From Polytrichum commune (taxonomy: Eukaryota; Streptophyta; Polytrichopsida; Polytrichales; Polytrichaceae), in the NCBI GenBank assembly GCA_950295325.1, contig OX485807.1, forward strand, positions 25,143,666 through 25,207,665: a stretch of 64,000 nucleotides of DNA. Reading direction: 5' to 3'. Under the pieces are notes generated by a model that was given only the letters and a program-made list of their open reading frames with translations, did not search any database and was not told the origin of the DNA. Positions within the stretch are counted from its first letter, which is position 1. The number at the start of each line of letters is the position of its first letter. A program made the translations under genes and the position numbers. This document shows positions 1 to 64,000 of the stretch, piece after piece.

Positions 1-2
1 AA

Positions 3-3000
3 GCACCTGCACTAGCGGTAACTACTAGGGCTAGGAGAGGGGATGCCCCGTTGGAGGTAGGAATAGGAGAGCAAGGAAATTACTCTTCGGATGAAGAGAT
101 TAATCTCTCCGAGTTGGATAGGGTAGCTAGAAGAGCTACTAAGGATGTGGAGAGGGAAAATATAATTTTACAAGATAGGGAGAGGACTAATGCGGTACAT
201 GACTTGGATAATAGCGATGTGGGTGAATGGGAAGGACCGGGGGTTCCCGTAGACGAATTCGACGTAGTGGGTAATTCTAAGGTGGAAAGATCTACCGGGT
301 ACGACTTGTGGGCGGACCTTAGTACACTCAAGGCGGATATTACTTTCGGCCAACTATTGGAAATTTCACCCACGGCAAGGAAAACATTAAAGGAGGGAAT
401 GCCGGTACACAAGAGGATGAGGAAGGTGAAAGCTAAAATAGCCGCTAGGATCCAATCACAAGGTGGAAGAGACGTGAAAGCTATAGAAATAGAAGTTGTT
501 ATAGTAGATAAGGTGGTTCCTAATGTGCTAGTCGACGGAGGGAGTAGTCTAAATATACTACCGGAGGATACTATGAAAAAATTGGGACTTGGACTCACGG
601 GGCCTTCACCTTTGGTCATAAATATGGCAAATCAAAGTTCGACTACGCCTTTGGGGATGATCAAGGATTGTAGAATGACTACGGGAGGTGAGGAGTACTT
701 GGTCACCTTCCATGTCATTAAAATGCACTCCAACAAGGACACCTTCCCCATTTTGCTAGGTAGGCCTTGGTTGCGGATGGCGAATGCTATGGTCAATTGG
801 GGTGGACCTAAACCATCCATCACTTATGGTCCGGAGGGTAATAGGGTCATAGTGTCCATTGGTTCATTAGAAGGATGGATGAAGAAGGAGATGTATTTGC
901 CATTGGAGAAGGAAATTGATGACTTAAACGAGAATGAGATTGGCAAGGCATTGGTGGGAGTCGTCCATCCCGAAGGTCAAAGGGTTGTTATAGATTCGGG
1001 CTCGGGAAGTCTAGGTCCTAATTTTTACAATTATGGGGATAATGGGGATTATGCCCAATGGCTAAGGGAGTACCCCGAGTCCGAGGTTGATGTAATGGTT
1101 ACATTTCACCAAGTAGGCTTAGGGAGTGAATTTCCTAGTGTTAGTTTAGGAGAGGGCTCATTGTTGGAGCCATGTGAGGTGCTCACCGAGGAAGAGTGGG
1201 TTAGCTGTGGGTTAACACCTTGGGTAGATGACGTGGAAGAGGGTGAGGTTAGTTTAATTCATGTAGATGGGACTCAAGAGGAGGATGTGATTATTGAGTC
1301 ATCGAAATTGGAGGAGCCTTTACATTTCAAGACCACGTCTACGGGGATAGTTGTAGGTCAAGATGTGAAAGATTACCCCAATGTGCCTTCCGATTGGTAT
1401 CGGAACAAAGAGGAACAAGCACATGTGTCGGAAGCGGATTGGCGGTACGTGGATGTGAAATTAAAGAATGGAAAAACCCGACAAATGAAGATGGGCTCCA
1501 AATTGGGGGAGAAAGAGGTTAGGGAGTATAGCAATTTGGTGGATGAGTTTAGTGATACTTTTGCATGGTCCTACGATGAGCTTAAGGGAATTCCTAGGGA
1601 AATGGTAGAGCACCGGATTCCTTTAATTCCGGGGGCGAGGCCAATTAGACAAAAGGAGAGGAGGATGAATCCTCAATTGCAATTGTTGGTGAAAGCGGAA
1701 TTGGAAAGGTTATTGAAGGCCGGGTTTATCAAGCCGGTGGAAATCACGGATTGGGTTTCTCCTATGGTCTTAGTAAAGAAAAAAAATGGGAAATTAAGGG
1801 TTTGTGTCGACTATAGGAAATTGAATTCGTGCACACAAAAGGATCACTTCCCCTTACCTTTTATCACCTTGTTGCTTGAGGAGGTTGGAGGTCATTCGCG
1901 ATATACCTTTATGGATGGGTATGCGGGTTATAATCAAATTTCCATAGCCCTCCAAGATATCCATAAAACGGCTTTTACTACACCTTGGGGTACTTTTGTG
2001 TGGGTAGTGATGCCATTTGGGTTATGTAATGCCCCGGCTACTTTCCAACGATTAGTAATGTATATCTTCACCGACTTGTTGTTCAAATCCATGACCGTCT
2101 TTGTGGACGATTTTAGCACACAAAGTAATGTGGATGATTACCTACATTGTATTAGGGAGGCATTGGTTAGGTGTAGGAAGATGAGGTTAGCATTGAACCC
2201 GGATAAGACATTTTTGGGAGTGAATAAGGGAGTGTTGTTGGGTTATGTTGTTAGTGAGAAAGGTAGAGAACCCGATCCGGATAAGATTGCGGCCATAAGC
2301 GACTTGGCAACTCCAACCAATTCCAAGGGGATCTCTAAGTTGTTAGGACATGTGGGATGGTACCGGGAACTTATTCCTAATTTTTCAAAGATAGCGGTGC
2401 CCATTACCCATTTGCTCAAAAAGGATGTCAAATTCGAGTGGACGGATGCTTGTCAAAAAGCCTTTGAGGAATTGCGGGATAGGTTGAGCACCTATCCGGT
2501 GTTGATACCACCCAATTGGGGTAAACCTTTTCACGTCTATTGTGATGCTAGTAATGTGGCAATAGGGAGTGCGCTTTGTCAAGCAACGGGAGAAAAAGAG
2601 AAGGATCAACCTATAGCTTATGCAAGTAAGCAATTGACCCCCGCCGAAAGAAACTACTCTACAACGGAGAGGGAGTGCCTAGCCATGGTGTTTTCCGTTA
2701 AAAAGTTTAGGCATTACCTCATGTGCAACCCGGTTGTATTTTTTGTTGACCACATGGCTATCAAGTATCTAATTAACAAGGCGGAGTTAAGTGGTAGGTT
2801 AGCTAGGTGGGTTTTGTTATTAGAAGAATTCGACTACACGGTGGAATATAAACCGGGTCGTATGCATTTACAAGCGGACCACTTGTCTAGGTTGTCGGAG
2901 AAGATAGGAAAAAATCCGGTAAATGATATGTTAGTAGATGATAGCCTCTTTGTGGTCACTTCTACACCGGAGTGGTATGCGGGCATAGTGGAATTTCTAA

Positions 3001-4100
3001 CAACCCACAAGTTGCCCAAAGAGTGGACAAAAGAAGAGAGAAGGAAGGTGAGGGTAAATAGTAGGCAATTTGTTGTAGTGGGCCATAGGTTGTTTAGAAG
3101 GGGGTCCGATGGTATTTTACGACGATGCGTGTCAAAAACGGAGGTTGAAGCGATTTTAATCGCTTGCCACGATAGCGCTTGCGGCGGTCACTTCTCGGGT
3201 CAACTCACCGGGCAAAAAATACTTAGAGCGGGCTACTTTTGGCCTACACTATTTAAGGACGCCCATGACTATGTAAGGAAATGCGACGCTTGCCAACGGT
3301 ATGCCCGAAACGACCTTAGAATGGAGATGCCTTTACATGTATCATTACCCTTAATTCCTTTCGAAAAATGGGGCATCGACTATGTGGGTGAGGTCCATCC
3401 CCAATCTTCAAAAGGAATGAAATATATTGTGGTGGCAACCGAATACCTCACCAAGTGGGCGGAAGCCAAAGCGGTGAAGACCGACACGGCGGAACACGCG
3501 GCAACATTTATGTACGAAAACATAATTTCGCGGTTCGGGGTGCCGAAGATCCTAGTAAGCGATAGGGGTACTCACTTTTTGAATGACTTGATTCGAGAGA
3601 TGACAGAGAAATTTAAAATTGATCACCGGAAGACTACTCCCTACCACCCACAAACCAATGGACAAACGGAAAGGGTTAACGGAATTTTGGTGAGTATACT
3701 ACGCAAGACGGTTATAGACTCGAAGCGGGATTGGGATACGAAACTAACGGCGGCACTTTGGGCATACCGTACAACCTATAAGGTAACTACGCGTGCTACA
3801 CCATTTTCCTTAGTCTATGGTCTTGAAGCGACACTACCAATCGAATATGAAGTCGAGTCACTTAGGGTGGCCGTGAGTACGAGACTTACCGAAAGTCAAT
3901 CCTTACGAAATCGACTAACCGATTTGGAAGCACTTGACGAAGGGAGGAGAATGGCGGCTCAACATATTGAGGCAATCCAAAGAAGGAGAAAGATTACTTT
4001 CGGCAAACGACATAAGAGAAGGGCCCTAACACCGGGAATGATGGTCATGATTCAAGACGCACGAAAGCTTGAATTTCCGGCGAAATTCAATGCGGTATGA
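3..4100 (+). CDS. Ty3/gypsy retrotransposon Pol polyprotein, partial, early stop
   Basis: The frame is open to the left edge, so the Gag end lies outside the window. Counting from position 51, the order is: aspartic protease (VDGGSSLNILP near residue 161, with DGG in place of the usual DTG/DSG), reverse transcriptase (VSPMVLVKKKNGKLRVCVDY, catalytic FVDD at 684-687), RNase H (YCDASNVAIGSALCQ, TERECLAMVFSVKKFRHYL), an integrase HHCC finger (CDACQRYAR) and the integrase core. The DDE residues are D1110, D1171 and E1207, the classical D-x60-D-x35-E spacing. No chromodomain is visible. The frame ends at a TGA (4098-4100) where the second copy at 14.85 kb has Trp (AVWLGPYLV), so this is a premature stop. 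The role is reverse transcription and integration of the element. The RT, RH and IN motifs all look intact, so decay appears recent. Confidence 0.93.
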   Translation, partial: APALAVTTRARRGDAPLEVGIGEQGNYSSDEEINLSELDRVARRATKDVERENIILQDRERTNAVHDLDNSDVGEWEGPGVPVDEFDVVGNSKVERSTGYDLWADLSTLKADITFGQLLEISPTARKTLKEGMPVHKRMRKVKAKIAARIQSQGGRDVKAIEIEVVIVDKVVPNVLVDGGSSLNILPEDTMKKLGLGLTGPSPLVINMANQSSTTPLGMIKDCRMTTGGEEYLVTFHVIKMHSNKDTFPILLGRPWLRMANAMVNWGGPKPSITYGPEGNRVIVSIGSLEGWMKKEMYLPLEKEIDDLNENEIGKALVGVVHPEGQRVVIDSGSGSLGPNFYNYGDNGDYAQWLREYPESEVDVMVTFHQVGLGSEFPSVSLGEGSLLEPCEVLTEEEWVSCGLTPWVDDVEEGEVSLIHVDGTQEEDVIIESSKLEEPLHFKTTSTGIVVGQDVKDYPNVPSDWYRNKEEQAHVSEADWRYVDVKLKNGKTRQMKMGSKLGEKEVREYSNLVDEFSDTFAWSYDELKGIPREMVEHRIPLIPGARPIRQKERRMNPQLQLLVKAELERLLKAGFIKPVEITDWVSPMVLVKKKNGKLRVCVDYRKLNSCTQKDHFPLPFITLLLEEVGGHSRYTFMDGYAGYNQISIALQDIHKTAFTTPWGTFVWVVMPFGLCNAPATFQRLVMYIFTDLLFKSMTVFVDDFSTQSNVDDYLHCIREALVRCRKMRLALNPDKTFLGVNKGVLLGYVVSEKGREPDPDKIAAISDLATPTNSKGISKLLGHVGWYRELIPNFSKIAVPITHLLKKDVKFEWTDACQKAFEELRDRLSTYPVLIPPNWGKPFHVYCDASNVAIGSALCQATGEKEKDQPIAYASKQLTPAERNYSTTERECLAMVFSVKKFRHYLMCNPVVFFVDHMAIKYLINKAELSGRLARWVLLLEEFDYTVEYKPGRMHLQADHLSRLSEKIGKNPVNDMLVDDSLFVVTSTPEWYAGIVEFLTTHKLPKEWTKEERRKVRVNSRQFVVVGHRLFRRGSDGILRRCVSKTEVEAILIACHDSACGGHFSGQLTGQKILRAGYFWPTLFKDAHDYVRKCDACQRYARNDLRMEMPLHVSLPLIPFEKWGIDYVGEVHPQSSKGMKYIVVATEYLTKWAEAKAVKTDTAEHAATFMYENIISRFGVPKILVSDRGTHFLNDLIREMTEKFKIDHRKTTPYHPQTNGQTERVNGILVSILRKTVIDSKRDWDTKLTAALWAYRTTYKVTTRATPFSLVYGLEATLPIEYEVESLRVAVSTRLTESQSLRNRLTDLEALDEGRRMAAQHIEAIQRRRKITFGKRHKRRALTPGMMVMIQDARKLEFPAKFNAV

Positions 4101-4286
4101 TTAGGACCTTACCTTGTCTATGAGGTCTTTCCTAATAATTCAATTCAATTGGAAACGTTGAATGGTGAGCTCTTTCCTACCCGTACATCGGGAAGTAGAT
4201 GTAAGGAGTACCGAGCTTCACTAGACAACTTACCCTTGGAGCAAGAGATGTTTGGATTCATCCCCCGATGGTCGCCAATTATGTGA
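4101..4286 (+). pseudogene. C-terminal tail of gypsy Pol beyond the early stop
   Basis: The same frame continues after the TGA at 4098 with LGPYLVYEVFPNNSIQLETL and reaches a TGA at 4284-4286. The tail of the second gypsy copy (14.86-15.03 kb) matches it, including GRCKEYRAS-like and PRWSPIM-like ends. The real polyprotein therefore ended here, with its last codons overlapping the first bases of the LTR. Confidence 0.8.
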
Positions 4287-4982
4287 GCCCAAAAGGGTGC
4301 CCACATTTAGTCTTAGACCCTTGAAACGTTAGTTGATGCACTTTGAAGTAGCATGTTACTTCACAAAAATATAAAAAGAGTGAAATGTTAGTCTTAGAAG
4401 TACCATGTTGTAAGAGGCTAGGATGTGAGTTGTTATTGTATTTTTACCTTCGGAAGGATTTGAGTGAATGAGGATAGGTAAGGAGAACTTGGATTGAGTA
4501 GTTAGTGAGTAGGCTAGTACAAATGGATGGAGACAACCAAAGTGACTCAAGAGGCAAGTGCATTCGAATTGGGATGAATGGAGGATCACATGGAGCGCAC
4601 AAGTGGACCACCTCATCATGGCCACTTAATGGGGAAGGCCCAAGGAAGAATGCAAGGTGGAGGATAAGCAAATTCTCAAAGCACCAATCAAATCACGAGT
4701 TAAGCATCGTGGTTTGAATTAAGTGGTGAGCGACGATTTGGGAAAGTAAGGGGAGAAAGTTATGGCGGCGGAAAGCGAAGGAGGCTAAGTTTGGGTTGAA
4801 GCATCCCAAGTTTGGTAAAGTGTGGTAGGTAGAAAGCCAAGGCTAGTTAAATGTTCGAATTAGGATCCTTGTTGATCAATTGAGGGAGGAAGGCTTAGAA
4901 GATAGGATTGGCGCCTACTAAGTAGGAGGAAATCTCAAGGGCTTATCGTGAGCCTTGAGGGTGCTCACCCCCTCAAGCTTAC

Positions 4983-4989
4983 TATATAA
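4983..4989 (+). promoter_or_regulatory. TATA box of the LTR promoter
   Basis: TATATAA lies about 700 bp into the LTR and is followed by a pyrimidine-rich stretch (CCCTCATTCTTCCCTCACTC) of the kind seen at plant transcription starts. This would be the U3/R promoter of the element. It is inferred from sequence only. Confidence 0.5.
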
Positions 4990-5500
4990 TCCCTCATTCT
5001 TCCCTCACTCATCCTCTCTTTCCTTTGTGCTCCAAGGCACCCCACGAGTTATAAGTGTGGGTGTGGGAAGCCATATTGGAGCACATGTGTGTGCTTAGTT
5101 TTTAGTTTGAGAGCCAAGGCTTGTTAGCCTTGAAGAGGGCTTGACCTCTTGGTAGAATTAGTGTTGACGTGAAGGATTTTAAAGTTAATTCATGATTCCA
5201 ATTTGTGGTACTTTAAGTTCATGTTTTGAATACACGTGGTTGCAAGTTCCATGTTTAAGAGTTGAGCACTTGATGTTGTGATGAGTGCAAAAATATACTT
5301 GTGTGGATTAGTTAGTCTTAGTGAAGTTAGGAAATTCTCTCTCCCCCTCTCCTCTCTAGGATTTTAGGATTTTAGGATTAGAGAAGAATTGTGTGATTAG
5401 AAAGGGGTTGTTAGTAGAATTAGGGAAATTAGGTAGGAAGATTAGTTAAGGGCTTGAATAATTAGTGAGGTAGTTGGGGATTACAACTACAAAGTTGTGG

Positions 5501-5818
5501 GTTCATGAAGGAGCTGGGTTTATGAAGGAGCTGGGTTTGTTTAGTTAGAAAGTAAAGAGCTGGGTTTATGAAGGACCTGGGTTTGTTTAGTTAGAAGCTA
5601 AGGAGCTGGGTTCATGAAGGACCTGGGTTTATGAAGGACCTGGGTTTGTTTAGTTAGAAGCTAAGGAGCTGGGTTCATGAAGGAGCTGGGTTTATGAAGG
5701 AGCTGGGTTTGTTTAGTTAGAAGCTAAGAAGCTGGGTTTATGAAGGAGCTGGGTTTATGAAGGAGCTAGGTTTATGTAATTAGAAAGTAAAGAGATGGGT
5801 TCATGAAGGAGCTTAGTA
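5501..5818 (+). repeat. minisatellite inside the LTR
   Basis: Imperfect tandem copies of a short unit, GAAGGAGCTGGGTTTAT, alternate with GTTTAGTTAGAAGCTAAG. Some copies carry GACCTGGG in place of GAGCTGGG. The block lies in the probable R/U5 half of the LTR and helps explain its extra length. Confidence 0.85.
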
Positions 5819-6092
5819 GATAGCCTACCTAATTAGCTCATAGACAAGTAGTTAGTTACATTATGCTAGTTAGTGTTATGTGTGGCTTTCACAAGTAAAT
5901 GTATTTGAGATTGACTATAGAGAATAGTGTTTTTTTAACACTTGCATCCTCTCTTTAAAAATAAACCACGTGCACAAATTAATGGAGAATGTGGAGCACT
6001 CTCGCGATGGCAAGACAAAGGAAGCAAAGACCAAAGGTGCGAGGGAGAGATTGACATAAGTCACATAAGTATTTCTTAATACTTAAAGGCTT

Positions 6093-6305
6093 ATGTACGG
6101 TATGGAGACACCAAGTGAGACCTCTTATAGTAGCGATACGGAATACACAAGTGATAGTTCAAGTGGTAGTATAGAGTCAACGGCACGGACTCCATTTAGG
6201 AGAGGGATATCCTTAAGGGCTTGTGTAGCTAAAGCGGCCGGATGGACGTTAGAAGCAAACAAAGACAAAATAGCACCCGAGCATAAGGAGGTTAAAATAA
6301 CATAG
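6093..6305 (+). other. short Ser/Thr-rich reading frame in the LTR/leader
   Basis: A 70-codon frame starts at a non-ATG codon (the first true ATG is at 6099, reading METPSETSYSSD) and contains a Ser/Asp-rich stretch, then RRGISLRACVAKAAGW. I do not recognise it. It sits between the minisatellite and the LTR 3' end motif, so it may be a fragment of a gag leader from another inserted copy. No function is claimed. Confidence 0.3.
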
Positions 6306-6508
6306 TTAACTTGTGCATTCTCCACATACGTATTGAAATCGTACATTGAGTTGTTAAAAGTGAAATTCCAGTTAAATCCAAGACCACTTGAAGGGTGAAC
6401 CTTGCACTATGGACTCATCCAAGTCCAAATCCAATACCGCGGAGGAATGTGAGCCCAAACCCACTACTCGGACTACGGACGCTTAAGGGTGGGGGGTTTG
6501 GCCTCACA

Positions 6509-8653
6509 CATGAACGCACGTGATTCTCAAACATAATGTAGAGTGCATCCCTTGAGTTCCTATAGGCTTTATAAAGATATCTTACCAACACCTTACACAA
6601 ATTAGAACATTCTAGAAAAGCAAATTAATATGGTCCACATTGATATTAAACTAGGGATTTGGTGTGGGCTTAAATTTAATGTGGCCCACATTAGTGATCA
6701 TTTGGGGAGGGGTGCACTATACTAAATCCGTATGAGTATATGTGAGTGCACAAAAGAGGTATTGATTTGAACTTTGTTGTATTATGTATTATTCTTCACA
6801 AAATTATAAGTTGTAGTTATGTAAATATATAGAATAATTAAAAAAAATATACAACATCTCTACTAACTTGTATGGTAGTGTCACTAGATTTTATAGAATA
6901 AGGTTTATTTTATTTTAGTATTGGCTTAAACTGGTACATAAAAAGAACCAACCACAAGTGAACATACGATCTTACATATCATTTGATGGTAGACTTCAAA
7001 ACAATAATTGCATTAGCTTTTATGACATGTATTACAAATCAGAGTATGAGAGGATTGAATGGAAACAGATGCTTAGGGACTTGGAAAAAGCCCCGGACGT
7101 GGCCTACCATGACATTCTTAACAAATTTGATTTGATTTGGGAGGTCAAAGGTCTTATTATGACCCGTAGCAACTTAGTCCCTACTTGGAAGGATAGGCCT
7201 CAAATGAGCATTATTTCTAGATTTCCACTTAGGCTGCGCTGTTTCGGCTGGGTTGGTTGTATTTTCAATTTGAATTTTCAATTTGTGCCAAAAAAAGAAT
7301 AAGACATGTATTGCAAATATAAGGGCCGGTTCACAATATGGCCAAACTTTGAGAGGTTCAACATTTGGACCAATGAAAATGCTGAAATGCCCAAAGTCCG
7401 TCCTCTCGGCCTTCACACTAGAGGCCGAAGTCCAAAGGACGTGGCCTCCAAAAGAGCCTAGGTGGCAACACTTTTAGGAAGTTATGGCGCCAAGAGTTCG
7501 GCCTCTCGAGCAAAGATTGGGTATAGCAAAATGCTCAACCCAAACTTCCGTCGAGAGGCCGAACTTTTTTTTCATTAAAATAATCAATCATTGACAAGAT
7601 CTTGGCCGTTAGATTGGAGGGGTTATTTTGAGCAAGGAATAAAGTGGCATGCTCCTTTGAGTTTGGACTTTGGGATTGGCCTTTGGAGGCTTCACACTTT
7701 GGCCATCCAAGCCGAGAGGCCGTGGGAGTTCATGGCCAAAGGTTTGGACTTTGCGCTTGGCCTTTGGAGGCTTCACACTATGCCCAACTAAGGCTACCCT
7801 TACTATATTTTCTTGGCTATTTTCAGTTCATTTCTTTGGACTATCAACAAAGTTGGGCCACTCAATCGCACGGCCTCTCAACTTGGACGGCCAAGAATAT
7901 GTCCAAACTTCAAAAAAAAAGTGATTGTGAATTATATAAATATAAATATAAGCAATTGTGAAGATTCCTTGTGAGAGAATACCATTCATAAAATTGCACA
8001 CCCAATCAAAACTTTATTCAATATCAAGTTTACAAATCACGAGTGAATATGAATCAATGTAACTGGATGTGTAGTTTTTATCATCCATATTATGGTTGTA
8101 TTTCATCCGTTAACGTTTATAGAGTCAGATTTACAAAGAAGGGAGTACCATTTTGTTAACTGTTAACACGTTTAACATTTATAGTGTGCAATATGTGGGG
8201 AGTAGAAGAAAGATAACATTTAGAGATGTTTTGGATCACGTGTACAACCGATATAACTATTGCAATATTGTGCTCAACTTTAGTTAACTAGATATAACTA
8301 TAGTTGACTACATTTTGTGGCATACCAAAATTAGAATAAATATAGGTAACTGCATTTTTTCAAGACATATCACAAACAACTATAGTTAACTTGAACTTAG
8401 CACATGGATGTGATAACAACGATGTGAAAGAAGGATGTGGCCTCACGAGAGGCGAGAACCTTGGTTAGCCTCCCATAGACTTCTTCTCGATTATGGAGCA
8501 AAGGCCTCATGGAGTAGTATGAACATTGCACTAAGATCCATAAACCTCATATAATATACAAGTTTTGTATGAAAAAATGATGGCTTTATTTACATCTCCA
8601 ACGGTTACAAAATTGGTATGATTCAAAATTGCTGCAAAAAAAACAAAAAAAAT
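6509..8653. other. intergenic stretch with an 81-bp duplication
   Basis: I see no convincing gene. Between 7360 and 7795 the motifs GAGGCCGAA and GGCCTTTGGAGGCTTCACAC recur. A direct duplication with an 81-bp period starts at 7662 and 7743 (TTTGGACTTTG, then GGCCTTTGGAGGCTTCACAC in both copies). The frame at 6958-7302 (114 codons) has no recognisable motif. The rest is AT-rich. Confidence 0.6.
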
Positions 8654-10570
8654 CTATTTTGCAGTGTCACGGAAGCACATTGTCGGGTTAACCATGTTGT
8701 ATGGAGGGGACTTCAAAATGTTCACTACGTGTGTGATGGTTGACCTTTCCGCTGGATTGGTCTTCGTCAATGAATCCAATGCTAACTCAAACCGCATATT
8801 CAAGCCATTTGGATCACTGTTTAGCTGAAACAAGGGGGAAGTCGCATCCCTGGCATAAATCTTCTTTGCCAAAGCACCCACTGAGAAGGACTCCGATAGA
8901 AACGTGTGCCTATGTTTCCGAGCCATCCTCACCGGAGAGGTGGATGTTCCACGCTGCCCTCGTACATGGAATAATTCTGGACCAGCACAGTTGTATTTTG
9001 CTTTGTGCTTGTTCATCTCATCCACTGAATCTTTTCCATAGTTGGAGGGTGCGTCTTCACCTCCCCAGGATGCCATGCTCCAATCACACACACCAATGTA
9101 AACCGTGTTCTCACGGTCTTGTGGGAAATGCAGCATGACATTGTTGGGATTAAGGTCATTGTGCAACATGTCATGCTTGTGCACTACATCCACAATGCAC
9201 ATTAGAGCCCATGCCAAATAAACTCGATGCCTTCGATATACAACCAACCGTTTCCGTGCTTCAAAGTCTGGCCCATGCATGTGAAGGATTGTGCGCTCGT
9301 GGGTTTCCGGAACGCTGAAGTCATAGATCCTCATATTTTTCAAGGAGCCTCCATTCCACCACATCGAATAGGATTCGTATGTTTTCATATTGAGGTATTG
9401 TAGCTTGATTACCCCAGGATGATCTACTGGACACGCCAATGCTTCAACTGAACGTTCCTTTCGATTCTCCAAACTATTCGTGGCCTTCATGGTCTTCCCA
9501 GCCCACTCTATCCAGCTAGGGATGAATGATGCTCCATGAATTGCGACTTTCCGCACCACTCCGAAGGTCCCTTGGAAGATTTCCTTATCCAAGGCTTTGA
9601 TCTCCGCATTCCTAGGCAACCATATGACACCTTGCCGGCCCTGAGTGGCAATGTTGTCTGCCATCTGCCTGTCAATAGAAATGGGAAGGTTGCGGGCGGA
9701 TGTTCCTTTTGCTGCTATTACGCCTCTTTTCCAATTCTCTAGCTTCATGTACAGCTCGGACTTCCTGTCACTACTACTTCCCTCGCTAGGATGCACAACC
9801 TCATATGCCATTGTTGGATTGTAGATTGCTTCCACGGCTTGTTGTTCAATCCAGGTGCCCCAATCGCTCATGCCCCTAGCATCTTCAAACTCCGCTCCAG
9901 CCGTGGCTTCCGTGAGAATAAGAATCAAATCGTTCCTCACCAAATCCAACCCCTTTGTACCATCATTGAGGTATTTTTTTTCCAAATAAACCATGCTGTT
10001 ATTTCTAAACCACTCCAACAGCACGACCCTACAATGGTTTCGAGCCTCATCGATCCGCGGGTCGCGTTTGCCTCTATTTTTCCTTTTCCTCGATTGCGAA
10101 CCTGAAACCCCGGACCCCTCCTCCGTCCCTTCCGAAATTGCTGGGCGTTTTTGTCCCCGTCTTTCACCATGCTCCGAACCCTGAGGTACATCACGTGCAG
10201 GGCTTTCCGGTCTTGATGTCCGCCGTGTCGGAGATCGTGGTGGCACGGACTCTCCATGAGTGGCTGCATTTATATCGGTGGAACTGCCTGAGCTTGGTCC
10301 CCTTCCTGTTCTCCCTCTATGTCCACTGTTTCCCCGACTCCCACGTGTTCCACGGCTTCCACGTGTTTGGTTGCCTCCTGAATGGCCAACTGCAAAGAAC
10401 TCTTCGTCAAACCGAAAAGGATCTGGACATGGGGGACGTGCTGCAGTGCTTCCACTTCCGGCCTCGCTTCCCGTACCCTCTCCAGTATGTGCAAGTGCAG
10501 TGCTTTGGAGCCAAGCACGGTGCAGCCTCGTATCCTCGTCTTGGTAAGGAGCAATGTCCTCCCCCTCCAT
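8654..10570 (-). CDS. protein kinase-like protein, intronless
   Basis: A 638-residue protein if translation starts at the ATG at 10570 (MEGEDIAPYQDEDTRL). An in-frame extension upstream to 10735 is unlikely because it would read through the 5' leader. The first ~230 residues are low complexity (Gly/Ser/Arg-rich, with basic KRKNRGKR). The C-terminal half is a eukaryotic kinase fold: glycine loop FQGTFGVVRKVAI near 332, candidate lysine in WAGKTMK near 359-362, catalytic loop HNDLNPNNVML at 470 (HND where most kinases have HRD), DWS at 496 in place of DFG, and GPE at 530. Asp and Asn of the catalytic loop and the metal-binding Asp are kept, so activity is possible but the DWS loop is atypical. 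No retroelement domain is present. The family, substrate and role are unknown to me. Confidence 0.75.
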   Translation of the reverse strand: MEGEDIAPYQDEDTRLHRAWLQSTALAHTGEGTGSEAGSGSTAARPPCPDPFRFDEEFFAVGHSGGNQTRGSRGTRGSRGNSGHRGRTGRGPSSGSSTDINAATHGESVPPRSPTRRTSRPESPARDVPQGSEHGERRGQKRPAISEGTEEGSGVSGSQSRKRKNRGKRDPRIDEARNHCRVVLLEWFRNNSMVYLEKKYLNDGTKGLDLVRNDLILILTEATAGAEFEDARGMSDWGTWIEQQAVEAIYNPTMAYEVVHPSEGSSSDRKSELYMKLENWKRGVIAAKGTSARNLPISIDRQMADNIATQGRQGVIWLPRNAEIKALDKEIFQGTFGVVRKVAIHGASFIPSWIEWAGKTMKATNSLENRKERSVEALACPVDHPGVIKLQYLNMKTYESYSMWWNGGSLKNMRIYDFSVPETHERTILHMHGPDFEARKRLVVYRRHRVYLAWALMCIVDVVHKHDMLHNDLNPNNVMLHFPQDRENTVYIGVCDWSMASWGGEDAPSNYGKDSVDEMNKHKAKYNCAGPELFHVRGQRGTSTSPVRMARKHRHTFLSESFSVGALAKKIYARDATSPLFQLNSDPNGLNMRFELALDSLTKTNPAERSTITHVVNILKSPPYNMVNPTMCFRDTAK

Positions 10571-10795
10571 CGTGAAAAAAACCGCGTGAGTGAGCGAATG
10601 TAAAAAGGAGTGAGTGAATGTAGAAATGAGTGCGTGAATCTGGAAAAAAAATTGCGAGGGTTCCCCCACAATTTGCCCTGCCCTCCCAAACCCCCTGAGA
10701 CCCGCGCGGTGCCGCTGTCCTTGGGACGGCAACAAGGTCTCGGGTCCCTTTGTGGTGGGAGGGGAGGAAAGTGAGGGGAACTAAAACCCCACGGC

Positions 10796-10804
10796 TTTAT
10801 ATAG
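10796..10804 (-). promoter_or_regulatory. TATA box of the kinase-like gene
   Basis: On the minus strand the sequence reads CCTATATAAAG, about 230 bp upstream of the chosen ATG at 10570. This is a normal place for a plant core promoter with a leader of roughly 200 bases. The GC-rich minisatellite begins about 70 bp further upstream. Confidence 0.65.
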
Positions 10805-10870
10805 GCAAAGGGGAGCACAATCATTATGGGATCCCGGTCGGATTTGACATGGGGCACGAAAAGGACGTAT

Positions 10871-11440
10871 GGGGAACGTGGGAACGCGGGGGCGGACGGA
10901 GGGAACGAGGGGGCGGACATAGGGGAACTCGGGCGGACGGAAGGGAACGAAGCGCGGACGGGAGGGAACGTACGGGAACATGGGGCGGACGGGAGGGGAA
11001 CGTGGGGCGGACTGGAGGGGAACGCGGGCGGACGGGAGGGGAACGTAGCGCGGACGGGAGGGGAACGTAGCGCGGACGGGAGGGGAACGTAGCGCAGACG
11101 GGAGGGAACATGGGGCGGACGGGAGGGAACGTGGGGCGGACGGGAGGGAACGTGGGGCGGACGGGAGGGAACGTGGGCGGACGGGAAGGGAACGCGGGGC
11201 GGACGGGAAGGGAACGCGGGGCGGACGGGAAGGGAACGCGGGGCGGACGGGAAGGGAACGGGTGCGGACTGGGGGGGAACGGGTGCGGACTGGGGGGGAA
11301 CGGGCGCGGACGGGAGGGAACGGGTGCGGACTGGGGGGAACGCGGTAGGGAACGGGTGCGGACGTTAGGAAACGGGTGGGAACGTGAACGCACGGCGGGG
11401 GAACGTGGGGCGGACGTGAGGGAACTTGGGGCGGACAGAG
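10871..11440 (+). repeat. G-rich minisatellite, about 22-bp unit
   Basis: More than twenty imperfect copies of a ~22-bp unit are visible. Variants include GGACGGGAGGGGAACGTAGC and GGACGGGAGGGAACGTGGGG, and later GGACGGGAAGGGAACGCGGG. The plus strand is strongly G-rich with many runs of three or more G, which makes G-quadruplex formation plausible. Long open frames on both strands here are a by-product of the stop-free repeat, not genes. Confidence 0.95.
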
Positions 11441-11715
11441 CCCTCCGCGTTCCCCCTGTCCACCCCCGCGTTCCCCCTGTCCACCCCCGCGTTCCCCCGT
11501 CCGCTCCAGCGTTCTCCCCCCCATTCCCAACCCCTTTCCGCCCCACCCCCGTCCGCTCCACCCCCCGTCCGTCCGCTCCACCCCCCTCCGCCGTCCGCAC
11601 CACCCCCCTCCGCCGTCCGCACCACCCCCCTCTCCCGTCCGCACCACCCCCCTCCGCCGTCCGCACCACCCCCCTCTCCCGTCCGCCCCACCGTCCGCCC
11701 CTGGCCGCCCCACAC
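11441..11715 (+). repeat. C-rich minisatellite, inverted relative to the G-rich block
   Basis: The plus strand switches abruptly to C-rich repeats such as CCCCCGCGTTCCCCCTGTCC and CCCCTCCGCCGTCCGCACCA. These are the reverse-complement type of the preceding block (GTCCGCCCC versus GGGGCGGAC). The two blocks together could fold into one large imperfect hairpin. Confidence 0.92.
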
Positions 11716-11909
11716 CCTCCTTAGTCATATTTTTCTACTTTGATTTTAACAGAACCCTAAACACAATGGCAAAATGGTTTACTTGGCAAGGGAAATATGC
11801 ACATCCACGTCGGCGTTTTCTGCCACATAGGACGCCACCTTGGCAAGAAGGTAAGTATTTTACCCACCCTAGTCCATTCCCCCTATGTTGACCCTACGTG
11901 GACCCTATT

Positions 11910-11939
11910 GTGTCGTGACGGAGGGGTCCGTCACGACAC
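11910..11939. repeat. perfect 13-bp hairpin with GGGG loop
   Basis: The 13-base arm GTGTCGTGACGGA, a GGGG loop, and the exact reverse complement TCCGTCACGACAC. It lies between the minisatellite and the inverted integrase fragment. Confidence 0.9.
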
Positions 11940-11946
11940 GCCCTGA

Positions 11947-11969
11947 CATGACGGCACGACACCGTCATG
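11947..11969. repeat. perfect 8-bp hairpin next to the first one
   Basis: CATGACGG, a 7-base spacer CACGACA, then CCGTCATG. It shares the CGACAC and TGACG words with the neighbouring hairpin, so the two probably belong to one small structured element or a transposon end. Confidence 0.8.
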
Positions 11970-11987
11970 ACGTCGCGATAGACAACC

Positions 11988-12391
11988 CTGTAGAGTAGCC
12001 TCCAAACCATACACTAAAGAGAAAGGAATAGCTTGTGTAGTCACCTTGTAAGTAGTCCGATAAGCCCATAATGCCGCCGTCAATTTTTTATCCCAATCCC
12101 TTTTAGAATCCAAAATTGTCTTGCATAATATGCTTACCAAGATCCCATTGACCCGCTCCGTTTGTCCATTCGTTTGAGGATGATAAGGTGTAGTCTTCCT
12201 ATAGTCAATTTGAAACTTGTTGGTCATTTCTTGAATTAAGGAATTCAAGAAATGAGTTCCTCTATCACTCACCAAAATCTTAGGCACTCCAAACCTCGAG
12301 ATGATGTTTTCATACATGAACGTGGCCGCATGTGCCGCCGTGTCGGTCTTGACCGCTTTAGCCTCCGCCCACTTGGTGAGATATTCGGGTG
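11988..12391 (-). pseudogene. gypsy integrase fragment, inverted
   Basis: The minus strand encodes EYLTKWAEAKAVKTDTA, then SRFGVPKILVSDRGTHFLN, TPYHPQTNGQTERVNG and WAYRTTYKVTT, and breaks off at LVYGLEATL. This is the middle of the integrase core of the same family as the Pol at 1-4.1 kb. The right end abuts plus-strand reverse transcriptase sequence directly, forming a head-to-head chimera. The frame stays open past the homology into the hairpin DNA. Confidence 0.88.
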
Positions 12392-15032
12392 CTAGACCAA
12401 TTAGACAGAAGGAGAGAAGGATGAACCCTCAGTTGTAGTTGTTAGTAAGGGCAAAATTAGAAAGGTTGTTAAGGGCTGGTTTTATAAAGCTTGTAGAGAT
12501 CACGAATTGGGTGTCTCCGATGGTGTTGGTTAAGAAAAAAATTGGGAAGTTGAGGGTGTGTGTGAATTATAGGAAGCTGAATGCTTGCACAAAAAAAATC
12601 ACTTTCCTTTACCATTCATAACTCTCCTTTAAGAAGAGGTAGGGGGTCATGCTCGCTAAACGTTCATGGATGGTTATGCAGGCTATAATCAAATTGCCAT
12701 AGCATTACAAGACGTACACAAAACGGCCTTCACTATTCCTTGGGACACATTTGTGTGGGTGGTCATGCCATTTGGATTGTATAACGCTCCAGCCACGTTT
12801 CAAAGGTTGGTCATGTACATCTTCACCGACTTGTTGTACAAATCTATGACAGTCTTCATTAATGATTTTAGCACTCAGTCGAATTCTAGTCAACACTTGG
12901 GATGTGTGAGAGAAGCTTTGGTTAGATATAGACAAATGCAGTTAGCTTTGAATCTAGACAAGACCTTTTTGGGAGTTCAGATAGGGGTGCTGTTAGGCTA
13001 TGTGATGAGTGAGAAGGGCATGGAACGAGATCCCGAGAAGATAGCAGTCATAGATGAGTTGGCCACACCAACCAATGCCAAAGGCATAGCCAACTTGTTA
13101 GGACATGTAGGTTGGTATAGAGAGTTGATACCGGATTATGCAAAGATCGCAGTGCCTATCACTCAACTGCTCAAGAAGGATTGTAAGTTTGAATGGACAG
13201 ATGCATGCCAAAGGGCATTTGAGGAGTTAAGGTCGAAACTCAGTACCTATCCGGTGTTAGTGCCGCCCGATTGGGGAAAACCATTTCACGTGTTTTGTGA
13301 TGCTAGTTTAGTCACTATAGGTAGCGCATTATGTCAACCGACGGGGGACAAGGGAAAGGATCAACCTGTCGCTTATGCAAGCAGACAGTTAACCCCTGCA
13401 GAGAGAAATTATTCTACCACAGAGAGGGAGTGCTTGGCCATGGTCTTCTCGGTCAAGAATTTCACCATTACCTCATGTGTAATCCGGTGGTCTTCTTTGT
13501 TGATTATATGGCGATCAAGTTCTTAGTCAACAAAGCGGAGTTGAGTGGGAGGTTGGCTAGATGGGTCCTCATATTGGAGGAGTTCGACTACATTGTTGAG
13601 TATAATCCTGGGCGTATGCACTTGCAAGCCGACCATTTATCAAGGTTGTCAGATGAGGTGGGATCCAACCCAGTAGACGACAGTCTGAGGGACGACAAGC
13701 TCTTTTTAGTCATAGCTCAGGCGGATTGGTACTCAGGCATAGTGGAGTTCCTCACAACCCAACAATTGACTAGAGATTGGACGAGGGAGGAAAGAAAAAA
13801 TGTCAGAGTTAATAGTCGATACTACACAGTGATAGGCCATAGACTGTTCAGGAGGGAAATGGATGGGATCTTGCGGCGTTGTGTGTCTGAGGTTGAAGCG
13901 CCCTCCATATTGGCTGCATGCCATGATAGTGCCTGTGATGGTCATTTCTCGGGATTACTCACTGGCCAAAAGATGATCAGGGCATGTTATTTCTGGCCCG
14001 ACTTGTTTAAAGATGCTAAGGAGTACGTTAGGAAATGTGATGTCTGTCAAAGGTATGCGAGGAATGACCTCCACATAGAGATGCCTCTGTATGTGTCATT
14101 GCCTCTAGTTCCCTTTGAAAAATGGGGGATAGATTATGTGGGCGAGGTTCATCCCCGTTCTTCAAAGGGTATGGCTTACATCGTGGTTGCGACCAAGTAC
14201 CTGACCAAGTGGGTGGAAGCTAAGGCGGTGAAGACGAACACAACCGCCAATGCCACCACATTCATATATGAGAACATCATTTCAAGGTTTGGGTGTCCTA
14301 AGATTCTAGTTAGCGATAGGGACACACACTTCTTGAATGAGATGTTTCAAGAACTGATAGATAGGTTTAAGATAGACCATAGAAAAACAACTCCTTATCA
14401 TCCGCAGACCAATGGTCAAACGGAGCGTGTTAACGGAACTCTGGTGAGCATCCTTCGCAAGACAATTCATGATTCAAAGAGGGATTGGAACGTCAAGTTA
14501 ACAGCGGCATTATGGGCTTATCGCACAACCTTTAAGGTGACGACACAAGCGACTCCATTCTCTTTAGTATATGGGTTGGAAGCTACATTATCCATTGAGT
14601 TCGAAGTCGAATCATTGCGGGTCGCTGTGAATTCGCGTCTCACAGATAGTCAGTCATTAAGAAATCGACTGACAACATTGGAGGAACTTGACGAAATGAG
14701 AAGGATGAGCGCTCAGAACATTGAGGCCATTCAAAGGCGAAGGAAAATCGCCTTCGACAAAAAACACAAGAAAAGAGCACTAAGCCCAGGTATGATGGTC
14801 ATGATTCAGGATGCGAGGAAGTTAGAATTTCCTGGTAAGTTTGATGCAGTTTGGTTGGGTCCCTATCTTGTTCGTGAAGCCTCCCCAACAACTCGTTGCA
14901 ATTGGAGACACTGAATGGAGAGAGCTTCCCAACACGGACTTCAAGAAGTAGGTGCAAGGAGTATCGAGCTTGAAACGATGCTTGCCTGCGGAGCAAGAGA
15001 CTTTGGGTTCGGTCCCAGATGGTCGCCAATTA
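12392..15032 (+). pseudogene. second Ty3/gypsy Pol, frameshifted
   Basis: It starts inside the reverse transcriptase (GARPIRQKERRMNPQL) and covers the rest of RT, RNase H and integrase (DRDTHFLNE, PQTNGQTERVNG). Breaks seen by comparison with the first copy: TAG at 12436-12438 (Gln expected); a one-base loss near 12590 followed by two further TAA stops before 12665; a one-base loss near 13460 that switches the frame from 12666-13526 to 13331-14914; and another one-base loss near 14883 that removes the C-terminal tail. The RT box reads FINDF, so one catalytic Asp of the FVDD box is Asn. It cannot make a full product. The 3' end runs directly into an LTR start. Confidence 0.92.
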
Positions 15033-16120
15033 TGTGAGCCCAAATTAGGTGCCCACATGTGTTCTTAGGCTAAAAGGCCATTAAAACCTTTACTTTGGTT
15101 TTTGCAATTGTCATTCAAAAGCATAAGAAAAAGGGAGGGCCTAAGTTAGATTAGAATGGGGGTTAAAACTTTTATGTTAGTGTTTTAGTTCTTGTTGGTC
15201 TGGAGGAATAGTTGGGAGTTAATTAGGAGGGCTCTCAACTTGAAGCTTAGATTTTGTGTGTGGGGGTTAATTTGACTAAGTTAGGACTGGCCATTGTCCA
15301 TTGTGGGAGGGGGGCCACTGTCGGCCCTAGTGAATTTCGGAGACAAAGGATCAGGTGCGGCTGGCTGCTAGGCGGTTGCTCTCGGCTTTTCCAGACATGC
15401 ACTCTCTTGCGGTTAGCGGTGGAACGGGGGTATGCCAGGGCAATTCAGGGGAAACCTCGGCGAGGGGAAGGCAGGGAATGCGATGGTTGAGGGAGAAATC
15501 AACTGCCGCTAGGGCGTCGCCAATGCAACTACTGCCGCTCACGAGATTGAACTACTGGGAGGACAAGGAAGCTGCTGAAACGATGGGCAGTTGCCGTTCG
15601 ATTTTGAGCTTGCAGCCGGGAAGCGCATGGGTTCAGGTGGTCTGGGAAGATCCCAGCACCGTGGTTACTCGAAGGGCGCCATCACCAGCATGAGCACAAA
15701 CCAAGCAACCGAGGTGACTGGAGTGGGCATCATCCGCCCACCCCCGAATGTAGGCTGCTGCCGCATTACAATTCTGAACTGGTTGAAAGTATCAACAACT
15801 TCCTGAATCGGGGTATGGAATTGTGGGTGCGGAGCGGCCAGCTAAGTTCGGCAACAACGATTGGATCAGACATGGGATCTCAAAGGGAAGGGCAATCGGT
15901 GGTTGCATAAGGTACACAAATCATCCAGGAAGTCGGTGGCTAACACCTACTGCTGTCGCTCCTAAAAACTCTAACACTTCCCTCTTAACCATTTTGTCTT
16001 TGCCCTTCTGCTGGACCTCACATTGCTACTGCACCAGGGCAGAAAGGTTGGGGCAGATGGAAGGGGAAATCTCTGAGCGGAGGTAGAGGACTGAGTAATG
16101 GAATGTTGGGATCCAGCAAG
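15033..16120 (+). repeat. LTR of the second gypsy element, interrupted
   Basis: It starts TGTGAGCCCAAATTAGGTGC immediately after Pol. An internal block (GGACTGGCCATTGTCCATTG, then a G-run) matches the LTR at 20.87 kb (GGATTGGTAATTGTTCGTTA, then a G-run). It stops at 16120, where a new LTR start (TGTGAGCCCAATATGGTGCC) begins, so a later element appears to have inserted into it. The missing 3' end may be the fragment at 23.30-23.37 kb. Small open frames inside are not genes. Confidence 0.75.
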
Positions 16121-17822
16121 TGTGAGCCCAATATGGTGCCCACATGTGCACTTGACCCCAATTAGACATTAGAACTCGGATTTGGGGGTCCATTTAATAA
16201 TTCGAAAAACATAAAAAGAGTGAAGCCTTGTTTTTAAACTTCAATTGAACACTAGGAACTGAGGCATGAATGGTGTGGAATTATTAGTTGTTAGGGAGCG
16301 GAGGATTACATGGGGGAGGGGTGAAGCCACAATTAGGAGAAATTGAGAAGTGGATTTTGTTTTGCTTGGTGTTATGGCTAGTTTAGGATTCATTTAATAG
16401 TTAGGACCCAAGCTTGCGGGCCTTGACTTAAGTTAGGGAACTTAGGCTAATGGAGGTGCCACTTAAGGGTTGGGTTAGCTACTGGGCCAAAGGGTGGTCG
16501 TTATGGGGTGAGAAGGTGTCCGTTTAAGGGGACTGCCGCACAGAAAGATAAGAAAACCGCCAGATTTCCGGGACCTGGGAATGGAGGGGTCCTCTGTTCG
16601 GGAAGGGAACTCTCGGCAGTTGCTGCACAGAAGGAGGAGGGCGCTGCAAGGAGTAGGGTGTGGTTTTTTTTTTCAGGTTTTTGAGGATTTGCGGCTAGAG
16701 GCTACAATGTGATGAAGCACTGGGTAGCAAGGAGGAGATCTGAAGGAGGGGTCGAAGCAGCTAACGGGATTTAGAGAAAGAGGAAAAAAGTTGAGCTGGG
16801 AGGGAAAAGTTTGTGAATGCTACAACCTGGACATTGTGTGTCTGGGCGGAAAACAGGGGAGATTCGGGTCCTAGGCAAGGGCCCTCGGATCATCATGCGT
16901 AATCACTGGGAGAAACCAGAAGGAGGAGGGTCATGTGTGATTCGAGGTGGCAGTTGGCAGCAGGCGTGAGGAATCACCAGCCGTTCACCAGTGCAATGTG
17001 TTTCTCTTAGATTGTGACGGTTTCCTCGCTTGGTGCCGGCCTGTTGAAGGAAGGAACATGGGCGGCACTACCAGGCATAACAAAGTTAACCAAATGTTGG
17101 GTCTCGACAGGTAATAAAGGTCACATTGATGGTTGAGGAAGTGTGGAAAATTCAGCAGGGGTGAAGAATTAGGCCCAGAGTGGCGAATGCAGGGAATGGA
17201 TTCAACTTTTCAGCTGTGCTAGGTCCAAGAGGGATCCTAGTCTGAGATCAGGGATCGAGCTGGTTCAAGCTGTTCCAACTCTCCGAGCTCTGGAAGCCAG
17301 ACCAGGGGCGACATCGGGCTAGGACCTTGCCTTCAAGCTCAGCAACATTGTAGCTGGAGCGGCCCAGGAAGGTGATTTGAAGGAGGGAGTGGACGCTGCA
17401 GAGGGATGACTGCTGGGAGAAAGGCCTGCTGCCGAAAGGGCAAGTGGCAACAGGGGCTTAGAGAAGGCAACCATTAGATTAGATGAGGAGGAGGCCTGTT
17501 GGGTTAGAGGGTGGCTGCAGTTGAACTGGGGGTTAAGGATCCACTGATTTAATTATAGTACCGGCTGGTGTTAATGACCGGACCGTGGCGATTAGAATAG
17601 TGATTAGAGTTAGCTAGGTTGTTAGTCATTAGTTGAGTTGAGGGGTGTAAAGTATTTCTAAATGTTTTGTGCTCATTTGATTGAATAAAGCTAGGAATTG
17701 AATGTGAATGTGATTTAAGCGTGAGTCACAAAGAGAATGGGAAAGAGGTTCAATATGAGCATGTGTAGCCTTATTCTCCCACCTGGATTACGACGCTTAA
17801 AGGTGGGTGTTTAAGGCTGACA
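16121..17822 (+). repeat. complete LTR (1.7 kb) of a third gypsy element
   Basis: It starts TGTGAGCCCAATATGGTGCC and ends with the shared 3' motif CACCTGGATTACGACGCTTA ... AAGGCTGACA. Both ends fit TG...CA with an inverted repeat (TGTGAGCC / GGCTGACA). An AATAAA signal lies at about 17692. This is the cleanest copy in the window and was used to place the ends of the others. Confidence 0.8.
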
Positions 17823-18690
17823 TAAATGATGCGTCCGCCGGGAGAGAAGTGGAATTAGGAGGTTGAGACTTGGAGGCACAAACTAGTGGGAGAGGAAGGA
17901 GCACTTGGAGCACGGTCAGCATCTTACTTAGGGTTTTGATTTTTGTCATTGGCTAGAATTGTCCTTGGATCGAATTGCATTTTTATTTATGCATTTTGTT
18001 TTGAGGAGGGAGCGCGGCTTAAGGTGATGTCCTAAACTCTCTGGAGAATGGCTTAAGGACATAACATTAATCTTACGATCATTAGTTCACTAAATCTTAG
18101 AGGGATAATTAATTTTAGGAGGAGTCAACTTTGACACTCACCTTGGGGTGAGTCTCCAAGTTGGGGGATTTTGAATTTGATGTGTTAGACTAGAGTGTTA
18201 GTTAGAATTGTTGAGATTGATGTCACATTGAATCACTGTCGAGAGTGAGTGCTAACTTGCAGGGGGAAGCGAATTGCTTGAGGTATGACATTCTTCAAAG
18301 TGAATTTGCTAATTAATTAAAGAAGGACTTTAGTACTTGTCTTTGTTGTTATCTATTGTAGAGGGTAATTCCTTAATCATTGCATTGTATCGGAGACGAG
18401 AGGGTGATGCCTCAGTCTTTAATGTGGTGCATGGCGAAGGTTAGCCCCTCATTCTCGGTATTGTGGTGAGTGCCAATTTAAGGAAGAGTGCGGAGGTGAT
18501 TCTCCGGCCTGACTGAGAATTGGCATGAACATGCTTATCCCATGTTTGGGATTTTCACTTAAGTGGGCTTGCAGGTTCTTTTTCTTCACCTCCTCAATTT
18601 TAAACCACATCAAGAAAAGTGAAAACATTAAAAAGTGAAGGTAGCGAGGGGTATGTTTGGTCAAGTGAGGATTGATCGATTATTTGGGGA
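17823..18690 (+). other. untranslated leader of the third gypsy element
   Basis: About 870 bp between the LTR end and the gag ATG. It holds no gene. A primer-binding site should lie just after 17822, but I see no clear match to a common plant tRNA 3' end there. Confidence 0.55.
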
Positions 18691-19076
18691 ATGCAAGGTA
18701 AGACTCGATTTCAAAAACCAAGTTTAGAATTAGGATTAGACAAAGTTACACGCATGAGGAGATTATCTATGATTAGTGAGGATGTGGAAGATGTTGAAGT
18801 TAGATTAGAAAGGTGTTTGAATGTGGAGCCTATTGTTAGTTTATTATTAGAAACATTAGAAGTAGAGGCTCAACTTGAGAAAGAGGCAACTCCTTCTGAG
18901 TTGAGTGGCGAGACATCATCGGAGACTGATACACTTAGAGAAGAGATTCCGATAGGGATTGATAGGGAAGTAGGAGAGGACACACCGGTTACCATGGCTC
19001 AGGAGGGACGTGGGATGGATCCACCACCCATACCTCCCATGCCACTCATTGATCCATTGGTTAGGCCGAGAGGGCT
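18691..19076 (+). pseudogene. N-terminal half of gypsy Gag, interrupted
   Basis: An ATG opens an acidic frame (MQGKTRFQKPSLELGLDKVT, then EVEAQLEKEATPSELSGETS) ending in the proline-rich PPPIPPMPLIDPLVRPRGL. The frame runs on into an inserted LTR (the apparent LVRHKLPPLSVVV is LTR sequence). The gag core resumes at about 22030 with PISLMPSHLPKFYG, so one gag gene is split by about 2.95 kb of inserted DNA. Confidence 0.75.
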
Positions 19077-20556
19077 TGTCAGGCACAAACTCCCACCCTT
19101 AAGCGTCGTAGTCCGGGGGGGAGCATATAACTCACACTCAATGCCTAAGGCATTCAGTCATGCCAACAGTGTTCCAAGCCCTCCAGTAATCATCTCAACC
19201 CACTAATTTATTTCATGTTGAGAGGTACAAGCATTCACAAATGTTTTCTTAGCCTTGGCCCTTCCCACTCAACCTCCTAACATTGAGCACACACTAATCT
19301 CATCCACCCCCTAACTCCCAAGGTTTTGAGCCTCACACATTATGGCTCATTAATCCACCATCCCCCTAATTTCCTAATCTAAAACTTCCCTTCCTACCTA
19401 TTTGGTAGGCTTGCCATATAATAGAATGCCATCAGTAACCCCTCAGCCCCTCGGATCCACAACATTACCCATCCTCCCTTCGCAATTCTACGCTGTCCAC
19501 AGTGACATGTAGCCCGTCAACGCCCGTCAACTGACGGCAGTTCTCGGTCGATAGCTCCAGTGCAGCCACGCCGTCCCAGGTCCTCGAGGGCTCAATTTGG
19601 GCTTCTGGCCCAAAAGTCAGCCTTTCATTTCTCAGCTGCAGCTACTTATCAGAGGCTCCAACCCTCTACCTCTGCGATCTGAGCCCCCTTGTGAGTTCGG
19701 CTGCTCCTCCTCGAGCTCAAACCTCAATCTACCTGAACACAGTTGAGTTTACTCAGGACTGCCGCAACCTCATTCACCCTCCTGTGGCATTCTTCGCATG
19801 AGCCTCAAATTTGATTATGCCTGGTTTGAATCAACCGCCCACCTTCAGCTGACTCAGTTGATAACCTTAGAGTCGCAACCCATTCACCAACATTCGGCTG
19901 CCAACCACTTGTTTTCCCTGAATCGCCAAAGTTGAGTTTCGTCCTTCATTCCACTGGCCCAACCTCTAATCCTCTTGTCTTTTCATCTCAGCTCGGCCAA
20001 GTGTAATGGCCAGCATTCTTGGTGACAAGCAGAAAAATGGCCACTGGGAAGTCCCAGCAACCAGCCCTTGATAGCATTCTAGCCAACCTTTACCGATCTC
20101 ACTAGAGGATCCACTATCAGCCACCCCCACTGTCCTTGCGGCAGCAACCAAACTTTTTCAGGGCTCCGCCCTGGACTTCATACCGACGAGTGAGAGAGAG
20201 AGCATTGAATTCCAACGCCGAGGTAGCCTCCCCCGCTACCGATTCTTCCTCCCTGATTTTTCTAGGTAACAGTCACCACCCCCCTAAAACGAACAACCCC
20301 ACACCTAAATCAACTAATAAACCCAACTACCTAACTTAGCCCAAGAGTTAGCTCTTTTTCCTAACGGTGTCTCCATCAATCTCCCTTCCCTTTCTAACTA
20401 ACCAAGGACTAACTTGTAGGCCCTTAAAGTAATTCATGTCTCAACCAACAATTACACTCTTTTCATGCTTTTGAATAATTAATAAAAGAAATCCAACACC
20501 ACTTAAAATGAGTTCTAAGAGTTAAACACACATGTGGGCACCATATTGGGCTCATA
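19077..20556 (-). repeat. gypsy-family LTR, minus orientation, nested in gag
   Basis: Read on the minus strand it starts at 20556 with TATGAGCCCAATATGGTGCC, keeps the GCATGAAAAGAGTG block, and ends with GGACTACGACGCTTAAGGGT ... near 19077 (TGTCAGG on the plus strand). It is about 1.48 kb. Its sequence is clearly diverged from the plus-oriented LTR that follows, so the pair is not a recent palindrome. Confidence 0.75.
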
Positions 20557-20602
20557 GGGCTACCAATTGTGGTTCCACAAAACTTAGTAGCGGTGGACAA
20601 GC

Positions 20603-22029
20603 TGTGAGCCCAAAAACTGGGCCCACACAGGTTCTTAAAACTGGGCCCACACAAATTCATTAAAAACTCGGGCTTTGATTTTGTCAAAGGTTCAAAATTA
20701 TAAAAAGAGTGGGGTTTCGGGTTGGATAGCAACTTAAGTTGGGAGTGGGCGCTAGTGCCTTTGTGCTTGTGAGTTAAAAAGACTTACTTAGGAGAGTAGT
20801 TAGTGGGTTATTGAAGCTTAGAGTTTAGGCTAGGTAAGTTGGATTTGTTTGGCTAAGGTAGGATTGGTAATTGTTCGTTATGGGAGGGGGGGAACTGCTC
20901 AACCTAAAAAAACCAGGACAGTGCGAATCAGGATGGGCAGAGGAGACTGTCTGCTCTCTCTCTCTGAATGCGCGGCTACAGAAGGGTTGTCTGGGAGCAG
21001 GAAAATGCTGCTGGGTAGGAGAACCTTTGGTCACTCTGTGTGAATTGGTTGGGCAATGCTGGAATGGACCTGGGTTCCCACCGCAGATCTGGCCGAGGTT
21101 GCAAAGCATCTGTAAATGGGGAACAAGCCGGGTAATGGCTGGGAAATTGTAGGAGGGGCGGCTGGAAGAGGAACACCGAAGAAATGCATCAGGATTGAAG
21201 GAAAAATCTGTGAATTCTCAGGGTTGTTAATTTTTCAAGGGCTGAAAGCTATTAAAATGAGAGGAGCGTAATGGGAAATCTAAACGAAAGCAGGAGGATG
21301 AGCTAAGGGCAGACGTTTTAGTGGGATTCGAAAACTACAAATGTGTGAATGCTGAAGGTTTAGCGGCGTGATGGCTGGGCGACCCCTCTGGGACGGAATT
21401 CGGAATCTGCCGAGCCAGTCTTGGGATCAGGAGCAACTCAAGCTTGCCGAAGTCAAGCTTGGTCTCAGCCTTCGAGATTGAGGTAACGGGAAGAGGCAGA
21501 CAGAAGGATCGAAAGGAGGTGGGGAGAACAAGGGAATCCCTTGTTAGCTTTCTGGTCTCTCTCGGTGTTGGGTTGCTGCCTTGCTCATATAGGCTGCAGC
21601 ATTGCTTGATTAAGTGGGGAAGTTAGCTCTGATATGGGAGGGGAGCTTGAGTAGCGTTGGGGGTAATGAGCATGAGTTCCTGGTTGAATGTTCCCGAAGT
21701 TGGGCACCGACTGGGGTGCAGGGGTTGAGGCAATTTAATACCCAGGCAGGGATGGGTAGTTCCTCTCATCAAATGTTCTCAAGTAGGTAGGCTATTACTT
21801 AATTAGAATTTGTTATGAGTGTGGAATTAGGATTAGATGGTGGGTTGTGTAATACAAGTATTTGTTAACACTTGGGAATGAAATCAATAAAAATTGGAAT
21901 AAAAAAAGAAGTATTGTACACACTATTCCCCCACATGTGGAGGGTCGAGGTTGCATGTGCATGAGGAACTCGTCATGTGACAAGGGAATCTCTCACCTGG
22001 ACAACGACGCATTTAAGGGTGGGGGTGAT
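20603..22029 (+). repeat. gypsy-family LTR, plus orientation, nested in gag
   Basis: It starts TGTGAGCCCAAAAACTGGGC, 46 bp after the head of the minus-oriented LTR. It contains ATTATAAAAAGAGTG and ends near the motif CACCTGGACAACGACGCATT ... GGGTGGGGG. The usual GGGCTGACA end is missing or replaced. Gag coding sequence follows at once. The 46-bp spacer resembles the Pol-LTR junction (CCAATT... next to GAGCCC) on its minus strand. Confidence 0.72.
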
Positions 22030-23232
22030 CCTATCTCACTCATGCCATCCCACCTCCCTAAATTTTACGGAACTAAAGATGAGGATCCATCTAGGCACAT
22101 GGAGAGGTACATTGAGAGGTTGGCTAGTTCTCTTGTGACTAATCCGGGATATTGGTTGGTTTGGTTTCCTACCACTCTAGAGGGTGAGGCCTACGAGTGG
22201 TATAGAGACCATGCCGAGGGACATTTTAGAGGATGTGAGCAATTGCAAAGGGAATTTTTGAATGAGTTTAGGCCGGAGGTTGGTCAAAGCACGGCTTTGA
22301 GGGCATTGGCTTCATTGAAGCAAAGAAGGGAAGAGGAAATTTCGGCTTACATTAGGATGTTTGATTTAGTGTGTACACGATTTGTGGGCACCATGCTCAA
22401 TGATGACACACTAAAACAATTCTTCATTCAAGGATTCTTTAAGTCGGGAACAATTAGGGGTGTTCTTGAGAGGAAGCCTCAGACATTGGCGGATGCCAAG
22501 AGGACGGCTAGAGAGATGGAAAATTTGGATAGGGATCATGAAAGATTGTAGAGAAGGGAGGGTGAATTAATCCCTCAATTAATTCCCATTCGGCCGAGAG
22601 TGGCGGAGGGAGAGCCAGGTAAGTATGGGAGTCAAGCCCCATATGTTCTCATTGATGCAAGTCCACGTCCTTTAGCGGTTAGAGAGCCGACACCACTTTT
22701 AGCATTACCAGCCCCTAGAGTGGATCCTCACCTTGAGGAAGTGGAGAGAAGGTTGGGTGATAGTCAGTTGGGATTTCAGGAGGCTATGATTAAGCAAATG
22801 CAGAGTCTTACAGATCAGATGTCATTGATAATTAGGAGTCAATAACATGGTCCTCCTCCTCAAGTTGAATCGGGTAAGCATGCTTCGGGATTGTGGTGTG
22901 TTCAATGTGGTCAACCGGACCACACTCGTCAGTTTTGTAGGAATAGACAAAACTGTGATCAAAGAATGAACAGTGGTCCACTTCCATACAACCAAAGGGG
23001 TCAAGGACAAATTCAGTATGGACAGGGTAACAATAGGGGACCTCCTCTTAGAGGTCAAGGTGGTTAAAATGTAGAGAGGAATGAGTTCCATCATTTTTGT
23101 GGAAGATGACATGCACAAGGTTATGGTTGTAGTAATTGTGAGGAAAACCATCCATCGGACGAGTGTCGTCGACCGGACAAGATCATTAGTATGCCCAACC
23201 CGGTAGCCAACCCACAACAACAAGTGAATAAA
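22030..23232 (+). pseudogene. C-terminal part of gypsy Gag with zinc knuckle, four stops
   Basis: One frame runs from PISLMPSHLPKFYG through the capsid-like core (GYWLVWFPTTLEGEAYEWY, FLNEFRPEVGQSTALRAL, QRREEEISAYIRMF) to a CCHC zinc knuckle, CVQCGQPDHTRQFC (C-x2-C-x4-H-x4-C), and a second Cys-rich stretch. The frame is kept throughout, but stops occur at 22549-22551 (TAG), 22843-22845 (TAA), 23065-23067 (TAA) and 23107-23109 (TGA). No frameshift is needed. No protease or Pol follows, so the element is internally deleted. Gag would package the element RNA. Confidence 0.85.
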
Positions 23233-23295
23233 AAAGCTGTGTATTTTATATTTACATCATTGGAGTATTGGGGACGAAGGGCGAAGACTCAATGA

Positions 23296-23370
23296 GGTCA
23301 AGCAATCACATGTGAGCCTTAGGCTCTCACCTGGACTACGACGCACAAGGGTGGGAGTTTAGGGCTGACA
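23296..23370 (+). repeat. 3' end fragment of a gypsy LTR
   Basis: It contains CATGTGAGCCTTAGGCTCTC, then CACCTGGACTACGACGCACA and ends AGGGCTGACA. This is the same terminal motif as at 17775-17822. It may be the tail of the LTR that starts at 15033 or of the lost 3' LTR of the third element. Confidence 0.65.
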
Positions 23371-26300
23371 ACTACACTCGATTGAAAGTGACACAACTAT
23401 TTAGGGGTGTGTTAAAAAAACACTACCTTCTCCAAAATGCCGTTGGGGGCAATTTTGAGGCTCACAAGGTTAACATTCAATAACGGCAATGAGAGAAATG
23501 ATGAATGATCCGAATTTTTTGAGCAAGGACGATGTTAGAGCTTACTGTAGTTTCCATGAGATTGTTGTTGTGTGGTTATTTGACAATAGAAAAATAATGT
23601 ACATGTCCAAAGTGTTGAACTTGAAAATCCATGATAAAGATGCAAGGCCTTACCTTCTTCAAGGATGTCACAAAAGGAAAAGCAATTTAAATCAATCATG
23701 GAAAGCCACAATATGTATAATTGGATGGCATACATTCAAAATAATCGAATGTAAGTTTGTTTACCTTCAATTTCTTCGTGGAAGGTTTTATTTGAGATGT
23801 TTGTCTTTGAGGGGTTTCCAAATGCAAATGTATGCATATTTTTTTCCATACATTTGGTTTTGTCTTGGCATCAGGAGGTCTCTCAATGCATATGCTTGCA
23901 CACTTGTTATTTGTGTAGAATATACAATTTGACTATGCTCTTGGATATGTTCAAAAATTAAAACTAGCAATGACAACAACCTTCCACAAAACATGCAACA
24001 TGAAAGAGTGTCTTCCTTTGGTTATCTCCAGTGATAGGTCCTTTACAACTTAGGGGTTAGTGTTATAACAATGGGTGGATGGAACGATTTTGGACGGTCA
24101 CGGGGTTTCATACTTGGGAACTCCTAACGACCTTCTCATAGGAAGTTTGAAGTGAGCCACATTTAGGGTCTTCCAAAGGACATGCTTTAGGAGATTGACA
24201 CTTTAATTCTTGAGAAGAAAGTGTGTTGCAGACTTTTACTGCCTAGTGTGGAATCTCTTGTATTCCTTGTTAATATGTATGACCAAAAAAATGATGAAGC
24301 TGTTAACATGCAAGAGCTCATGACACGGCATTGTGAAGGTTTATTTTGATTCTTTTATCGAATTAACCTAATACTAGTGGTAAATAGACTTTAGATAGTA
24401 AATATGAGGTCGGTTAGGTAAGTTGGGAGTTAGAAACTAGCCTAGTAAGTAAATCCTAATAGAACAAGCATTAACGGAATATTATAGGACTATGTGAGGA
24501 TTGACTTAGCTAGGGCAAGATTCAAGTGGTTGGTAAGGCTAAGATTGACTTAGCTAAGGGCTAAATCCAAAGTGACTACATGACAACGGGTTAAAGGAGT
24601 GGAGCAAAACAACGTGGACTAGATGGATGCACGTTTGACCGAGCCGATTCGCTTCGACGAGAAAAAATCCAAGTTGACAAGTGTCTTTTGACACTACTAA
24701 GTCAAAATGGATCTAAGCGGATCCAATGCGAAAGATCAACAAAGCCTAAACGGATCCAATGCGAGGGTGGACGTGGCAAGGCGGAATACCACGGAGTGCC
24801 TACCTCGACCACCTATTTAAGAGGCGTCGAAACTCCATCAAACATTACCACTATTCCACTTCATCGGTCTCGGGCCCTTAGAGCCTCAACCTTCTCGACG
24901 CTTAGTTATCTATCTCGCCAACTTAGGTGTCCCCGACTTCTATTAGTAGTTAGTAGTTAGTAGGGGGAGTGGTTGTACTCCTTGAGAAGGACTTCACCCC
25001 GGTTAGTTGGTTAGGCCATTTTCTACAAGTTTTATATTTCTAGGTAGGTCTTGAAGTTCTCTATCCTTGCATCCTAATCTTGCGTAAAACTAAAACTCTG
25101 TCCAAAAGTTATGAGAGTTTCCGTGAGGCAGCTCATATATTTCTTCTTTCTTCATATTCCTTTTTGATTAGTTAGAAGTTTTATTAGCATTTGGTTTTCT
25201 TTGCATTGATTTTTAGTAGTTTAGCTACATTAAAAGGGTCTAGGTTGCCTATTCTAAGGTAAATAAGCTTAAGTTGGACTAATCAGATACTTAAGAGGCT
25301 AACTATTATCTTTTTTCTCAAAAAGACTTTCGAATCTTATAAAATGTATTTGTGAACGAAAAGTAAGCACGACTCAACCCTTTGGCTTGGAAACCAAGGG
25401 GATTGCCTACTTTACCTCACAGGCATGGTTGGGAACATCCCCACAAAGGGATAAGTTATAGGGCATGGACTTACTAAAATTGGGTGGGGGTGTCCAACAA
25501 ACACATTTGATGCCTCCTTTGTGACCGTGATGTGGAAGCTCGTGAAGGGAACTGATGTAGAGTTTAGGCTTGGCTGAAAGAGGGAGAATGATTTAATAAA
25601 AATTTCCCAAGAACCAACATTTTTTTTGGTTAGCAATTAAATCGTATGTGCAGGGGTTACAACCTAGGGAAATCATAGATGATAGTTTGGGGAAAAAATA
25701 CATTGTCATCACAACAAAGGAGTTGGATGACATTACGGGGGCTTTGAGAGAGTGGGGTGTTTGTGTTCCTTCATATACAGTATCCACATTTCATTTCTTT
25801 CTGGCCATTGGTGTGGCTCTTACTCTCCCAATCCAACACAAATTCTTGTAAATTTTTGAAGACAAGGTTGTGCAAAATTCTACATAAATTGTGTATACAC
25901 TATTTCTTTTGCTCCCTACAAATTTTAGCAAGATGTGTCAAATGGCTCCGTGAGCTTAGCGTTTGGGGTTATCATGTTGTGGTTGTGTTGTCTAAGATTG
26001 AGCTAGAGACATTTATGGTACATGCTTGGGACACCCAGGTCTTGGTGTATGTTTTGATGGTTTTCACAAAAACTCTTGCAGAGGTTGAATAAGCAAAGTA
26101 TTTGAAAAATTTGTTTGGTGTTAGCAAATTGATTTTTGTTGATTTGAAGACACTAAAATGATCTCCTTTAGGGAATTGGTCGACATTGGGCGCTCAACCT
26201 AGAGTTTCATCTCTCGACGCCTTTGTGTGGAAAACACTGAAATCTAACCGAATTATTTTCAACATTAAGTGTGGTGCAACTTCAACATTATTGAGTCTTC

Positions 26301-27524
26301 ACAAATGAATTCCTATTGCCAACATTGTCACAATTAACTCAACACATAGGTTGCCGAGAAATAACAACAATAATTTAAATTTTTTCACAAACTTCAATGC
26401 TGGAGTGAATTGTTGATGCAATGCAAAGGGCTAATGACAAACATAAAAGAATTGGAGTGGAGATAGTTGACGATGAGACGCTACATGAATACCAAGAACT
26501 AATTAAGGGATGTCGCCATGGAGGAGGTGGAAAACGTGCATGCCCATGATTCCGACATATTTGATGATGAGATGGAGAATTACAATTTTTCCGATACATA
26601 GAACGTGGGGGAAAGGGGGGGGGGGCTCAAAACACTCACGAGGCATTGGGAGAGCTCCTCATGCCCCAAGCTAGATCACAAACCCCTAAAAACTCTCCAC
26701 CTTATTCAATTTTTGTTCTTGACTATGAAATTGCAATCGCATATGCTCCCAACCTTGCATTTTCTACACCCTCACCTTCACCTCATGCACCTGATGTGGC
26801 AGAGGATATTATACACCACAAATATAAGGAAGACAAGATTTTGGAGGTTATTGCGCCAATGCCTGAACATCTTCAATCTAAACATGCCCCTCTCCCTACC
26901 ACCTACTCGTCAAGTGGTTGGGGGTCCCCTTTCAGGGGTAAGTACAACGTTTAGAGGGTACAAACACAAGGTCAACACATGGCAACATGAAGGACAAGAA
27001 ACCAGAAACTTGAGTCTATTGCAACAAAGGCAACAATTCCACATGAGACTCCAACCATGTGTTTTATACTTTTTATTATATTCAAATTAATAGTTACATT
27101 TTTAAGTTTGAGGACCAAGAGGCTCTCGATGCTCAATTCTTCACGATAGTACATTAATACGGAGAGGTTCATATATTCATTTTTTGAAAATTTGCACTAT
27201 TATCTTGTAGCATCGACTGATTTGCCTCCCAAGTTCATTTGTGTGCAATTGGTAAGATATTCATTAGTGTTTGATTTGAATGGGTTTTTGTGCTCCAGAC
27301 CAGTTAATAAAAAAGAAAGTTTTATTGTGGCCAAGCGCCCGTGAGCTTCTAGATTGGTGCCACAATAAGGTTGACATTTTGTTCTAGACTTCTATTTGGA
27401 AGCTAAAAACCAGACAAATGATTAAAGCCTTAATGGAAGAATGTAGATACTTCAAGTTTGATGAAGAAGGTGGATTCATTTATTAGGAACACTAAACTTT
27501 TTCCAAGCACCGTGATAAACCATA
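23371..27524. other. no recognisable gene; LTR-like block near 24.6-25.1 kb
   Basis: Short frames here are interrupted and have no motif I recognise. Around 24.65-25.1 kb the composition changes. The word CGGATCCAATGCGA occurs twice (about 24718 and 24754), and CCTATTTAAGAGGCG near 24815 looks like a TATA region, so this may be a solo LTR of another family. Around 25.65-26.1 kb several short plus-strand frames read like decayed protein (for example KELDDITGALREWG), too broken to assign. Confidence 0.4.
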
Positions 27525-27644
27525 CACTACAACAAAATGCATGTTTTATGACTACAATTTATGATTGCACTCAGTTATATTTTGGGATTTATGACTGAGT
27601 GCAATCATAAAATGTAGTCATAAAACATGCGGTTTGTTGTAGTG
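27525..27644. mobile_element. 120-bp CACTA-type MITE with 3-bp target duplication
   Basis: It starts CACTACAACAAAATGCATG and ends CATGCGGTTTGTTGTAGTG, and the two halves are almost perfect reverse complements over about 50 bp each around a short loop. It is flanked on both sides by ATA (27522-27524 and 27645-27647), the 3-bp target duplication typical of CACTA elements. The terminus matches the CACTACAACAAA form known from plant CACTA transposons. It is non-autonomous, and the whole element could fold into a single hairpin RNA. Confidence 0.9.
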
Positions 27645-30600
27645 ATAACAACCATTTTGTTCAAGGCAATTAGGGTTTTCAAGAAGTTGAACAATGTCAT
27701 ATTGCATAATGTTTTGTTTATAGAGGATTATCTAGCTAAAATTTGTCCTAATCATTGGAGTCAAGTAATCCCTCCTCCCACTTACAAACCTGAGTTGAAT
27801 TTTGATGACAAATTTCTCCTTGGTCCATTGCTTGAGTAGTTGCAATGCCTTGTGGTCTCAAACATAGGTGTAAGGACGTTTGTAAAAATGAACCTCCTCT
27901 TATCTAGAAAATCCCAACTTTGTAAGTTTGACGCTTATTGGGTTTTACTACTAGACCACTATTCAAAGAGGTTTTCCCATGTAGATCGAGCAAAGTTATT
28001 CTAGCCAAAGTAATAACCTCGGTAGATCTCCCGAAACATTCTTTAATGTATCACAATGTTGTGCTATTTTTTCAATTTTCAAGGGGGGAAAATTCACTAA
28101 AAATAAAGGGGAAAAAATGACTCTCCTTTTTCCCCAAATGGCGTCGTCGAAAAATTCCCAAACTCTTGTTCTAGCTCCGGAGGACATTGTGAAATCAACT
28201 CAACAAGTTCTTGGGTATCATGGGAACTTTGGGAGTATCCACATGGGCCAATTACTTTAAGAATGAAATTCGGCACATCTTCACTAGATGTCCATGTCCT
28301 TAGGTTCCCCTAAGAGTGTCACAAAGTTGGACTTGGGGTTTACACATTTTTAGCTTTCTTTAGGTTCCTTTATTTTTTCTTCTTATGTGAAATAAAATTT
28401 TGATCTATGACTGTAACATCTTATAATGTTTCATTAGGGAAATACGGACCATGAGTTCTATTTGTAAATACTTTCAAACCATTGTAAATGTTTTTTTTCC
28501 CCCTATATTACCAATAGTGTTTTGAGCTTCCATATACGAATGTATATAAATGTATTTGTTTCTTGCTCCACATTTTCCCAACACATGTGTTTCTTGGTAC
28601 TATGATTAGGAGTTTTCCTAATGCATCTTCTCCACAAGATTTTGAGGTTTCTATCATCCTATGCAACCTAAGTCCAACCAAGGCCTTTCAAGTTGATTAT
28701 CTACTTTGTAGTTGCTCTTTGTTGAGGGTAAGATAGAAGGCAATTGCGTATTTTAATGGACATGGTAATATTGGAAGGGTTAAGTTTATGGGACCTCAAA
28801 GTTCGTCTAAGATTATGGGAATTTATGTCCCTGCTATTACAAAATTTCCATGTCCTTTTGTGGTCATGCATAGAAGATGTTGTCCTTCAAAATGTGTTGC
28901 GAAGCCTATATGCAAGGAATGTCGTTTGTACATTGGCATTGTGTGGGGCAGATCAAAGTGCACAAATATAAATGGGTTCATTAGTAAGATGTATCTTTCC
29001 TCCTTAAAGAGAAAGAAATCGTCTTTAGGCACCACAAAAGTATGTTTAGTTGCAAGGAGGGAAATATCTTGTTTGTTGATGATCAACCTAGAAAACACAT
29101 TAGGAACAAGGCCTCAAAGTGTTGCTACTTCCCCCGCACTTGGCCCGGTCCTAGAGTTATAGATAATATCATCAACATTAGTTATATCTACATTGAGAAA
29201 CTTATACATGCACCAAATGTTCCTTTGTATTTGGGAATTATATTATAGGTGGACAACCTCCAATATCATGTTAGGATAAAATGTTTGGGTTGTTTGTGAT
29301 TGGCAACTACTTGCCGAACTCAATAAATTCTTGGAACACTTTATGTGAGTACTTACCAATCTCTCTCTATTCATTTTTTCCCCCTTTGTATTACTACCAT
29401 GGACTGGGAGGTCTCTTGATCCAACATTTCTATGATGTATTCTTTTTGTATTTAATTGCATTGCCACACTTTGCTCTTTGTCTTCTTTTTGTATCAATTA
29501 TCTATGAGTGTGGCACTTAGGCACCACAAAATTGAAACCCATAAAATCTCCAAATAAATGCATGGACTTGCAACCCACAAAGCTATTGAAGTGTAACTCC
29601 CATCTTGCTTACTGCCTAAGGCAAACCATTGCAGCTGATTCTTCCTCACCACAATGCAAGATGTTGCGTGTTAGATGATGTCTACAACTTTCGGGAGGTA
29701 GTTTGACTTCTCATTTGTAAATCTCTTCGTCCTAATTTTCTTTGCTCACGGGGGGATCACACCCCCTTACATTTTGTAATCACATGCGATAATGGGGTAT
29801 TTAATGGGGGGATATTTATGCACCTCTCGATATTTTTTCCCTCCCTATATGTAGATATAAAGCTACTTTGACGTATTTTTTAACACCCTATATTTATTTG
29901 TAATTGTTTAGAAAGGCTAATTTTTTGCATCATATTTTTTTTATAAATCGTACAAGTACCAAATAGTAGACGGAATACTATAGCATTGCAAAGTTGACTA
30001 TGTGAGCAACAAACGTTCCATAGCATCCATCTTGTCATTTAATCGGTTTCAATTAGTTTTACCAATGCTAAATTGTTCAAAATGCCGTTCAAAACACAAT
30101 CAATAACACTTGGATATTATTTAAAAGGTTACCAATAAACATGGAGATAACAAAATGTACAAGCTAACATAGACAAGTTGTAAAAACGGATAGAACAAAA
30201 CAAGAAACACAATCAATTATCACCAAACATGATTTTTTTGTAGAACTATGTACTCCAAAAACAAAAGATTGCATTCAAATGGAAGAAAGTTAAATACACA
30301 AATTGAAAACATTTACTTCAATTGTGTTCACAAGCACATTCAACCTTAAATCAAATATTTACAATGTGAAGGGTTAGGATATAACTATGCACCCTCCAAT
30401 ACATGTCAATATCCTCTACAATGTCATGATAAGACTAAAATTTTTGGAGAGATTTGCTTAACACCAATGATGACGAATAACTAAAACTAATTGATGACAT
30501 GAGGCGGGTAACCTTTGAAGTCTCCAACCACTCCACCAAGTCTTCCTCGAAGGCAGAGTGTAAGGCAAAGCGCAATCCTCTACGTCTACCACGCTGACGT

Positions 30601-33600
30601 TGTCAAATGTTGTAGCGCATCATCGATCATCTACAAAAGATTGTTGTAGCAAAAATATAATTAATAAAATGTTGGCATATTGGACACTACTAGCATTATT
30701 ATTATTACATAATGGAGTTTGAAATTTTATGTTTGAAATCTTCGAAAGAAACCTATAATTCTAAGGTTGAAAAAGATCATATGAAAAAAGTTGGCTCACA
30801 TTTCCGAGATGATCCCAATATCGGCCTTTCTAAAACCCAATTCCAACCTCACAAACTTTTCTTAATTTCTTTTTCATTTGAGTAATCTCCTGGTTTTCAC
30901 GACATTAGTTCCAGTTCAATGACAAAATTGGCCTCTCATAGAATGACACTGCAATCTCTAGTAGGACCTCGTCCTCTGAATAAGAAACCACATATTACAC
31001 AAAATCCGAATGACACATCTCATCAAAACGTACACATTTTTGCAACTATTGGTAGCGACATTAGAACATCCCACTTAAGGTAGATGTCTCAAAGAACAAG
31101 ATACAAGTACAGAGTAACCTGGAAAGCATCTCATCTTTCTACACTCACATTCAGGTTTTGTAACTCTTCATCTTTCTACATCTCACATTTAGGAGGGCGT
31201 CGGAAATCAATAGCATGTCGTCAAAAAACATACAGTGGAAAGGAAAAATCAAGGAGTTCGAGTTTGAAATCAATTCTTACCGCATGCAGAGCAAGCTGAA
31301 TCTTTGGTGCTCATGAAACACCTTGTGTGAACGTTATGAAGCAAAGAAGAAAACTCCAAAAAATGTGTCTTACCTACCGCCTATGCGCCACACTTCACCA
31401 ACGCAAGACCTCCTACCCAAACACTTCACCGCCTTCACGCCACTGTGCTTGCCCAACCCTAAGCAAGCCAAGGGCCATTGAGAAGTCACAACATTCCTTC
31501 CCCCAAAAAAATCCACAACATTTCCCTCCATATTAACGCGTTTCATTCAAATTTGGACAAAATTTACACAATTCTTCATCCAAGTAGTCAAACCCATAAT
31601 TATTCTATTGATCCTACTACACACATTTGGGGGGATCCAATATCTAATACCCTATTTTTTTTCTACTGATTACTAAAATGAAGGAATTATTCACCACCCT
31701 ATTTTACAAATAATCATGTAGAGGACATATTTCCAATGCTATGGTAGATCTAACGAATTTGTAAAATTTACCCTCGATGAATTAAATTGACCCTATTTTT
31801 TTATCTCACGTGGTTTCTAAAATTTCAATAGTCACCTCCCCGTGTCTTTGCTTCATCGTTATACTAATAAAAATTCACATCTTTGTTTTCTCTATTTTGC
31901 AGGTCCAACCAACTCATCTCCTTACGAATTCTCATTTGCTTCCCCCACCTCAAGGTTTTGCTCAAATAAAAGCTAGCCAACTCTATATAGGAGTCACTAA
32001 CGACTACGAAAACACTCGGAACTCTCCAAATCCTATATTTTTTCCACAAAGAAGGCATGAAAGTTGTTAGGAGGCTCTAGATATGGTGGCCAATTCGGGA
32101 ATACTTAGTCGTCAAGAGCTTTGCGATCTTCTATTGAAATAATAGACGTATATAGTGAAGGATTTCAATGTGATTATGGACTATAATTTGTTTTTCGGTT
32201 TACTATATACATTGCTTGATGTAGTGCACAACTTGTGTTTGAGATTTTATGACAACTTATGGAGTTTTATTTCCCAAATCCCATTTTCACTCTTCACATG
32301 TGTTTCATTTTATATATTTTGTTAAGTGCATTTTATTTCTATAGATGGGGAGGCCTCCCAATGCTCTTGGAGATTAAACTTGTTATAATATAATTTGTAG
32401 TACACTTTCCTACTTCTCTTTTCTTACAAATAATTGTTCTTTTACATGAAGCCAAGAATAATTTGGGCATCGGGTGTGCTCCTTGTCCCATTATTGTTTA
32501 CTAGAATGTTTTAGGGCTTCTATTATTAATTTTCTTATTATTAATTTATCAATAATCATCAATAATTAATCTTAAAATAAATTCAAACTCCTTAATTGTA
32601 TGATTTTAGTTAAATACTTGTTACCCTTGTAAAAAAAAACCCTATCATGTGTACCTATTACTAATAGCAAGTAACATATTCTTAGTGTTACCACCAGTGA
32701 GGCCCACTCAAAAGTAGAAGCACAATATCTTGCCGTCCTATATGTTGGTGGTGATATTTGTGTTGCATAAGGGATCTAGGTGACTAAATTGCTTACACAA
32801 CCTTTCACTATTGGCTAAAGCATACCGACAGCCAAACTCGATGACCGTATCATGCATGTGATCTCAACCATCATCGATGAAGGGACCCTAGTGAGCTTAT
32901 CCTCTATAACATTTTAATTATTTCAACTCATTTCCCTACCACTTCATGGAATATGTTAAGTCTTCTTAAATCCAAGACTTGCGTTGCTATTTCTAGCTAA
33001 AATTAGCATTAATAATTTGATTTCAAGCTACAGTTTAGTTCATTGCATTTTCACCTCGTGGATAAAAGAGTTTACAAACATGCCAGAGAGTTGTGACCTT
33101 AAAAAATGCACTTCTACAATATCAAAATGACTAAAATGAAATAAAATTATGAAGACAAGGTGATATCAAGTTTTTGTTTTGTGTCTCAGTGAAAATACCT
33201 AGGCTTTGTCAAGTCTTGTAAGTTCTGGTCTCCTTTTTTGTTAGGCACACTATGACAATGGATATTACCTTACAGAACATGGGGTTGGTGTTGGTTGGTG
33301 TGGTGTGGTCCTAAGTTATGGACATCATGGCATGATGAACCCAAAGAAGGACAAGTGTTAGTAGGTGGGCACTATGGAGTAATTTCCGCATATGCATTTT
33401 GTACATACATTGATAAGTATATTTAATTGTGATCCCTTCCTCAAATCACCCCCTATAGATTCAAGCCTATTATGAACTTGGTTCAAGAATTCATTGGAAT
33501 TCCAAATGGTGCACATGTAGATGACTACAAAACGAACCTCCTCAATATGAGAAATGTATAGAGAAAAAAGAAGGGTATACGTTCTAATTGCATGCTAGAT

Positions 33601-34025
33601 AATAGATTTGTGCATTTAAACCAAGGTTTTCAATTTCATGTGATAAATGTCTCAACTACATACATGAAATGTACATCATGAAGAAATTATGTCTTTTATA
33701 TATAAATGATCCAATGAGTGAGTTATTGAAGATTTTCATCCATGGATTTGGCTCATAATAATCTCATTCCATAATATACTATGTCATTGAAGCTAGGGCA
33801 ATGATAGCATCTAGAATTACCATCATATGATCAATTAAGTCATAAGGTCACTTTGATCCATTTGATTTTTGACTCTAACATAATCCTATCTCCATGTGTC
33901 CTCCATGTGCAAAGGATGGGCTATTGAGTCAATAGTTCGTTGTATTATACTCACCTACTACCATCATCCAAGCAAGAAATGCTAGATTAGGATTCTAGTC
34001 ACGAGTGGGTGCATGTATTTTGGAC

Positions 34026-34059
<34 letters not shown>

Positions 34060-35600
34060 AGTGGTTGCATATGGATGTGATTTGAAGGTCACACACATAA
34101 GTTATTTTTTTATCCTAATGAAGAGAGCACCACCTGAGTAAGAATTAAGAAAATTGTGATTTTCAATTATTGGAATCAAAGTTGAGATTTAAAGATGATC
34201 TCTTTTAATACCACACATGTACTCCCAATAGTGTAAACTAATGTTTGTGTTTAGGTTGAGAGGAAAGTATTGCATGGAAAAGTACTTCCCACTAACCCCT
34301 CACTAATATGTGTTAATGCCTTGACATATTATGTAGCTTGTCTCTTATTTAATTTTGATAAATTGACACTAGAACTAGTTTCAAAGAATCTAAATTAATC
34401 ATGTGAACCACATCAAAAGTCAATCAACCACAAACATGTAGGAGGTAGGCTTTTAACCCTTAGACTTGGCTTCTCCAATATGACCTTGGAATCCCCTATG
34501 TGAATATCAAAACTTTAACAAATTTTTATCTCCATGTCTAATAAGTGACATCCAAATCCAAATTGTATATATGTATAGAGCATGTGGGTGAGGAGTGCCT
34601 CAAATATTTCTCTAGCCATCTCAATATCTCTATATGTATTTGGTGAGGCTTGTATGATAAGATGTCTAAAAGGGGAGATTTTTGCACCATTATGTGTTCA
34701 ATTATTGCATGGAAAACATGCACTCATGTGTTGTTCAATTTACAAAAACCTTTCACCTATGAATCTCAAATCCCATTGCACCCAACATAGTGAAATCTAA
34801 CAAAATTATTGATCAAATCCAAACACCTAAAGCCACAGAAAACACATGCATTTTTGCACATTTGGGCTTCTTAGGCATTTAGGGTTAACACGGATGAATG
34901 AGGGGTGCACTAATATGCAACATCTCCCATTGCCCGATGTTTGGAGCACACAATCCAATCCCATCATAACAAGGATCCATTTGATGTCTATTCCTACTTA
35001 TAAGCCTTGTCATATACCAATCAAAAATAGGTTTCCAATCAAGAATCATGACCCCAAAAGGTCCCCATACCTTACAATTGGTTCGATGTTGACTCAATAC
35101 ATGCGTACATGCACTACTTATTGCTCAAAGTTCCGGAAATAGGTGCTTCCACTATACCGTATGACTCAATTGTTTTAACACCAATTGAATCATGTGACTT
35201 ATTTGGGATACTTGATCGTGTTCGGAATCTACCCCAAAAAATACACTAACAACACATCATCCCAAATTAAAGCAACTCATTAATGAAGGCAACCTAATTG
35301 CATATAACCATTGGCACATAAGATGATGCTCTAAAGTTAGGGAGCAAAACGTCTTCCACATAACATAACCCTCTCCTTCCCATGCCTTCAATCTAAAGCG
35401 TCGATCTCCATGATTGGAAGCATGGTCTCTAAAGGAGAGAGCGACAAAATGGTTGTGTCCAGTTACCCCTCCCAGCCCTCGAAGGCTACGTAGTCCAGAA
35501 TCCAGATCAACATACTCTAAAGAAGAAGGAATCTAGAAAACACCGACAGTCCAGCAGAGTCCCACAGCTGCTACAAATTGAAAGCAACCTAATCCTGCGT
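27645..35600. other. AT-rich stretch without assignable genes
   Basis: I see no gene with recognisable domains. The frame at 28788-29162 has a Cys-rich patch (CCPSKCVAKPICKECRLYIG) but no clear start, splice sites or family. The area has the look of old, diverged repeats. A TG dinucleotide run is annotated separately. Confidence 0.45.
34029..34057 (+). repeat. (TG)n microsatellite
   Basis: About 14 uninterrupted TG units, ending TGTACAGTGG. Confidence 0.95.
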
Positions 35601-35687
35601 CAACGATCTATGACTGCGTGCATTGGGTACGGTTCTGGATCTTTCCATCCGCTGCTGCTTGAGGGCGGTAGAATTGAATCCACGCTG

Positions 35688-35695
35688 TATATAAA
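35688..35695 (+). promoter_or_regulatory. possible TATA box of the RDR1-like gene
   Basis: TATATAAA lies 1.3 kb upstream of the ATG at 36989. If it is used, the leader must be long or contain an intron. A GTATATG donor-like site is present at about 36223. This is weak evidence, based on sequence and distance alone. Confidence 0.3.
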
Positions 35696-35704
35696 CTTAT
35701 GATC

Positions 35705-35940
35705 TGTGTATGTTTAGTGCAGCACTCAATGCGTTCCACTCTGTTGCCTCCATCATTCCATGGCTGCCTGGATTTCCTGAGCTTCTCGACCTCTCCATGG
35801 AGCAAGGCGATTGCATCCAATCCCTCGTGGTGTAACTTATGTATGTATGTTCAATGCAGCCGCCGTTCATGCCTTCTACTCTGTTGCCTCGATGATTCCA
35901 TGGTTGGCTGACATTCCTAAGCTTCTGGAGCTCTGCACGG
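35705..35940 (+). repeat. imperfect tandem duplication, 140-bp period
   Basis: CTCTGTTGCCTC followed by CATCATTCCATGGCTG at 35739 recurs as CTCTGTTGCCTC and GATGATTCCATGGTTG at 35879. Similarity extends over roughly 95 bp per copy, from a TATGTTnAnTGCAGC-like start to an AAGCTTCT/GAGCTTCT-like end. It lies in the presumed promoter or leader of the RDR1-like gene. Confidence 0.8.
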
Positions 35941-36988
35941 ATGCTGCTTGAAGCTTCACACGTGGTCATCCGTTCGATTCCTGTAGGCAAGTCGATCGTG
36001 CAGCAAGGAGGTCAGACCCATTCTGAGATAATCATTACCATCGTCATTTTTGTGGTTTTGTTGCACTTAGTGATTGATTGCCGAGTTCCGGCGCTTTTAT
36101 ATTGAGGTTCGTTTCGCAGCAATGTCCGGGGAGAGTTTTGGGCATAATCGGCCGAGATCCTAGTGTTTTCAAGTCCAACCGGTTACATGTTGTGATCTTC
36201 CGGTCTTTCATTATCTATTCAAGGTATATGCCATAGATTCCTCTAAAATGATGGGTAATTATCCTGAAGTCTTGAACTTCAACCGGTTTTCTCTTAAACT
36301 CAATAGGCTCATCTGTACCTAGCGGTCGGTTCTCCCCGTTTTATTGCTTTGCAGCTCCAGTCGCAGAGGATCAAATGTCACGGAGACATATAGAGAGGAG
36401 GTCTGATTGAAGTTCTGCAGGATCTGTTCGACTAAAGACGATCGTAGTTGGTGCCTTGCAAATCCACACGAGGTTACTGTCAGAAAGTGCGTTTACACAC
36501 AACCACCGTTTGTGTGGTTGATGGTTGTAGTTTACTTAATTGGAACTTAATTTGGTTGTATTTTTGAGGTATAATGATAACGATAGAGAAGGTGCATTGA
36601 TGACAACTACAACCACAACTCCTCTTACTTGCCCTATTTCGATATCAGATGTACTTGGGAGTATGTCCAACAGTAATTATGTGTAAACGTGGTTGTGGTT
36701 GAAGGTAGCAGTAGTAGACACTCAATACCAATTACAGCAGAATTTTCGGAGTTCCAGGAGGAAGCTCAAAGGTCACTAGTACAGCTTAACCCTTTAAAGG
36801 CCAAGAAAGCCTCTGATCCGATGGCTTGTCGATCGAGAGTGGAGTGTTATGACGTCTGAACAATTCTACGATTTAAGCTCTGCGGTGTTGCCTTATGAAC
36901 GCTAACAATTGAATTTCAATCGGAGTGACGTGCTCTTAGATCAGGGTGAAGGGACGAATATCTTGAGAAGCTCGACACTGTGACGGCG

Positions 36989-39900
36989 ATGGAGGGACGT
37001 GCCAAGACGTTTGTGAATAATATTCCCTTTGCGGCGACTGTGACGGAATTGATCACATTTCTGGAGGCATCGATTGGGGCAGGCTCAATCTTCTCCGCCA
37101 AAATTAAGGTCGATAAGGAAAATGGGAAATCGATGGGCCAAGCGGTAGTGGCTTTTGAAGATCGAGACAGCGCTCTCAAAGCTGTAAATTTAGCTGAGTT
37201 TGGTACTCTACAGTTTCAGAACAAGAAGATTGTCGTAAAGCTGGTTGACAGAGACATCGTGCACAAGCCGAAGCACAACCTTATAACCGTTGAGCTCGGT
37301 AGTCTAGACTTGGGCTATATGAAGGCGGACACCACCATGCTCGTTTTGTGGTCATCGAGCTCCAAAGCAGTGACCACGGACGTCGATTTTAATAGCAGGA
37401 GAGTGAGATATACCCTAACTGTGAATGAAGCGACGCAGTACAAATTGGAATTTCACTTCGAGGACATCTTCTTCATCAACCCCACCGCCATACCAAAGAA
37501 TGGAAACTTTGCCCTCCTGATGCAGGTCTTGACGCAATACCCTAATGATGTCCCCTGATTTGCCTGCATTTCCTCAATTTTGTCGGTAAGTCTGCCTGCA
37601 TAGACAATGATGAGAAGTGTTCATGCTCATCGAGTCACCCTTGAGTAACTCACCAGGATTGCTACTTGTGCAGATCCAAAATCCACCGCGGGTTTTTCAA
37701 AGAGGATACCATGGGGACAATGAGGGCGCGATTCATGCGGACTTCCAGTTTAGTTTTTCCAAGGGAGCGAAGGAGGAGCCGTGGGCGAGAAGCACAGACT
37801 TCACACCGAACAGCTCCATAGGGCAGGCCTGGGCGTACCTGCTCGAGTGTCCAGACCTTAAACTAGCGGGGAAAAAGGATCTCTTTCAGAAACTCGCTGA
37901 TTTTAAGTTAGCGGAATACCCGCCGATCAATCCTCGAAGGGTGAATCTCCAATCTCCAATCTCCAATCTCTCAACGGTGACACGTCAGACGCTTGTGCCC
38001 ATAGTGGAGGCACCGGAGGACATGGGTATCGCATTTGAGCTCATATTCAAAGTGAATGAGCTCGTGCAGTATGGGAAATTGATCCCTGACGATCTGACCA
38101 GGGCATTTTACAGTATATTAAAGCCACGTTGCACTCCACATGAGTATGCAAAGCTTGGACTTCGTGAGATTTTGGAGCTGAAATCCGTTGTGTGTTGGAA
38201 TCCTGTGCGAGTTTTCTTCAACGCCGTGCTGAAACACCAAGCCAACAAAGTGCGAACCCCCATCTCCGGCTCCGTGAAGCTGGAACGAAGCTTACTGAGT
38301 GTGCACAGGCTCGCCATTACTCCCACCAAAGTTTACTGCTATGGCCCGGAGGTTGACCTCTCCAACCGAGTGACAAGAGAGTTCAAAGACAAGGTAGACA
38401 ACTTTCTTCGTGTGTCCTTCATTGAGGAAGATTGGGAGGAAACATCAGCCACCGCCCTCACCACAGGCTCCGACAAGGAGGTTTCCCGTGTTTATGATAG
38501 ATTCTTGCTGGTGATGCGCGAGGGAGTTAAGCTTGGAGGTAAAAACTATGAATTTCTGGCATTCTCCTCGAGTCAACTGCGTGAGCGATCTTTCTGGATG
38601 TTTGCCTCCACAGGGGACGTAACACCTGCATCTATTAGGGAATGGATGGGGAACTTTCTGAGCATCAGGAACGTAGCCCAGTGCGCTGCTCGCATGGGTC
38701 AATGCTTCTCATCTTCCACACCTACACTCGAGGTGCCTTCTCGAGAACTGGAACTCATTGACGATGTGGAGAGGGTGGATAGGAGGACATCTATAAAGTA
38801 TTGCTTCAGTGATGGGATAGGCAAAATCTCCGAAGACTTTGCCAAACAAGTCGGCCGCAAGTGTGGGCTCCGGCGAATGGGAGTGTCTATGGCGCCATCT
38901 GCTTTCCAGATCCGCTATGGTGGCTACAAGGGTGTGGTAGCGGTGGATCCATACTCACTATATAAGCTTTCACTGCGCCCAAGCATGCGGAAGTTCTCTT
39001 CCGAACATATTGGCCTTGAGGTTCTGGGCTGGGCTCAGTTCCTGCCTTGTTATCTGAACCGGCAGATCATCTCCCTGCTGTCCACACTTGGGATTGAAGA
39101 CCACGTTTTCGAAAATCTGCAAGAACGGGTGGTTGCTCAACTAGATGCCATGATAGAGGACCCTGTCGTGGCTCTCGAAGTTTTGCAGGTATCTCCTCCA
39201 GCCTAACATGTGAAGATGTCATGTTCGAAATGAGAATCTTTTAACATTATACAACTTACATGTTGTTCACATAGAACGAAGCTGTAGAAAGTGTATCCTA
39301 AACCCTAAACTTTAAACCTCTACAGCAGTTAAGAATTGACAGGTAGATTCCACAACAGTGGACTGTGGATGGAAGTCTAACGTGAAAACATAGTTTTCGA
39401 AGTTGGATGCTTCCGAGTTTTTTTGGAGCACCATAGGATCAAAGCATATTTATTATTACTCTACAGGTCATCCCCAGAAAGTTTCAGTATTTAATTTTAC
39501 ACAAGGTTGATGAGATCAGCATTTACAGAATCCTTACATTTGTCCCCGCCAGTCAGGCATCCAGCAAGTCAGTGCGTGCAGAAGTTACAAATTCTCAGAA
39601 AAGTTAATCTATGTATAGAAAAGGTACGGTCTTCCTCATTACGTTACTCTGGTCACACAAATTCTGAATCATCTGATGCAGGCAACACATTCAGGAGACT
39701 CACACCGAGCAATCAAGAAGATGCTCGAGATTGGTTATCATCCGGTTAAAGAGCCCTACCTGAAGAGCATGCTGAGTGCATTTCGAGCGTACCAGTTACT
39801 AAAATTGCGCACAAAAACCCACATCTTTGTTCCAACAGGGGCATTAGTTATGGGCTGCCTTGACGAGACAGCCGTGCTCAACTACGGGGAGGTGTTTCTC

Positions 39901-41633
39901 CAACTTACACCACCTTCAGCAAATTTTCACCAGCTGCAGGATGGGTTGGATGAGTATCCAAAAGAACTCCACGGAGAGGACAGTGATATAGTTGCAAGGG
40001 TGGTGACAGGACAAGTGGTGGTGGCAAAGAATCCATGTCTCCATCCTGGGGATGTCCGCGTTCTTCAGGCTGTCAATCACCCAGGCTTACGACACATGGT
40101 GAATTGCCTCGTGTTTCCACAGAAGGGCCGCAGGTGCTTAATTTCTTGACACATCATTCATCCTTTGAGCATTGCTTGGTGATTGTGAAACTGGCTTCAA
40201 AGCAGCAGTTAATCTAATATTCTGGACATTGGAAGTGCAGGCCACATCCCAACGAATGCTCCGGGAGTGATTTGGATGGGGATCTATATTTTGTGAGCTG
40301 GGATAGGTCTCTCATCCCACTCAATATGGAGGAGCCGATGGACTACACCCCTGCACCAAGGACAACACTAGACCATCCGGTTACTGTGGAAGCAAGTTTA
40401 ACTGCTCCTTTAAACCTTCTTTGCATCATTGATTCTACTATCATTAGTACTATATACTCCTGCAGCCCACGAAAGGTAACAAGGATGAGCAGTAATCCCT
40501 TTCAAAACCTTGTCTCCAGGTTTGGGTCAGTACCCGTGCTGGCCTGCATATTGATGACCGGTTACAAGATTATATCAAGGATATATAGAGTATGTAACAA
40601 TATTGTGTCTATGATTATATCTGTGCAGGAGCTGCAGGAATTTTTCCTAAACCATTGGCTCAATGACAACCTGGGGCAGATTTCGAATGCACATGTGGTC
40701 CACGCGGATCGCGAGCCACTAAAGGCCAGGAGTAAGAAGTGCATAGATCTTGCCAAATTATTTTCTATTGCTGTGGATTTCAGCAAAACAGGCGTACCTG
40801 CAGTCATAACCCATTCCCTCCGACCAACTGAATATCCTGATTTCATGGAGAAAGAGGATAAACCCACATACCGATCTCAGCGCGTGATCGGAAAGCTGTT
40901 CAGATCTGTGAAAGAGGCAGCAACTCAGAAAGTCCCGGACTTGGATTTGTCAGAAGAATCCATGTCCAAGTACTATGACCAGCAATTACAGGTTTCACCT
41001 TCTAAACCTCAAGCCTCAATGCGAGTCATACATAATATGTGGAGCTCGCCTCATTTGCGGGTTTTGACCAAACTGTGTCATGATATCCAATTTGGGAAGG
41101 GTATTGTGATTATTGAGGATTTGCAAACATATCCACTCGCTATTCAATCTCACCTCACAAGTTCATCTCTGCAGGTATTTGGTTTTGAGGATTACGTGGA
41201 AGAAGCCATTGCGTACAAAAACGAATATGATGTGAAGCTTATTGGACTAATGAACCAATATGGCATAGAGACTGAGGCCGAATTGATGGGTGGCAACATT
41301 TTACGGCTGTCACGGCATTTTCGAAGGCGGGTCGAGGAAGTCAAGAAAAGGATTCATTTAGCAGTTAACTTGCTGAAACGAGAAGCTCGTGCATGGTTCT
41401 TTGGTCAACAGGGCAATGAGGAGGAGGAGGAAGAAGAAGAAGAAGAAGAGCGCCGGGAAGTAGATCACTTTGCCAAGGCTTCCGCTTGGTATCATGTCAC
41501 CTATCACCCTGACTACTTCCATAAAAATGATCAATTTTCTGCGGCCACGAAGGTGAAGTTGCACCTCTTGAGCTTCCCTTGGGTAGTCAATGACATCCTT
41601 TTTGAGATCAAGGGAAATTACACTAGTAACTAG
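36989..41633 (+). CDS. RDR1: RNA-dependent RNA polymerase, RDR1-like (six exons)
   Basis: It makes double-stranded RNA from single-stranded templates in small-RNA silencing. Exons: 36989-37525, 37674-39188, 39682-40133, 40241-40391, 40629-40991 and 41175-41633, giving 1158 residues, close to the usual ~1100. All junctions keep frame (phases 0, 0, 2, 0, 0). Introns 1, 2, 3 and 5 are GT-AG; intron 4 is GC-AG. The N-terminus is an RRM-like domain (KTFVNNIPFAATVTELI, residues ~3-75). The RdRP core follows, with FLRVSFIEEDWEE, FSDGIGKIS, FQIRYGGYKGVVAVDP, VVAKNPCLHPGDVRVLQAV and the catalytic DLDGD at 845-849. DLDGD (not DFDGD) places it in the RDR1/2/6 class, and the overall match is best to RDR1. 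It ends with AKASAWYHVTYHPDY. A run of glutamates near residue 1090 is an insertion. No stop or frameshift is present, so it is probably functional. The ATG at 36989 (MEGRAKTF) is the first in frame. Confidence 0.93.
40392..40628 (+). other. GC-AG intron 4 of the RDR1-like gene
   Basis: The donor is GAA|GCAAGTTT and the acceptor CTGTGCAG|GAG. GCAAGT is the consensus of the minor GC-AG intron class. Splicing joins VTVE to ELQEFF, which fits RDR1 proteins exactly. No GT donor gives this join. The 237-bp intron is a multiple of three and has no in-frame stop, so retention would insert 79 residues. Confidence 0.8.
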
Positions 41634-43058
41634 GTTTATAGATCATAACATAATTGCAAGATGTTTGCGATAGTTTTGTGATGGTTTTGTGGGTATTGAA
41701 AATCCCGATATTGGTGTCAAATTCTCAAAAGTATTACAAAATTGTTATAAGTATATTGCAAATGCATTATTAGTTCGTTGATATATCATGAGCAAAAGTG
41801 ACGTTCAAATTATGTTGTACGTATGTTAAAAAATAGTTGCTAATAAAAAAAACATCTACATATTGTGCCCACCTTGCAATGGATTTTACAAAGGATTAGG
41901 AATATGTAACAATTGGTTTTGCAATAGGTTAGTAATTTGTAACACTTTATAAATGTTAAAAAATATTCTTCTATATGAAAGGAAGAATATTACATTGATA
42001 TATTGATTGCATTATATTTATTAATTATATTCATTTTCATTTTGGACATTTTATTATATACTGATTATGAATTATTTAATAAAACATTCTTCATTAATTA
42101 GAGATGTTTTTTTTGTCATATTTTCACAAGATTACATTCTGAATCAGAATATTGGTTGTATATAATCCACGTTCTTTATTGATGTTCTTGTAACATTAAA
42201 CAATTATTAAAAAAATTAAATTAAAAATGTATGAATAATATTTTTGATCAATTATTTCATCGATATTTAATTTTTTATCATATTAATTTATAATAAGTTA
42301 TTAACAAATGCCTACCCCATTCTATGTGGTTTTTGAATTTTTTAAATTTACATCATCCATAATTGTATTGTAAAGAAGGTGGAAAGTTGATGGTAAACAT
42401 TAAATTTATTTACTTTATTTTTGAATTACAAGTTAGCTATAAAATCATGTATTCAAATAAGTTTAATATCATAAGTAATATTGATATACATATGATTTTG
42501 CAATTTATAAAGTCACACATTTGATTAATACACAATATTATCTAAAATCATAATCATGTGGTAGAATCCAATTCAATACAAAACAAATATTTTATATTCA
42601 ATCAATAATGTTGATGACTGATCAACTAGCAAAGATGTGATCACTATCCATATACCAAGATTACAATTTGCAAATTTAATGTTTTGACATATTTGGATCT
42701 GATTTGGACTAAGGCCTAACTTGTTATCATACCCGACATCTGTAGTGAACTCAAAGCCACCTTCGAAGGTGCTCACACTCCTCTTTCTTTGCAAAAGTAG
42801 TTCAATGATGTCTAACCATTGTATGTTCCAGTTTGATCAATAATACAAATGCCTTAACATGAATAGAAATAATAAAGAAAATGTAAGATAGATAGATGCA
42901 ACTAGATTTGAAGTACAACATGCATAAAAAAAATACCAAATAAATAATTCACCTAACAACCAACTCACTACATAATTCATTAAGAAAACATTACGATCCA
43001 AAAATAATTATACATCATTGAAAAAAAATTGCAAAAAATAATCTCAAGTGGATTATAT

Positions 43059-43091
<33 letters not shown>

Positions 43092-44032
43092 CATATATGC
43101 TTATCTTTTTTGGCTATCAACAACTTAGGCACTTGGGACTCATCGCCTTCAAAATGCAAAGACCTCTTCTTATCGCAAAAGTAGGTGATCAAGGTAGTCT
43201 TTTTGTACCTTGCAATGCAATTCATGAAACACAAGAAATAAAATCAAGGGGATTTCACACTAGAGCTTGGAGGTCTATGACCATTAAATTCTAAAATCTC
43301 TCACTGGTAGAAAATGCTAAGATCTTCCCACTTCACTTTACACTAGAGCTTGAGGTCCTAAGGGACCAAAGAGGTTTGAATGGATGAAAAACTTCATGGA
43401 GTCCTCCATGGCATGCAATGGATAATGTTTCATGGTCTACCAAATTTTGAGTCAAGCCCACTTCAAAATAAATGCATACCACATTTGTTGTGTTCTAACA
43501 CTCTAGATTATTCATAAAAAATGAGATATTGTCTAATGACAAAATTATTACAACCACTATCATATAAATTACTGCTAGAAGAGATAGTGTTCCTTTGAAG
43601 CTTTAAGCATCTAAATACCCAAAGTGAGATTTGGAGGATAAACATGCATGTCAACAAGTTCTACCTACACTTGACTTCCATCAACTTCAAGGAATTTCTT
43701 CAAGCATCATGTTTTTGCCTTTTGTGCCCCATAACTAAGACCAAGTGTTGCTGCCATTGTCACCAATAATAATGCATTAGAGAATCAAAGTCTTTCACTA
43801 CTATGACCTTATCAACTAAAATGAGCCAAAATGTCCAATATGAGACAATCCGTACCTTTGGGAACGTGCATTGGGAACGTAGTTGACGAGCAAAATCCCG
43901 TGAATATACCTTAATTGACAATGTTTTTGGAACCACTTGATATAAAAACACATTGTTTCAAACATATTGGTTGATTCACCCGTTGTACCGGGGCACATAC
44001 TGCTGCAGAAACTACACCATAGAACGGGCCAA
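41634..44032. other. AT-rich spacer after the RDR1-like gene
   Basis: It holds the 3' flank of the RDR1-like gene and long AT-rich DNA. An (AT)n run occupies about 43053-43078. I see no gene or transposon protein here. Confidence 0.6.
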
Positions 44033-44751
44033 CCACGGGCGAAAGCCCGTGACCAAGGAACACCGCCCAACACATGCGGGAAAATTTCTATAACGAAAGC
44101 TTGACTAACCACAACACATGCACTACAGTAGGAGATATGCACTACAGACAGAGATATGCACTACAGTAGGAGATATGCACTACAGAAGCCTGACTGTCCA
44201 AAGGCAGATCAACACAATTGAGAAGCAATAAAGCGCTTGAGAGCAATTGTGCTCTAAAATCAGAGGTGAAATCATAGAAGCCTGTCGCCACTAAATTTTG
44301 GATAAAGAATGTTGCTACATCGCACCACGGGCGAAAGCCCGTGGCCAACCAGCACCACGCAAAACATGCAATTTTAATCCATAGCAATTGCCTAACTGTC
44401 CTAAACCAGACCAACACAACTAGAAGCATAGATGCGCATGACAACGTATATGTAATACATAAATCATTTGTCCAATCACATAAGCCATAAAAGACACTAA
44501 ATATTGAACAAGGTAGAGGGATAAATCTACGCCAGGACGAAAACCCGTCACAAACCAACACAATGTAAATCATGCACATTTTAAACCAACACAATGTAAA
44601 TCACACCAAAGATATGTGCACACAAAGAAGACACTACCATACACATGACTATATTTGTGTCCAAAAATTAATGGTTGAATCATAGATACCACAGTGGGCA
44701 CATCATATTGCAGAGAGTTAAAATATAAATGTACCACGGGCGAACGCCCGT
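44033..44751 (+). repeat. degenerate tandem array carrying hairpin repeats
   Basis: Four hairpin sites lie at 44033-44051 (loop GAAA), 44325-44344 (loop GAAA), about 44533-44549 (degenerate, GACGAAAACCCGTC) and 44734-44751 (loop GAAC). Spacing is about 290, 205 and 205 bp. Each is followed by related DNA (CCAACCAGCACCACGC..., ACCAACACAATG..., ACAACCGCTAATACAC...), so the hairpin is part of a larger decayed tandem repeat. Confidence 0.7.
44118..44190 (+). repeat. 19-bp tandem repeat, four copies
   Basis: ATGCACTACAGTAGGAGAT starts at 44118 and recurs at 44137, 44156 and 44175, with one copy reading CAGACAGAGAT. It sits between two hairpin sites. Confidence 0.9.
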
Positions 44752-44801
44752 AAACAACCGCTAATACACAGGCGTGTAAATCTATAATCATGAAGGTCCA
44801 C

Positions 44802-45295
44802 CTAAGCACAATAGGAGTATGAATCTTTAATCCTTTGCAATATCTTGTCATGGGGTTCTCTTTGAGCTGCAGCTTGTTGCTTGCGCTTTAGCTCTTCAAC
44901 ACGAAGCTTGTCATTCATCAGAACTGTGGCATCACGAAGTTGCTTCACCCTTGTAGCAATGTAATCAGACATTGATGATGTAGCCTTGGGAGAGCCGCAC
45001 TTCCAACATCCTGAACTACTTCCAGAACCCGTAGGCTCACTAGGGCGAGCGGTTTGGAGAGCAAGTTGTCTCTTCGCCCGAGGGTGCGGCATTGTGACCG
45101 GAGCTTCAACCGCAACCGCAATCGCGACATCACGTGATTGGAGCATATGTGCCTACAAGAACAACATAACGCAATATTATGAAAATCCCCAGGGATAAGA
45201 AACAAATGCAAATGGGCATTCAAATGGCAAATGAATTACCTTAGGACACGGTGACGACACTTCGGCGAAGTCCGCATCAGCATCTGCACCATGCT
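44802..45295 (-). CDS. two-exon small basic protein, start not found
   Basis: Minus-strand exons at about 45295-45242 (HGADADADFAEVSSPCPK, acceptor CCCGACAG, donor CCTAAG|GTAATT) and from about 45154 (acceptor CTTGTAG) to the stop at 44802, joined in frame as CPK-AHMLQSRDVAIAV. The product has a CWKCG zinc-ribbon-like pair, a basic stretch (PRAKRQLALQTARPSEP) and a Lys/Arg/Gln-rich helix near the C-terminus. The region upstream of 45295 shows no start codon I can join, so this may be the 3' end of a longer gene, possibly the composite gene upstream. I do not recognise the family. Confidence 0.4.
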
Positions 45296-45529
45296 GTCGG
45301 GATGGTGGAGTGGAAATATAATGCTTGGCACGTGTATGCAATGGGGAATGTTGTCAAGATAGTTGGATGTTATTGCATAGAAGAGGAACATTATGTGAAG
45401 CACCTTTGTTGGTCAGTGGAAACGTTGTGCAAATTCAGAAACAATTTATGATAGCACAAGGAGTCCCAAATTAAAAACCACAATAACAACTAGGCTGACG
45501 GTAAACGCAACAACTAGTCACAGTGCTTG

Positions 45530-45550
45530 CCACGGGCGAACGCCCGTGGG
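45530..45550 (+). repeat. hairpin repeat, loop GAAC
   Basis: CCACGGGC, loop GAAC, GCCCGTGGG. It is between the small minus-strand gene and the FCP1-like exon. Confidence 0.9.
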
Positions 45551-45756
45551 ACAATGACAGATGAACAACCAGTGATGCAAAGCAGTATAGTCGCATTAGA
45601 TATATTCATGTACATATGACTGTGCCGATACAACAACATTACATAACTTAGGATAAAAAACCAAAACAAATTCATGCATAGTGTGAGTTCCTCATTAGTC
45701 CAATATGCAGTACAAATTGAAAATATGTACACTTCGCCAGAACTTCCTTTGGCTGG

Positions 45757-46542
45757 CTACATTGGCATCTGCGCCGCTGGAATTCTACGATCCGTAGTCA
45801 CTTCTCTATGTCTAGCCAACGCATTCTTATATATCTGCGAATTTGGTAACTCTAGATTGAAGGGTCCCTGGCCTGATGGATAAGGGTTGCTCCCTACAAA
45901 ATCTGGAACATAAACTTGTGAAGTCAAAAGGTTCTGCAAGTAATTATGGAGAGTATCCAAGCTCTGGTTTGACAGAAAAGGGGGGGGGGGATTAATGTAA
46001 CTCCCTGAAGGGTTTGCTATGCACTTGTAAGGGGAGTCATCAACAAGCAATGTGGTTCTATGAGTGGGTGGCTTCGAATGCGGCAGGGGATGCATCCGAC
46101 TCCACTCAAAAAATGCGCAGAGGTCCTTGATGAAGAAGCTCAACTCAGCATTCACGGGACTGGGTAAACTCTTTCCGCGCTCATCGGCCAAAACTTGACA
46201 CATCTCCTGGCCGAATACATACTCAGGCTGCCTACAACCTTTGAAGAAGTATTGGACAATTGGCTTGAGATTCTTCAGAACCTTGGAGGACCAGATGACA
46301 ACATGGAAGTTTGAAAGCACAAAGCGCAAGAACCGTCCCAATCCCTTCCTGGGAATGACGGCACTATAAGGGAGAAATAGTGGAGCCACTTCCCCACTTA
46401 TTAACGGGCTATGTTGTGCATCAAGTGCCTTCCTGGTGTTGACATTGTCGCACTTTGCGTTCCTCACCAGAATCCCGTTCACATCCAGCACTAACCATAT
46501 CTTCTCTCTCCGGTGAACAACTGTACTTGGAGAGGTGGGGAT
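45757..46542 (-). other. FCP1/NIF-like phosphatase (HAD) domain exon
   Basis: This last exon of the composite gene reads IWLVLDVNGILVRNAKC (HAD motif I), then LGRFLRFVLSNFHVVIWSS (motif II), and TTLLVDDSPYKC ... SGSYINPP (motif III/IV). These match the C-terminal-domain phosphatase fold of FCP1, TIM50 and NLI-interacting factors. Motif I is DVNG, not DLDET, so the second Asp is Asn; plant FCP1-like proteins with LDVNGLL exist, and catalysis may be lost. The exon has no internal stop. Confidence 0.8.
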
Positions 46543-48121
46543 CTGGCGATGACAAAATCGAAAGTCATTCTAATGGATTCTCATCTAACGAAACAATATT
46601 ATGGTTAGATATAAGTATAGCATACATAAGAGGGCAAAGTAGCTACGCAATCAATTAGTTAGGCGAAATCTAGCAGAATCCCGTACCGTCACTGGCACTT
46701 GATCCTCCAATGAGCGACCTGAGACAAAATCCACAAACAAAGTTCATGAGTACGTAGGCAGAAATCATAGTGTAGACCTTTACTTGAATGAAATGTAAGC
46801 CAACCTCTATGAAGGTAAATATTATAGCATACCTTCAGCTCGAGGGCCCGGTGAACTTGAGGCAGCGTCGGGACGGACAGGGGAACTCGCACGATGATCA
46901 CGAGGGCTTGAGGACCCAGCAGCTCCAACATGGACTTCACGGACGGGAGATTCCTGTGCTCCGCTAATGTCAATAACCTCCAGCGTAGAGTCAACAACAC
47001 TCTGAGCTTGCCCAGCAGCGGCTCCCTGACCTTGACCTCGTCCTGGACGTTCTGGTGGGGCATCGAAGAATGTCCACCTCTTTCGCATTTTCTTCAACGA
47101 AGCAGCATGGAGGATATGCTTGAACTTCACAGCTGCACAAAACGCTGGCGTGGAGAGATACGCAAACATCTTGTGATAGTCATAGGACTTGTACATGTTG
47201 CTCAGGTTCAAGCGCACATTCTCCGGAACCTCCGACAAATACTTGTCCACGAAAGGCGCAAAATGGACCTTGTCCTTCTCATCTGACTCCTTGCCCTTGC
47301 CCTTGTCCTTGTCGGATGCGTTCGGTGGAGGTCTTGCCGCAAAAAGGGGGTGAGGATCATCAGCAAAGCTTAGTTTCACCCTGCTGTACCCAGGCTTGCC
47401 GTAGTCCTCGTCCTCCGAGTCGTCTGTCATATAATCGGCAAACGTTCCCCGAACACGATATGGAACAGGGTCTTTCACCTTAACCCGCACATCCATATCA
47501 ACACGTCTCTGGGGCATATCATCATCGCTGTCCAGGCAAATGACCTCTGTCCGGATGACCGTCTCTTTTTCTCCTGAAGCCGAAGCAGCTGCAGGTTCCT
47601 CCTCAACCGCGGCTACAGAGGGCTCCACATTTGGACGCGCTTGTCCTAGGACCTCTAGAACCGCCGCAGCAACCTCTTCCACAGGTGAGGACACGTTCAA
47701 ATCTGATCTCTCCCCACTCACCAATTGGGTATCCATGATAGTATCGATTACATCATCAACATTGTCAACCTCACCTTCATGAACAGCGCCAGTCTCGCCC
47801 TCGTCATCGCGGCTAGATTGTCTTATATCCTCCGAAGAGCGAGATGCTTCTCCACCCCTAGGAGCTCGCAGAGATTTTCGTCGGATAGCCTTAACCTTCT
47901 TTCGAGCAACCGGCTTCGATGTAAACCTTGGAGCATGTATCTCATGTTCCCGAGTATCACTTGGCGTTTGCTCTTCTCCGATTTCCTCATGCTCCCGACT
48001 TTGTCGGGAAGCCTCAAACGGCTGAAATCCGCGCCCCGGAGTTGGCGGGATACCAGATGTATATGATGACCCAGGGGGCTGAAGGCTCCTCTCTGAGGGA
48101 CCTCCCTCTCCCTCAACAGGC

Positions 48122-48239
48122 CCCACGGGCGATCGCCCGTGGGAGGGACCTCCCTCTCCCTCAAAAGGCCCCACGGGCGATCGCCCGTGGGAGGGACCTC
48201 CCTCTCCCTCAACATGCCCCACGGGCGATCGCCCGTGGG
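48122..48239 (-). repeat. three hairpin repeats in coding sequence, 48-bp period
   Basis: Perfect 22-bp inverted repeats (stem CCCACGGGC / GCCCGTGGG, loop GATC) at 48122-48143, 48170-48191 and 48218-48239. They encode the peptide repeat GPSHGRSPVG-(P/H)(V/F)EGEG, 16 residues per unit, inside the acidic region of the composite gene. Confidence 0.95.
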
Positions 48240-48284
48240 ATGGACCTGCATCCCCCTCATCCTCATCCTCATCATCTCCCAGCT

Positions 48285-48520
48285 CTTGCAATGGAGCTTC
48301 AGGGGGAGCACCCTCATCATCATAATCATCTCCCTCATCATGGCCTTCCTCGTGCTCCTCTTCACGAGGATCCTCGTCAACCTCCTCCTCATTAACCTCA
48401 TCCTCCTCGTCATCAAGCACCACCTCATCAATCTCCTCTTCATCCTCCTCCTCTTCATCGTCCTCCTCTTCGATATCGTTGGCACGTTTGCTTCTCCTCT
48501 CGCGATCAATATCCTCATCC
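48285..48520 (-). other. Glu/Asp-rich coding stretch
   Basis: The composite gene here encodes a run such as EEEDDEEEEDEEEIDEVV and EDEVNEEEVDEDPREEEHEE. The plus strand is a CTCCTC-rich polypyrimidine tract. Such acidic stretches are common in histone chaperones and nucleolar proteins, but this alone does not assign a role. Confidence 0.8.
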
Positions 48521-51433
48521 TCGCTGTTGTCTCCCGAGTCCTTCCCTTCTTTATACCACCTTTGTAGGCTCCAGTCAACGGCCGCCAACATTCTTGCCTT
48601 TGCCGTGCCAACGACATCCACAGGAACAATGTTCACGACCTTCATACCCAGCGCCTGCAAAAATAAGATAAAATAAATTTAGAAATGGCGGACATATACG
48701 TAATTCATGGTCATTGTTGGAAAAACGAATATGAGTACATAATAAGGATACAAAATGTGAATTCTTACATGTGCGACGATATGAGCTTTGTTTCCACCGC
48801 AAACATTCAAGAAAATTGTCCCTTCCAGACAGGAAGGCTTGATGATGTCAATGTACGTCTGCATCCTGAGCTCCCCCTTGAAAATGGATCTTGACGCCTC
48901 ACTGGCATAAGCCCTCTTCACTGAATATCGCTTGTAGTCTCGGGGGTCATGCATGTCCAACATCTTCCTCCCGCCGCAAATCCGTACTGCTACCTCTTCG
49001 GTTGACTCCCCTTTTTTGGGGAAAATGCAAGTCGTTACCCTCAAAGAACTATTCCGGTAAAAGCAGCCCTGCGAAGTAAGTTTCTCCCCACTGCATCCTC
49101 TGTACAAGGCTTCACAAAACCTCACATTGTACGGGAGATACGCCTTCAACACATTGTGTATAAAGTGTCGATCAGGATACTCCGACACGACAGTCCACAA
49201 TTGTGGGGCTTGTAGTATTCCAGGGAGGTCCCGACGAAGACCTTGCAGAGTGCCTTCAACAATCTCCTTCACACGGAAGCCACTGTCCACTCCGTACCTA
49301 ACTCCAAGAAGAAACCTCGTGTCCATGAAAACATGGGTTATTGGAGCAAACGTTTGTCCCTCAGCACTAACCCGAAACTTGTTGTCTATAGACAACACTG
49401 TGTGCTCCTCCAACACTTCCCTAACCCAAGTGCTAAGTATATTGTTCACTCCCTCCATAAATCGTGCAGGAATCGGCACTTTCTTCTTGGCGGGATTCAA
49501 AGCGGCAGCTAGGTAATCCGCTCCCAGTAGGTCCAGTAGTCTTTCCCTCTGCAGCCGTCCAAAATTGTTCGTCTCCTTCCATGCATGCCATTCGTCGTGG
49601 TCAATAGTGTTATTCTGATCAACTTGAATAACATAACGTGGGGGGGGATCTAAACATTCCGCCATCGCAATATATGTTTCGTTCTTCTTCTTCCTATTGT
49701 ATGCCCACTCACCAATTGTCTTCAAGGTATGGCGGGGATACTCTTCACCTTCTCTGGTGACCAGACATTAATCCGCTGCCATGTCAAGCTTCACCTCTGT
49801 CAAGCCGCGAGTGTGCTTCATGTCGTTCTTCACAACACTTTTGGGTTTAAAACCCTTCTTCTCCTTTGCCAACGCCAGGGTTTTCTTGTCTATATACTTG
49901 CCTCTCTCAAAATCCATGAAAATTCGCTCTCACTTTCTCCAGAGTTCGTCACCCAACGTCAGGAAGATGTGTTCCATTATCAAATTGGATTCCTTCTCCA
50001 CACGGAAGGTCCACATGAGGCACGTGGTGAATTCCTTCCATTTCCTGAACGCTTCACTGTTGGTTGCACTCTCCCGGTTTGTTCGAGGCGGCTTTCCTCT
50101 TCGAATCCACGTCTTCCTTGCGTGCTATATGCACTCCACCCATGTTGGATAGTGCTTTCTATATTCACTATCCAAGTTTAGAACACCAGAAAGATGGAAC
50201 AAAGGATCATCATCACCTTCAGGAGCCCATACCACATTGCATGGCCATCGAGAAAAAAAATTCTTCACCTCCGGAGTGCTCTCTGGGTCATTGACGAACT
50301 CCAGGCAGGCAGCCAACGTGTGTTGTCCATTAACCACATGGAATCTCTTGTCTTCGACCTCCTCAAAACTTCCTGGCTTCGAACTTCTATCTGCTGGAAC
50401 GATGGTCAAAAAGTTCGGATGGTTCTTCTGCATGAACGCAAAATTGAAGAGCCACGTCTTCATCTCTCTCAAATGCGCCTCTGATATGGGTTGACAATTG
50501 TATCCCGCATCTCCCCGCTCAACATTTGCGATATTTACATATCCAGAGACACCCTCGCCAAATATAAACACTCTACTGTATTTCTTCATAAAAACCTCCA
50601 AGTCCATCAACCTATCTCCAACAGATTTATCCGGCGGCCCACTCTTCGACTTCTTTGGAATCTTCTCCACCTCTAGGAAAGGACTAGGATCACTTGGCTT
50701 CTTCTTTCCCTTCCTTTGATTCTCATCTTCTTCGGGATTGTCCTGTACAGTCAAGTCCAGGACGTCATCCTGTCTTGCTTTCTTCCTCGTTGCCGCCTCT
50801 CGAACCTCATCTCCTGCCTTTCTCTTGCCTTCACGGATTTGCTTCTTCTTCGATAATGCCTCCAGCCTTGATGCCTTTGCCTCCTCCACTATAACCTGCA
50901 CCCTGCGGAGAGCAGCTTTGTAGTCCTACTCGATCATGAATGCTCTCTCCTCTTGGGTCTTTGTGTGCTTGTTTGTCTCGCCGTAGATGATACAATAAGT
51001 TAGGAAGTCGCCATTCGTAGACTTGATATTCTCTCCCTCATGATTTAGCTCTTCATTGACATCTTCATATGCGAACGAGTCCACATAGCCAACAACCTTG
51101 AAATCCTTCTTTCGCTTTGAAGACTTGCACATTATCATAACCCTTTTTCCATCGGCTTGAAGGTCCAACACGTGCTTTGCTTTCATATATCTCCTCCATG
51201 TAGTATCAATCTCTGTTTTGGTGTACAATGACAACACCGTTGTCTCCCCAAAGCCACTATATTGCATGAACCACTTGACATTCTCTCCCAAATCGACTAT
51301 GTCCCAGGTCACTGTCCTGGACATTCCACCGGACACTGCGTACAAACAAATGGACATGTTAATACCCTAGGCAAGTCGATGCTTTCGACTATCTAGAAAC
51401 ATATCGAGTCTGTCTTAGGTGCCGTTGTCCTAC

Positions 51434-51464
51434 CTTTTCGAGCAGTCTGCTTCGTTCTTGCCAT
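51434..51464 (-). other. first coding exon encoding the histone H3 N-terminal tail
   Basis: The 31-nt coding exon reads ATG GCA AGA ACG AAG CAG ACT GCT CGA AAA G. The translation is MARTKQTARK, identical to histone H3 through Lys9. The donor G|GTAGGA and acceptor TACGCAG at 51336 give a 97-bp intron, and the next residues are V-S-G-G where H3 has S-T-G-G. An upstream ATG at 51471 is out of frame with exon 2. Only the H3-tail frame joins the long downstream frame. Confidence 0.8.
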
Positions 51465-51683
51465 CGCTCATGAAAAGAAGGATTTCAGTTCAAAACGTCT
51501 ATGTACCTGAATGAAACAAACACTGTCTATTTTAAGTTCTGCACTATACTGCACATTTCCAAAAGAGAAAGGATGATTTCATTTCCTACTGTTAACCATA
51601 TATTTGCTTGTTATATAGCCCATATAGAATGGCCAAATAGAATGCCTCTACATTATAAGATGCCTCTACATTGTGTTACAAGG

Positions 51684-52434
51684 CCCACGGGCGATCGCCC
51701 GTGGGAAGTCCTTGTCATTTGTCTCTGCAAACCAAATCTCTGGTTGCAAGGCCCACGGGCGTTCGCCCGTGGGCAGTGACCTTGCCAACCCCCTTTGAAT
51801 TCTTAGTTCCTAGATAGGTTCTTTCATACAAGGCCCACGGGCGTTCGCCCGTGGGCCTTCCCCCTTTCCTTTTCTAATTCATTCATCTATCTAGTATTCT
51901 AATTCACTCTCATTCTTTAATTCATACTATCTGTCTAATTTTCTTCATACTCATATTTCTCTCAAACATTTATCTCTCTCAAACACATATTTCTCAAAAA
52001 TATATTTCTCAAACACGTACTCCTATTTTCTCAAACACATATTTCTCTCAAACATACCCACTTACTTCTCTCAAACATTCTTATCTTTTATTCATACTCG
52101 TATAATGATTCTCATATGAGAGTTTCATTTTTTACTCACATCTATCTTTAATTCTATACCTCTATTATTTCTCTCATTCATTCCCATTTTTAATTCATAT
52201 TTATACTCTACCTAGTTTCCTTCATACAAGGCCCACGGGCGTTCGCCCGTGGGCCTTCCCCCCTTCTAGTTTTCAATTCATACATCTATATAGCTGTCTC
52301 ATTCCTACTCAAACATTTATTCTCATTTTTAATTTATACTACCTAATTAGTTTCCTCCATACAGGGCCCACGGCCGATCGCCCGTGAGGCAGCCCCACTT
52401 CTCGTTCTAGAGCCCACGGGCGTTCGCCCGTGGA
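51684..52434 (+). repeat. upstream cluster of six hairpin repeats
   Basis: Sites at 51684-51705 (loop GATC), 51752-51773 (GTTC), 51834-51855 (GTTC), 52232-52253 (GTTC), 52367-52388 (GATC, stem slightly decayed) and 52413-52434 (GTTC). Several share flanks: CATACAAGG before and CCTTCCCCC after, then an AATTCAT...CATCTAT stretch, so the hairpin has spread within a larger repeat. The cluster lies just upstream of the H3-tail exon. Confidence 0.93.
51886..52160 (+). repeat. pyrimidine-rich degenerate repeats
   Basis: Repeats of CTCTCAAACA(T/C)A..TTTCTC words, for example TCTCAAACACATATTTCTC, between hairpin sites. No coding potential. Confidence 0.8.
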
Positions 52435-52769
52435 GCTTGATTTTCTACATGACAAACAAATTGACCCTTTTCACACTGCCACCACAAATATCCACTATTA
52501 GAATTGGAACTCACCAGGTTTCCTTGGTGGGGTCATTGCAATTGCTCTGCAATGTCAATAGAATTGCCTGCACACAAGGAAATCAAAAGCATATGTGTGA
52601 AACAAAGTGAACAAATTCAATCAACTAACCCAATTATCAACTTCAAAACCCAAATTGAGCACAATGCAGACCTTTCTTCACTCCAATAATATATGAGTTT
52701 GGCTAATCATGTCTTCAATAGATGATCACATAGCCACATTCAGACCTTCATTCACCTATGCATTTATAA

Positions 52770-53195
52770 CCTGATTGAAGAGAATCCTACAAAAAAACAC
52801 TTTAGGTTTGATTCCATTGACGACAACAATGGCCTACATGGAAAAGAAGGAAATATGGAGAATGCAGCAAACACATGAGATCAACAATCTGGCCACTACA
52901 AATAAATATTCATCAAACAATGTGCCAGAATTTGTGGGCACATTCAAGAATCAATAACAAGCAAAAAGCAAGAGTGGAGAAAGATACATAGAGTGGGCAA
53001 TGCAATTGAGGAAAGGGAATGGGAGCTCATTTCAGATTGTGGCTAAAGACATGCATTCATACCCTTATTGTAGAGAATCCTACAAAACAACACTTTAGGA
53101 TTGATTCCATTGAGGACACCAATGGCGCACATGAAAATGGAAGAAACATGGAGAATTCAGCAAACAAAGGAGATCACTGGGACAATACCAAGCAA
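52770..53195 (+). repeat. imperfect direct repeat, ~293 bp apart
   Basis: AGAGAATCCTACAAA followed by AACACTTTAGG(T/A)TTGATTC at about 52780 recurs at about 53073, with the same order of further words (CCATTGA, ATGGAGAAT, CAGCAAACA). Each copy is about 125 bp. The frame at 53019-53519 crosses the second copy and shows no recognisable domain. Confidence 0.8.
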
Positions 53196-53499
53196 AAAAC
53201 TTCCAAGAATCAATACCAAGCAAAAAAGAAGAATCAATGGAGCAATTTCGCCTCCTACACTCATACCAGATTGCAAAGAATAGGTGAAATTCTGTTGAGT
53301 ACTCACCTTAATTGGATTGAAGGAGGTTTGATGGAGAGTTTGGGACTGCAGAAAGATGCAATGAGTGGGAAATGGGAATTGATGCCAGACTCTTCCAAAT
53401 GTGCCAGAAATGTAACCACAGAAAAGGGTGTGAGCAATGGAATATGGAGGGAAGAGGTTCTGACCCAAAGGGTGCGACCCAAACGGCGAGGAGGGAAAG

Positions 53500-53860
53500 A
53501 GAAAGAGAATGAGAAATAGAAAGACAAAGAAAAAGACAAAGAGAATTCCGGCGATGGCGCCTGAGAGGGAGTGAGGGATGGAGGAAGGAGCCAGGAAGGA
53601 AGAGAGGTGAGTGAGGGGGAGGTGGGAGACGAAACGAGGGCATTGTTGGCGGAATTCAATGCATGTTGGGAGGAATTCATTGCATGGTGGGAGGAATTCA
53701 ATAATGGTCCGAGAGCATTGAAGGCGCCTTGGGAGGGAGGGAAAGAGAAAGAGAGACGGAAGAGGCTGGAGGGAGAAGAACAAAAGAACAAAAGAACAAA
53801 AGAAAAGATGGGTGGGAGAGGAGATGGATGGGAGGGCCATGGAGGGACGTGAGGGAGATG
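53500..53860 (+). other. purine-rich tract
   Basis: The plus strand is almost all purine (GAGAAAGAGAATGAGAAATA, later GGGAGGGAGGGAAAG and repeated AAAAGAACAA). Long frames on the minus strand here are compositional (Ser/Leu/Pro/Phe runs). I see no gene. It could be a promoter-proximal tract of a gene not visible here. Confidence 0.6.
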
Positions 53861-55438
53861 AAGGGACTTGAATATGACGGCCGAGGTACACGTCCTCCTT
53901 GCGATTGGACCTACGATAGGCCATCATGTGAAGTGAGCCTACATGCCCACTTCACTATTCATCATTGGAAGAGAGCCTACATGAGCACTTGAGTTGGGAG
54001 TTGCCTGTATGTTCAAACCCAATGTAAAACCCAATGGGAACAACCTACAAGAACAAACATACAGGATGTGAAACCCAATGGGAACATGATATGAACCAAC
54101 ATGAACCAATATATGTATATATGTATATGTGTATGTGTATGTGTATGTGTATGTGTAAATGTGTATATATAATAAAAAATGACATAGTATCTTCAGTGAC
54201 TACAATATAAGTATCTTCAATCACATAGTATCTTCAATCAATATAAGTTATTGATAGAATCTTAAAAGACATACTTTATTCAAAGTTTTTGAAAGACATA
54301 CTTTAACATGCTCCAAAAGACAATCCCACCCTCCTTTGACAACAAAGTTTGGAGTTGCTAACCCTTTGCCATCCAATGAGGCCTAAAGGATAAAATATAA
54401 CTCACCCGTTCAAATATGACCCCCAACTATCTTGATTTACCCAAATAGTATAATAGCTAGTTTGGACTTTAAGGAACATGACATAAACCACGTGATTAAA
54501 GATAACACAAACATTTAAATGTTGAACCACCCTAATAAGTGACATTGGTGTCCAATGTTCATGGTATTTCGTGTCATGTGCGCTATTTGTGAAGGGCCTA
54601 TACTAGCAATTTTAGATGCCAAGGGCAATTTGATTGATTGCCATGACCCCTAATTTTGCATTGGACCTACCAATGTTTGAGGGGCTCCTCACAATATATA
54701 GTAGACCATGCCATGTAGGTTTTGCATACCACTTGAAAGTCTAGTAGACTTTTCGTCTAGTAGACTATTCTGAAGCACAAAATACAAATAATTAACCACA
54801 TTAAGATTTGAGCAATACAATGAATGTGGCTTGCATTGATTTTCTATTGAAAAATAACTTCAAACAAATAGTAATGTAAATCATTATCATAGTAGTGGTA
54901 ATGTTTCTTGCACACACTTGTATGTCAATCACCTAATATACTAATTCATTTTGCTTCTAGTAATGGACCCCAAAAGTAGGGCGTGAATTTTTACTACCCA
55001 AGATGTGTTATTACACAATATTTCCAAGTGTTTCTTGACAACATCAATAAAATGGGGTCTCATGGTCACAACTAGTATTATCTTATAATACCCATTGTTG
55101 TTCATAAAAACAATTGAAGATGGGGAAAGATGTTATTTCATCACCCCTGGGCCAATAACTAACACATGACCCATTTCCATGTATTAAACATGTACTCAAT
55201 ACTGAAATTGTGGTTAGCAACACTCAAGGTTGATTATGTTTTTAAGATGCACCCATGGCATTGTGGACCCATAACATTAGTGGAATCCGAGCCAATGATT
55301 TGTTGGACCGACAGTGAATTTAGAAAGTGCGTGCGAACCTTCCATGATGGTGGGAGTGGCCGGTCTGATTTTTGGGCATAATCGGTCAACATCCCAATGT
55401 TTCCAAGTCCAGCCGGTTCCACAATGTGATTGTTTGGT
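53861..55438. other. no gene seen; TATG microsatellite
   Basis: At about 54109-54171 an imperfect (TATG)n/(TGTA)n run is present. The rest is AT-rich without recognisable proteins. The DNA at 55369-55430 is similar to a stretch in front of the RDR1-like gene (36136-36196). Confidence 0.6.
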
Positions 55439-55466
55439 TTTAGGGTTTAGGGTTTAGGGTTTAGGG
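55439..55466 (+). repeat. interstitial telomere-type repeat (TTTAGGG)4
   Basis: Four exact TTTAGGG units, the Arabidopsis-type plant telomere repeat, followed by TTTGG. Too short to be a chromosome end. Confidence 0.93.
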
Positions 55467-56092
55467 TTTGGCAAATACATGAATTTTAATTTTTAAAATA
55501 ATAACCATAAAAACACCACACAAATATATGACCCTATTACATTTAACCCTAAACCCTATTAGAATTAACATTATTTTACATTAATATTTGGCATCGCACG
55601 ATGTACTGTTATTCCATTGGGCAATTCAAATGTATTACTTATGAGTTCATAATCACTCATGTTGAAAAGGTTGTTTGGACGTTTAGGGCCTTCACTTATT
55701 TGTGTGAATAGGTGTGAAGCTAAGAATAACCCACCCCCCCCCCCATAGGTAGAAAGAGAGTGTGTAGAAAAGATTGGACTTATATGTGCTCAAATATGGA
55801 CATTAGGTAGGTTTAGTACTTAAGACATATGTAGAGACTTTGTAAGCGCTTTGGCTTTTCAATAATTAAAGGTTGACCAAGTAATCATTGTGAAAGATTG
55901 ACATGCAAATAGATAAATAGCATCACCAACTTCTTATGCAAGTGAGCAAATGTAAATAGAGAGTCTCTTCACATGTAGGTGTTTACTGCCTTTTGGTGGG
56001 GAACTTTGTGACCGTGGCTTTATGAATGGTTTTGTATCTTAGGTAGGGATTGATTAGATGGGACATTTGGGGAGAGGTCTTGGTGAGAGGTT

Positions 56093-56330
56093 CACTATAA
56101 GAAACCCGCGTTTTTTGGGTCGTTTTGGGGAAACGAGTGATGTTTTCCGAGATGTCACTATGTTCGGCAATAAACGCCCACAAAATTGCAGATTTTATTG
56201 GACGTTGCGTGAAACATGACAGATCATGGGCCAGGACATGGCGATGTCAGGAAGGATAGCCATGTTCTTGTGGATGTCATTTAAAACATGCTGACGTCTT
56301 GCGTCGGGCCGTTTGTAAGGCCGCTAACGC
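56093..56330 (+). mobile_element. left end of a CACTA transposon with subterminal motifs
   Basis: CACTATAAGAAACCCGCG has the CACTA superfamily terminus form (CACTA...GAAA). In the next 240 bp the word GATGTC and its complement GACATC-like variants recur (about 56152, 56242, 56273), as expected for subterminal repeats bound by the element's own protein. The transposase lies to the right on the minus strand, so this is the element's 3' side. The right terminus (TTTCTTATAGTG expected) was not found in the window. Confidence 0.6.
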
Positions 56331-57186
56331 CACGTCATCCCCACAGGTCTATCCACGGCATGTATAAAGTTGCGGCGGGCAGACTTAAAGTGCTGCCCGG
56401 GAAAAAAAGGTTGGAGAATGTTCAACTATGTGTGGTTGGCTATAAAAGACAAACTTGTTCCCAAAAATTTGAGGGAATGCCACATAAATTTCTCACGGTG
56501 CATCAATATGGTTCTTGGCATGCATGTTATTCTCCCGAATTCCGTTCAAATATTTGTAGCGGATGAGCCAAAAAACACGGGGGTGGTTGAGTCATTCTCT
56601 AATTGCCATAAGGTAGACATGCGGGACCACAATTGCATACCGTAGGTTCATATATAGCAGGTTCAACACATGTTAGCTGAATAATTAATTAAAGTGGAAA
56701 AATGCCCTTTGGATTAAAATAGAAAAATTATGAAATTTCAAGTTTTGCTACAAAATGAATGTTTTCTCATTCACTTGTTTATAATTTAGTTTGTCATATG
56801 TTGATTTTGATTTCAAAGGATTTCAAAGGTTATATATTTGTACATTTAGACATGAGGAAATCAAGGGAAGACTTTTGCAAGCAAAATATGGCACTTCATT
56901 GCTCTCACAATTCCAAAAATACATGCGCCAAACGTGGGAGTGCCCACGTTGGATCTCGTGGCCACATTCCACATATAGACGAGCAACTGCTACTGGAAAA
57001 TCTTAGTGCCTAGAAAATTATGACCATCCGTCTGTTTGAACACAAAGGACGTCTCCGCAGACACCCGAGTAGACATCAGCCTTGACAGTCGGTTCCTCTC
57101 CAACAAGGCGTCCCTTGTGACGCAACCTTATACATTGCATGCCATGTGTGATGTGACGTTGCTGTAGGTGCTTTGGGTTGTAACCA
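56331..57186. other. 3' non-coding part of the CACTA element
   Basis: There is no clear gene between the left terminus and the end of the transposase. Short plus-strand frames at 56288-56645 and 56759-57013 have no recognised motifs. Confidence 0.5.
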
Positions 57187-60100
57187 CTAATACTGTGTTC
57201 CTTCGTTTTCTTCTTCCCCACGAACATCCAACGGGGCTGGGATGTGCATGCCGCCGTCCGTTGTGGGCTCTCTAGTGGGCTCTACATCTTGCATTTGTGG
57301 TTGTAAACCCACAAAGTCAGCATCGTGGCCGACATCGATTATGCGCGGTAAGGTCTGGTTGGTTTGTAGTTGCCCACGTCTACCCCTCACGTCCGTGCGA
57401 CATACAACCTTCCATCCTGGCCTCGTCGGGTCATTGGAGAAAAATACTTGTTGACAATGCAATGGAAATGCAAAAGAGTTTGAGTGCACTTTGCCATCCA
57501 TGCGGTTGAAGTTCGCAACGGTGAAACCATATTGATCCCGTGTGATGTTAGGGTGTCGAGGATCTGCACTTGGGCGAACCCAATCGCACACTAGCACAGT
57601 GGTGCAATGATTTCGGTAGTCTAGCTCCAAGATCTCTTCGATGTAGCCCACATACTCCTCGGTTGTCTCTATGGGTCACCCATTTCTCAAGCCCCATGGT
57701 ATTTGTCGTGTAAATGAGGCCACCACACATGAATCGCGCGTGACGAGGCCACCCTCAGTACCTCGTACTCGGAAGTGCATGCCAAACGCATACATTTTCC
57801 GGTGTGAGATTGCATATCGCTCGGGAGGTTGCGCGTATTGCGCAACATCGACGTCCACAACTTCACCGGAGGAACGCTGACGTGACAGACGCGACGTCAA
57901 CCATGTTGCAAAGGGAGGAAGATCGTGTAGTTCCAACGGATACCGCACTGCCAAAGTTGGATGCCGGCGGCGACACATTTTCCGAAAGGCCTCCCTTTCT
58001 TTCCAACGCGAAACTCTAGTTGCCATAAACTCCCTGCACAAGGTTGTGTGCCATTAAATTGTGGTTAGAAATGGCCCTTGCATGTATATAAAGGTGATGC
58101 AAAAGTGTGATGGCCATCATCTGCAATATCACATGTGACGCGTATATCTAAGAAAGAATGTCATTTGGGACATCATGTCCAACACATCCTCATGCACTGC
58201 TGCATGTCACAGTTGACATGGCACAGGTATTTTGCATTGGGTGACAGTATATATCATCGAGGCTTGAAGTAAAGTAAGTATGGGTTCCACTAACTCTCTG
58301 CAACGCTCCAATGACGACGCACTGTCCAAAACAAAAGCGTGCGCATAGTTGCGGAATTCGTCGGACATCTTTCGCTTTTGTTGTGAGTTGCAACGGAGAA
58401 TCTCATCGTTCATGGTTGCATCCTCTTCAGCGTCCCATACACGATGTGTAGTTCCTCTGTATTGATGCATGTACTCCGTGCAAAAACCAAGCGTGTCGTC
58501 CATTTGATAACCTTCCGCTATGCTACCCTCCGGATGTGCAAATGTTCGAACGTAATCTTTCAACGTTTTCATGTACCGTTCTATGGGATACATTCATCGA
58601 CAATGCACTGGACCGCACGTGTACAATTGCTCCACCAAATGGACGGGAAGATGCGTCATGACATTCATAAATGTGGGAGGGAACTCCTTCTCCATGATGC
58701 ACGTCGCCATCACCACATCCAACATTGTACCCTCCTTGTCGCCTCTCTTCACCTCCTTGGCGCATAGTCTCTGAAACACTCTACTCAGTTTGATAATAGC
58801 TATGCGCACGCTTTCATCCAATAGGTTGCGTATAGCCACTGGAAGAATCTGGAAGACATGTATTTAGAAAGTCAGAGAACGATTGTGTCGCGTCCCCCTG
58901 GACATCAGACAGAACATCTAGGAGCGTCATGAAGAACATGGAGTGCGAGAACAATTTGAGGATAACGTCCCCCAGGATGTTGACGCGTCAACCATGTTTG
59001 GAATGAGGTCTCAGTAGACATCATGTGGTGTGTGCCTATACTCCTATGACACATTGATACATTGTATTACAACATTGACATCCCTGAGGGTGTCCTTCTT
59101 GACTTGCCTGTTGCATGAGAACATGGTAGTCGTGCGTTTTCATGTACTGCAATTTCCCATCCGCTAGGCGCTTGTAAATGCTACCCACGTAGTTTGTGGG
59201 GGTGCGAATATTGGAGACAATTCCAACAAACTCCGCGCGTTCATGTGGCCTAAAAACATAGGAAGCGTGCGGCATATAGTACCCATCCTGTGGCCGCCGT
59301 GGGGGTTGCAACCATATCTCTTCGCGTATTCCCAGGTCCTCCGCGTCGACCCTGCTTCCAGGACTATCATTCATTCCAAACAATGTCTTCAACAAGTTCT
59401 TGCACAAATTCTTCTAACAATGCATAACATCGAGGATGTGACGCTCTAGCAGGTGCTGCACAAGACACATGGGCAATTTCAGACACATTGCCAGCACTTT
59501 CATGGACACATGCATGCCTCGTCTATCCGTATGAGCAAAGCTGGTAATCATCATGGCCTGAAGCGTTAGGTCAGATGTCTTGGTGGACATCATTACAAAC
59601 TACGTGACCGAGACGGACGTCGCGATGTCCACTTCAACATCTGTGGACAGGATGTGCAAACATTAATTGTTATACGGGAATCACCTGCCAGTATTCCAGC
59701 TCGAACAACGCACTAAGTCTTTTGACGCCTGTGACATGCACAGGATCGTTGGGTCCGTTCTCTCTCCCGCCCATTTGTAGGTATGAATCGCGCCAAGCTG
59801 CGTATCGAATGATAACATCCCCCGACATTGGTTTTGGCCTAGGACGTTCCTCTTCCTCCCCATTGAATCTCCTATTCCGGCGATACGGGTGGTGACGGGG
59901 TAAATAACAACGAATGCCGCTGTAAACAATTTTGGTGCCCCTAATGCTCCGATTTGGAAGCATGTCTCCGGTTTTTGCCATCCTCGCATCGGTGTTTGGT
60001 CCACAACAAGGGCACCCCTTGTAGCCCTTACAAGTAAGACCAGAAATGAGGCCGAAAGCGGGAAAATCGGAAATGGTCCACATAAGTATGGCACGCAAAG

Positions 60101-61442
60101 TGAAAGTGCGACTCCCTTGTGGTTGGGAGAAATCTAAAGCCTCAACACCATGCCAAAGCTCTTGTAGCTCCTTAAAAAACGGTCGTATAAACACATCAAT
60201 GTTTGAAGAGGACGGCGACTTCTTCCCGGAAATCAATATACACAACGAGATTAAAAACTTTTTGGTCACCAACCATGGCTCGAAATTGTAAATCAAAATC
60301 AATACCCGCCACGTCGACCAGTTGGTGTTGTTTAGTTTAAAAGGATTCACTCCGTCCAAAGCGAGAGCCAGTCTCATGTTCCTATCGTCACGCCCAAAGT
60401 TGCCAAACGCGACGTCATTGTTGATGTGCTTCCATGCAGGGCTGTCAACCACAGAACGCATGATGTCATCACTGCTGACGTGTTTGGTGTGACCTGTCAA
60501 TAGACGTGCTATCTCAGACGAGCGCCACATCCGTTTCAACCTAGAAATTAGGGGAAAGTGACGGATTACTCTTGCGGGAATGTTGTTGCTACCATCCAGC
60601 CATCGTCGCGCCGTGCACTTGGGACATAAATCATGATTTGCATATTCTTCGTCATATAGAATACAACCATTGGGGCATGCATGGATATTGTTGTAGGTTA
60701 ATCCAAGTCGACGGATGCTCTTCCGAGCCGCATAATGAGTTTTGGGCAACTTGTTGGGCATTGGTAACAAGTCTCCAGACAAAAATCGGAACAACTCATC
60801 GGTAAATGTATTGCTCACACGGAACACCGAGCACATGTTCATTATGATGATCGTGGCGGACACAACACTCATTTTTGAACCCGGGTACACTGGAGTCGTG
60901 GCTTCCGTATACAAACCATCCAATTCACCTTCGATGTCGCTGTCTTCCTCGTTCTCCATATGCAAACGTCCTTCAGCTACGGCCTCTTCGTGGAGTGCAT
61001 CCCCTCTGCCCAGTGCCTCCAGCACCTGACGTTCAACTTCATGGAATTCATCCAGGAGGGATGGGGGAAGTGCCCCGTTGTCGGCGTCCACGGGTTCAGG
61101 TAATGTGTTCGAAGGGATGTCTTCTACAACGTCGTTGTCACAACAGATGTCCTCCACCCACATTCCAGACGGTGGGTATCCATCGACGGGGTCACCGCCT
61201 AGTAAAGACTTGGTTAGAAATGGATCACGGCCAACTGCCGCGTGGTGTTGCCGTATAACTTGTATGGTTTTTCTGCGTCCACCCTTGCAGTCTTTGTAAG
61301 GACATCTAAATGTGTGCACATTGTTCTCTGTCGCCACGCGGAGCTCCGTGTGAAGTATCAAATCCCCTATTGGCACGTGACGAAGTGTGCGTCCATTGTC
61401 CGACAAACGAATGGTTGCACCACGACGCACAACCGAACCCAT
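57187..61442 (-). pseudogene. CACTA (En/Spm) TNP2-like transposase, stop-interrupted
   Basis: The ATG at 61442 opens exon 1 (61442-59685, 586 codons): Cys/His-rich N-terminus (HTFRCPYKDCKGGRR), then the transposase core (LGLTYNNIHACPNGCILYDE, CPKCTARRW, DGVNPF, ILISGKKSP, FGLISGLTCKGYKGCPCC). Exon 2 (59455-59108) joins as EYWQ-HLLERHILDVMH and ends KTHDYHVLMQQ. Exon 3 starts at 58848 (ILPVAIRNLLDES) with a DUF4218-type region (EKEFPPTFMNVMTHLPVHLV, MYPIERYMKTLKDYVRTFAH). Exon 4 starts at 58033 and carries a DUF4216-type region (YGFTVANFNR, QQVFFSNDP), stop at 57187. The donor of exon 3 was not resolved. Stops interrupt at 59414-59416 (TAG), 58594-58596 (TGA where Trp is expected) and 57676-57678 (TGA); no frameshift. 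It would cut and move CACTA elements. Intron 2 has a GC donor. Confidence 0.9.
58849..59107 (-). other. GC-AG intron of the transposase gene
   Basis: The donor is CAACAG|GCAAGTC and the acceptor CATGTCTTCCAG|ATT. It joins HVLMQQ to ILPVAIRNLL in frame, as the transposase family requires. It is also rich in GACATC/GATGTC-type words. Confidence 0.75.
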
Positions 61443-62049
61443 GTTGCGTGTCCCGAATTGGAAGATGTTACCTCACTGGGCCGATGTTACACACCCTGCA
61501 GCGCTTCCGCAAGGTCTCCGCGTGGTCGTGTTGCGCATGAGCATTGATATAAACAGAGGACACCATTCGTTGATACTATGCGGAGTGTCTCTTCCAGGGT
61601 GGATGTCATTGAGAATGTCCATGGGGACATTGCTGTTGATCTGTCGGCGTCAATTGTGACATCTTCCTGGACACCAAAATGAAGGTCACACACTACACGG
61701 CAGTGTGTTCCATACACACCCACGTGAAGGATTTGACTGCTGCAGAACATCGAAACCACAATGGTCACGTCGATGACCTGGATCTTTCATTCCCGCACAC
61801 AATGGGGAGCGCACAGTGTTCGAATTAAGCACATGTCGCATTGGGTGTCTTACATGACGTCCAAGAAAACACTGGTATCTACGACGCCAGTAAAAAAACA
61901 ATGTAACTGACCTTTTCCCACGTGTCCTAGAGGGTATTCCAGGCAGTGGATGCCCCAGAGGACCCTGAGAAGGCTCGCCGACATTCTCTAAACCCTAAGT
62001 GTTGCGGCTTCACCTTTGTACGCTCATTGCTTGAACATCCCTTAGTAGC
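61443..62049. other. upstream region of the transposase
   Basis: It holds several GATGTC, GTCCATGG and GACATC words (about 61600-61680 and 61850), like the left end of the element, so it is probably the 5' subterminal region. I found no CACTA terminus here. It also contains the likely shared promoter region with the plus-strand frame at 62050. Confidence 0.5.
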
Positions 62050-62935
62050 ATGGCGGTGTCGCGTTCAGCACGAAAGCCTGGTAGGGTTGTCCGTTTTATA
62101 GACACATCACAACATCCGCAAAGGGTGGATGCGGATGACTCCGAGGCCGCTGCAGTGTTGTCCACTTTGGTGTTTGAATGCGAAGAGAAGAATGCAATGA
62201 TGCCATCCCAAAAACCCAACACAATTCAAAGAACCCAACGTGCACACCGTCGCCGCCGCTCACGCTTGCTCAACTTCTTTGGGAGTGAAAATTTCACAAC
62301 ACCCACTGAGTCATCGAGCATCGCTATCAAACCCAGTTCCAAAACAGGTAAATCTTCCATCTCATATGCATGCATCACAATTTAGGTCACGGTCAAGTTC
62401 AAATTTTGCTGTGCGGCGAAATTTTTCGCCGCTCTCGGCCACTGGAAGCCGAACTCCGACAATGGCACTGGGAAGCCTGCATGCGGACACGCGGCAGCCT
62501 CCGGTTTTAGGTGCTTGTACGGCCTCCAGTGGGTTGGGCATAGGGTCACAGTCGGCCATAGGTCTTCTCCGATGCCGAGGTGCATAGATCCTCTTACCTA
62601 CGTCCGCTAGTCTCCATTGTGGTGTCTGCTGCAACGCCGATGTGTTGCTTTCCCTACGGCGATGCGCTGCCTTCCCACGCCCTTGTGTTGCTTTTGGGTG
62701 TCCAAGATGCTGCGGACACGGGATCGCACTGGGAAGCGCAAGGAGATGTCTCCAGCAACATTGGTAGAACACAGGCGCGCAGCTGGAGAGCGGCGATCCA
62801 AGGCCAGAGAGGACCTGCGGCATGTGGCTGGGAGGCGTGGCTCACCCCCGGCAAGACGCCGCCGCATAATCGAGGTATCATCATCGGAGGAGGATGCGGC
62901 TGAGGACGTGCCGGAGCAATCCTGGAGGTAAGTGG
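62050..62935 (+). CDS. small Arg/Ser-rich protein gene candidate, partial
   Basis: The ATG at 62050 opens a 99-codon frame (MAVSRSARKPGRVVRFIDTS, then RRRRSRLLNFFGSENF) ending at a donor-like AAACAG|GTAAAT (62347/62348). A second coding-like stretch ends at a consensus donor, GGAG|GTAAGT near 62931, and reads RDRTGKRKEMSPATLVEHRR, then RRRRIIEVSSSEEDAAEDV. IIEVSSSEED resembles a SUMO-interaction motif. The join between the two parts is not resolved. The gene appears cut by the LTR starting at 63047. It may be the second gene of the CACTA element or a host gene. I do not recognise it. Confidence 0.4.
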
Positions 62936-63250
62936 GTTTTTCTCCTCCTTTCCTGACCTCTTCCTGGTGTTGATGCTAGCGTAGAGCACAACCAGTCTTC
63001 ATCGTCGCGATGTCCGCGCCTGTTCGACCAGTTCAATTGAGCCGCATGTGAGCCCAAAATGGTGCCCACATGTGGTGATTAACTCTTCGAAACCAATTTT
63101 AGTTTGACTTTGATGTGTTATGATTATTCACAAAACATAAAAAGAGTGAAGTGTGGTGTGGATTTAAGTTTAGGCATTAGAATGTGTTGTGTAGTTATTT
63201 CAAGATTTGATTTCAATAAGAGGATGCCTTGATTATGTGAGTAAAGGGTA

Positions 63251-63265
63251 CACTACTAGAAAATC
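63251..63265 (+). mobile_element. possible CACTA-type terminus
   Basis: CACTACTAGAAAATC has the CACTA...GAAA form and interrupts the LTR. A repeated word, GACCAAATCAACA, follows at 63269 and again at 63398. No matching right terminus was found before the window ends. Confidence 0.4.
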
Positions 63266-63559
63266 ATGACCAAATCAACAAAAAATCAACAGATCTTTGT
63301 CGATCTGGGCACTGCAATGACCGATTTCACTGATTTTTGAATTTTTGTAAAAATCAACAGTTTACTGCCTACATTTTTGTTTATTAGAATAGTACAATGA
63401 CCAAATCAACAAAATTTTAGTAAATGTGGAATCTTTTTGGAATATTCTAGGATCTATTGGAATATTGTAAAATATTTTTAATTTTTTGCAATTTATGGTC
63501 TTGTAAATGTATGGGTATGGAAATAATTACGAATTCAAAGGTGTGTAAATATTATAAAT

Positions 63560-63915
63560 ATTATATTAGTTGATAGTTAATATTATATATATATTCATAT
63601 ATTCATATGTATATGTATATGAATTCATATTAATATGTATAATATGTATATAATATATGTAACATATAATATATAATATATAATATATATTATATATATT
63701 ATATATATATATATATATATTATATGTATACATTTAAAGTAATTATATATAGTATATATTTACTGTAATTATATACAGTATATATTTACTGTAATTATAT
63801 ACTGTATATATTTACTGTAATTATATACTTTAATTATATACTATAATTATATACTGTATATATTTACTGTAATTATATACTGTAATTATATACTGTATAT
63901 ATTTACTGTAAATAT
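63560..63915 (+). repeat. AT-rich minisatellite
   Basis: It starts as TA-rich simple sequence and from about 63737 becomes a tandem repeat built from TATATTTACTGTAATTATA and TACTG/TACAG variants. Each TACTGTA word is near-palindromic, so the array can form many small hairpins. Confidence 0.9.
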
Positions 63916-64000
63916 ATACATCAAGTAGGTAGTAAAGAGAAAATAGTGGCCTTATTCTAGAAAGGTTTAAAACACTCCACTTATATCATGTGTGATGTGA

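Follow-up and report, generated by a model that had tools for sequence, protein, structure and literature searches.

A probable mimic of the histone H3 tail encoded by a large DNA transposon family of Polytrichum commune

Histone mimics are known from pathogens and from host factors, and in one host example, the SNAG domain, the sequence diverges from that of the H3 tail. SNAG domains such as those of SNAI1 and GFI1 have been reported to occupy the LSD1 pocket by imitating the H3 tail (PMC5896174). The VANC proteins of the Arabidopsis VANDAL elements are described as anti-silencing factors that act on the noncoding tandem repeats of their own element, and these repeats diverge (PMC10398659). 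As regards the ends of transposons, Sola2 elements have short imperfect inverted repeats and AT-rich 4-bp target duplications of the form AWWT in the published cases seen (PMC3627910). Among the open-access papers listed by literature searches, no title or abstract opening describes a transposon protein of the H3-tail kind. In the genome of Polytrichum commune, a family of transposons of 20-35 kb probably encodes such a protein, a mimic of the H3 tail that would engage the host proteins which bind this tail; this reading is drawn from the DNA sequence and its predicted products.

One copy lies in the 64,000-nt stretch of DNA that was analysed, hereafter the window, where the following genes of the element are encoded on the minus strand:

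51434..51464, minus strand: exon 1 of the mimic gene, MARTKQTARK plus one base (ATGGCAAGAACGAAGCAGACTGCTCGAAAAG); 31 nt, phase-1 donor
51336..51433, minus strand: intron 1, 98 nt, GT-AG (GTAGG...CGCAG)
48766..51335, minus strand: exon 2, VSGG start, inner end approximate; drawn from reading frames, with relatives in alignments A1 and A2
46822..48654, minus strand: last exon, start approximate; acidic, low-complexity, with repeated PSHGRSPVG (palindrome in coding sequence, see below)
45757..46569, minus strand: NIF-like, phosphatase-like gene (PF03031, E 1.3e-9), the element's second gene, downstream of the mimic gene

After the start Met, the exon-1 peptide is identical to residues 1-9 of H3, and exon 2 continues in frame from 51335 on the minus strand as V-S-G-G-M-S-R-T-V-T-W-D (VSGGMSRTVTWD). 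The predicted tail peptide, ARTKQTARKVSGG, is the counterpart of H3 1-13; it has V-[SP]-G-G where H3 has S-T-G-G and keeps G12-G13. Residues from Lys14 onward are not copied, which weighs against the mimic reading. The original prediction had picked out this locus as an H3 tail on the first exon of an unrelated long gene, and much of it is confirmed: the 31-nt exon giving MARTKQTARK is present at 51464-51434 on the minus strand, and the splice in frame to V-S-G-G, followed by a long non-histone frame, can be read in the window sequence. The intron is 98 nt long rather than the 97 bp claimed. As to the argument that a ten-residue identity is hard to get by chance, 3.5e-5 occurrences of MARTKQTARK are expected on both strands of the 408-Mb genome when computed from the base composition of the window. 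The long gene is indeed non-histone, but the context of a large DNA transposon had been missed, and it is not one odd gene.

The window copy of the mimic gene looks decayed, with several in-frame stops after the tail exon; other copies have open exons. Exon 2 is apparently a single exon in the window subfamily, and the frames of five other copies (L051-L053, L055, L056) suggest an extra intron. The window subfamily, represented by the window copy and L054, reads RKWKEFTTCLMWTF straight through, and the second intron suggested for L051 and L055 seems absent there. The C-terminal part of the last exon recurs in other copies.

When 10-kb stretches surrounding three copies from different chromosomes are aligned, they share 97.5-99.4% identity almost from end to end, and the mobile unit must therefore exceed 10 kb. 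Inverted repeats and 4-bp target duplications were found in all four copies examined, giving an element of 20-35 kb, and judged by these ends the mimic gene belongs to a DNA transposon with terminal inverted repeats. The repeats start ATRGGGATATTAACTAAAATGAG, or ATGRCCTTATCAACTAAAATGAG in the window copy:

C3 copy: 19.9 kb, target duplication ACTC
C6 copy: 24.2 kb, target duplication CTTG
C4 copy: about 25.1 kb, target duplication TTGT
Window copy: from window position 43803 to C5:25222824 (L090:825, outside the window), 35.4 kb, target duplication TACT
43803..43833, plus strand: terminal inverted repeat at one end of the window element, ATGACCTTATCAACTAAAATGAGCCAAAATG
43799..43802, no strand: target duplication TACT, present also after the far end

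Upstream of the mimic gene and divergent from it lies a gene with a DUF7869 domain (PF25273, E 3.2e-46). Of the 57 mimic copies known in the genome, 44 have a divergent DUF7869 gene within 30 kb and five more have one at 30-60 kb, eight having none within 60 kb; in 2000 trials of random placement the number of copies with such a neighbour averaged 0.15 and never exceeded 3. The 13 copies with no DUF7869 match in divergent orientation within 30 kb weigh against the main reading. The DUF7869 protein is the probable transposase, and no paper of the open-access library searched mentions the domain. A DUF7869 relative (P0078) and a relative of the mimic protein (P0051) both have a longest contig of 30,922 nt and probably share one metagenome contig with the same gene arrangement. 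Three distant DUF7869 copies (C5:52457920, C6:36391997 and C3:36942441), 40-53% identical and with 1031-aa frames, have none of the 57 mimic copies alongside; these may represent a related element that lacks the H3 tail. Each of the six further 10-kb copies (L051-L056) also has the NIF-like gene, its frame being shortened in L054.

A CACTA-type tnp2 gene lies within the window copy of the element at 61472-59670. It has at least 76 matches in the genome (73 of 759 candidates scored), and among the tnp2 matches listed, none apart from the one in the window falls within 45 kb of a mimic copy, all 57 being considered. Membership of the CACTA (En/Spm) group, with tnp2 as part of the element, was rejected because tnp2 is not near other mimic copies among these matches, and the gene is taken as nested in the window copy. 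An RdRP gene at 36.9-41.6 kb was likewise rejected as cargo, since its position is beyond the inverted repeat at 43803. The RdRP frames (PF05183, with a weak RDR6 second-domain match; 36950-41633, plus strand) adjoin an RRM-containing frame, some 2 kb outside the end of the element. Elsewhere in the window, a 708-aa frame that weakly matches a protein kinase (8654-10780, minus strand) lies near retrotransposon-like polymerase and integrase frames, named by eye, at 11.9-14.9 kb.

A search of the genome with the exon-2 peptide finds at least 57 matching places in 408 Mb, about 406 Mb of which are assembled in seven large contigs (42-78 Mb). By the evidence of these copies, the tail-bearing gene is a multi-copy transposon family and not a single odd gene. 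Family copies lacking the tail would have spoken against the original prediction, and they are the exception: exon 1 is readable in 54 of the 57 copies, and in 37 it is exact, a short tail match through Lys9 in a non-histone protein, as expected of a histone mimic. Among the first 30 loci exon 1 is present throughout, as MARTKQTARK in 25 and MARTKQTTRK in five; the other 27 include 12 exact copies, eight with A7T, one with T6I, one with A7S and two with R2K together with A7T. Exon 1 is not recognisable in two loci (L069, L083) and is broken by a deletion in a third (L084). Residues A1, T3, K4, Q5, R8 and K9 are invariant in 54/54 copies.

The start codon and the splice are conserved along with the peptide. 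In 53 of the 54 exon-1 copies the ATG is preceded at 3-9 nt by an in-frame stop, in L065 the distance is 63 nt, and none of the 54 contains another in-frame ATG in this interval; the exon-1 ATG, if used, is therefore the N-terminus of the protein. A TTTCATTCAG/GT-like stretch 31-42 nt upstream, similar in seven representatives, may be where a leader intron ends, and an out-of-frame ATG directly precedes the start in the window subfamily. All 30 loci of the first set, which includes the window copy, have a GT donor, an intron of 98-105 nt and a CAG acceptor leading into VSGG, and intron 1 measures 97-108 nt across the other modelled copies. A second set of 22 exon-1 loci could be modelled with VSGG or VPGG at the acceptor, two more (L078, L080) not fitting the acceptor pattern; as this pattern presupposes two Gly codons, the 22 loci are no independent test of the Gly pair. 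Alignment A1 comprises 24 metagenome relatives that are single-protein records, so that exon 1 could not show in them; V[SPH]GG stands at the acceptor in 8/24, three start with MSGG and the other 13 begin further in.

For the mimic protein, searches of Pfam, NCBIfam, PADLOC and PDB sequences returned nothing convincing: the best Pfam match (E 0.0047) is confined to one of the 24 relatives, and the best NCBIfam match (E 0.002) is far below its cut-off and falls in the low-complexity last exon. At E 0.5, none of the 24 relatives in alignment A1 matches a histone family of Pfam. A weak ParB-like match (phrog_1033) occurs in two of them, with a best E of 0.0058, and no ParB Pfam match was found at E 0.5 among the 24. 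A prokaryotic, viral or plasmid origin of the mimic was rejected, there being no relatives in viral_contigs, genome_contigs or plasmids.

The strength of selection on the tail can be gauged against its surroundings. When the window copy is compared with five representatives of other subfamilies, identity is 46-54% in intron 1, 69-74% in exon 2 and 77-87% in exon 1. On a tree built from exon 2 of 52 loci, parsimony assigns 13 silent and 12 replacing changes to exon 1, and dN/dS is 0.30 for the nine codons of exon 1 vs 0.31 for exon 2. By the whole-exon value, which matches that of exon 2, the tail is under no stronger constraint than the remaining protein, and this counts against the mimic reading. 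Ten of the 12 replacing changes fall at codon 7, among Ala, Thr and Ser; with this codon set aside post hoc, 10 silent and 2 replacing changes are left for the remaining eight, and on the same tree the six codons for A1, T3, K4, Q5, R8 and K9 have eight silent and no replacing changes. Mimicry, with a putative binding to host proteins, is supported by this retention of the peptide through silent codon changes. Several observations weigh on the other side, namely Thr at position 7 in 15/54 copies and Ser in one, R2K in two copies, T6I in one, and the lack or loss of exon 1 in 3/57; moreover, the copies are not statistically independent, because many are recent. Thr at position 7 would probably alter the readers of Lys9. 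Across the loci L021-L050 and L059-L085, codon 7 has changed between Ala and Thr some ten times as the neighbouring residues stay fixed, and it may be either a hot spot of mutation or a switch with a function.

The origin of the tail was approached through the H3 genes of the same genome, which match plant-type H3. The set comprises 17 starts encoding MARTKQTARK and one aberrant start (L013), with 10 distinct starts. Compared with exon 1 of the window, the 17 starts show 6-9 differences in 30 bases, every one of them silent; the seven exact element variants reach a best identity of 23-24/30 to the 10 distinct starts, and random synonymous encodings reach 24.7 on average (sd 1.4; best identity against nine of the 10). 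Recent exon capture from an H3 gene was rejected on this ground, the codons being no closer than random synonymous encodings. Of the two origins originally offered, exon capture or mimicry, the latter thus keeps the support of the silent changes, and the former, when the exon is set against the H3-gene nucleotides, leaves no trace of capture. Such a codon comparison would bear on recent capture and cannot separate an old capture from convergence. It is accordingly conceivable, if quite improbable, that the start of an H3 gene was captured long ago and was kept for its start codon and for nuclear localisation, its likeness to H3 being itself unselected. The peptide is identical to H3, codons saturated over time would mask an old event, and histone H3 carries nuclear localisation signals (PMC5677370). 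Against this, the nucleotides retain no trace at 23-24/30, the Arg2 codon is AGA in 52/54 element copies and CGT or CGC in 17/17 H3 starts, and all 17 H3 starts run from Lys9 straight into STGG with no intron at that point. Any basic stretch might serve import, yet A1, T3 and Q5 are fixed in 54/54 copies. It is far less probable still that a chance likeness in an ancestor was kept by descent through recent amplification together with splice or RNA constraints. Many copies are recent and near identical, hence not independent, and the whole-exon dN/dS does not fall below the exon-2 value, both of which suit such an account; however, the genome-wide expectation of 3.5e-5 and the persistence of the peptide while intron 1 falls to about 50% identity and silent sites change argue against it.

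A second feature of the element is a palindrome, CCACGGG(C/T)GNNC(A/G)CCCGTGG, which occurs nine times in the window, all at 45530-52433 and inside the element:

51685..52433, no strand: five palindrome copies, CCACGGGCGWTCGCCCGTGG, upstream of the mimic gene
48123..48238, no strand: three palindrome copies within the last exon
45530..45549, no strand: one palindrome copy downstream of the NIF-like gene

A tenth copy with one mismatch, at 44325, is inside the element too. No occurrence of the palindrome is present in 29.6 kb flanking two copies whose ends are known, or in 42.8 kb of H3 loci, and it was seen only in the element in the DNA scanned (the window, the 10-kb copies, these flanks and the H3 loci). 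Its core is CGGGCGNNCGCCCG (CGGGCG..CGCCCG) in L054 and the window and CGGGTGNNCACCCG (CGGGTG..CACCCG) in L051-L053, L055 and L056, and in L051 and L055 tandem arrays of 47-53 bp units contain it. In six 10-kb copies, 5-8 of 10-14 palindromes lie 0.2-1.25 kb upstream of the mimic ATG, as do five of nine in the window. The remainder are within or beyond the mimic gene; the upstream group is thus part only of the total, which weighs against an anti-silencing array. The three palindromes of the last exon form a 48-bp tandem repeat encoding PSHGRSPVG, and the DNA motif may have spread within the element regardless of coding. From their sequence and placement, the palindromes look like candidate binding sites for an element protein.

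If the tail is a mimic, exons 1 and 2 would be joined in the transcript and the start Met removed to expose Ala1, and the tail would then be recognised by host binders of the H3 N-terminus, such as LSD1-type demethylases, writers of Lys4 or Lys9, and PHD or chromodomain readers. An element protein, the mimic or another, would sit on the palindromes, where the tail would capture or block silencing enzymes. By analogy, sequence-specific anti-silencing is the most likely use of the tail, a proposal that we make tentatively, and tethering of the element to chromatin is the next most likely. The model joins the precedent of H3-tail mimicry by SNAG domains to that of VANC. The mimic protein may itself be the palindrome binder, the one hint being the ParB-like match in 2/24 relatives. 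In its complete form, with a palindrome-bound element protein showing an H3 tail to the host Lys4/Lys9 machinery and so rewriting or blocking silencing on the transposon alone, the model is possible and somewhat doubtful. We consider it unlikely that the tail instead tethers the transposition machinery, with host H3 readers directing the element to a type of chromatin or supplying factors for cut-and-paste, and with no anti-silencing involved. The conserved tail fits this too, the mimic is encoded alongside the putative DUF7869 transposase, and the yeast Ty5 integrase, which targets via a short host-like motif, provides a precedent. Yet the tail is carried by a separate long protein and not by the DUF7869 protein, and the duplications ACTC, CTTG, TTGT and TACT have no obvious common sequence. 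Were the anti-silencing reading true, it would constitute a histone-mimicry form of sequence-specific anti-silencing, and an exact H3 tail on the protein of a mobile element, kept across subfamilies, would mean that transposons use the histone code against or with their host.

Compared with the known systems, the element resembles Sola2 in its short imperfect inverted repeats and 4-bp duplications, which agree in length but differ in composition from the AWWT of the published Sola2 cases seen (PMC3627910). It is large and has extra genes, and the comparison is one of ends. Histone H3 itself shares residues 1-9 and G12-G13 with the mimic, which lacks a histone domain. With VANC the element has in common a transposon-encoded protein and diverging noncoding tandem repeats; VANC is likened here by description, binding and a loss of silent marks are hypothetical for the present element, and the abstract on VANC mentions no H3 tail (PMC10398659). 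The SNAG factors have an N-terminal peptide that imitates the H3 tail, as does the present mimic (PMC5896174). Theirs is a divergent mimic in host transcription factors, whereas the tail described here, for which binding to LSD1 is hypothetical, is encoded by a transposon and exact through Lys9.
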